From an uncultured Tepidamorphus sp. (GTDB lineage Bacteria > Pseudomonadota > Alphaproteobacteria > Rhizobiales > Tepidamorphaceae), in assembly GCA_905479765.1 (NCBI GenBank), contig CAJQNW010000440.1, forward strand, positions 1 to 38,627: a DNA stretch of 38,627 nt, written 5' to 3'. Below are positions 1 to 38,627 of the stretch, one piece after another. How positions within the stretch are numbered: the stretch's first letter is position 1; each line of letters opens with the position of its first letter. The position numbers and the translations under genes are program-made. Below the pieces are notes generated by a model. That model had not been told where the DNA came from. It searched no databases and saw only the letters and a program-made list of their open reading frames with translations.

Positions 1-1776
1 GTCGAGGACAACCAGACCATCGTGGTCGAGCCGGGCTGGCAGGCGGAGGTGACGGGCAACAACCAGTTGCTGCTGACCCGCTTCGAGGCGAAGGACCGCA
101 CCGCGCCGATCGGCACGCAGGCAGACCCGGTGATGCTGGAGGTGTTCAACAACCTGTTCATGTCGATCGCCGAACAGATGGGCGTAACGCTGGAAAAGAC
201 CGCCTATTCAGTCAACATCAAGGAACGCCTCGACTTTTCCTGCGCGGTCTTCGCCGCCGACGGCGCGCTGATCGCCAACGCCCCGCACATGCCGGTACAT
301 CTGGGCTCCATGGACCGCTCCGTCATGGCGGTGATCGAGCAGAACCCGGTGATCAACCCCGGCGACGTCTACGTGCTGAACGCGCCCTACAACGGCGGCA
401 CGCACCTGCCCGACATCACCGTGGTGACGCCGGTATTCGATGTGGGGGAAGCCCAAGCCTCTCCATCGTCATCGCGGACGGCCGAAGGCCGAGCCGGGAT
501 CGGGGAGCCACAAGAAGGGTCGGGGCTCTCCGATCCCGGCTCTCCGCGCCGCTCCGGCCGGGATGACGATCGAAAGTCAGGAGACATCCTGTTCTGGATC
601 GCCTCGCGCGGCCATCATGCCGATGTCGGCGGCAAGGCGCCGGGCTCGATGACGCCGCGCGCCACGACGATCCAGGAGGAAGGCGTCGTCATCGACAATT
701 TCAAGCTGGTCGACCAGGGCACGTTCCGCGAGGAGGCTCTGCGCGAACTGCTGACGTCCGGCCCCTGGCCCTGCCGCAACCCGGACCAGAACGTCGCCGA
801 CCTGCGCGCCCAGATCGCCGCCAACGAGAAGGGCGTCGCCGAACTCAGGAAGATGGTCGCCCATTTCGGCCTCGACGTCGTGCACGCCTACATGCGGCAC
901 GTTCAGGACAACGCCGAGGAGAGCGTGCGCCGGGTGATCGACGCCCTGCATGACTGTTCGTTCGAATACCCGATGGATCAGGGCACGGTGATCAAGGTGG
1001 CAATCACGCTCGACAAGGCAAAGCGCGAGGCGACCGTCGATTTCACCGGTACCTCGCCGCAACAGCCGACCAACTTCAACGCCCCGCACCCGGTGACACG
1101 CGCCGCCGTGCTTTACGTCTTCCGCTGCATGGTCGACGACGAGATCCCGATGAACGCCGGCTGCCTGAAGCCGATCAACATCGTCATTCCCGACGACTGC
1201 ATGCTGGCGCCGAAGTTCCCCGCAGCCGTCGTCGCCGGCAACGTCGAGGTCAGCCAGGCCGTCACCGACACCCTATTCGGCGCGCTCGGCGCGCTGGCCG
1301 CCGCCCAGGGCACGATGAACAACTTCAACTTCGGCAACGCCAAGTACCAGTATTACGAGACGATCTGCGGCGGCTCCGGCGCCGGCCCCGATTTCGACGG
1401 CACGTCCGCGGTCCACACCCACATGACCAACACCCGCCTGACCGACCCGGAGATCCTCGAATTCCGCTACCCCGTTGTCCTGGAGGACTTCCGCGTCTGC
1501 CGCGGCTCGGGCGGCAGGGGCAAGTGGCACGGCGGCGACGGAACGCTGCGCACCATCCGCTTCCTGGAGGAGATGGACGTGTCGCTGCTCACCGGCCACC
1601 GCAAGGTGCCGCCGTTCGGGCTGGAGGGCGGCTCGCCTGGCGAGTGCGGCGAAAATTCGGTGCGGCGGCTCGACGGCACCATCGAGATATTGGAAGGCTG
1701 CGACCAGACCGTCTGCGCGCCCGGCGAGGCGATCATCATCAAGACGCCGAGCGGCGGGGGATTTGGGAAAGCCTGA
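1..1776 (+). CDS. 5-oxoprolinase / hydantoinase (A-B fusion), C-terminal half, 5' end outside window
   Basis: The frame is open from base 1 and ends at TGA 1774-1776. The first ~25 codons look like the end of the HyuA (ATPase) half (VVEPGWQAEVT), and HyuB begins around DPVMLEVFNN, so this is probably the last half of a fused OPLAH-type enzyme that hydrolyses 5-oxo-L-proline or a hydantoin with ATP. HyuB landmarks are HMPVHLGSM, NAPYNGGTHLPD, ASRGHHADVGG and the terminal GGGFG. One feature is odd: between VFDV and DILFW, where relatives have only a few residues, about 43 extra codons (near 445-573) encode a Ser/Gly/Arg/Asp-rich stretch. They are made from a palindromic DNA repeat, listed separately. 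The frame is intact, so I call a gene and not a pseudogene. The true substrate cannot be told from sequence. Confidence 0.9.
   Translation, partial: VEDNQTIVVEPGWQAEVTGNNQLLLTRFEAKDRTAPIGTQADPVMLEVFNNLFMSIAEQMGVTLEKTAYSVNIKERLDFSCAVFAADGALIANAPHMPVHLGSMDRSVMAVIEQNPVINPGDVYVLNAPYNGGTHLPDITVVTPVFDVGEAQASPSSSRTAEGRAGIGEPQEGSGLSDPGSPRRSGRDDDRKSGDILFWIASRGHHADVGGKAPGSMTPRATTIQEEGVVIDNFKLVDQGTFREEALRELLTSGPWPCRNPDQNVADLRAQIAANEKGVAELRKMVAHFGLDVVHAYMRHVQDNAEESVRRVIDALHDCSFEYPMDQGTVIKVAITLDKAKREATVDFTGTSPQQPTNFNAPHPVTRAAVLYVFRCMVDDEIPMNAGCLKPINIVIPDDCMLAPKFPAAVVAGNVEVSQAVTDTLFGALGALAAAQGTMNNFNFGNAKYQYYETICGGSGAGPDFDGTSAVHTHMTNTRLTDPEILEFRYPVVLEDFRVCRGSGGRGKWHGGDGTLRTIRFLEEMDVSLLTGHRKVPPFGLEGGSPGECGENSVRRLDGTIEILEGCDQTVCAPGEAIIIKTPSGGGFGKA
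465..570. repeat. REP-like inverted repeat inserted in frame inside the oxoprolinase gene
   Basis: The left arm 465-509 starts ATCGTCATCGCGGACGG and ends CCGGGATCGGGGAGCC. The right arm 524-570, read on the other strand, starts ATCGTCATCCCGGCCGG and ends CCGGGATCGGAGAGCC. The arms match except in a short central part, with a 14-nt spacer at 510-523. The pattern GTCATCCCGG...CCGGGATCGG resembles dispersed intergenic palindromes of Rhizobiales; that assignment is from memory. Here it lies inside a reading frame and is translated. I saw no second copy in the window. Confidence 0.8.
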
Positions 1777-1802
1777 CGGTCCGCTAGTATCGGCACCCGC
1801 CC

Positions 1803-1817
1803 GCACCGAGCCGGTGC
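1803..1817 (+). terminator. possible weak terminator after oxoprolinase
   Basis: GCACCG at 1803-1808 pairs with CGGTGC at 1812-1817 across a 3-nt loop, and a short T run (TTTT) follows a few bases later. It lies 27 nt past the stop codon. The stem is only 6 bp and the T run is displaced, so support is modest. Confidence 0.3.
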
Positions 1818-1922
1818 AGGGCATTTTGAAGTCCGACTACGGCATTTGACGGATCGCGCTCACGCCCGCGTTGCCGGATAGTTAGGCCGACACAGCTCGA
1901 ATACCTTTTGGGAGTTGCAGCC

Positions 1923-2570
1923 ATGACATCCCTCCTCCCCGCCCTTTTCGCCCTGGCGGTGATCCATTTGCTGGCCGCCATGGTGCCGGGGCCGAATATG
2001 GTCGTCACGGCCCATGTCGCCGCGTCGCGATCGGCGCGCGAGGGGCTCGCCTGCGTCGCCGGCGTCGTGGTCACGACGCTCGTCTGGGTCTGCCTGACGC
2101 TCGCCGGCGTCGGCATAATCCTGCAGGAACTCGGACATTTCTACATGGCGCTGAAATTCGTCGGCGCTCTTTATCTGCTGTGGCTCGGCGGGCGGATGAT
2201 CTGGGCCGCGGTTCGCCAGCCCGTCGCGCCCGCACCGGTGCCGCAATCGCCAATGCTGCGCCTTCCCAGATCGGCCTTTCGCCTCGGCGTTCTGACCAAC
2301 GTGTCGAACCCGAAGTCGGCGGTGTTCTGGACGTCCGTGTTCGTCGTCGCGGTGCCGCCGGATGCGCCGGCCTGGTTCTACGGCGCGGTGATCGCGGTCA
2401 TCGGCGTGCAGACGGCGCTTTGGTACGGCCTCGTGGCTCTCGCCTTCGCAGCGCCGCCGGCGCAGGCCGCGTATCGCCGCTTCGGACGCTTCGTCGAAGG
2501 ATTGGCCGGCGCGGCGATGGTCGTCTTCGGGTTGAAGCTCGCCGCGGACGCAGAAGCCGGCACGCACTGA
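1923..2570 (+). CDS. LysE/RhtB-family amino-acid exporter
   Basis: This is a 215-residue inner-membrane protein of normal LysE/RhtB length. The hydrophobic N-terminal helix is followed by the family motif AAMVPGPNMVV near residue 20, then helices around 40-65 and 68-88 (the LKFVGALYLLWLGGRMIW signature), a short charged loop, and further helices to the C-terminus. Family members export amino acids or derivatives such as homoserine lactone using the proton gradient; the substrate here is unknown. ATG 1923 is preferred over the in-frame TTG at 1908 because GGGAG lies 8 nt upstream of it. The gene converges on the tetR gene with only 4 nt between stops. A second, partial member of the family lies at the right end of the window. 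Confidence 0.88.
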   Translation: MTSLLPALFALAVIHLLAAMVPGPNMVVTAHVAASRSAREGLACVAGVVVTTLVWVCLTLAGVGIILQELGHFYMALKFVGALYLLWLGGRMIWAAVRQPVAPAPVPQSPMLRLPRSAFRLGVLTNVSNPKSAVFWTSVFVVAVPPDAPAWFYGAVIAVIGVQTALWYGLVALAFAAPPAQAAYRRFGRFVEGLAGAAMVVFGLKLAADAEAGTH

Positions 2571-2574
2571 ACGG

Positions 2575-3282
2575 CTAGCGGCGCACCTCTCCGTAGGCAC
2601 CGAGGCACCACAACTCAGTGAGCAGGTCGGCGACGGCCGCCTCGTCGTCCGCCAAATGCTCCAGCGCCGGATCCTGGCGCAGGTATAGCTGGCTCAGGAA
2701 TTCGTCGATCATTCCGCCCAGCGCATAGGCGACGGGAAGCAGTTCCGCAGGCGGTTGCGGCCGCCCGCCGGAGGCGACCGCCCGACGCTTCGCGATCGAG
2801 GCGGCCATGCGCATGTTCCATTCCCAGTTCAGTGTCTGCAGGGACCGGCTGACGGCGGTCGCCTCGCCGCCCAAATCGAACAGGCAGCGCATCAGTGGCG
2901 CGTTTGCCCGGAACACGCGTGTATAGATGAGCGTCGCGCCATGCACCCGTTCGCGCGAACCGGGCTCTCCTTCGCGCGCGCCCTCCAGCTGCTCGCGCAC
3001 GAACGCCGAAAAGGCCTCGGCCAACGCCTCGGTAGCTGAGCGGATATCGTCGAAATAGCGATAGAAGGTGCCATGCGCGACGCCGGCTGAGGCCGTCACG
3101 GCCGCGACCTTGAGGCCGGACCGCTCCACGCCGGATTGTAGCTCAGAGGCAAGCCCTGCCACGAGCTTCAGCCGTGTCCGATCGGTCTTGCGCAGATCCG
3201 GTGCGCTCGACCTCGACAGCAGCACGCTGGCAAAGTCGACCGTCTCTTCATCCACGTCATAAGTGGCAGCCGGTGCAGCCAT
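2575..3282 (-). CDS. TetR-family transcriptional regulator
   Basis: This is a 235-residue TetR-type repressor. The helix-turn-helix lies around residues 60-85 (KVAAVTASAGVAHGTFYRYFDD), followed by a variable ligand-binding domain. The frame stays open upstream to 3393, but that extension would read through the candidate operator, so I place the start at ATG 3282 (MAAPAATYD). No clear Shine-Dalgarno is visible there. The gene is divergent from a CoA-ligase/crotonase pair, and the intergenic region holds a 7+7 bp palindrome. By the usual logic of such pairs it probably represses that operon and itself, with an acyl- or aryl-CoA as likely inducer (inference). Confidence 0.85.
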   Translation of the reverse strand: MAAPAATYDVDEETVDFASVLLSRSSAPDLRKTDRTRLKLVAGLASELQSGVERSGLKVAAVTASAGVAHGTFYRYFDDIRSATEALAEAFSAFVREQLEGAREGEPGSRERVHGATLIYTRVFRANAPLMRCLFDLGGEATAVSRSLQTLNWEWNMRMAASIAKRRAVASGGRPQPPAELLPVAYALGGMIDEFLSQLYLRQDPALEHLADDEAAVADLLTELWCLGAYGEVRR

Positions 3283-3337
3283 AAGCAAGAGTTTCTCTGA
3301 ATTTTCGCCGTTGACTCGCCTGGGCACTCGCTTAAAA

Positions 3338-3353
3338 ATGATATTGATATCAT
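3338..3353. promoter_or_regulatory. palindromic operator candidate between tetR and the CoA-ligase operon
   Basis: ATGATAT (3338-3344), a TG centre and ATATCAT (3347-3353) form a perfect 7+7 inverted repeat. It sits 55 nt upstream of the tetR start and 17 nt upstream of the ligase ATG, in an AT-rich patch of GC-rich DNA. Position and symmetry suit a TetR-dimer site controlling both genes. Confidence 0.6.
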
Positions 3354-3370
3354 AATCATAAAATGAGCAG

Positions 3371-4681
3371 ATGACAATGCTTGTCGACCGCACAGACTTT
3401 GCCGATCTGGACGCACTCGCCGCCCATCGCCAGCGATTGTGGGAGGTCCAGCGCGACTACGTCCTGGCAAGGTCACCGCTGCACCGCCGCGCATGGGGCA
3501 AGGGCGTGCCACCTAAGTCGCTCGAGGCGCTGCCCGAGCTGCCACTAACCGACAAGGAAATGCTGCGGGAAAGCCATCGAGACCATCCCCCGTTCGGCGA
3601 CTACCTCGCCGCCGATGAAAAAGACGTCGCCCGCATCCACCGCACCTCGGGCACCACGGGCACGGCGATGAACCTGGCGCTATCGCGCCGCGACGCACAT
3701 GAGACGGCAATCGTCGGCGCTCGCGCACAGTCGGCAAGCGGCCTCGGTCCCGGCCACCGAGTGATCCACTGCCTGAATTACCGGCTGTGGATGGGCGGCT
3801 TCACCGACCACACCACGCTGGAGGAAACCGGCGCCACGGTGATCCCCTTTGGGGTCGGCGACACGCAACTGCTGATCCGCACGATCCAGGAGCTGAAGAT
3901 CACGGCGATTTCCTGCACGCCTTCCTATCCAGCGGTGCTGGAGCGCGTCATCGCCGAGCATTTTCCCGGCCTGAAACCGAGTGACTTGGGCCTCAAACTA
4001 GGCTTGTTCGGTGGCGAGGCCGGTCTCGACAACGTCGATTTCCGCGCCCGTCTCGAACAGACCTGGGGCTTCAAGGTGCGCAACGCCAACTACGGCGTCT
4101 CGGACGTGTTCTGCAATTTCGCTGGCCAGAGCGAGGTCGACGACGACTTGCATTTCATGGCCCTCGATATTCTGCATCCCGAGCTGATCGAGCCGGCAAA
4201 CGGCGATCCCCTGCCCTGGCGCAAAGGCATGCGCGGAGAACTGGTACTGACCCACATGAGCCGACAGTGCCAGCCGCTTGTTCGCTTCCGCACCGGCGAC
4301 ATCGTCATACTGACCGGCACCGGCAAGGCGGCCAGCGGCCGAACGGCGCCGCGCTTCCGTGTTGCCGGGCGCGCCGACGATATGGTCGTGGTGCGCGGCA
4401 TCAACGCCTTCCCCACACAGGTCGCAGCCGTCATCAACCAGTTTCCCGAACTGTCGGGCGAATACCGCATCGTGCTGGAGGGGCCGGGTCCCTACGACGT
4501 ATTGCCTGTCGAGGCGGAGGTCGCCCAGGGACAGACGATCGCGGCGCCGTTAGCGGCCGGAATAGAAAAACGCATCAAGCAGGAGATCGGCGTTTCCGCC
4601 AAGGTCTTCCTCATGCCGTTCCACGCCCTGCCCCGCACCGAGGGCAAGACCAGACGGGTCATCAGAAAGGAAAAATCATGA
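3371..4681 (+). CDS. phenylacetate-CoA ligase-like (PaaK family) AMP-forming acyl-CoA synthetase
   Basis: This 436-residue protein matches PaaK-type adenylating ligases in size and layout. The ATP/phosphate loop is HRTSGTTGTAMNL near residue 90. Further landmarks are FGGEAG near 215, the adenine-binding YGVSDVF near 240, the RTGD hinge aspartate near 310, and a C-terminal domain with GINAFPTQV and a basic end (KTRRVIRK). Enzymes of this type convert an aromatic or other carboxylic acid to its CoA thioester through an acyl-AMP. The stop overlaps the next start (ATGA, 4678-4681), so ligase and crotonase are translationally coupled. The start may be ATG 3371 or ATG 3377; neither has a strong ribosome site. 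The acid is not identifiable; the only catabolic partner visible is a hydratase, so it is not a full phenylacetate pathway. Confidence 0.85.
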   Translation: MTMLVDRTDFADLDALAAHRQRLWEVQRDYVLARSPLHRRAWGKGVPPKSLEALPELPLTDKEMLRESHRDHPPFGDYLAADEKDVARIHRTSGTTGTAMNLALSRRDAHETAIVGARAQSASGLGPGHRVIHCLNYRLWMGGFTDHTTLEETGATVIPFGVGDTQLLIRTIQELKITAISCTPSYPAVLERVIAEHFPGLKPSDLGLKLGLFGGEAGLDNVDFRARLEQTWGFKVRNANYGVSDVFCNFAGQSEVDDDLHFMALDILHPELIEPANGDPLPWRKGMRGELVLTHMSRQCQPLVRFRTGDIVILTGTGKAASGRTAPRFRVAGRADDMVVVRGINAFPTQVAAVINQFPELSGEYRIVLEGPGPYDVLPVEAEVAQGQTIAAPLAAGIEKRIKQEIGVSAKVFLMPFHALPRTEGKTRRVIRKEKS

Positions 4682-5433
4682 CTGGAACCGTCCTCACCGG
4701 GGATCTCGGCAACGGCGTCCGCAAGATCGCGCTCAACCGCCCGGACCGCCTCAACGCCATTGTTCCGGAGCTGCTCGACGACCTTGTCGAGGCCGTCACC
4801 GCCGCCGACCGCGATCCGGACATCCGCGCCATCGTGCTCACCGGCGAGGGCCGCGCCTTCTGTTCTGGCGACGACTTGAAGGACTTCGAGGACCAGGTTT
4901 CCGACGAAGCCGGCACCACCGCCTATATCGAGCGCATCCAGGATGTGACGCGGGCGATCGTTCTTGGCGACACGCCGGTTATCGGGGCGATCCGCGGCTG
5001 GGCGGTCGGCGGCGGGCTGGAATGGGTCATCAATTGCGATTTCGCCATAGCGGCGGAAGGCACCCGCTTCTTTTTTCCCGAGATTTCCTGGGGCGTTTTC
5101 GTTACCGGCGGCGTCACCGACATCCTGCCGCGCCTCGTCGGCCTGCAGAGGGCCCGCGAGATGATCCTGTTCGGCGAACGGTTCGATGCAGGTCAGGCAA
5201 AGGAATGGGGCATGCTGCGCGACGTCGTGCCCGACCGCAACGTGATGCCGGCAGCGATCGGCCTGGCGAAACGGATCGCCGCCCTGCCGCCCGGCCCGGT
5301 GCGCGACCTGCGCCGCGCCTTCGCGCGGCCCGACGGCGCCGGCCTGACCCACGCCATGCAGGCAGAGACGGAAGCAACGGTGCGCGGATTTCTCGATCCG
5401 GAAACGGCGAAACGCGTCGCCGCGTTCGGCTGA
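4678..5433 (+). CDS. enoyl-CoA hydratase/isomerase (crotonase) family protein
   Basis: This is a 251-residue crotonase-fold protein. The N-terminal sheet (VRKIALNRPDRLNAI) is followed by the CoA-binding loop GRAFCSGDDLKDF near residue 60, which forms half of the oxyanion hole. The second oxyanion block is IRGWAVGGGLEWVINCDFAIA near residues 105-125, and EISWGVFVTGG lies where the second catalytic glutamate of hydratases is found. The start is fixed by the ATGA overlap with the ligase, although the frame is open further upstream. It presumably acts on the CoA ester made by the ligase; hydratase, isomerase or hydrolase activity cannot be separated by eye. It converges on the yiaV-like gene with 21 nt between stops. 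Confidence 0.88.
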   Translation: MTGTVLTGDLGNGVRKIALNRPDRLNAIVPELLDDLVEAVTAADRDPDIRAIVLTGEGRAFCSGDDLKDFEDQVSDEAGTTAYIERIQDVTRAIVLGDTPVIGAIRGWAVGGGLEWVINCDFAIAAEGTRFFFPEISWGVFVTGGVTDILPRLVGLQRAREMILFGERFDAGQAKEWGMLRDVVPDRNVMPAAIGLAKRIAALPPGPVRDLRRAFARPDGAGLTHAMQAETEATVRGFLDPETAKRVAAFG

Positions 5434-5454
5434 CCCCCTGCATTCAGCGCAAGC

Positions 5455-6399
5455 CTACAGCCCCGGCTTCACGTAGTTCATGATCGATTCCATCCGCAGC
5501 ATCACCTTGCGGATGATGTGGGTCGGCGCGACGCTCTGCGTATAGATCGCCGCCGTGCCGACCGCGCCCGGCGGCAGTTCCTCCAGCAGCTCGCTGTCGT
5601 CGAACGCGATGCGGACATAGAAGGGTTCAGCCAGAACCCGGGTCGGCGGCGGCACGGTTCCTCCGATAACCGCTTGTCCCTGCGAGGCAACCTCGACGAT
5701 CGCATCCACCTTTCCGGTCACGATCCTGCCCGGCAGCGTCTTGAAGGCGACCTCGACCGGTTCTCCCACGTCCACATGCCGCAGGTAGATCTGGTTAATC
5801 TGGGTCACGACCCGCTTTGTCGATGAATCGATAAACACCATCGCGGGCTGGAAGGGAAAACTCGTCACGCGCTGCCCCGGCCGCAGCGCAAGGACGGTCA
5901 CGTAGCCGTCCGATGGCGCGCGAACGGTGGTCTCGTCGAGGTTCCATTCGGCAGATTGCAATTCGGCCCTGAGCAAGTCGACCTCTGCCTGGGTCTGCTC
6001 CACCTGAAACCGCGTGCCGGCATCGCGCGAGGCAAGCTTCCGGAATTGCTGCAGCCGCAAGATCTGAAATGACAGTTGCGCCCGCTTCGCGTCGACCGCG
6101 GCCTGAAAGATTGTCGGATCGAGCTGGAACAGCACGTCGCCCTTCTTCAGCGGCGTATTCGGCTCGACCGGCACCTCGGTCACCACACCGTTGACGTTCG
6201 GGATGATCTGCACCGAGTAGCTCATCACGCGCGCCGGACCCGCCGGCGCGCCCCATTGCATGGGAATGAATAGGCCGACGAACAGCAGGACCACCCATAC
6301 GATGGTGGACAGCCAGGTACCGGGCTTGTTCGGCAGAATCTTCAGCTTCACTAGGACGGCGAGCAGCGCGACGTAGACGAGGGTCAGGAACACGATCAT
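5455..6399 (-). CDS. HlyD-family membrane fusion protein, YiaV-like
   Basis: This 314-residue protein is anchored by two N-terminal hydrophobic segments (residues 1-22 and about 30-47), followed by a periplasmic adaptor. The adaptor has the biotinyl/lipoyl half-motif (VNGVVTEVPVEPNTPLKKGDVLFQLD), an alpha-helical hairpin (DAKRAQLSFQIL... to LDETTVRAPSDGYV) and a beta-barrel. HlyD/EmrA proteins bridge an inner-membrane pump and the outer membrane. No pump or outer-membrane channel gene is adjacent. Its ATG (6397-6399) overlaps the TGA of the DUF3302 gene, so the two are translationally coupled. The same pairing is known as yiaV-yiaW in Escherichia coli, whose function is little understood. Confidence 0.85.
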   Translation of the reverse strand: MIVFLTLVYVALLAVLVKLKILPNKPGTWLSTIVWVVLLFVGLFIPMQWGAPAGPARVMSYSVQIIPNVNGVVTEVPVEPNTPLKKGDVLFQLDPTIFQAAVDAKRAQLSFQILRLQQFRKLASRDAGTRFQVEQTQAEVDLLRAELQSAEWNLDETTVRAPSDGYVTVLALRPGQRVTSFPFQPAMVFIDSSTKRVVTQINQIYLRHVDVGEPVEVAFKTLPGRIVTGKVDAIVEVASQGQAVIGGTVPPPTRVLAEPFYVRIAFDDSELLEELPPGAVGTAAIYTQSVAPTHIIRKVMLRMESIMNYVKPGL

Positions 6400-6668
6400 C
6401 AGCCGGCCTCCGCCTCGCCGGCGGCGTCCGGCCTATCGCCCGCCTGCTGCGCACCGGGTTTGTAGAACGCCCAGATCAGCGCCAGCGGCCAGAAGACTCC
6501 GCCGAACAACGCGCCAAGCCAGCCGGCGACATTGATCGCATCGGCCTGCGGATGGTTGCGCGCCCGCGCGACGCGGCCGGGCAGCATCGCCAGCACGAAC
6601 CAGATCACGACGCCCGCGATCAATAAGACAGCGAGAACGATCCAGGCGAAGATTTCTAGGCCGTTCAT
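6399..6668 (-). CDS. DUF3302 small inner-membrane protein, YiaW-like
   Basis: This 89-residue protein has two membrane segments (IFAWIVLAVLLIAGVVIWFV and GWLGALFGGVFWPLALIWAF) separated by a short basic loop ending in RNHPQADAINVAGW. That loop plus a second helix ending in a WPLALIWAF-type run is the recognisable DUF3302/YiaW pattern. It is followed at once by the YiaV-like adaptor in an ATGA overlap, which supports a joint product. The biochemical role is unknown. A 15-bp palindrome lies about 40 nt upstream of its start. Confidence 0.82.
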   Translation of the reverse strand: MNGLEIFAWIVLAVLLIAGVVIWFVLAMLPGRVARARNHPQADAINVAGWLGALFGGVFWPLALIWAFYKPGAQQAGDRPDAAGEAEAG

Positions 6669-7064
6669 GGGCGATACGTCCCGTTTCGTTGCGACACCGG
6701 CAGGAGCGTCGTCATAGTATGACGCATATCAGACCGGCTGCGTATAGGCCCGTTCCTGACCTGTCACCGGCACCTCAGGCCTGCCCGGTACGCGGCGTCG
6801 GTACCGCGAGCACCCCGGCGCGGTCGAACGTCGTCTCGTCCGGATCGAAGATTGGCCCGCGACGTGCCGACGGTTCATCACACCCACATCTTTGACTTGT
6901 TATTTGTTACTTTGCTGGCTTCCATTATTGATTAGACAAGACTCGGAGCGTTTCATCAAGGACGCGGCGATCGGTCATTGCGCGCCTTGAGACATCCTCT
7001 TTCCCGGCGTACCATTTTGCAGTCGCTACGAACCCACACGCAGCACGGACACCGAAAGACAACC
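6669..7064. other. 396-nt intergenic region between divergent genes
   Basis: No convincing gene was found here. The left third holds the 15-bp palindrome at 6710-6724. The stretch 6888-6945 is clearly AT-rich (TTGACTTGTTATTTGTTAC and following) and probably carries the promoter of the secreted-protein gene at 7065. A weak pair TTGTTA (6904-6909) and TATTGA (6926-6931), 16 nt apart, is possible. The distance to the ATG then implies a leader of roughly 125 nt, in which I see no known riboswitch. Confidence 0.4.
6710..6724. promoter_or_regulatory. 15-bp palindrome upstream of the yiaW-like gene
   Basis: CGTCATA-G-TATGACG is a perfect inverted repeat centred 49 nt upstream of the DUF3302 start. 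It could be an operator, but no regulator gene is adjacent. Confidence 0.4.
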
Positions 7065-7439
7065 ATGAAGTACATCGCACTTGCACTCCTCGCGTTCGTC
7101 CTGGTGCTCCCGGATTTGGCATCGGCCCAGGGGCCCGGCAGCTACGCGCGGCGGAGCGGCCCTTACGGCGGAGCGATCCGCCTGACGGCGAACTACGTGG
7201 CGCGCGACACCTGCCAGGCGGCATTGTCGGGAAAGCGCGGCGCTCCTGCGGGACAGGCCGTCGCCCCGCTGACGATCCCCGTTACCGTCGTGATCGGGCC
7301 GAACCCGAAGGGCTGCGGAAACAGCCGCGTCGTAACGCGGAACGTGACGGTCGGCGGCCCGGGCGACAATCCGTTGATCCAGATCTTCTTCGTCGATACG
7401 TCCGGTCGCATCCTGAAGGTCGAGAAGATATCGCTTTAA
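7065..7439 (+). CDS. small secreted protein of unknown function
   Basis: This 124-residue protein starts with a clear signal peptide (MKYIALALLAFVLVLPDLASAQ, cleavage probably after ASA). The mature part of about 100 residues is rich in Gly, Pro and beta-prone stretches and contains two cysteines (DTCQAA and PKGCGNSR) that could form a disulfide. I do not recognise a family. ATG 7065 was chosen because the signal peptide begins there, although the frame is open to 6978. The gene is alone, with a divergent neighbour on the left and a convergent MFS gene on the right. Confidence 0.7.
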   Translation: MKYIALALLAFVLVLPDLASAQGPGSYARRSGPYGGAIRLTANYVARDTCQAALSGKRGAPAGQAVAPLTIPVTVVIGPNPKGCGNSRVVTRNVTVGGPGDNPLIQIFFVDTSGRILKVEKISL

Positions 7440-7454
7440 GCTAGCGACCCGGAT

Positions 7455-7492
7455 CGGATCCGCACCGAGCCACGCACGTCAGCGCGGATCCG
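7455..7492. terminator. inverted repeat between convergent genes
   Basis: CGGATCCGC (7455-7463) pairs perfectly with GCGGATCCG (7484-7492) over a 20-nt loop. The right arm lies in the last codons of the MFS gene. There is no T run on either side, so a bidirectional terminator is possible but not well supported. Confidence 0.35.
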
Positions 7493-8816
7493 GCCAGGCC
7501 GGGTGCAGGTCGTCGATGACATAGGGGTGACGGTGGCGGCGCCCTGCCCCATCATGGCCGGCTAGATGAGGATGCCCGGGATCGAGATCGGGATGGGTAT
7601 GCTCAATCGCCTCCGGATCGTCGGCCGGCCAGAGCCTCATGGCCAACCCAGCCCCCGATAGCGTCAGAATGCCGAGCACCACGAGAGTAACGGTCGCGCC
7701 GGCCGCGGCACCCAGCCATCCGGCCAGCGGATAGGTGACGAGCCAGCATGCATGCGACAGCGCGAACTGCGCCGCGAACACCGCCGGACGGTCCTCAGCC
7801 CTCGCCGAGCGGCGCAAGAGTCGGCCCGACGGCGTCAGCACGGCCGAATAGCCAAACCCGATCAGCACCCAGAAGGCGAGCAGGATGAGCCACAGGCCGG
7901 ATCCATCCGTGTTTGCGAACCACGCGAAGCCAAGCAGGAGAAGTCCCAGCAGTCCGGCCGCCGGTATCATCACCCGGCGGTCCGGCACCCGGTCGAGCGC
8001 ACGCGGCAGCAGCAGGGCCGCGACCATGGACCCGCCGCCGAAGCAGGCCAGCGCCAGCGCCACATCGCCCTCGGACCGGTCGAGCACGCCACGCACGAGC
8101 ACGACTGTATTGACGATCACCATCGCTCCGGCCGCCGCCGCCGAGAGGTTCAGCGCCAGCAGGCCCCTCAGCCTCGGCGTCGCCAGATAGATCCGTATGC
8201 CATGGGTGATGTTGTCGTAAATCCCCTTGGCACGGTCCGTGCGCACCGCCTGTGGCAGCCGCACCGAGATCACCAGCATCGCCGAAACCAGAAAGCCGAT
8301 CACCGTTCCCCCGAACAGCCAGTGGAACCCGATCACAGTCAGCAGCGCGGCGGCGAGCACCGGGCTCAGCAGGTTTTCCAGGTCATAGGCAAGCCGGGAC
8401 AGCGACAGGGCGCGGGTGTAGTCCTTTTCCTTCGGCAACACGTCGGGAATGGTCGCCTGGAACGTCGGCGTGAACGCAGCCGAGGCCGACTGCAGCAGGA
8501 AAATCAGCACATAGATCTGCCAGACCTCGGTGACAAACGGCAGCAGCACGGCAATACCGGCGCGCACGACATCCATTGCCACCAGGAAGGCGCGGCGCGG
8601 CAGACGGCCGGCATAACCACCGACGACGGGGGCGACGGCCACATAGGCGACCATCTTGATCGCCAGCGCCGTGCCCAGCACCGCGCCGGCGTCCTCTCCG
8701 GCAAGCCGGTAGGCCAGCAGAGCCAGCGCGACCGTCAACAGGCCCGTGCCAGGCAGCGCGATCACCTGGGCGGCGAAAAGATGGCGATAGGTGCGGTCTG
8801 CGAGAATAGCCAGCAT
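7479..8816 (-). CDS. MFS transporter with histidine-rich C-terminal tail
   Basis: This is a 445-residue major-facilitator protein. Hydrophobic helices run from about residue 10 to 395; VVGGYAGRLPRRAFLV is a form of the loop 2-3 motif. The last ~44 residues (coded by 7479-7613) are hydrophilic and carry eight histidines in clusters: EHTHP, GHPHLAGH, RRHRHPY, DLHPAW. Such tails occur in some MFS metal exporters, for example the NreB nickel-resistance type, and may bind Ni, Co or Zn; metal export is inference. ATG 8816 is followed directly by the first helix. The next gene (aldolase-like) is divergent, with 117 nt between starts. There is no adjacent metal regulator. Confidence 0.85.
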   Translation of the reverse strand: MLAILADRTYRHLFAAQVIALPGTGLLTVALALLAYRLAGEDAGAVLGTALAIKMVAYVAVAPVVGGYAGRLPRRAFLVAMDVVRAGIAVLLPFVTEVWQIYVLIFLLQSASAAFTPTFQATIPDVLPKEKDYTRALSLSRLAYDLENLLSPVLAAALLTVIGFHWLFGGTVIGFLVSAMLVISVRLPQAVRTDRAKGIYDNITHGIRIYLATPRLRGLLALNLSAAAAGAMVIVNTVVLVRGVLDRSEGDVALALACFGGGSMVAALLLPRALDRVPDRRVMIPAAGLLGLLLLGFAWFANTDGSGLWLILLAFWVLIGFGYSAVLTPSGRLLRRSARAEDRPAVFAAQFALSHACWLVTYPLAGWLGAAAGATVTLVVLGILTLSGAGLAMRLWPADDPEAIEHTHPDLDPGHPHLAGHDGAGRRHRHPYVIDDLHPAWPDPR

Positions 8817-8933
8817 GGCCGCAGGCTAGCACAGCCCCCCCGCCTTGCGCCGCGCATTGCGGCGATCGGCATCGCGGCATAGCATCGCGGTGCGGGGCTG
8901 TATCCGGGCCCGGTGCCGAACAGGGAGACCGCC

Positions 8934-9695
8934 ATGAGCGTCGTCGGATGGGAAGAAAAACTTCACGCCAATCTCGACTACGAGGAGGCCCGCGTCGATC
9001 TCGCCTGTGCCTTCCGCTGGACGGCGCGGCTGAACATGCACGAGGGCATCGCCAACCACTTCAGCTACGCGGTGTCCGACGACGGCGCGCGGTTCCTGAT
9101 GAACCCGAACGGCCGGCATTTCTCCCGCATCCGCGCCAGCGAACTGCTGCTGATCGATGCCAATGATCCCGAAACCATGGACCGCCCCGACGCGCCCGAT
9201 CCGACCGCCTGGGGCCTGCACGGCGCGATCCACCGCGAGGTGCCGCAGGCGCGCTGCCTGATGCATGTCCATTCGCATTACGCCACGGTGCTCGCCTCGC
9301 TGGAAGACTCCTCGCTGCCGCCGATCGATCAGAACACCATGCGCTTCTTCGGCCGCATCGCCATCGACGACGGGTTCGACGGCATGGGGCTCGGCGACGA
9401 AGCCGAACGTGTCGCCACCCAGATCGGCGACAAGCCGATCCTGATCATGGGCAATCACGGCGTCATGGTGGTCGGCAAGACGATCGCCCAGGCCTTCGAC
9501 GAACTCTTCTATTTCGAGCGCGCCTGCCAGACCTACATCACCGCGCTGATGACAGGCCGGCCCCTGCGCGTCGCATCCGACGACGTGGCGCGGAAGACCG
9601 CGCAGCAATGGCTGGATTATCCCCAGTTCGCCGACATGCACCTGAAGGAGCTGAAGGCGATCCTTGACGACGAGGAGCCCGAGTATCGGGCCTGA
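8934..9695 (+). CDS. class II aldolase/adducin family protein
   Basis: This 253-residue protein has the class II aldolase/adducin fold. The N-terminal part contains ACAFRWTARLNMHEGIANHFS. The metal-ligand histidines are in LMHVHSHYATVLA (His111, His113 and His115 nearby), with a third in MGNHGVMVVG. This family includes L-fuculose-phosphate and ribulose-phosphate aldolases, but longer members of this kind are often of unknown substrate, and no sugar kinase or transporter is adjacent. ATG 8934 has AGGGAG 7-12 nt upstream and is preferred to an in-frame GTG at 8913. It converges on the acyltransferase gene. Confidence 0.85.
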   Translation: MSVVGWEEKLHANLDYEEARVDLACAFRWTARLNMHEGIANHFSYAVSDDGARFLMNPNGRHFSRIRASELLLIDANDPETMDRPDAPDPTAWGLHGAIHREVPQARCLMHVHSHYATVLASLEDSSLPPIDQNTMRFFGRIAIDDGFDGMGLGDEAERVATQIGDKPILIMGNHGVMVVGKTIAQAFDELFYFERACQTYITALMTGRPLRVASDDVARKTAQQWLDYPQFADMHLKELKAILDDEEPEYRA

Positions 9696-9712
9696 GCGGA
9701 CGACATGGCCGG

Positions 9713-10654
9713 CTAGTACAACGCCCTCATCGACGCCTTGCGATTGCCGCGTACTGCTGGCTCGACGCGCGTCCGCACCGAGGCGCGCCCGTCACCCCGT
9801 ATCCGCCCATATCGCCGCCAGTCGATACCGGCGGCGGGGGCAAGCTGATAGGTCCGCCGTCTCAATTCGGCGACGAGCGCGGCCTTGTCGGTGATCGCGT
9901 CGAGCTCGTCGAACGGGATCGGCGTTCCGATCGCCACGTCGAGCCGCGTACCGATGCGCCGTGCCGTCTCGCGGAACAGCAGCGACAGCCTGAGCGTCGG
10001 GCTCAAATGGCTTGCAAGCTGGAACAGCCGGCTGTTGTGGCCGGAAAAGTGCAGCGGCACCACGGTCGCGCGCGATCCGCGTACGAGCTTCGCGGTGAAG
10101 GAATGCCAGGGCAGATCGAACACCAAGCGGCCAAGCGGTCGCTCGCTGGTCGCCACGCCGCCGCCGGGAAAGATGCCGATCGCCCTGCCCTGGGAAAGCC
10201 AGTCCAGCGCCGCTCGCCGTGAGGCGACGTTGGTCGCCAGTGCCGCACGCGTCAGCCCGAAATCGATGGGCAGCAGATGGGCGCGCGTCTCCGGCACCCG
10301 GTACAACACGTCGTTGGCAAGGATCTTGGTGTCCGGCCTGACCTTCAGCGTCAGCGCCGACAGCACGATGCCGTCAAGCACGCCATAGGGATGGTTGGCG
10401 ACGAACACCACCGGCCCTTCCGCCGGCACCGCGGCGAGAGCGGCTTTGTCGTAGGCGACATCGAGCGCCAGCAGCCGGACCGCGGCATCGAAGAACGTTT
10501 CACCGGGCAGCCGTCCGTCCTGCTGCACCTCATAGAGCCGCCGCAACCGCCGTTGGCCGCCGACCAGCTCGATGGCGCGGATCAGCGCCTGCTGCGCGAT
10601 CGGCTGGTCAGGGCTGGAATAGGAAAAACGCACGCGCGTGGCTGAAGCTGTCAT
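9713..10654 (-). CDS. lysophospholipid acyltransferase (PlsC-like/LPLAT superfamily)
   Basis: This 313-residue protein has the glycerolipid acyltransferase signature: block I is FVANHPYGVLDG (His88 and Asp94, the HX5D spacing seen in the NHPxGxxDG subgroup), block III is IGIFPGGGVAT, and block IV is VVPLHFSGHNS. Members transfer an acyl group to a lyso-lipid, such as lyso-ornithine lipid or lysophosphatidate, at the membrane; the acceptor cannot be chosen here. No ornithine-lipid partner (olsB) is adjacent. No strong ribosome site precedes ATG 10654. The C-terminal ~30 residues are basic and less conserved-looking. Confidence 0.8.
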   Translation of the reverse strand: MTASATRVRFSYSSPDQPIAQQALIRAIELVGGQRRLRRLYEVQQDGRLPGETFFDAAVRLLALDVAYDKAALAAVPAEGPVVFVANHPYGVLDGIVLSALTLKVRPDTKILANDVLYRVPETRAHLLPIDFGLTRAALATNVASRRAALDWLSQGRAIGIFPGGGVATSERPLGRLVFDLPWHSFTAKLVRGSRATVVPLHFSGHNSRLFQLASHLSPTLRLSLLFRETARRIGTRLDVAIGTPIPFDELDAITDKAALVAELRRRTYQLAPAAGIDWRRYGRIRGDGRASVRTRVEPAVRGNRKASMRALY

Positions 10655-10726
10655 GGCCGGACTTGTTGCCCGGATTCCATGACGCTATCGCCGCGCTGAT
10701 GTGACAGTTCGGTGAAACCGTGTCGG

Positions 10727-10766
10727 CAAACAAAAAGGCCGCGCTCCGTTTCCGGGGCACGGCCTT
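10727..10766 (-). terminator. rho-independent terminator of the DUF2852 gene
   Basis: On the minus strand AAGGCCG (10766-10760) and CGGCCTT (10741-10735) form a perfect stem, with a GC-rich loop capable of more pairing. It is followed by TTTGTTTG. It lies 22 nt past the stop at 10789. Confidence 0.75.
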
Positions 10767-10788
10767 GGGAGTGTGGTCAGGAAGGCCG

Positions 10789-11325
10789 TCAGGCCGGCGC
10801 ACCCTCACCGTTGTCGATGATCGGACCGCCCCGATCGTGACTGCGGCTCGCCATGAACCGGTCGAACTCCTCGCGGTCCTGCTTGCGCTTCAGTTCGTCG
10901 AGGAAATCGCCGAACGCCTTCTGCTCTTCCGCTAGGCGCTGACGCTCGCGCTCCAGGCGCTCCAGCTCGCCGGCCTTGTATTCGTCGAAGGCCATGTTGC
11001 CGGTGTCCCGGCGCAGTCCGTCGCGGCGCGAACCGACGTTGCGCCAGTCGCGCGACGAGAAGCGTGAATCGCTTTTATGTCTGCACATGTAATCGGCTCC
11101 CCACAGTTTCCAGAACAGGATTCCAAGCCCGATCGGCCAGAAGACCACGAAGCCGAGTATCATCGCGACGAGCTCCCATGGCCGCCACTTGCGCCCGACG
11201 AAACTCAGTCCTTCACCGCGGCCACAGCCGCGCTTGCCCTTGCCGTCCGACGCATTGTCGGCGTGGCCGTTGCCGGCCGCGACACCAGGGCCCCAGGCTT
11301 CCGCCCAACTCGCACTACTCGCCAT
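10789..11325 (-). CDS. DUF2852 membrane protein
   Basis: This is a 178-residue protein with a Gly-rich N-terminal part. One clear membrane helix, KWRPWELVAMILGFVVFWPI and onward, sits at about residues 47-75 and is the conserved core of DUF2852. It is followed by a basic linker (HKSDSRFSSRDWRN) and a charged, probably coiled-coil C-terminal half (FDEYKAGELERLERERQRL...) that ends EFDRFMASR. The function is unknown; the family is typical of alphaproteobacteria. The start at ATG 11325 is supported by GGGAGGT seven nt upstream; a GTG at 11334 overlaps that site and is less likely. The gene is monocistronic, closed by the terminator at 10727-10766. Confidence 0.85.
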   Translation of the reverse strand: MASSASWAEAWGPGVAAGNGHADNASDGKGKRGCGRGEGLSFVGRKWRPWELVAMILGFVVFWPIGLGILFWKLWGADYMCRHKSDSRFSSRDWRNVGSRRDGLRRDTGNMAFDEYKAGELERLERERQRLAEEQKAFGDFLDELKRKQDREEFDRFMASRSHDRGGPIIDNGEGAPA

Positions 11326-11468
11326 TTTTGGCACCTCCCACCCAATGAGATCCGGTCAAACCAATGTGAACACGATTTACATGGGGGAAGATTACGCCTC
11401 GTTCAAGAGGGCACAAGCGAATAATCGGAAAAATCAGATCGGCGAAAACCGCACGTTTATAGCCCGGT

Positions 11469-12122
11469 TTAGCGCCTCGCCCCGCGTACCAGGGCATCCA
11501 CCCCGCGCGACAGGATCTCGGCCGCTGTCGGTACGCCCGGCCCGTACGGCAGCCTGCCAGCGGCGGCAAGCGTTGCCACGCCGTGCGACAGCGCCCAGAC
11601 CTGCAGGCCGATCAGCCGCGGATCGGCGCCCCCGAAGGACTCAGCGCCATATGCCTTGGTCAGCCCCTCGACCAGGATGGAAAACGCGCCCGCCCCGGCA
11701 TCGTGATCGGTCTTGCCGACGCCCTCGGCGTCGAACATCGCGGTGTAGTAGCCAGGTTCGTCGGCCGCGAACGCCAGATAGGCCTCGCCCAACCGGTTGA
11801 AGGCATCGGCGGGATCGGTGCCGGCGGAGGCTGCCTCCCGCAACCGCTCGGAGAATTGCGCATAGCCCCGGTCGGAAACCGCCCCGATCAGCGCGGCGCG
11901 GTCCTTGAAATGACGGTAGGGCGCGGCGGGGCTGACACCGGCGGCCTTGGCGGCATCCTTCAGCGTAAAGCCGGCCGGCCCCTTTTCGGCCAGCAGGCCC
12001 TGCGCCGCCTCGATCAGCGCTTCGGCCAGATTGCCGTGGTGATAGCCGCGCTTGCCGCGCACCCAGGAACCCTTGCCGCTCGGGGAACCACCCGGCGGCA
12101 TGAAGGAATGACCGTGTTTCAT
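11469..12122 (-). CDS. TetR-family regulator, third gene of the MFS-MFS-TetR operon
   Basis: This 217-residue protein has a basic N-terminal arm (RGKRGYHHGNLAEALI), a TetR helix-turn-helix (FTLKDAAKAAGVSPAAPYRHFKDRAALIGAV, about residues 50-80) and an all-helical effector domain. Its ATG overlaps the TGA of the upstream MFS gene (ATGA, 12119-12122), so it is co-translated with the transporters. It probably senses the transporters' substrate and controls their expression, though the operator would then lie far upstream, before 14826. The frame continues open upstream to 13172, but that part is a shadow of the MFS gene. Confidence 0.86.
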   Translation of the reverse strand: MKHGHSFMPPGGSPSGKGSWVRGKRGYHHGNLAEALIEAAQGLLAEKGPAGFTLKDAAKAAGVSPAAPYRHFKDRAALIGAVSDRGYAQFSERLREAASAGTDPADAFNRLGEAYLAFAADEPGYYTAMFDAEGVGKTDHDAGAGAFSILVEGLTKAYGAESFGGADPRLIGLQVWALSHGVATLAAAGRLPYGPGVPTAAEILSRGVDALVRGARR

Positions 12123-13477
12123 CGCCGCAGTGTGCCAGAGCTCGCGCTGTGGAGTAAGGCCTCGCGCCGCGCCGCCTGTCCTGCGACCAGCCGCACCTTG
12201 CGCGGCGCGGCCATCCAGATGCAGCCCGCCGACACGACGCTGAGAACCAGCGAGAGGACGAACGCGTGATAATAGCTCCCCGTCGCGTCGAAGATTGCAC
12301 CGGTAAACCAGGGACCAACCCCGGCGCCGACATTGGCGGACGCCGCCGTCACCGAGAATATCGTCGCAAAGCGCCTGCCGGCGAACAATTCCGCCGGGAT
12401 CGCCCCGAACATCGAGGCCAGACCATAACCCAGCCCGCCCTGCGCCATCACCATGACATACAGACCGAACCGCGACGGCCCATCCGCGAGCATGATCAAC
12501 GCGAGATAGCACAGCACAAACCCGACGCATGAGATCGACCAGGCCCATTCCCGCCCGATCCGGTCTGACAGCGCTCCCAGGCCGATCTGGCCGGCGACGC
12601 CGAAAGCCCCCACCAAACCCAGCGCAAACGCGGCTTCGGTGGCCCCGAAGCCGATATCGGTCAGATACCGGGTCTGATGCACCAGCACCGAATACCAGGC
12701 AAACAGGCCGCAGAAATAGCCGCTGCACAACCACCAGAAGCGGCCGGTCCTGAATGCCTTGCCTAATGTCCATTCGGTATTCGCCCAGACGCTGTCGACG
12801 ATGTTGTCGACTGGCGCGGAAACGCTGCCGTCCTTTTCGCGGCGCCCGCCGCCGTCCGGCTCCAGGCCGATATCCGATGGCTGGCGCCGCTGGAAGATCA
12901 TGTTGAGTGGAATGACGACGACGGCGACGGCGCCGGCGAGCGCCAGACAGGCAGCCCGCCAGCCGTAGGATTCGATGATGACCTGAGCCAGCGGCAGGAG
13001 AGTAATCGACCCCGCGCCGACACCGGAAAAGGCGATACCGACCGCGAGTCCGCGTTTCGAGACGAACCAGTTCGGCAGGAACATCGAATGGCCGATGTAG
13101 CTCATGCCCACGGAGCCGGCGATGACGAACAGGCCGAAGCTCATAAACAGTCCCAAAGGCGTCTGGATCCATGTCGTAAGGACGAAGCCCACGACCGCCG
13201 ACAGCGCCGCCACGGGGATAACCACACGCGGTCCCCAGCGATCCATCATCATACCGAACAGCGGCGTGGCGCCGGTCGCAACAAAGAACCCGATCGCGAA
13301 GGCACCCGCGGTCACGCCGCGCTCCCAGCCGAACTCGTCAAGGATCGGGGAATACAAAAGCGAGAACGCGGTACGCGCGTTCACAGCCACCGCCATCGTC
13401 ACGAAGGAAACGGAAACAACCACCCAGCCGTAAAAGAACGGCAGACGCATTGGCATGGCGGATTGGCCGTATTTCAT
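12119..13477 (-). CDS. MFS transporter, monocarboxylate/oxalate-formate type, tandem copy 1
   Basis: This 452-residue protein has 12 predicted helices: six around 15-215, a cytoplasmic loop rich in charged residues (RRQPSDIGLEPDGGGRREKDG) and six to about 430. The first helix reads FFYGWVVVSVSFVTMAVAVN and the loop 2-3 motif is GMMMDRWGPRVV, as in the oxalate:formate antiporter/monocarboxylate group. The protein is closely similar along its whole length to the next gene upstream. Its ATG overlaps that gene's TGA (13474-13477) and its own TGA overlaps the tetR start. Substrate is unknown; organic acids are the family norm. Confidence 0.88.
   Translation of the reverse strand: MKYGQSAMPMRLPFFYGWVVVSVSFVTMAVAVNARTAFSLLYSPILDEFGWERGVTAGAFAIGFFVATGATPLFGMMMDRWGPRVVIPVAALSAVVGFVLTTWIQTPLGLFMSFGLFVIAGSVGMSYIGHSMFLPNWFVSKRGLAVGIAFSGVGAGSITLLPLAQVIIESYGWRAACLALAGAVAVVVIPLNMIFQRRQPSDIGLEPDGGGRREKDGSVSAPVDNIVDSVWANTEWTLGKAFRTGRFWWLCSGYFCGLFAWYSVLVHQTRYLTDIGFGATEAAFALGLVGAFGVAGQIGLGALSDRIGREWAWSISCVGFVLCYLALIMLADGPSRFGLYVMVMAQGGLGYGLASMFGAIPAELFAGRRFATIFSVTAASANVGAGVGPWFTGAIFDATGSYYHAFVLSLVLSVVSAGCIWMAAPRKVRLVAGQAARREALLHSASSGTLRR
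12158..12234. repeat. near-identical 77-bp segment in tandem MFS copy 1 (partner 13513-13589)
   Basis: Aligned by eye, 12158-12234 and 13513-13589 differ at only two of 77 positions, both silent-type C/T changes. The rest of the two genes shows much wobble divergence. The segment codes for the C-terminal block SAGCIWM to AARREA. Confidence 0.85.
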
Positions 13478-14826
13478 CGACCCGGAGTTCCGGTGCCTGC
13501 GATGCCGAGTGCGGCCTCGCGCCGCGCCGCCTGTCCCGCGACCAGCCGCACCTTGCGTGGCGCGGCCATCCAGATGCAGCCCGCCGACATCGCGCACATG
13601 GCAATCGACAGCGCGAAGGCAGGATCGTAGGAACCGGTTAGATCGAAGATCTCGCCCATGATCCACGGGCCGACACCGGCGCCGACGTTGCCGCACACGG
13701 TCATCACCGAGAAGATCGTCGCGAACCGCCTGCCGGCGAAGATCTCCGCGGGAATGGCGCCGAACATTGCCGCAAGCCCGTAGCCGAGCATCCCCTGCGC
13801 GATGATCATCACATAGAGGAGCCCGCGCGACGGCACCGCTCCAAGCCCGATCAGCGTGGCATAGCACACCGCGAAGCCGAAGCAGGCGAGCGTCCAGCTC
13901 CACTCCCGTCCGATCCGGTCCGACAGCGCTCCGACGCCGATCTGCCCGCCGATGCCGAACAGGCCGACGAGGCCGAGCGCGAAGGCGGCCTCGGTCGCCC
14001 CGAAGCCGATGTCGAGCAGATAACGTGTCTGGTGCACCTGCACCGAATACCAGGCGAACAGGCCCGCAAAATAGCCGCCCGAGATCCACCAGAAACGGCC
14101 GGTACGAAGCGCCTTCGGCAGCGTCCAGTCGGTGTCCGCCCATGCGCGGTCGACAACGTTGTCGACCGGCGCGCGCGTCGAGCCGTCCTTCTCGCGCTTT
14201 CCCCCGCCATCCGGCTCAAGCCCGACATCGGCAGGCGCCCGGCGCTGCAACAGCGCGTTCAGCGGAATGACGACAATAACGACGGCGATCGCAATCGCCA
14301 CGCAAGCCGCCCGCCAGCCGGCCGTCTCTATATACGTCTGCGTCAGGGGAAGCAGCACGATCGATCCCACCCCGACACCGGCGAATGCGAGCCCGATGGC
14401 AAGCCCCCGCTTACGCACGAACCAGTTAGGCAGGAACATCGAGTGGCCGATATAGCTCATGCCCACCGACCCGCCGACCACCAGCAGCCCAAGGCTGAAA
14501 TAGAGCATCAGCGGCGTGGCGATCCAGGTAGCGAGGAAGTACCCCGCCGCCACGATCGCGGCCCCCAGCGGGATCACCACGCGCGGGCCGACCCTGTCCA
14601 TCAGAATCCCGAACAGCGGCGCGAAGCCGGTGGCCGCCAGAAAGCCGATGGTGAAGGCGGCCGCCGTCTCGCCGCGCTCCCAGCCGAATTCGTCGAGGAT
14701 CGGCGGATAGAGCAGCGAAAATGCCGTTCGGGCATTCACCGCGATCGCCATCGTCACAAAGGCGACGGAAACAACCACCCAGCCATAGAAGAACGGCAGG
14801 CGGAGGGGCGGAGATTGTGTGGACAT
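13474..14826 (-). CDS. MFS transporter, monocarboxylate/oxalate-formate type, tandem copy 2
   Basis: This 450-residue paralogue of the preceding entry is the first gene of the three-gene operon. It shares the helix-1 block (LPFFYGWVVVSV), the GPRVVIP motif, MSYIGHSMFLPNWFV, the LEPDGGG loop and the C-terminal block from SAGCIWM to AARREA, which is identical between the copies. ATG 14826 was chosen because homology to copy 1 begins a few residues later; the frame is open to 14913. Two near-identical carriers side by side suggest a recent duplication, either with diverged substrates or acting as a heteromeric or dosage pair (inference). Confidence 0.88.
   Translation of the reverse strand: MSTQSPPLRLPFFYGWVVVSVAFVTMAIAVNARTAFSLLYPPILDEFGWERGETAAAFTIGFLAATGFAPLFGILMDRVGPRVVIPLGAAIVAAGYFLATWIATPLMLYFSLGLLVVGGSVGMSYIGHSMFLPNWFVRKRGLAIGLAFAGVGVGSIVLLPLTQTYIETAGWRAACVAIAIAVVIVVIPLNALLQRRAPADVGLEPDGGGKREKDGSTRAPVDNVVDRAWADTDWTLPKALRTGRFWWISGGYFAGLFAWYSVQVHQTRYLLDIGFGATEAAFALGLVGLFGIGGQIGVGALSDRIGREWSWTLACFGFAVCYATLIGLGAVPSRGLLYVMIIAQGMLGYGLAAMFGAIPAEIFAGRRFATIFSVMTVCGNVGAGVGPWIMGEIFDLTGSYDPAFALSIAMCAMSAGCIWMAAPRKVRLVAGQAARREAALGIAGTGTPGR
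13513..13589. repeat. near-identical 77-bp segment in tandem MFS copy 2 (partner 12158-12234)
   Basis: This is the second member of the pair, with 75 of 77 bases matching. It lies in the last ~40 codons of the upstream MFS gene and would be a natural place for gene conversion or homologous recombination deleting one transporter. Confidence 0.85.
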
Positions 14827-14926
14827 GGCTGGCCGGAAATGACGAAGAGGCGCGGAGTGTCGGGGATAACGACAGTGGGGGCAAGCTGTCGGGGCCGGCC
14901 CACGGCATTTCACGGGGCAAGCGGGC

Positions 14927-15925
14927 TTAATCGGGCCTGATCTGGCTCGGCGGAACGGCGGTCCAGCGGCGCACGGCGCGCGTCAGGCTCGACTGGTTGC
15001 TGTAACCCAGTTCGGCGGCGATATCCGCGAACGGGTCCGTGCTCCGCGTCAGCCGCGCGAGCGCCTGCTCGCGGCGGATTGTATTGATGAGCCCGGAGAC
15101 GCTGGTGCCCTCCGCGGTGAGCCGGCGCTGCAAGGACCGCGGGCTCGTACCGGCAAGCGTCGACAGCGTCGCAACCGACGGCGATCCATCTTCGAGCATG
15201 CCGGGCAGGATCGCCCTCAACGATGCGGCAAGCGTGCCGTCACCGCGGATTATGTCCCGGGTCTCGCCGACAGGCAAAGCGCGGTCGCGTGCGGGGTTGA
15301 GATAGGGCCGGTCGAGCACCGCGTCCTTGAGCGATATGGAAAGATGCTTGCTGGTGGCGGGAACCAGACCGGCATCAAAAAATTCGTTCAGGTGCTTAAG
15401 GCCGAAATCGGGATGCGGGGTCATCGAAATTCTCGCGATCCGTGGCCCGTTATATGCCGTACCGGCCGCTACCGATTGGATCAAGGCGGCGACGTACTGC
15501 TGGCAGATGTGCAGCGTTTCGTCGTCCAGGCGAAGCTGGAAGGAATGACGCACCGTGATACCGCCTGTATTCGGTAAGACGACAATATGTTCGTGGGACG
15601 AATGATGCGGCATGGCCCGCATGAGCCGCTTGAAGGCGTCCCGCGGGGTCCGCGCCCCCAGCGCGACCCTCGAGAGCGTCGCAAGGTCGCGGATTCCCGC
15701 TTCGGACACCACACGGCAACCGATGTCGGGCCCCTCCGCACGACCGGCAGCCAGGCCGAAGCGCATTGCCAGCACCAGCGGGACCGGACGCTCGGGTTCA
15801 TCAATCAATGTAGCTGGCAGGCCGGCGGCTTGAAGCCGTGATTCCCAGGTCAGTCCGCGATCGCGCATCCAAAGCAGAAAGGGGGTGAGTGCGGCGGCGC
15901 GCACGAGCGGCACGGTAAGGGACAT
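14927..15925 (-). CDS. AraC-family transcriptional regulator, OruR/arabinose-binding-domain type
   Basis: This 332-residue protein has a large N-terminal domain (about residues 15-215) of the kind found in OruR/ArgR-like AraC regulators. The C-terminal DNA-binding domain has two helix-turn-helix units: PSVATLSTLAGTSPRSLQRRL at about 250-270 and DPFADIAAELGYSNQSSLTRAVRRW at 295-320. It is divergent from the arylsulfatase operon (117 nt between starts) and is the most likely local activator of it. Its other neighbour is the MFS operon, on the same strand downstream of its start but with its own upstream region. Confidence 0.88.
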   Translation of the reverse strand: MSLTVPLVRAAALTPFLLWMRDRGLTWESRLQAAGLPATLIDEPERPVPLVLAMRFGLAAGRAEGPDIGCRVVSEAGIRDLATLSRVALGARTPRDAFKRLMRAMPHHSSHEHIVVLPNTGGITVRHSFQLRLDDETLHICQQYVAALIQSVAAGTAYNGPRIARISMTPHPDFGLKHLNEFFDAGLVPATSKHLSISLKDAVLDRPYLNPARDRALPVGETRDIIRGDGTLAASLRAILPGMLEDGSPSVATLSTLAGTSPRSLQRRLTAEGTSVSGLINTIRREQALARLTRSTDPFADIAAELGYSNQSSLTRAVRRWTAVPPSQIRPD

Positions 15926-16000
15926 CGGCGCTACGCTCCGGAACGCATTCGGACATTAGCCAGTTTAGTGGCGCGCGCGGTCAAATGGAACTCCGGGAAT

Positions 16001-16012
16001 TTAGATATCTAA
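16001..16012. promoter_or_regulatory. 12-bp palindrome TTAGATATCTAA upstream of the sulfatase
   Basis: This is a perfect 12-bp palindrome 30 nt upstream of the sulfatase ATG and 76 nt upstream of the araC start, in an AT-rich patch. It could be an operator or overlap the -10 region. AraC proteins usually bind direct repeats, so the factor is uncertain. Confidence 0.4.
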
Positions 16013-16042
16013 TCAAACATTGTGGACCAGTTGGAGACGATA

Positions 16043-18568
16043 ATGATCCGTTCGCACCCACCGTATTTATTCGCGCTCGCGGCCAGCATTGCCCTTTCGG
16101 CGTTGGCCTCGCATGCAAGCTACGCCCAGACGATTACGGGCGCGTCCGGCTCACCTGACGCCACGACCACGATAAACGGCAAGCAATTGCCGCCACCCGA
16201 TCCGGCATTCGGCGGTGATATCAAGCTGGATGCCCTTCAGTCGAAGCCGTGGTGGGCACCGAGTGTTGTTCCGCCTGAAGACGCACCGAACGTCCTGCTG
16301 ATCATCACCGACGACGCCGGTTTCGCCGTCCCCAGCACCTTCGGCGGCGTGATCCCCACCCCTGCGCTCGACCGCATTGCGAATGAGGGTTTGCGGTACA
16401 ATCGGATGTTCTCGACGGCGCTGTGCTCGCCGACGCGCGCCGCCCTCATCACCGGACGCAACCACCATTCGGCCGGTTTCGGCGTTATCTCGGAGCAGTC
16501 GACCGGCTTCCCCGGCTACAACAGCATTATTGACCGCGACAAGGCGACGATTGGCCGGATTCTGCTCGACAACGGCTACAACACGTCCTGGTTCGGCAAG
16601 GACCACAACACGCCTGCGTTCCAGGCAAGCCAGTCCGGACCTTTCGACCAGTGGCCGACCGGCATGGGCTTTGAATATTTCTATGGCTTCGTCGGCGGCG
16701 ACGCCAACCAGTGGCAGCCGAACCTGTTCCGCAACACGACCCAGATCTATCCGTTCAATGGCAGCGAAGACGGAACCTGGAACCTCGTCACCGCGATGGC
16801 CGACGACGCCATCGACTGGATGACGCGGATGCACCAGACCGATCCCAGCAAGCCGTTCCTTATCAAATACGCGCCGGGCGCCACCCACGCGCCGCACCAC
16901 CCGACCAGGGAATGGGTCGACAAGATTCATGACATGCACCTGTTCGACGACGGCTGGAACAAGCTGCGCGAGACGATCTTCGCCAACCAGAAGCGGCTCG
17001 GTGTGATCCCGGCCGACGCCAAGCTGACTCCCTGGCCGAAGGAGGTCCTGAAGGAGTGGGACGAACTGAACGACGCGGAAAAGAAGCTCTTCCTCCGACA
17101 GGTCGAGGTCTTCGCCGCCTATGCGGCGTACTCGGACCACGAGATCGGTCGCGTGATCCAGGCCGTCGAGGACATCGGCGAACTCGACAACACGCTCATC
17201 ATCTACATCAACGGCGACAACGGTACGAGCGCCGAAGGCGGCCCGCTCGGCACCCCCAACGAAGTCGCTTTCTTCAACGGCGTCAACATGATGCCTGTCG
17301 AGGAACAGATGAAATGGTATGACGTGTGGGGCACCGAAGAGACCTACAACCACATGTCGGCCGGGTGGTCCTGGGCCTTCGACACGCCGTTTCCCTGGTT
17401 CAAGCAGAACGCCTCCCAGCTCGGCGGCATCAACCAGAACATGGCGGTATCCTGGCCCGCCCGCATCAAGGACAAGGGCGGCCTGCGCGAGCAATTCGTG
17501 CATGTCATCGACGTCGTACCGACCATCCTGGAAGCCGCCGGCATCTCGCCGCCCGACGCTGTCGATGGCATCGAGCAGAAGCCGATCGAGGGCACCAGCT
17601 TCCTCTACACCTTCGACAAGGCCAATGCGGACGTCCCGTCTCGCCACGCGACGCAGTACTTCGAGATGATGGGCCAGTGGGCGCTGTATCACGAAGGCTG
17701 GTTCCTCTCGACCAAGGTCAACAGGGCACCGTGGGAAGCCTTTGGTCCCGCCAATCCCGATCCGCTCAACAACCAGGTACTCGAACTGTTCGACCTCAAT
17801 TCGGACTTCAGTCAGTCCGCGAACGTCGCCGACCAACATCCCGACAAGGTCAAGGAGCTGAAACAGATGTTCATCGAGGAAGCCAAAAAATATCAGGTCT
17901 TCCCGCTGGACGCTTCGGTAGCCGCCCGTCTTGTCGCGCCGCGCCCAAACATCACGGCCGGCCGCACGGAGTTCGTCTACACCCGGCCGATGGTCGGATT
18001 GCCGCAGGGCGACTCGCCTCTTCTGCTCAACACCTCCTACACGATCACCGCCGACATAGAGGTGCCCGAAGGCGGTGCCGAGGGCATGATCCTGACGTCG
18101 GGCGGCCGGTTCACCGGCTACGGCTTCTACCTTCTTGAGGGCAAGCCGGTGTTCCTGTGGAACCTGCTGGATCTTGAACGCATCAAGTGGGAAGGGCCCG
18201 ACGCCCTGACGCCCGGCAAGCATACAGTCGAGTTCGATTTCCAGTACGAGGGATCGGGTGACGGCACGCTCGCCTATAACAACTTCGGTGGAGTGGGCCA
18301 GCCGGGCACCGGCACGCTCAAGGTCGACGGCAAAGTGGTTGCTACCAAGAAGATGGCGAAAACGGTGCCCATGATCCTGCAGTGGGACGAGAGCTTCGAC
18401 GTCGGCTCCGACACCCTGACGGGCGTCAACGACGCCGACTACAAGCCGCCGTTTGCGCTCACCGCCAGGCTCGACAAGCTTACGATCAAACTGGATCGCC
18501 CGAAACTCACGCCGGAGGACACGAAGAAGCTCGAGGCAGCGATGAAGAGCGCCGCCGACGCGAACTAG
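16043..18568 (+). CDS. secreted arylsulfatase (type I, formylglycine-dependent)
   Basis: This is an 841-residue exported sulfatase. A signal peptide (about residues 1-29, ending ASYAQ) is followed by the catalytic domain. Metal ligands are Asp90-Asp91 in LLIITDDAGF and Asp392-Asn393 in NGDNG. The nucleophile is Cys128 in CSPTRAALITGR, a CxPxR motif normally converted to formylglycine. The C-terminal part (after ~residue 590) is a beta-rich domain. Type I sulfatases release sulfate from esters, here probably in the periplasm. ATG 16043 with GGAG 7 nt upstream is preferred over GTG 16022. It heads an operon with a DUF2092 protein and a tiny protein. No formylglycine-generating enzyme is in the window, so maturation must be encoded elsewhere. 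Confidence 0.92.
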   Translation: MIRSHPPYLFALAASIALSALASHASYAQTITGASGSPDATTTINGKQLPPPDPAFGGDIKLDALQSKPWWAPSVVPPEDAPNVLLIITDDAGFAVPSTFGGVIPTPALDRIANEGLRYNRMFSTALCSPTRAALITGRNHHSAGFGVISEQSTGFPGYNSIIDRDKATIGRILLDNGYNTSWFGKDHNTPAFQASQSGPFDQWPTGMGFEYFYGFVGGDANQWQPNLFRNTTQIYPFNGSEDGTWNLVTAMADDAIDWMTRMHQTDPSKPFLIKYAPGATHAPHHPTREWVDKIHDMHLFDDGWNKLRETIFANQKRLGVIPADAKLTPWPKEVLKEWDELNDAEKKLFLRQVEVFAAYAAYSDHEIGRVIQAVEDIGELDNTLIIYINGDNGTSAEGGPLGTPNEVAFFNGVNMMPVEEQMKWYDVWGTEETYNHMSAGWSWAFDTPFPWFKQNASQLGGINQNMAVSWPARIKDKGGLREQFVHVIDVVPTILEAAGISPPDAVDGIEQKPIEGTSFLYTFDKANADVPSRHATQYFEMMGQWALYHEGWFLSTKVNRAPWEAFGPANPDPLNNQVLELFDLNSDFSQSANVADQHPDKVKELKQMFIEEAKKYQVFPLDASVAARLVAPRPNITAGRTEFVYTRPMVGLPQGDSPLLLNTSYTITADIEVPEGGAEGMILTSGGRFTGYGFYLLEGKPVFLWNLLDLERIKWEGPDALTPGKHTVEFDFQYEGSGDGTLAYNNFGGVGQPGTGTLKVDGKVVATKKMAKTVPMILQWDESFDVGSDTLTGVNDADYKPPFALTARLDKLTIKLDRPKLTPEDTKKLEAAMKSAADAN

Positions 18569-18610
18569 AGGACGCCGGCAAATTTCGGCAGCCGGTTTTC
18601 AGCATAGCCA

Positions 18611-18639
18611 CCGGGAAACGGGTCAACACCCGTTCCCGG
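18611..18639 (+). other. strong intercistronic hairpin between sulfatase and DUF2092 genes
   Basis: CCGGGAAACGGGT (18611-18623) and ACCCGTTCCCGG (18628-18639) pair over 12 bp with one bulged A and a CAAC loop. No T run follows, so it is more likely an mRNA-stabilising or attenuating element than a full terminator. The next gene's ribosome site (AAGGGAG) starts about 10 nt later. Confidence 0.6.
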
Positions 18640-18661
18640 CAAGGCATAAAGGGAGAAATAC

Positions 18662-19471
18662 ATGCATCACTCATTTGACAAATTTGCGGGCAAGGCAAAA
18701 TTATGCACCGCAGCGTTTGCGGTCGCCGCCGTGACGGGGCTGGCCGCCGTGCCCTCCGCTGGCGCGGACGAAGCCCAGGCCCGGGAGATATTCAAGGCGA
18801 TGTCTGACTACCTGGCCGCCCAGACCGCGATTTCGTTTGAGTACGATTCGACCCTCGAAGTCGTCACCACCGAAAACCAGAAGATCGCGCTGGCAAGCTC
18901 CGGCGCCGTCACGCTCGAAAGACCCGACAAGATCCGCGCCACCCGCCGCGGCGGGTTCGCCAACGTGGAGATCGTCTTTGACGGCAAGACGATGTCGCTG
19001 CTTGGAAAGGACGCGAACGCCTACACCCGGATCGAAGTGCCCGGCGACATCGATCATCTGGTCGACGAACTGCGCGACACCTACCACCACCCCGCCCCGG
19101 CAGCCGATTTGCTGATGTCCAACGTCGCTGCCCAGCTCGACCCCCTGATCACGGACGTCAAGGACCTCGGCAGCGGCGTGATCCGCGGCGTCGACTGCGA
19201 TCATCTGGCCTTCCGCACCGAGCAGGCGGATTTCCAGATCTGGATCGCCCAGGGCGACCGCCCCTATCCCTGCCGCTATGCCATCACGACGACGAGCGTC
19301 GCGGGCTGGCCGCAATACACCATCGACGTGCGGGACTGGAAGACGGGCGCTGACGTGGCGGCCGCCGACTTCGGTTTCAGTGCCCCCGCCGGCGCCAGCG
19401 AGATGAACCCGGAAGACCTGCCGCATCTCGACGAGTTGCCTGAAGCCTTCATGCCCAAAGGAGCGCAGTGA
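18662..19471 (+). CDS. DUF2092 periplasmic protein
   Basis: This is a 269-residue exported protein. After a basic start, the signal peptide core LCTAAFAVAAVTGLAAV ends near SAGADEAQ. The mature part resembles DUF2092: an N-terminal helix (AREIFKAMSDYLAAQ), beta strands including VTLERPDKIRATRRGG and NVEIVFDGKTMSLLGKDANAY, then LGSGVIRGVDCDHLAFRT and PYPCRYAITTTSVAGWPQYTIDV with a likely disulfide pair. The fold is thought to be LolA-like, so binding of a lipid or other hydrophobic ligand is possible (inference). The start has AAGGGAG at good spacing. DUF2092 genes beside arylsulfatases are familiar to me from alphaproteobacteria, which supports a shared task. Confidence 0.85.
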   Translation: MHHSFDKFAGKAKLCTAAFAVAAVTGLAAVPSAGADEAQAREIFKAMSDYLAAQTAISFEYDSTLEVVTTENQKIALASSGAVTLERPDKIRATRRGGFANVEIVFDGKTMSLLGKDANAYTRIEVPGDIDHLVDELRDTYHHPAPAADLLMSNVAAQLDPLITDVKDLGSGVIRGVDCDHLAFRTEQADFQIWIAQGDRPYPCRYAITTTSVAGWPQYTIDVRDWKTGADVAAADFGFSAPAGASEMNPEDLPHLDELPEAFMPKGAQ

Positions 19472-19473
19472 CC

Positions 19474-19680
19474 ATGGTCAAGTACATCGGACTTTTCATC
19501 CTCACATTGTTGATTGGCGGCGCATTCCTGGGGATCGGCGAAAAGCTGTCCGTCCCGGGCGTGCACGGCGTCACGTCTCCCGCGGAAGCCAGAATCGGCC
19601 GTCCGTTGACACCCGTCAGCATCGCGGGCGTCGGCCGGAGGACGGTGCGCCGCTGCGCGGTGGGCGTCTACTACTGCTGA
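19474..19680 (+). CDS. tiny exported Arg/Cys-containing protein, third gene of sulfatase operon
   Basis: This 68-residue protein has a hydrophobic N-terminal segment (YIGLFILTLLIGGAFLGIG) that may be a signal or anchor, a middle part with PGVHGVTSPAEARIGRPLTP, and a basic end GVGRRTVRRCAVGVYYC with two cysteines, one being the last residue. It starts 2 nt after the DUF2092 stop at ATG 19474; an overlapping GTG at 19468, 5 nt after AAGGAG, is an equally good start and would give 70 residues. I do not recognise a named family. Its place in the operon suggests a role with the sulfatase or the DUF2092 protein. A GC-rich hairpin follows. Confidence 0.7.
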   Translation: MVKYIGLFILTLLIGGAFLGIGEKLSVPGVHGVTSPAEARIGRPLTPVSIAGVGRRTVRRCAVGVYYC

Positions 19681-19697
19681 ATGTTCCTGAATTGCCG

Positions 19698-19722
19698 CCG
19701 CCGGGTCCCATCGACCCGGCGG
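19698..19722. terminator. hairpin ending the sulfatase operon, between convergent genes
   Basis: CCGCCGGGTC (19698-19707) and GACCCGGCGG (19713-19722) form a perfect 10-bp stem with a 5-nt loop. It sits 17 nt after the tiny gene's stop and 40 nt before the convergent lipoprotein stop. A T run is missing on both strands, so termination is plausible but not proven. Confidence 0.5.
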
Positions 19723-19762
19723 TCCGGCAAACCCGCGAAGTCCGGCGACTCAAAGCCGCCCT

Positions 19763-20110
19763 TTAGCTGCCGGTATAGGCAACTTCTGTCACGCGGTCGC
19801 CCGAGACCAGGCAGCGCCAGGGGGCCTGTGACTTCGGAAACCCGATCATCACCTGGGTCGCCGCCTGCGAGAATTCGCTGCCGATGACCGCGACACCCAC
19901 CGCGTTCGTCTGCTGTTGCACCGCCTTCACGCACAGGTCTTCAGCCGCCGCGTTGGGCCCGCCCGGCGGCCGCGTCGGACCATTCTTCACACGGCTCATC
20001 GATGTCGTCGTCGCGGTGGTCGGCGTGCCCGAAGACGTTCCAGTCTCATCGGAAACGCAGCCGGCGAGCGCTAGCGCCAAAGGTGCGGCGATCAATACAA
20101 GTTTCTTCAT
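19763..20110 (-). CDS. small lipoprotein of unknown function
   Basis: This 115-residue protein has a classic lipoprotein signal, MKKLVLIAAPLALALAGC, with the lipidated Cys at 18. A low-complexity Thr/Ser/Gly linker (DETGTSSGTPTTATTTS) follows, and then a C-terminal domain of about 65 residues (LCVKAVQQQTNAVGVAVIGSEFSQAATQVMIG...WRCLVSGDRVTEVAYTGS) with two cysteines. The domain looks like small periplasmic beta-sandwich proteins found in rhizobia, but I cannot name the family. Probably outer-membrane attached. It is transcribed alone. Confidence 0.75.
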   Translation of the reverse strand: MKKLVLIAAPLALALAGCVSDETGTSSGTPTTATTTSMSRVKNGPTRPPGGPNAAAEDLCVKAVQQQTNAVGVAVIGSEFSQAATQVMIGFPKSQAPWRCLVSGDRVTEVAYTGS

Positions 20111-20252
20111 GAAGTCTTCCCTTGTCGACAGGTCCTGCTTCGGCCTGGAATCGGCCCAAGGACAGGTTTACAAAATCCTGCCTGCTGCGGATATCGGGAT
20201 GTAGCTTTGGCCGCCTGGCGGAGCCCGCCAGCGGCGTCCAGCTTTTGGCCCG

Positions 20253-21335
20253 TTACTTTCCGAGAAACGCAAAAGGCTGCGCTTCCTTGAAGGAGCCGGT
20301 CGCATTGCCGGAATAGGTCTTGCTCTGGTTCGCGCCGAGATCAAGCCTCATTACCCTCCCCGTGTCGGCGGAAAAGTCGATGTCGTTCAGATTGACCCAG
20401 AACGAATTCGGAGTGAGCGCCGATTCAAAGAAATACAGCTTCCGGTGCTGATCCGACACCGTACGCCAGCGGGTGGACGAGATGTTCGGCTGATCGGGCG
20501 TCGAAATTCCCAACGGAACGGACACATTGCGGATGACGGAAAACGCGCCGGCGACCGCGAGGTTCGGATCCTCGAACTTCGGGATCGCGTCAACGTAGAA
20601 CGAGGCCCGCGCGAACCGGTCCGCGGCACGGTTGGTGCCGGGCAGGAAAACCGTCCCGCCGATCTCTTTCCAGTATTCGACGAGCGCCAGCTGCTTGTCG
20701 AAAATCGGCGAGTTGGTCATCACCTGGTAGGACCGATCGTGATGGATGACCAGCTTTCCGTCTATGTACTCGACGATCGCGCTGTCACCGGTGGCGTCCG
20801 ACATTGACAGATGCACGGTCGCCATGCGGGTTTCGCCGGGCACTGCGTCCGTGAACACCGTGAACTGTTCCTTTTCCAAGGCGGTAACCGCTTCCTGGAC
20901 CGTGGCGAAACTGTCGAGGACGTATTGCGCCCAGGCGGCGATGGACAGTCCCGGTTTGGACCCACCCTGCGCCGGATACTCGGATTCCACGAGCCAGAGC
21001 AGGTTTGCGACGAGCCCGGCCTCATTCATGCCGTCGGTTGTGGAAATATCGAAGCCCGACGCAATGACGCTCCCGTATTGTGACGTCCACGTGAACGAGT
21101 TCTCGCCGGCCGCGCCGTCGCGTTCCAGGCCGCGCGGAAATATCCAGAGGTTCGTACCGACGTCCGTTTTCCAGTCCATCGACCGGCCGGTGATCACCGT
21201 GTCGCCGTCACCGAGATAGACAAACCGCGTACACGCTTGCGAAATCGCTGGCGCGACCGCCATGGCTGCACTGAGAACCACGGCCAGCACCGAGGAGACC
21301 CGAACCCGCCCAAAGGGGACACTCGCAAGAAACAT
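20253..21335 (-). CDS. linear amide C-N hydrolase, choloylglycine hydrolase/penicillin V acylase family
   Basis: This 360-residue exported Ntn-hydrolase has a signal peptide ending AISQA. Mature proteins of this family begin with the nucleophilic Cys, here Cys35 in ACTRFVYLG. Arg51 and Asp54 (GRSMDW) fall exactly 16 and 19 residues after the Cys, matching Arg17 and Asp20 of penicillin V acylase numbering. NSPIFDKQ supplies the later Asn. Enzymes of this family hydrolyse amide bonds of bile salts, penicillin V or, in Gram-negative members, N-acyl-homoserine lactones. Periplasmic location and a non-gut lineage make the last or a cell-wall amide more likely (inference). It stands alone. Confidence 0.87.
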   Translation of the reverse strand: MFLASVPFGRVRVSSVLAVVLSAAMAVAPAISQACTRFVYLGDGDTVITGRSMDWKTDVGTNLWIFPRGLERDGAAGENSFTWTSQYGSVIASGFDISTTDGMNEAGLVANLLWLVESEYPAQGGSKPGLSIAAWAQYVLDSFATVQEAVTALEKEQFTVFTDAVPGETRMATVHLSMSDATGDSAIVEYIDGKLVIHHDRSYQVMTNSPIFDKQLALVEYWKEIGGTVFLPGTNRAADRFARASFYVDAIPKFEDPNLAVAGAFSVIRNVSVPLGISTPDQPNISSTRWRTVSDQHRKLYFFESALTPNSFWVNLNDIDFSADTGRVMRLDLGANQSKTYSGNATGSFKEAQPFAFLGK

Positions 21336-21417
21336 GGAACCGCCTTTCCGAACGCCAGTTTACATAAAGAACCGAAGGCAGCTCAGTATGCGAACAGGGG
21401 CGATTCGGCGACTGTCG

Positions 21418-22092
21418 TTATTTGCAGTACCGGTATGTCCCGGCCTCATTGTGCCGGGCCAGATCCAGGTGGAAATGGTTGTAGTGCTGCTTGTCGCCGT
21501 CCGGGCCGATCACGGTGGTGAACAGCGAGCAGGCACCCTTGTGCGCCTCCCTCAGGAAGACGCGGTCCTGCGGGGCGCCGCGCCAGTCATGCTCCACGGA
21601 AATCGTGCGCCCGTCCGACAGCGTGAAGGCGGCGATGTCGATGGCGTTGCCGAAGGAATGCTCGGAAACCTTGCCGTAGGCCTTGGAGTTGCGCGTGCGG
21701 CAGGAATACGACGACAGCACCTGGATCTTCGTGACATAGGCGCCGTAGACGCGCTGGGCCGCCGGTTCCACCACATGATAGAGCCAGCCGTCGAGAGCGG
21801 ACGTGAGCGGGCAGTTGAGCGTCGCTGGTTTCGATAGGCCGACATACCCCTGCAGCGCGCCGGTCACATTCAGCGGATACCAGACGCCACAGGCGCCCTT
21901 GTCGTTGATGCGCCTCATGCGCTGCACGAAGGCGCTCGGCTCGTAGCCGCCCTTGGCCAGGCAAACGCCCTCCGCATCCTTGCGCCAGGCCTGGTCGCGC
22001 CACGAATAGAGGCTCCGCTCGGCGCAGCCGAACAGGAACAGGAGTGCGAACACGAATGCGAGGGCCGTCATGCGATGCATGCGGCCGATCAT
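21418..22092 (-). CDS. extensin-like C-terminal domain lipoprotein (first of two)
   Basis: This 224-residue protein has a short lipoprotein signal (LAFVFALLFLFGC) and an extensin-C domain. Conserved features are GVCLAKGGYEPSAFV, GACGVWYPLNV, ATLNCPLTSALDGWL, SSYSCRTRN, the metal-site motif SEHSFGNAIDIAAF, and HYNHFHLDL near the C-terminus. The His/Asp pattern resembles M15-type D-alanyl-D-alanine peptidases, so a cell-wall peptidase role is likely but unproven. Three or more disulfides are possible. The start could be ATG 22092 or the internal ATG 22080. It is divergent from a lipoprotein gene across a region with a candidate CtrA box. Confidence 0.85.
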   Translation of the reverse strand: MIGRMHRMTALAFVFALLFLFGCAERSLYSWRDQAWRKDAEGVCLAKGGYEPSAFVQRMRRINDKGACGVWYPLNVTGALQGYVGLSKPATLNCPLTSALDGWLYHVVEPAAQRVYGAYVTKIQVLSSYSCRTRNSKAYGKVSEHSFGNAIDIAAFTLSDGRTISVEHDWRGAPQDRVFLREAHKGACSLFTTVIGPDGDKQHYNHFHLDLARHNEAGTYRYCK

Positions 22093-22128
22093 TCAAGTTT
22101 GAGGAAAATGCCCGGTAAATATTCAGGG

Positions 22129-22143
22129 TTAATTTACCCTTAA
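22129..22143. promoter_or_regulatory. candidate CtrA-binding box TTAA-N7-TTAA
   Basis: TTAATTTACCCTTAA matches the full alphaproteobacterial CtrA consensus. It lies 37 nt upstream of the extensin-like gene (minus strand) and 100 nt upstream of the plus-strand lipoprotein gene, in a promoter-like AT-rich patch. CtrA controls cell-cycle and envelope genes in this class; binding here is inferred. Confidence 0.5.
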
Positions 22144-22242
22144 TCTGACGACCGGGCCAGAGGTCCGCTCATGGCGTAGAAAGGGAATACACCCATCACC
22201 GTCCCGGGTGTATTGTTGCCAAAGATCGCCCGGAGGTTACAG

Positions 22243-22728
22243 ATGTTCCGTGTCCTTGTCCGCCCCCTCGCCCTGATCGCCGCTATCGCGATGGCCCTGG
22301 CGCTTGCCGCCTGCGAGGAGACGACGGGCGACTATGTGGAGGTCACCGGCGGCGGCTTCCTGTTCAACTACCGGATCGCCGAGGCGACCTACGGCCTGGT
22401 CGCCACGGCCCGGCGTACCGTGCCACCGGGCACGCGGTTCGTCGCCGCGTTCGAGAATCCCGCCGACCCGCTGCCGGATGGGCCTCCGCTGCCGGTGGAA
22501 CTGATTTCCCGGGAAGGCCAAAAGCGCTTCGCGATCAACTCCCCGCCTGTCAAAAATGTCATCGCCGATCGGGCCTATGCGGTGACGCTGACGCTGTTTA
22601 CGCCGGAAGGCGCGGTCATCGAGACGCACGAGACCACCTACCGCTCCAAGATCGGCTCCGAGGTGCTGCCCGACAAGCCGCTGGCCATCGGACCGGGATA
22701 CGCGAAAAACCCTGAGTTGAAGGAGTAG
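22243..22728 (+). CDS. putative lipoprotein of unknown function between two extensin-like genes
   Basis: This 161-residue protein has a lipoprotein-type signal (LIAAIAMALALAAC, Cys at about 25). The mature domain of about 135 residues is beta-rich, with GGFLFNYRIAEATYGLVATARRTVPPGTRFVAAFENP, KRFAINSPPVKNVIADRAYAVTLTLF and HETTYRSKIGSEVLPDKPL. No family is recognised; the strand pattern suggests an immunoglobulin-like sandwich (inference). ATG 22243 follows CGGAGG at six nt; an upstream TTG at 22213 is not needed. The stop lies in the stem of a hairpin shared with the convergent extensin gene. Confidence 0.75.
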   Translation: MFRVLVRPLALIAAIAMALALAACEETTGDYVEVTGGGFLFNYRIAEATYGLVATARRTVPPGTRFVAAFENPADPLPDGPPLPVELISREGQKRFAINSPPVKNVIADRAYAVTLTLFTPEGAVIETHETTYRSKIGSEVLPDKPLAIGPGYAKNPELKE

Positions 22729-22756
22729 CGGCTACCGCTGCCGGCAGCCGCTTACT
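22724..22756. terminator. bidirectional hairpin overlapping two convergent stop codons
   Basis: AGTAGCGGCT (22724-22733) pairs with AGCCGCTTACT (22746-22756) with one bulge. The TAG of the lipoprotein gene and the TAA of the extensin gene both lie inside the stem. No long T run follows, so strength is uncertain. Confidence 0.45.
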
Positions 22757-23960
22757 GACAGAACGTCGTCTGCCCGTCGGCGCCGCGCTTTTGCAGGTCG
22801 AGATGGAAATGGTCCTGGTGGTATTCGTCGCCGTCCGGGCCGATTACGGTGGTGAACGGCCCGCAGGCCTTGCCGTGCACCGCTCGCAGGAAATCACCGG
22901 CCGCCCCCTCGTCCGCCCAGTCCTCGAGCACGGAAATCGTCCGCCCATCGGCCAGGACGAAGCGGGCGACGTCGACGGCGTTGGCCGTTCCATGCTCACT
23001 TTGCTTCGTATCCGGCTGGCCGTTGCGCGTCCGGCAAATATAGGAGCCGGCGATTCCCAACCCGGTAATTTCGGTCTCCAGGAACTCACGAGCAGCGGGC
23101 TCGATCACCTCCTCGACGAAACTGTCGAGCCGGTCGGTCATAGCGCAGTTGAGCTCCGCCTCGGGCGACAGGGTCACGGCCCGACCGCCGCCGACCGACG
23201 AAATCGCATAGACCGCCGGCACCACGCAGCCGCCGTCCAGATCTTCTTTCGGTTTCAACGGCCGGCCCGAAACGCGCCCTTCCTCGATCGCCGCGCAGGC
23301 GGGCGACATTGCGTCGTCTGCGAACATGGGCGGGCCCTGGGGCGGACCGGTAGGCACGTGAAGTGCGGGCGGCACGGGCTGTTTTTCAGGCTCGCTCGCC
23401 GCGTCTTCGGGAGACGGCGCGCCCTGCGTGTCCGCTGTCGCACCGCCGGAGGCAGGCAGGATTGGTTTTTCGATGGGTATTGGCGGCCCGGCCGGCACCG
23501 GGGAGGCGGCTTCCGGCTTCGCCTCGGGCAGAGGCGGCGAAACACTAACCGGTTTTTCGTCGGGGATCGGCGGCTTCGCGTCATCCGGCCTGGCCTCGGG
23601 CACCGGCACCGTCTCCGCCGCAACTGCGGCAGCGGGTTTCTCGCGCGGTTGCGGCGTCGCAGGCGTTGCAGCGGAATCCGGTTGAGAGGCCACCGGCGGT
23701 GCGGGCTTTTCGGCCGGAATGGGGGGCGCGTTTTCCTCATCCGAAGCCGCCACGTCAATTTCATCCGCGCCGGGCCGATCCCTGGGCACAGGAACGGCCG
23801 CCTCGTCCGGTTTCACGTCGGGAACAGGCGTCGAAATGGAGACGGGACGCTCGCGCGGCAGAGGTATCGATTCGGGACTGATCGTGGTTGCCGCAAAGGC
23901 AGCCGTGGCGCTAAAAACCAGCGCTGCGGCCGAAAATGACACCCGATTGCGACATTGCAT
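22752..23960 (-). CDS. extensin-like protein with long proline-rich region (second of two)
   Basis: This is a 402-residue exported protein. Signal peptide 1-23 (ending AAFA) is followed by a low-complexity Pro/Ala/Glu region (about 28-215) and then the extensin-C domain (about 216-402). Domain landmarks are ACAAIEEGRVSG, GGCVVPAVYAIS, LNCAMTDRLDSFV, GSYICRTRN, SEHGTANAVDVARF and YHQDHFHLDL, parallel to the first extensin gene. The Pro-rich part contains nine copies of P-x-P-x-x-(K/R)-P, starting at residues 33, 45, 57, 80, 103, 119, 131, 143 and 160. Such a stretch could span the periplasm or bind wall polymers. The domain is probably a metallo-peptidase of the wall (inference). Confidence 0.85.
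   Translation of the reverse strand: MQCRNRVSFSAAALVFSATAAFAATTISPESIPLPRERPVSISTPVPDVKPDEAAVPVPRDRPGADEIDVAASDEENAPPIPAEKPAPPVASQPDSAATPATPQPREKPAAAVAAETVPVPEARPDDAKPPIPDEKPVSVSPPLPEAKPEAASPVPAGPPIPIEKPILPASGGATADTQGAPSPEDAASEPEKQPVPPALHVPTGPPQGPPMFADDAMSPACAAIEEGRVSGRPLKPKEDLDGGCVVPAVYAISSVGGGRAVTLSPEAELNCAMTDRLDSFVEEVIEPAAREFLETEITGLGIAGSYICRTRNGQPDTKQSEHGTANAVDVARFVLADGRTISVLEDWADEGAAGDFLRAVHGKACGPFTTVIGPDGDEYHQDHFHLDLQKRGADGQTTFCQ
23463..23864 (-). repeat. nine PxPxx(K/R)P protein repeats encoded in the extensin-like gene
   Basis: Copies are PLPRERP, PVPDVKP, PVPRDRP, PIPAEKP, PQPREKP, PVPEARP, PIPDEKP, PLPEAKP and PIPIEKP. Successive starts are 12, 12, 23, 23, 16, 12, 12 and 17 residues apart, so a 12-residue unit recurs. 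The DNA itself is not a clean tandem repeat, which suggests selection on the peptide and not fresh slippage. Confidence 0.85.
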
Positions 23961-24082
23961 GGCTCGACATGCCGTCTCTGATTCGCTTTGACAGTGAACA
24001 GGTTAGCCGTCGTCGTCCACAGCACCTAGCCGAATCATCCGGCGATATTGCGGCGCAGCAACGAATCTGCTTCGCGAACCGG

Positions 24083-24111
24083 CCCAGTCAAGTTAATGTT
24101 TTATGACTGGG
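24083..24111 (+). other. hairpin just upstream of the small membrane-peptide gene
   Basis: CCCAGTCA (24083-24090) and TGACTGGG (24104-24111) form an 8-bp stem over a 13-nt AT-rich loop. The stem ends about 8 nt before the likely ribosome site of the 27-residue peptide, so it could be an operator or a translational control hairpin. Confidence 0.45.
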
Positions 24112-24131
24112 GGAGGCCAGGGAGCGGCACC

Positions 24132-24215
24132 ATGACCATCATTCGTCAGGTACAGTTTGTCTTCGTAGGCGCGGCGTTCCTGTTCGTTGCGGCAATCGTT
24201 TTCGGGGCCATCTGA
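24132..24215 (+). CDS. 27-residue putative membrane peptide
   Basis: A complete short frame starts at ATG 24132 and stops at TGA 24213-24215. GGGAG at 24119-24123 is at good spacing. The peptide begins MTIIRQVQF and continues as one uninterrupted hydrophobic helix (VFVGAAFLFVAAIVF) ending GAI, the usual look of a single-pass small membrane protein with its N-terminus inside. It sits in an otherwise gene-free stretch between the extensin and metH genes and is flanked by inverted repeats on both sides. Its family is not recognised. Chance cannot be excluded for a frame this short. Confidence 0.5.
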   Translation: MTIIRQVQFVFVGAAFLFVAAIVFGAI

Positions 24216-24222
24216 GGTTCCA

Positions 24223-24275
24223 GGAGAACTACCCGGCCCACCGGATAAAAGTTCGGGGGCGGGGCACAGTTCTCC
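24223..24275. other. structured segment between small peptide gene and metH end
   Basis: GGAGAACT (24223-24230) and AGTTCTCC (24268-24275) form an 8-bp stem enclosing a GC-rich loop (CCCGG, CCGG and CGGGGGCGGGG blocks can pair further). It starts 7 nt after the peptide stop and lies 33 nt past the metH stop on the other strand. It may serve as terminator for either gene; no T run on the plus strand. Confidence 0.4.
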
Positions 24276-24308
24276 AGATATCGCTTCGAGCGCGCGATCT
24301 TTTCAGCG

Positions 24309-28031
<3,723 letters not shown>

Positions 28032-28069
28032 CAACTAGCCTCTTGCATTGGATAAGGACCGGAGAGCTC

Positions 28070-28957
28070 TCAGGCGGCTTTCTCGGTCGACATCGCGCGC
28101 AGCCCGAGCATGTGGCACGTCGCGTAGACGAGCTCGGCCCGGTTGAGCGTGTAGAAATGGAAATCGGTGACGCCGTTGCTGGTCAGGTCGAACACCTGGT
28201 CGGCGACCACGGAGGCCGCCACCAGCCGGCGCGTATCGGGATCGTCGTCCAGCCCGTCGAAGTGGGCGGCGAACCAGTCGGGGATCTCGGCGCCGCACTG
28301 CTTTGCGAAGCGGGCGGCCTGGGCGAATTTGGTGACCGGCAGGATGCCGGGGATCACCGGGATATCGATGCCGCGTTTCTCCAGCCGGTCGCGGAACCGG
28401 TAGAAATGCGCGTTATCGAAGAAGAACTGGGTGATCGCACGGGTCGCGCCCGCATCCACCTTGGCCTTCAGCACGTCGATATCGGCATCGAGATCGCGCG
28501 ATTCCGGGTGCTTCTCCGGATAGGCGGACACCGACACCTCGATGTCGCCGGCCCGCCGGATCGCCGCCACCAGCTCCGCCGTCGACTGGAAGCCCTGCGG
28601 ATGCGGCACATAGGTCGACCCGACGCCGTCCACCGGATCGCCGCGCAACGCCACGATGTGGCGCACGCCGATCGCCTGGTAGGAGCGGATGACCTCCTCG
28701 AGGGAGGCACGGCTTGCGTCGACGCAGGTCAGGTGCGCGGCCGGCTCGACGTCGGATTCGCGGCGGATGCGCCTGACGATCTGGTGCGTACGGTCGCGCG
28801 TCGAGCCGCCGGCGCCATAGGTCACCGACACGAATGTCGGCCCGTATGGAGCGAGCCGCTGGAACGCCTTCCACAGCGAGGCTTCCATCTCGTCTGTTTT
28901 CGGCGGAAAGAATTCAAACGATACGGTCAGGTTTGATGGTGTTGGGAGCGATGCCAC
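28070..28957 (-). CDS. metF: methylenetetrahydrofolate reductase
   Basis: This 295-residue protein has the size of bacterial MetF. It contains the N-terminal SFEFFPPKTDEME motif with the catalytic Glu, FVSVTYGAGGSTRD, HLTCVDAS, the folate/FAD region IVALRGDPVDG, SVSAYPEKHP, AGATRAITQFFFDN and PGILPVT. It reduces 5,10-methylene-THF to 5-methyl-THF, the methyl donor used by the adjacent MetH. The start is a GTG at 28957 preceded by GAGGAGG at 7 nt, and it overlaps the TAG of the upstream regulator gene by one base. The open frame extends further upstream but only as a shadow of that gene. Confidence 0.96.
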   Translation of the reverse strand: MASLPTPSNLTVSFEFFPPKTDEMEASLWKAFQRLAPYGPTFVSVTYGAGGSTRDRTHQIVRRIRRESDVEPAAHLTCVDASRASLEEVIRSYQAIGVRHIVALRGDPVDGVGSTYVPHPQGFQSTAELVAAIRRAGDIEVSVSAYPEKHPESRDLDADIDVLKAKVDAGATRAITQFFFDNAHFYRFRDRLEKRGIDIPVIPGILPVTKFAQAARFAKQCGAEIPDWFAAHFDGLDDDPDTRRLVAASVVADQVFDLTSNGVTDFHFYTLNRAELVYATCHMLGLRAMSTEKAA

Positions 28958-29961
28958 TACGCGGCCTCCTCGTTGAGCCCGCGCGGCGTGCGCTCGCCGA
29001 CCAGGCGGCCAAGCCAGACCGAAACGGTCAGCCGGCCGACTTCGGCGATATCGACGTCGTCGGGCGGATAATCGACATGCTCGACCAGTTCGACGCCGGC
29101 AGCAGACATCCACTGGCCGATCTGATCTGGCGCGAAACCGAGCCGGCGGTGCGCCTGGTCGGCGCGCAGGAATTCAAGCCCGTGCGGCGCGAAGTCGACG
29201 ACCAGCAGCCGCCCGCCGGGCTTCAGGAGATGCGCGGCCTCCTCGATCGCCCGGTCCGGGTCCTCGAGGTAGTGCAGCACCTGATGCATGACGACGAGGT
29301 CGGCGGTGCCGTCGTCGACCGGCGGCGAATAGATGTCGCCCTGGCGGACCTGGCAGTTGCGCAGGCCCTCGCGCTCCAGCCGCGAGCGCGCGTAGGTCAG
29401 CATGTCGTGGGATACGTCGATTCCGATGCCGCGCTCGATATGCGGCGCCAGCAACTCCAGCATCCGGCCGGTGCCGGTGCCCATGTCGATCACGACGCCG
29501 AGCTTGTCCTCGCCGATGAGATCCATCAGCCCGGCTTCGATCTTCTGTTCGTTGGCATGCAGCGAGCGGATCTGGTCCCACCGGCCGGCATGTTCGCTGA
29601 AATAGGCCTTGGCCGCTTCCGCGTGCGCCCGGCGCACCGCCTCGAGCCGTCCCCGGTCGCGCACCAGCGCCGGATCGGACCGGTCGAGCCGGGCGACGAT
29701 GTTGCGCGAGACCTCGGCAGCCGCACCTGAATCGGCGAGCCGGAAAAATGCCCACGCCCCTTCCGCGTTGCGACGCACGAGACCGGCTTCGACGAGCAGC
29801 TTCAGGTGCCGGCTGATGCGCGGCTGGCTCTGGCCGAGAATGTCGGTCAGATCCTTCACGCTGCGCTCGCCCTCGGCCAGCAGCGCAAGGATCCGCAGCC
29901 GCGTCGGTTCGCCGGCGGCGCGCAGGGCTATCAGCAGGTTGTCGGCCGAGATCGGCAGCAT
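28957..29961 (-). CDS. ArsR-family regulator fused to SAM-dependent methyltransferase domain, SahR-like
   Basis: This 334-residue protein has an N-terminal ArsR winged helix (about 5-85: ALRAAGEPTRLRILALLAEGERSVKDL and ILGQSQPRISRHLKLLVEAGLV). A class I methyltransferase domain follows (about 120-320) with motif I VIDMGTGTGRMLELL and YLEDPDRAIEEAAHLLKPGGRLLVV. Regulators called SahR control methionine/SAM-cycle genes in Proteobacteria in response to S-adenosylhomocysteine; position ahead of metF-metH fits that role. I place the start at ATG 29961 (GGAG 6 nt upstream) and not at ATG 29982, which has no ribosome site and would lie at or before the predicted transcription start. Whether the domain still methylates or only senses the nucleoside is unknown. 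Confidence 0.88.
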   Translation of the reverse strand: MLPISADNLLIALRAAGEPTRLRILALLAEGERSVKDLTDILGQSQPRISRHLKLLVEAGLVRRNAEGAWAFFRLADSGAAAEVSRNIVARLDRSDPALVRDRGRLEAVRRAHAEAAKAYFSEHAGRWDQIRSLHANEQKIEAGLMDLIGEDKLGVVIDMGTGTGRMLELLAPHIERGIGIDVSHDMLTYARSRLEREGLRNCQVRQGDIYSPPVDDGTADLVVMHQVLHYLEDPDRAIEEAAHLLKPGGRLLVVDFAPHGLEFLRADQAHRRLGFAPDQIGQWMSAAGVELVEHVDYPPDDVDIAEVGRLTVSVWLGRLVGERTPRGLNEEAA

Positions 29962-29983
29962 CGATGTCTCCGTATTCGGCATA

Positions 29984-30012
29984 GCGATATAAAGATATCT
30001 TTATATTGTCAA
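29984..30012 (-). promoter_or_regulatory. promoter of the sahR-like/metF/metH operon
   Basis: A consensus -35 box TTGACA (minus strand, 30012-30007) is followed after 15-17 nt by TATATC or TATCGC as a poor -10 box near 29991-29984. Transcription would begin near 29977, giving a leader of about 16 nt before ATG 29961. The 20-bp palindrome lies between the boxes. Confidence 0.6.
29987..30006. promoter_or_regulatory. perfect 20-bp palindrome, probable SahR-type operator
   Basis: ATATAAAGATATCTTTATAT is identical to its reverse complement. It lies 26 nt upstream of the chosen regulator start and directly abuts the minus-strand -35 box TTGACA (30012-30007), filling the promoter spacer, so binding would block transcription of the operon. 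It is 102 nt upstream of the divergent trmO ATG. I recall this sequence type as the SahR motif of alphaproteobacteria. Confidence 0.85.
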
Positions 30013-30107
30013 CTCAATCCGACGACCCGATTTGCCTGTATAGTCGCCATTGGCTTCCCGCCCCTGGCTGCCGACTAACAATTGGAATCTCACAGGAAAG
30101 CATCGAC

Positions 30108-30590
30108 ATGTCCGCCAGAACGCCGACGGATAAGCCAGAACTCACCATTATCGGCCGCATTCGCACGCCGTGGACGAAGGCCGAGGATTGCCCGCGCAAC
30201 GCCATGGAGACCGACGTCGACTGCCGGGTGGAGGTCGACGCGCCGTTCCGGCCGGGCCTCGCCTCGCTGGAGACCTGCACCCACGCGATCCTGCTCTACT
30301 GGCTGGACCGCGCCCCGCGCGACGTGATCACCCTCACCCCGCCCAATGACGCGGTCACCCACGGCGTCTTCGCCCTGCGCGCGCCGGGCCGCCCGAACCC
30401 GATCGGCCTGGCGGTGGTCGATATCGTCAAGGTCGAGCCGGACGGGCTCGTCGTGCGCCATGTCGATTGTTTCGACGGGACGCCTCTCATCGACATCAAG
30501 CCCTACTTCGCCTCGGTCGATTCAAAGCCCGACGCCCAGGTCGGCTGGCACGAACTGAGGGCGAAGCCGTTGCCGTCGCGGGGGATATAA
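30108..30590 (+). CDS. trmO: tRNA (N6-threonylcarbamoyladenosine-37-N6) methyltransferase, TrmO/YaeB family
   Basis: This 160-residue protein has the compact beta-barrel TrmO/TsaA fold. Landmarks are the N-terminal IGRIRTPWTKAEDCPRNA, a middle HAILLYWLDRAPRDVI, the signature GVFALRAPGRPNPIGLAVVDIV, and FDGTPLIDIKPYF. TrmO uses SAM to methylate t6A37 of a threonine tRNA. Short members without the extra C-terminal domain are common, and some may act on other substrates. ATG 30108 has AGGAAAG upstream. It is divergent from the SahR-like operon and shares its palindromic operator region, so its expression may follow the methylation state of the cell (inference). Confidence 0.85.
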   Translation: MSARTPTDKPELTIIGRIRTPWTKAEDCPRNAMETDVDCRVEVDAPFRPGLASLETCTHAILLYWLDRAPRDVITLTPPNDAVTHGVFALRAPGRPNPIGLAVVDIVKVEPDGLVVRHVDCFDGTPLIDIKPYFASVDSKPDAQVGWHELRAKPLPSRGI

Positions 30591-30621
30591 ACGAGCGCAT
30601 AGAGGGGCGCCAAAAGGGGCA

Positions 30622-30658
30622 CACATAAAAGCCGACGGCGATCCGGACCGCCGTCGGC
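30622..30658 (-). terminator. rho-independent terminator of the YHS-domain gene
   Basis: GCCGACGGCG (30631-30640) and CGCCGTCGGC (30649-30658) form a perfect 10-bp stem with an 8-nt loop. On the minus strand the stem is followed by TTTTATGTG. It lies 28 nt past the stop at 30687 and may also slow the convergent trmO transcript. Confidence 0.8.
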
Positions 30659-30686
30659 GTCGGTAATGAAATCGCGTGCGTCCGGC

Positions 30687-31190
30687 TTACGACCCCAGCC
30701 CGTTCACCTTCTCGACGGCGACGTGATGCATGCCCGGCCAGTTTTCCTCCGCCTTGGCGAGCGTGCCGGACTTGTCTTCCTCGTACTTCGCGAACGCCAC
30801 GGCGTTCAGGAACACGTAGAGCTTGCCGTCGACGAGGTCTGCATAGCGGTTGCTGGCATCGAGTTTCTTGCCGATTGCCACGCCGAAGGCGCAGAATCCG
30901 CCATACTGCGGCATATACTTTTCGGGATCGGCGGCGAACGTCTTCATCGTCTCCTCCGAGGAGAAGTAATAGGCGACGCCGTCGTGCTCGACGGTGAACT
31001 TCGCCAGGCCCGGCGTCACCTTACCGCCGGTGGCAAGCGCCACGACGTCGTCGCCGCGGGCCGCGACACCGGCGCCGCTGAGGGTCGTGCCGATCGAGAC
31101 ATTGTACTCGTCGGCGGCGAATGCGGCGGGAACGGCGGACAGGACAGCCGCGACGGTGGCGGCGGCGAACAGGGTCTTGGCGTACTTCAT
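30687..31190 (-). CDS. exported YHS-domain protein
   Basis: This 167-residue protein has a signal peptide (MKYAKTLFAAATVAAVLSAV, cleavage after AFA near 26). The C-terminal half is YHS-like: KFTVEHDGVAYYFSSEETMKTFAADPEKYMPQYGGFCAFGVAIGKK. The usual cysteine after YYF of metal-binding YHS domains is replaced by Ser (YYFSSEE), as in the exported alphaproteobacterial branch. YHS domains are linked to metal handling; here the role is unknown. The gene appears monocistronic with a strong terminator. Its left neighbour converges; the next gene right is on the same strand 172 nt upstream of it. Confidence 0.85.
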   Translation of the reverse strand: MKYAKTLFAAATVAAVLSAVPAAFAADEYNVSIGTTLSGAGVAARGDDVVALATGGKVTPGLAKFTVEHDGVAYYFSSEETMKTFAADPEKYMPQYGGFCAFGVAIGKKLDASNRYADLVDGKLYVFLNAVAFAKYEEDKSGTLAKAEENWPGMHHVAVEKVNGLGS

Positions 31191-31362
31191 GGCAAGTCTC
31201 CTTGTGATGGAAGAGCCCGCGGGCTCGTTGCGGTGGTCTGGATCCGCCGGCCTTCAGGCAAGCGGGGTGCGTCACCGGCTTTCGCCGGGTTCATTTGACC
31301 CCGCCGGTTAGCGGCGCAGCCGTGTCGGTGAATTCGTGTTTGAGAGGTGCGGCGGCCCGGCG

Positions 31363-32202
31363 TCAGGCGCCGACCGCCTGGATGCGGTCGACCGCCTCGT
31401 CGGTGCCCCACACGGCGTTCGCGATCATCCGGAAGTTGATGAGCGCGGCGAGATAACCGTCGCCTTCAGGCACTTTCGCGCCCGCCGTCGCGTCCTGCAC
31501 GACGGCCACCTCGAAGCCCTGCTCGATGAACTCGCGCATGTGGCTTTCGACGCAGAGGTTGGCGGACATGCCGGCAAGGATCACCTGGTCGACCCTGAGC
31601 TTGCGCAATTGAAGCGCCGCATCGTTCTGTTCGGGTCCATAGAGCTTGTGCGGCGAGGCGATGACGGTCTTGCCATCGAAGATGTACTCTTCGTAGGCGT
31701 CCATGAAATCGGCGCCCGATCCCTCCAGGCCGGTCACGTCGAGCGGGCCTGTCCGGTCGAACATGCCGATCCCGTGCATGACCTTTTCCAGCGCGCCTTC
31801 GAACATCCAGCGGTGATCGTGGGGATAGTAGTAGTGCGGCGAGACCACGACGGGCATGCCGGCCACCTTGGCTGCCTGGAACAACCGGCGGAGATTTTCC
31901 ACCACGTTGTGCTCCCTGACGCTTTCGCCGACGACGCCCCAGGCAACGCCGTCCGGGCTGAGGAAGTCGATCTGCGGATCAACGACGAGAAGCGCCGCCC
32001 TGCCCTTCTCGAGTTCCATCGTCGATGGCGGCAACACCGGTTCGGCGGGCGCCGCATAGGCCGGATTGTCGGAGGCGTTCGCCGCGCCCGGCGCGAGGCC
32101 GGCTGCGGCAACGGCGCCGGCCGCACCGGCGAGAAGGAAATCGCGGCGCCCTATCGTCCTGCCCTTGGATTGGTCGTGGTGGTGGTGATTGCAGGTGGTC
32201 AT
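31363..32202 (-). CDS. Tat-exported isochorismatase-like cysteine hydrolase
   Basis: This 279-residue protein starts with a histidine cluster (MTTCNHHHHDQ) followed by a twin-arginine signal (TIGRRDFLLAG, Arg19-Arg20, hydrophobic AGAAGAVAAAGLAPG). The mature part is an isochorismatase fold: LLVVDPQIDFLS with the catalytic Asp, the conserved Lys region near SPHKL, and the nucleophile Cys217 in GMSANLCVESH. Such enzymes hydrolyse amides or vinyl ethers; export by Tat is unusual for them. ATG 32202 has GGAGA 7 nt upstream. It is 61 nt downstream of the DUF1348 gene on the same strand and probably shares its promoter. Confidence 0.86.
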   Translation of the reverse strand: MTTCNHHHHDQSKGRTIGRRDFLLAGAAGAVAAAGLAPGAANASDNPAYAAPAEPVLPPSTMELEKGRAALLVVDPQIDFLSPDGVAWGVVGESVREHNVVENLRRLFQAAKVAGMPVVVSPHYYYPHDHRWMFEGALEKVMHGIGMFDRTGPLDVTGLEGSGADFMDAYEEYIFDGKTVIASPHKLYGPEQNDAALQLRKLRVDQVILAGMSANLCVESHMREFIEQGFEVAVVQDATAGAKVPEGDGYLAALINFRMIANAVWGTDEAVDRIQAVGA

Positions 32203-32263
32203 CGGACTATCTCCTGTCTTGTCGGGCGCTCGGCCCCGGTGGTGGTGTTTGTGGTGGATCGGG

Positions 32264-32728
32264 TCACAGGCCGAGGTCGGATAGCCCCGGATGATCGGAA
32301 GGCCGGGGTCCGAGCGGCCAGCGGAACAGGCGGTCTTCCTCGGCAATCGGCAGATCGTTGATCGAGGCGCGGCGCACCGCCATCAGCCCGTCCGGCGAAA
32401 ACTCCCAGTTCTCGTTGCCGTAGGCGCGGAACCAGCGGTCGTCGGGTCCCAGCGCCTCATAGGCGAAGCGCACCGCGATGCGCGTGTCGCCGAAAGCCCA
32501 GAGCTCCTTGATCAGCCGGTACTCGCGTTCGGACTGCCACTTGCGAGCCAGGAACGCCTCGACCCCGGCGCGCCCGGCCAGGAACTCGGATCGGTTCCGC
32601 CAGACGGTGTCGGGCGTATAGGCGCCCGCGACCCGGGCGGGATTGCGTGTGTTCCAGCCGTCCTCGGCGGCGCGAACCTTGGCGGCCGCGGTCTCTGCGG
32701 TGAACGGGGGAAGCGGCGGACGTGTCAT
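32264..32728 (-). CDS. DUF1348 / NTF2-like family protein
   Basis: This 154-residue cytosolic protein of the SnoaL/NTF2-like fold, DUF1348 branch, has [83 protein letters not shown] and [10 protein letters not shown]. The near-invariant NENWEF and AEDGWNT blocks define the family, whose function is unknown. It is the first gene of a probable pair with the isochorismatase-like gene and is divergent from a TetR gene. Two 20-bp operator-like repeats start 16 nt before its ATG, so it is the likely main target of that TetR. Confidence 0.87.
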
Positions 32729-32744
32729 GGCGAAACCCTCAAAG

Positions 32745-32764
32745 TGAACAGATCGGTTCTGTTT
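32745..32764. promoter_or_regulatory. operator-like repeat A upstream of DUF1348 gene
   Basis: TGAACAGATCGGTTCTGTTT contains a near-palindrome GAACAGATCGGTTC with a GATC centre. It matches repeat B at 18 of 20 positions and lies just before the DUF1348 start, where a bound TetR dimer would block transcription. Confidence 0.65.
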
Positions 32765-32778
32765 GTTGAGGGCATAAA

Positions 32779-32798
32779 TGAACAGTTCGGTTCAGTTT
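32779..32798. promoter_or_regulatory. operator-like repeat B upstream of DUF1348 gene
   Basis: TGAACAGTTCGGTTCAGTTT is in direct orientation to repeat A, with 34 bp between starts (about three helical turns), so two dimers could bind on one face of the DNA. Confidence 0.65.
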
Positions 32799-32910
32799 CG
32801 CAAGTGAAAAATGTCGGCGGGCCTCAGATTTCCGACACGTCACAGCATAACCAATTGATAATAATCGGAGTTTTTCCAGTCGATTTTTCTGCACAATCGG
32901 TATATGTATA

Positions 32911-32918
32911 GACCGGTC
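32911..32918. promoter_or_regulatory. possible third operator near the TetR gene start
   Basis: GACCGGTC is a perfect 8-bp palindrome followed by AGTTC, resembling one half of repeats A and B. It lies 19 nt before the tetR ATG and could serve autoregulation. Match to A and B is only partial. Confidence 0.35.
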
Positions 32919-32937
32919 AGTTCATAAAGGAACCCGA

Positions 32938-33513
32938 ATGCGCCCCAGCAAACGCGACGAACTGGTTCGCGAGTCGCTCAAGATCTTCTACCGGGACGGC
33001 TTCCACGCCACCGGCATGGATCTCCTGTCGACCGAGACCGGCATCTCGAAGACCACCATGTTCAAACACTTCCGCAGCAAGGAGGATCTCATCCTCGCGA
33101 CGCTCAGGCTGCGCGACGAGAACTTCCGCAACTGGCTGTTCCGGCGCATGGAACAGGCCGGGCCGCCGCGCGCGCAGCTACTCGCCATGTTCGACGCGCT
33201 GAAGGAGTGGTTCGACCAGCCCGATTTCCGCTCGTGCATGTTCATCAAGGCCGCGTCGGAGTACCCCGACCCCGAGCACCCGATCCACGCCCAGGCGGCC
33301 GAGCACAAGCGGCTGCTGTTCCGGCAACTGGAGACGATCGCGGCCGATGCCGGCGCCGAAGATCCGGCGGCCCTGGCGCGAATCCTGCTGCTGCTCAAGG
33401 AAGGCGCGATCGTCACCGCCCATATCGGCCACGAAGCCGATCCGGCCGGCGACGCCAAGGCCGCTGCCCGCCGCTTCCTCTCGGACCTGCCGGCAGAGCC
33501 TGCAGCCGCCTGA
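32938..33513 (+). CDS. TetR-family transcriptional regulator
   Basis: This 191-residue protein has the TetR helix-turn-helix at residues 8-50 (RDELVRESLKIFYRDGFHAT, DLLSTETGISKTTMFKHFRSKEDLI). The C-terminal domain contains MFIKAASEYPDPEHPIH, seen in a common group of regulators next to DUF1348 or quinone/aldehyde-detoxifying genes. ATG 32938 has AAAGGAAC upstream. It is divergent from the DUF1348/isochorismatase pair with a 209-nt gap that holds the operator-like repeats. Inducer unknown. Confidence 0.88.
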   Translation: MRPSKRDELVRESLKIFYRDGFHATGMDLLSTETGISKTTMFKHFRSKEDLILATLRLRDENFRNWLFRRMEQAGPPRAQLLAMFDALKEWFDQPDFRSCMFIKAASEYPDPEHPIHAQAAEHKRLLFRQLETIAADAGAEDPAALARILLLLKEGAIVTAHIGHEADPAGDAKAAARRFLSDLPAEPAAA

Positions 33514-33582
33514 GGCGCTAACGCGTCCTCCCCGTCCCTTGCCCCCGCAGCCGGATCCCGTTGACAGGACAATGCCTGCCAT

Positions 33583-33598
33583 TTAACCTTGACGTTAA
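33583..33598. promoter_or_regulatory. inverted repeat at the ArsR promoter
   Basis: TTAAC (33583-33587) and GTTAA (33594-33598) are perfect inverted arms with a 6-nt spacer. A -35-like TTGACA is at 33561-33566, so the repeat covers the expected -10 and start region, as for an autoregulatory ArsR site. Confidence 0.45.
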
Positions 33599-33601
33599 TT
33601 A

Positions 33602-33955
33602 ATGGAAATTGAAATCATGCTTGCCACCGCTTCAGACCTGCCGACCGTCTTTTCCGCTCTCGCCGACCCCACCCGCATCGCCATCGTCGAGCGGTTGGCC
33701 CGCGAGGGCGACCGCACCGCCGGCGAACTCGCCGACCCCTTCGAGATCTCCAAGCCGGCGATCTCGCGGCATCTGGCGGTGCTGGAAAAAGCCGGCCTGA
33801 TCGAGCGAAAAGTCGACCGGCAGTGGCGGCGTGTCTCGATCAGGCCCGAGGCGCTGGGCCTTATGGCCGACTGGCTGGACACTCAGCGCGCATTCTGGAC
33901 CGGCTCCTTCGACAGGCTCGAACGGATGCTGGCCGATCAGGAGGAAGACAAATGA
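33602..33955 (+). CDS. ArsR-family regulator paired with an AHSA1 protein
   Basis: This 117-residue winged-helix protein lacks obvious metal-ligand cysteines. Landmarks are FSALADPTRIAIVERLAREGDRTAGELADPFEISKPAISRHLAVLEKAGLIERKVDRQWRRVSI, followed by a C-terminal helix (ADWLDTQRAFWTGSFDRLERML) typical of the ArsR type found beside AHSA1/SRPBCC genes. The start is uncertain: ATG 33602 lacks a ribosome site and ATG 33617 (giving 112 residues) fits a leader from the TTGACA promoter better. The stop overlaps the next ATG (ATGA), so the pair is translationally coupled. Confidence 0.87.
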   Translation: MEIEIMLATASDLPTVFSALADPTRIAIVERLAREGDRTAGELADPFEISKPAISRHLAVLEKAGLIERKVDRQWRRVSIRPEALGLMADWLDTQRAFWTGSFDRLERMLADQEEDK

Positions 33956-34431
33956 GCGACGTCGGGACCGATACCGCGAAGAGCACTTCCACGAAGAGCG
34001 AGGACAGCGTCCTCGAAATCGAACGCCACATCAAGGCAACGCCCGAGAAGGTGTTCGACGCCTGGACGAAGCCGGAGCAGCTGGTGAAATGGTGGGGGCC
34101 GGAGGGCTTCAACGTGCCCGAGCACGTCATCAGTGTCGTCAAAGGCGGCGGGTGGCGCACCGTCATGCGCTCGCCGGAAGGCACCCTGCACACCTGCGCG
34201 GGCGTCTACCACACGATCGACCGCCCGAACCGTCTCGAATTCACCTGGGCCTGGGAGCAGGAGGACGGCAAGCCCGGCCACGAGACGCTCGTCGCCGTCA
34301 CTTTCGAGCCCGCAGACGGCGGCACCCGCATGCGCCTGGTCCAGAAGACCTTCGAAAGCGCCACGGCCCGCGACGGCCATCGCGGCGGCTGGACATCGAG
34401 TTTCGATTGTCTGGAGCGCCTGTTCGCTTGA
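33952..34431 (+). CDS. SRPBCC/AHSA1 (Aha1-like) domain protein
   Basis: This 159-residue protein starts with a Thr/Ser/Lys-rich tail and then has an AHSA1-type SRPBCC fold: LEIERHIKATPEKVFDAWTKPEQLVKWWGPEGF, GGGWRTVMRSPEG, GVYHTIDRPNRLEFTWAWE, VAVTFEPADGGTRMRLVQ and a closing helix GGWTSSFDCLERLF. The fold has a deep hydrophobic pocket and binds small ligands; function here is unknown. The start is set by the ATGA overlap with arsR. ArsR-AHSA1 pairs are widespread; the ArsR partner is thought to control the AHSA1 gene. Confidence 0.88.
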   Translation: MSDVGTDTAKSTSTKSEDSVLEIERHIKATPEKVFDAWTKPEQLVKWWGPEGFNVPEHVISVVKGGGWRTVMRSPEGTLHTCAGVYHTIDRPNRLEFTWAWEQEDGKPGHETLVAVTFEPADGGTRMRLVQKTFESATARDGHRGGWTSSFDCLERLFA

Positions 34432-34503
34432 TCGGCCACTGCCTGGCTGCAGCCCCGACGGACGGTCGTCTGCCCCACTTCTGTCTGCTACGGTTGCAGA
34501 GCC

Positions 34504-34523
34504 GCGCACCGGTTGCGGTGCGC
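34504..34523 (+). terminator. hairpin after the ArsR/AHSA1 pair
   Basis: GCGCACC (34504-34510) and GGTGCGC (34517-34523) pair with a 6-nt loop, 73 nt after the AHSA1 stop. It is followed by an AT-rich run without a clear T tract. It may end the arsR transcript before the EAL gene. Confidence 0.35.
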
Positions 34524-34625
34524 ACGCCGTAATATTCAATTGTAGGAAGAATATTCATTCTATTGCGAAACCTTGGCAGCACTAAATAGTTGTTGGTCAA
34601 CTGAACTGCAGCAGAGCGTTTCAAG

Positions 34626-35912
34626 ATGGATAGGCCAGGATCCGGCATCGGCGGCCCGCTATACGGATTGCTGAAATCGACCACGGCTCTCGCCGAAGGC
34701 GACGCCGGCATGATCCCGCGCGCGTTGCATGCCATCCGCACGCACTTCGATATGGACGTGGCCTACGTCTCGGAATTCGTCGACGGACGCACCGTTTTCC
34801 GGCAGGTCGACGCGCCCGGACTGGAGGCGTTGATCAAGGCCGGCGACTCCCGGCCGCTGGACGATGTCTATTGCCGCCACATCCTGGAAGGCCGGCTGCC
34901 CGAGATCATCCCCGACGCCGCCCAGGAACCGATTGCCGCCGCCATGCCGATTACAAGCGCGGTACCGATCGGCGCCCATATGAGCGTGCCGATCAACCTG
35001 CCGGATGGGCGGCTTTACGGCATGTTTTGCTGTTTGTCGTCCAGGCCCGACCCGACGCTCAACCCGCGCGACCTGCAGATGATGCGGGTGTTCGCGGACC
35101 TGGCCGCCTTCGAAATCGACAGGGAGTTGAAGACGAAGTCGGAAGACAAGCGGTCGGTCGCACTGATACGCAAGGCGATCGAGGAGAACACCTTCTCTGT
35201 GGTCTATCAGCCTATCTGGGATCTGCAGAAGCACCGGCCTGTCGGTCTGGAGTGCCTGACCCGCTTCCCCGATGCCCCGGAGAGGTCGCCGGCCGCATGG
35301 TTCGCCGAAGCGGCCGCAGCCGGCCTCGGCCCCGAACTCGAACTTGCCGTCATTCGCGCCGCCATCACCGCGTTGCCGATGCTGCCTGACGGCGTGCACC
35401 TGGCAGTCAACGCCTCGCCCGAGACGATCCTCAGCGGTGTCCTGAAGGAACTGATCGACACGGTGGCGCCGGAGCGGATCGTTCTAGAGGTCACCGAACA
35501 TGCAATCGTCCATGACTATCCGGATTTGCTCAAAGCGCTCGAGCCGCTGCGATCGCGCGGCGTGCGGCTTGCCGTCGACGATGCCGGCGCCGGGTATTCC
35601 GGTCTTCAGCACATCCTTCACCTGCAACCCGATCTCATCAAGCTGGACATGAGCCTGACCCGGCACATCGACCTCGACCGGGCCCGCCGGGCCCTTACCA
35701 CCGCGCTCATCGACTTCGGCCACGAAACCGGCAGCCGCCTCATCGCCGAGGGAGTGGAAACCGCTTCCGAATTGAAGACGCTTTCGACGCTGGGCGTGGA
35801 GAAGGCCCAGGGCTATTTCCTCGGCCGGCCGATGCCGCTCGATGTCGCTTTGACGCTGTTCACGGACGCAGGGCTGGCGGCGTCTGGGCTCGGGCAGCGC
35901 GCAGCCGGGTAA
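34626..35912 (+). CDS. GAF-EAL domain cyclic-di-GMP phosphodiesterase
   Basis: This 428-residue cytosolic protein has an N-terminal GAF-type sensor (about 12-165: FDMDVAYVSEFVDGRTVFRQVDA, ISA-like MSVPINLPDGRLYGMFCCLS) and a C-terminal EAL domain (175-415). The signature is ECL (Glu209) in place of EAL. The other catalytic positions are all present: Asn262, Glu288, Asp318-Asp319 (VDDAGAGYS), Lys339 (KLD), Glu375 (EGVE) and Gln395 (KAQGYF). It should therefore hydrolyse c-di-GMP to pGpG, regulated by a ligand of the GAF domain. There is no GGDEF domain. It has its own promoter region of 194 nt. Confidence 0.92.
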   Translation: MDRPGSGIGGPLYGLLKSTTALAEGDAGMIPRALHAIRTHFDMDVAYVSEFVDGRTVFRQVDAPGLEALIKAGDSRPLDDVYCRHILEGRLPEIIPDAAQEPIAAAMPITSAVPIGAHMSVPINLPDGRLYGMFCCLSSRPDPTLNPRDLQMMRVFADLAAFEIDRELKTKSEDKRSVALIRKAIEENTFSVVYQPIWDLQKHRPVGLECLTRFPDAPERSPAAWFAEAAAAGLGPELELAVIRAAITALPMLPDGVHLAVNASPETILSGVLKELIDTVAPERIVLEVTEHAIVHDYPDLLKALEPLRSRGVRLAVDDAGAGYSGLQHILHLQPDLIKLDMSLTRHIDLDRARRALTTALIDFGHETGSRLIAEGVETASELKTLSTLGVEKAQGYFLGRPMPLDVALTLFTDAGLAASGLGQRAAG

Positions 35913-35918
35913 CGCGGC

Positions 35919-36689
35919 CTACCCCTTTGAAAACCGCTTGATCGCGGCCTGGAATTCCGCCGACAGCCAGGTCAGCGCGTGCTGGTCCTTGTCGAAGGCG
36001 CTCGTCATGAAATCGAGCCCGTGCGCGACAGCATCGATCTGGCGCTTGACCATGCGGGTCGGCATCGCCGGGCGGGCGGCAAGCGTCGCCGCCATCTCAA
36101 GCGCCGCATCGAGCGCTTTGCCGTCGTCCGCGATGCGGTCGACAAAACCGAGGCGCAGCGCCTCCTCCGCGTTCCATTCCTCGCCGAGCATAAGCAGACG
36201 TCGCGTCGCCTGAGCCACGACGAGCCCGGCCAGCCGCGGCACCGAGTGCCAGCCCATGTTCAGGCCGACGGCGACCTCTGGCGCGCCGAACCGGGCGCCC
36301 TTCCCCGCCACGCGGAAATCGCACAGTGACGCCAGCACGACGCCGCCGCCGATGCAGGGCCCCTCGATGGCAGCGATTGTCGGCGCCTCGATCTCGCCCC
36401 ACGCCCGCACCATGCGAGGGCCCCGCTCGGCAAGCGCCCGGAGTTCCGCGAGGCTCATCTGGCCCAGCCCGGCGAAGGCCGGGTCTCGCAGGTCCATGCC
36501 GCCGGTGAAGATGTCTGCCGCGCCGGTCAGCACGATCGCCGTGGTTTCGGTATCGCCCTCGAACCCGCGCGCGGCTTCGGTCAGCGCGTCCATCATCGAA
36601 AAATCGATGGCATTCGCCCGGCCCTGCCGGTCGAAACGGACGGTGGCTGTGCTGTCGCGTCGCTCAATGGTGATGGCGGGATGCGGCAT
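35919..36689 (-). CDS. enoyl-CoA hydratase/isomerase (crotonase) family protein
   Basis: This 256-residue crotonase-fold protein has ATVRFDRQGRANAIDFSMMDAL, the CoA loop ADIFTGGMDLRD near residue 60, the oxyanion block IEGPCIGGGVVLASLCDFRVA near 110, and GAPEVAVGLNMGWHSVPRL. In the place of the two hydratase glutamates only one Glu (APEV) is evident, so an isomerase or hydrolase role is possible. It lies 9 nt downstream of the B3/B4 gene on the same strand and is probably co-transcribed, but the two have no obvious shared pathway. It is distinct from the crotonase at 4678. It converges on the EAL gene with 6 nt between. Confidence 0.87.
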   Translation of the reverse strand: MPHPAITIERRDSTATVRFDRQGRANAIDFSMMDALTEAARGFEGDTETTAIVLTGAADIFTGGMDLRDPAFAGLGQMSLAELRALAERGPRMVRAWGEIEAPTIAAIEGPCIGGGVVLASLCDFRVAGKGARFGAPEVAVGLNMGWHSVPRLAGLVVAQATRRLLMLGEEWNAEEALRLGFVDRIADDGKALDAALEMAATLAARPAMPTRMVKRQIDAVAHGLDFMTSAFDKDQHALTWLSAEFQAAIKRFSKG

Positions 36690-36698
36690 GGCGGCTCC

Positions 36699-37406
36699 TC
36701 ACGGCATCGCAAGTTCGACTGACGGCTCCTCGGCCGACGCGATAGCCACCGCCGTCCGCGCCCCGCAGAACCGACCGAGAAGATCGGTGAGATCGGCAAC
36801 GCCAGCATCCAGGTCACCCCAGCCGTTCGCCTGCACGGTAACAACCGCACGGCGCGTCTGCGGACCGACCAGCGATCGCGCATCTTGTCGCCAGTTCCAG
36901 CGGCGGCACAGCACTTTTTCAGCGTCCGCGTAGACCACCTCGCCGGGTTTAGGCGGATCGTTGGTCTCCCCTTCAGCCCCCATGTCGAGAAAGCTGTCGC
37001 CGGGCTGCGAATACCGGAAGGCGATGTCGCCCGCGACCTTGTCCAGATCGTCGGCGCCGAGCGGGAAGATGTGGCTGAGCGACACAGCGTTGTAGCAGTC
37101 GACGAAAGGATTGATTGCCGGCAACGGCCGTTCGGCAAGCGCGTTCTTGACCAGCCGCTCGACGGAAGACCGGTAGCTTGTCTTCTTGATGCCGAAGGCG
37201 CGATAGGCCGTGCGCCAGGCGGCGACGCCGGGGATTTCCGAAAGCTCCATTCCGGCCCACCGGGCACGCAGTGCCAGTTCGCGTTCGGTAATCAGGCGGT
37301 CGAGGTCCGGCGGGCGGGTCGCGGGAAGGGCGAGACCGTCCGCCACCACGGTGGCGACGCGGAAATCGGGGAAGTCGGCGGCGATGTCGGAGATGTCGAG
37401 GCGCAT
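36699..37406 (-). CDS. free-standing B3/B4 tRNA-binding/editing domain protein
   Basis: This 235-residue protein resembles the B3/B4 domain of the phenylalanyl-tRNA synthetase beta chain: LALRARWAGMELSEIPGVAAWRTAYRAFGIKKTSYRSSVERLVKNAL, PLPAINPFVDCYNAVSLSHIFPLGADDLD, DSFLDMGAEGETNDPPKPGEVVYAD and CRRWNWRQD. In the synthetase this domain edits mischarged Tyr-tRNA(Phe); free-standing homologues are widespread and their substrate is mostly untested. The whole family core is present and there is no catalytic synthetase part. It begins the two-gene set with the crotonase. Confidence 0.86.
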   Translation of the reverse strand: MRLDISDIAADFPDFRVATVVADGLALPATRPPDLDRLITERELALRARWAGMELSEIPGVAAWRTAYRAFGIKKTSYRSSVERLVKNALAERPLPAINPFVDCYNAVSLSHIFPLGADDLDKVAGDIAFRYSQPGDSFLDMGAEGETNDPPKPGEVVYADAEKVLCRRWNWRQDARSLVGPQTRRAVVTVQANGWGDLDAGVADLTDLLGRFCGARTAVAIASAEEPSVELAMP

Positions 37407-37448
37407 GCACGCGTGATGCCGGATTTTCGGCAGGATGTCACGAGGGCA

Positions 37449-38090
37449 TCAACCCGGCCGCTTGAACGTGCGTCGCGCCTCTTCCACCGCCTCCCGGCAA
37501 TGGCAGCCCTCGATGTGATCGTTGACCAGCCCCATCGACTGCATGAAGGCGTAGACGGTCGTCGGCCCGACGAAGCTCCAGCCGCGCTTCTTCAGCGCCT
37601 TCGACAGCGCGGTGGATTCAGCCGTCTTCGCCAGCGTCATCGCCGTGGCGTGGTCGAGCCGCTTCGGCCGGTCCTCCGGGCCGGGCTCGTAGCCCCAGAC
37701 GAAGGCGGCGATGGAGCCCGCCTCCTTCTGCAAGTCCAGCGCCCGCTTGGCGTTGTTGATGACCGAGACGATCTTGCCGCGGTGGCGCACGATGCCGGCA
37801 TCCTGCACCAGCCGTTCGATGTCCTTGTCGCCGAAGCCTGCGACCGTCTCGATATCGAAACCGGCGAACGCCTTGCGGAAGTTCTCCCGCTTCCTGAGGA
37901 TCGTGATCCACGACAGGCCCGACTGGAAGCCTTCGAGGCAGAGCTTTTCGAACAGTTTTCTGTCGTCGGCGACGGGCCGCCCCCACTCGGTGTCGTGATA
38001 GGCGGCATAGAACGGATCGGCACCGTGCCACCAGCACGACACCACCCCATCCTCGCGCCGCATCAGGCCGTCTGGAACATCCTTTGTCAT
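37449..38090 (-). CDS. tag: DNA-3-methyladenine glycosylase I
   Basis: This 213-residue protein has the full Tag pattern: CWWHGADPFYAAYHDTEWGRPVADDRKLFEKLCLEGFQSGLSWITILRKRENFRKAFAGFD, VQDAGIVRHRGKIVSVINNA, WSFVGPTTVYAFMQSMGLVNDH, and the C-terminal zinc-binding HIEGCHC. The zinc ligands of Tag are the N-terminal Cys and His plus this C-terminal His/Cys pair, all visible. It excises 3-methyladenine from alkylated DNA. The N-terminus is about 18 residues longer than the E. coli enzyme (MTKDVPDGLMRREDGVVS). It lies 55 nt downstream of the LysE-family gene on the same strand. Confidence 0.94.
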   Translation of the reverse strand: MTKDVPDGLMRREDGVVSCWWHGADPFYAAYHDTEWGRPVADDRKLFEKLCLEGFQSGLSWITILRKRENFRKAFAGFDIETVAGFGDKDIERLVQDAGIVRHRGKIVSVINNAKRALDLQKEAGSIAAFVWGYEPGPEDRPKRLDHATAMTLAKTAESTALSKALKKRGWSFVGPTTVYAFMQSMGLVNDHIEGCHCREAVEEARRTFKRPG

Positions 38091-38145
38091 GCGCGCAGTG
38101 GAGCGGAGTTCGTCCGGCCCGTCAAGAACAAATAGAGAACTTCGA

Positions 38146-38627
38146 TCAAATCGACTGCGGCCGGCGCGCCAGCGCCAGCAGCACGCCGGAGCCGATCAGC
38201 GCCACACCGGAGATACGGTTGACCCAGGCCATCCGCTTCGCGGTTCCCGCCAGCGCGCCGACGCGCGACCCGCCATAGGCGTAGAGCGTGATCGAAACCG
38301 CCTCGAAACCGATGAACGCCGCGCCCATCAGCGCGATCTGGGTGACATAGTCGCCGCCCGGCACCAGGAATTGCGGAAAGAACGCGGTAAAGGTGACGAT
38401 CGCCTTCGGATTAGTCGCCGCCACGAAGAATTCGCGGCCCGCCAGCCGCCCGAGCGGCTCGCGCACGGCAGCCCCCGCCATCGCCGCCAGGTCGACCCGC
38501 GAGCGGATCATCTTCACCCCGAGCCAGATCAGGTAGGCCGCACCCACCCATTTCAGCGCGGTGAAGAACGTCTCCGAAGCCGCCAGAACGACACCGAGAC
38601 CCACGGCCACGAGCCCGATCATCAGGG
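38146..38627 (-). CDS. LysE-family exporter, N-terminus beyond window end
   Basis: The last ~160 residues of a LysE-family transporter are present. The visible part has helices GLVAVGLGVVLAASETFFTALKWVGAAYLIWLGVKMI, then FFVAATNPKAIVTFTAFFPQF (the NPK motif of the family), and two more helices to the end LALARRPQSI. The frame is open to the window edge; family proteins are about 205 residues and carry PxPN near residue 20, so roughly 50 residues including that motif are missing. The ATG at 38622 is therefore not taken as the start. Substrate unknown. Confidence 0.85.
   Translation of the reverse strand, partial: LMIGLVAVGLGVVLAASETFFTALKWVGAAYLIWLGVKMIRSRVDLAAMAGAAVREPLGRLAGREFFVAATNPKAIVTFTAFFPQFLVPGGDYVTQIALMGAAFIGFEAVSITLYAYGGSRVGALAGTAKRMAWVNRISGVALIGSGVLLALARRPQSI

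Follow-up and report, generated by a model that had tools for sequence, protein, structure and literature searches.

Palindromic repeats that are dispersed through a genome and lie in frame within open reading frames likely to encode functional proteins are known from Rickettsia as Rickettsia palindromic elements, as summarised in those sections of a 2013 BMC Genomics survey on which we draw (PMC3733652). The same sections report intragenic REPs in several species, among them two Xanthomonas species whose recB genes carry REPs at nearly one position, and discuss neutral loops (PMC3733652). They also describe the CGTC-tagged REPs, which predominate in alphaproteobacteria, carry a terminal unpaired CGTC motif that is often a TGTC or CCTC variant, have a stem that starts with AT and a loop usually of 4-5 bases (other lengths occur in some species), form inverted pairs, and show no association with transposase genes (PMC3733652). 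A further point of reference are the coding palindromes of Nematomorpha mitochondria, which, in the part of the report that we use, are long inverted repeats within functional protein genes (PMC6649704).

The window analysed here, 38,627 nucleotides long, is the entire contig C440 of a fragmented MAG (G000; 521 contigs, 85% completeness) and begins with the HyuB half of a HyuA-HyuB fusion gene, whose frame of 591 residues stays open through a palindromic repeat. The product belongs to the Hydantoinase B/oxoprolinase family by domain (PF02538, E 4.3e-198) and by fold, as its AlphaFold2 model matches 6yra_B (Z 38.5), 5l9w_A (Z 37.0) and 9h03_A (Z 33.3). Most of its nearest homologues are encoded as one frame of about 1200-1300 residues, and Hydant_A_N and Hydantoinase_A domains were detected in the upstream half of a homologue; an orthologous HyuA half was not found in the 85% complete G000 assembly, where the best match has 38% identity. 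Both flanks of the repeat form one strongly coding frame, and the remaining protein aligns well with its homologues. The sequence-only reading had proposed an inverted repeat that adds about 43 codons to a 5-oxoprolinase/hydantoinase with the frame kept, and this is borne out by the arms, the fold and the open frame, the addition being exactly 43 residues relative to the reference homologue L014 (Table 1).

Table 1. Features of the HyuB gene and of the palindromic element within it (positions in the window).
Feature	Position	Strand	Basis or remark
HyuB half (Hydantoinase B/oxoprolinase) of HyuA-HyuB fusion gene	1-1776	+	5' end cut by contig end
Beta-strand before loop, residues 138-146	412-438	+	DSSP of AlphaFold2 model
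Expanded loop, 49 codons, TPVF to ILFW	439-585	+	43 residues more than reference homologue L014
Dispersed palindromic element, conserved core about 458-570 (113 bp)	458-570	+	BLAST to 28 places; consensus of 23 other copies of at least 100 nt
First REP-like unit: CGTC tag 467-470; half-stems 471-477 (one consensus mismatch) and 494-500	467-500	+	Sequence and consensus, by eye
Central hairpin, arms 491-509 / 524-542, 95% complementary	491-542	+	Inverted-repeat arms
Second, inverted REP-like unit: half-stems 533-539 and 558-564; CGTC tag 565-568	533-568	-	Sequence and consensus, by eye
Beta-strand after loop, residues 196-205	586-615	+	DSSP of AlphaFold2 model

The outer inverted arms (459-481/554-576) are 83% complementary, the inner pair 95%. 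When folded as RNA, positions 445-580 reach -81 kcal/mol (z -4.96), and none of 200 shuffles was equally stable; likewise, none of 200 codon shuffles of the loop folded equally well. The element resembles the CGTC-tagged REPs as far as they are described in the sections cited above (PMC3733652), in that its terminal CGTC tags are kept in the consensus, its stem ATCCCGG/CCGGGAT starts with AT, though judged by eye on the consensus it measures 7 bp, and its copies are many, dispersed and built as an inverted pair. The consensus of the 23 other long copies shows the same arrangement, with two inverted units, outward CGTC tags and stems starting with AT. It differs from them in the loops of its units, which are longer than the usual 4-5 bases (PMC3733652): 16 bases separate the half-stems of the first unit, and because of this we call the element CGTC-type and file it under no named family. 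A structured RNA of a known family was considered and rejected, since no Rfam family matched at gathering score in positions 1-2400 of the window. In comparison with the mitochondrial palindromes, the likeness lies in long inverted repeats within functional protein genes, whereas the two mitochondrial arms code for conserved stretches of protein, as far as that report goes (PMC6649704), and the repeat of the window is added, non-conserved sequence.

The element is dispersed in its own genome. A search of G000 gave 52 match rows, which merge into 28 places after two duplicated rows were dropped, and this figure is a lower bound because only 40 of 81 candidates were scored. When the codons of both flanks were scored, the copy in the window alone was clearly coding in one frame on both sides, and 0 of the 27 other places passed, those copies being apparently non-coding. 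The further copies that the sequence-only reading required are present, with at least 28 places counted. The copies L094 and L097 have an identical best frame on both sides, yet fail the coding test: L094 scores close to zero and matches no Pfam family, and in L097 the element contains a stop and one of the flanks scores negative. A second coding copy in G000 was sought in L092, L094, L101 and L104, where a frame runs across a copy, and was rejected; the lyase domain of L092 (PF00221, residues 128-587) begins downstream of the repeat copy, and the frames of L094, L101 and L104 have no Pfam match at E 0.01. As a separate observation, G002, of the same genus, holds many copies of one half of the element only (about query 13-67, around 90% identical), several of which sit within 100 bases of contig starts.

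Most homologues lack the long loop, a point on which the sequence-only reading had proposed a check. In a sample of 397 genomes drawn from a larger group of the order, taken to be Hyphomicrobiales, 227 have a match to the gene at E 1e-50 or better, loop coverage was checked in all 227, and the loop exceeds the usual length by more than 5 residues in 14 of them (G000, G001, G004, G006, G021, G068, G111, G211, G230, G267, G273, G306, G348 and G361), a count that excludes second matches of G169 and G359, so that it may overlook a long loop in an additional gene copy, and from which G154 is absent, its contigs breaking near the loop. In G004 and G211 the long loop is present in one of two gene copies. 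In the named collection, the usual HLPD-RGHH span of 29 residues was found in 75 of 80 relatives, but these are the best 80 of at least 583, a choice that favours short loops, and they were not used for frequency; long loops in named records include those of Aminobacter sp. HY435 (L181) and Mesorhizobium prunaredense (L186). As with the Rickettsia palindromic elements, the in-frame insert, with its 43 extra residues, is thus absent from close homologues, and a conserved functional loop was rejected because most homologues lack the insert and the inserts differ. Within HyuB, such additions are nearly restricted to this loop: among 121 homologues, in which long loops are over-represented because genomes with them were deliberately sought, at least 8 extra residues occur in this loop in 16 and at any other site in 1. 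The off-loop case is L219 (G211), with 24 extra residues at another site in HyuB. One record met among the relatives, L156 (JAHREI010000007.1), is titled Bacillus subtilis and holds a gene 76% identical to the Hyphomicrobiales query protein; it is probably mislabelled or contaminated.

The model of the window HyuB has a mean pLDDT of 82.9, and residues 151-192, between the two strands listed in Table 1, fall below 50. The insert is thus modelled as a disordered peptide in a loop between two strands. As a test for the surface loop that the sequence-only reading had in view, such a segment of low confidence is indirect.

The long loops of different hosts often hold unrelated DNA. Seventeen of them compared by blastn fell into 10 sequence groups, with the G273 loop being partial and the link between G006 and L184 possibly due to low complexity. 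DNA of the loop itself, or of the loop in a close relative, is also present elsewhere in the host genome in 13 of 15 genomes tested (G000, G004, G348, G111, G230, HY435, M. prunaredense, G306, G021, G068, G267, G361 and G273), where part of the G306 loop served as the query for G021 and G068, the G267 loop served for G361, and the recurrence of loop 1 of G230 is weak, consisting of 25-29 nt matches at two other places. The test covered loops other than those of L184 (a Xanthobacteraceae MAG) and L143 and the HyuA loop of HY435, and in G006 and G211 a search of the own genome with the own loop returned only the loops themselves. In addition, for 9 of the 17 loops no more than 1 of 200 codon shuffles folds as well, and the other 8 have no clear excess of structure over such shuffles; those of G267 and G361, although dispersed repeats, fold no better than their codon shuffles. 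In contigs C131 and C116 of G267, the HyuB-loop repeat (roughly 101 bp) also occurs in head-to-tail arrays. The sequence-only reading had named homologues in distant genera that carry the same loop with unrelated DNA as evidence against an inserted repeat. Such homologues do exist and, taken literally, count against the reading, but their loop DNA consists mostly of other dispersed repeats of each host, and the idea of repeat insertion is therefore strengthened. Across related bacteria, the HyuB loop is a recurrent sink for repeats that are unrelated to one another.

A second loop, in the HyuA half, behaves in a similar way. In 56 full-length named homologues, with positions given on L110, at least 8 extra residues follow residue 261 in 17 and residue 584 in 2. 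The six inserts of more than 100 nt after residue 261 (L140, L123, L186, L176, L181 and L133) fold better than codon shuffles, with z-scores of -2.9 to -8.3; the z-scores of very short inserts are unreliable and were left unused. Palindromic inserts occupy the HyuB as well as the HyuA loop in M. prunaredense and HY435, and the HyuA loops of G230 and G068 likewise contain long, repeat-rich inserts. In G230 (L295) this is an in-frame multi-repeat insert that makes the stretch about 105 residues longer than in L282, and it includes a place detected as a dispersed repeat of the G230 HyuB loop. A model of HyuA places the insert (245-287) at low confidence, which is weak evidence for disorder because the mean pLDDT of that model is only 66.

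In-frame copies outside the HyuB loop are few, and in M. prunaredense they share a frame. In HY435, 0 of 20 sampled repeat places (63 match rows) pass the coding test on both flanks. In M. prunaredense (77 match rows) the test is passed by 4 of 40 sampled regions; the query joined HY435 and M. prunaredense sequence, the copies in a region may match one part or the other, and some regions overlap. Copies that scored just above zero on one side (e.g. L241, L249, L265 and L278) were not counted as coding. The passing regions lie in three genes, namely in the HyuA loop of the fusion protein, in the PdhC linker (L225, an in-frame repeat between the lipoyl and E3-binding domains of a dihydrolipoamide acyltransferase, pyruvate dehydrogenase E2-like), and in glycyl-tRNA synthetase beta, where the overlapping regions L237 and L269 show two in-frame inserts with starts 225 residues apart. 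With the HyuB loop included, five M. prunaredense sites in three genes all read ISP..GEM, on the same strand and in one of six frames. Among 42 distinct cores, the numbers that are stop-free in the six frames are 42, 40, 32, 42, 41 and 42. Pure tolerance does not predict this use of a single frame, and leaves it unexplained.

The sister species G001, of the same genus as the window species, has 13 extra codons in the loop. Their mean alignment score against other copies of the window element is 25.6, as compared with 15.3 for shuffled sequence, and 0 of 500 shuffles scored as high, and their best alignment score was matched by 1 of 500 mononucleotide shuffles. G001 thus appears, from these alignments, to keep a short remnant of the element, and the simplest account would be an insertion that predated the split of the two species and was then mostly lost in G001.

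Taking these results together, we consider it highly probable that a CGTC-type REP-like pair landed in a permissive loop, where it was tolerated and translated, and that such loops catch the repeats of each genome. Repeats would multiply and spread through each genome, and in the window species an inverted pair would have entered the HyuB hairpin loop in frame and without a stop, so that its translation adds some 43 disordered residues to an otherwise normal HyuB domain. Most copies within genes would be purged, and those in permissive loops would survive as inert peptide, later to shrink, mutate and decay. If both the HyuB loop and the second loop in the HyuA half tolerate additions, whatever repeat multiplies in a Hyphomicrobiales genome could be caught there. 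Translation of the insert, inertness of the peptide, and a choice of the loop by tolerance rather than by targeting are what we infer from this pattern. As to the mover of the repeats, RAYT seems an unlikely general one, its Y1 transposase domain (PF01797) having been found in 3 of 10 searched genomes; none was detected in G000 (85% complete), HY435 or M. prunaredense.

That many unrelated repeats share the HyuB loop, that several are piled up in the HyuA insert of G230 (L295), and that both loops of M. prunaredense and HY435 hold palindromic inserts would also be expected if the DNA of the loop, or a structure in it, were a preferred landing site, so that the convergence reflected the choice of target and not tolerance. 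Repeats elsewhere are rarely coding, however (0 of 27 in G000, 0 of 20 sampled in HY435 and 4 of 40 sampled regions in M. prunaredense), and we regard targeted entry as improbable. Slightly less probable still is that the inserts are kept for a benefit to the enzyme, such as a binding partner, assembly or stability, or that one frame supplies a useful hydrophilic linker. The five M. prunaredense in-gene copies favour selection of this kind, as they share the ISP..GEM frame though 32 to 42 of the 42 cores are stop-free per frame, but peptides at the same site differ among genera, most homologues have no insert, and G001 would have lost most of its own, if its loop is indeed a remnant.

Technical error was weighed as well, since G000 is a fragmented and incomplete MAG that yielded no orthologous HyuA half, and two contigs of G273 end inside the loop, at the repeat. 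A misjoin induced by the repeat, or a decaying gene or pseudogene, is nevertheless very unlikely, given the single strongly coding frame on both flanks and the good alignment of the rest of the protein, the apparent remnant in G001, and the parallel cases in two named genomes, which lie on contigs of 165 and 551 kb. A more far-reaching proposal is that the two HyuA-HyuB loops and a few further sites (GlyS, the PdhC linker) form an acceptor set shared across the order. Here the repeats would carry a preferred frame that gives a hydrophilic linker and would therefore act as portable, frame-optimised loop inserts, beyond mere tolerance; we put this forward as a speculation that is rather unlikely to hold. 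Capture in permissive loops remains the reading that we prefer.

In-frame palindromes outside Rickettsia were already known, because the sections of the 2013 survey cited above report intragenic in-frame REPs (PMC3733652), and the parallel with the Rickettsia palindromic elements drawn by the sequence-only reading is to be narrowed accordingly. The repeat works like those elements in being dispersed, palindromic and in frame, a likeness of action only; it is not the first such case outside Rickettsia. Unlike in Rickettsia, the repeats of this other order are many, unrelated and found in one loop of one enzyme. As compared with the intragenic CGTC REPs in those sections, among which no hydantoinase case appears (PMC3733652), the convergence on the HyuB loop spans several families and ten sequence groups, and none of the papers listed in our searches of open-licence PMC articles reports HyuB-loop convergence or translated Mesorhizobium REPs. 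The novelty is the convergence of many unrelated repeats on one enzyme loop across genera.

In-frame palindromic repeats have so far mostly been described as scattered across various proteins. In the present case unrelated repeats have come to occupy a single homologous position many times over, and since relatives repeatedly fill the one loop in this way, repetitive DNA keeps creating new protein there. Empty, full and apparent-remnant states of the loop coexist, and direct tests of neutrality, decay rate, targeting and frame selection are therefore possible.
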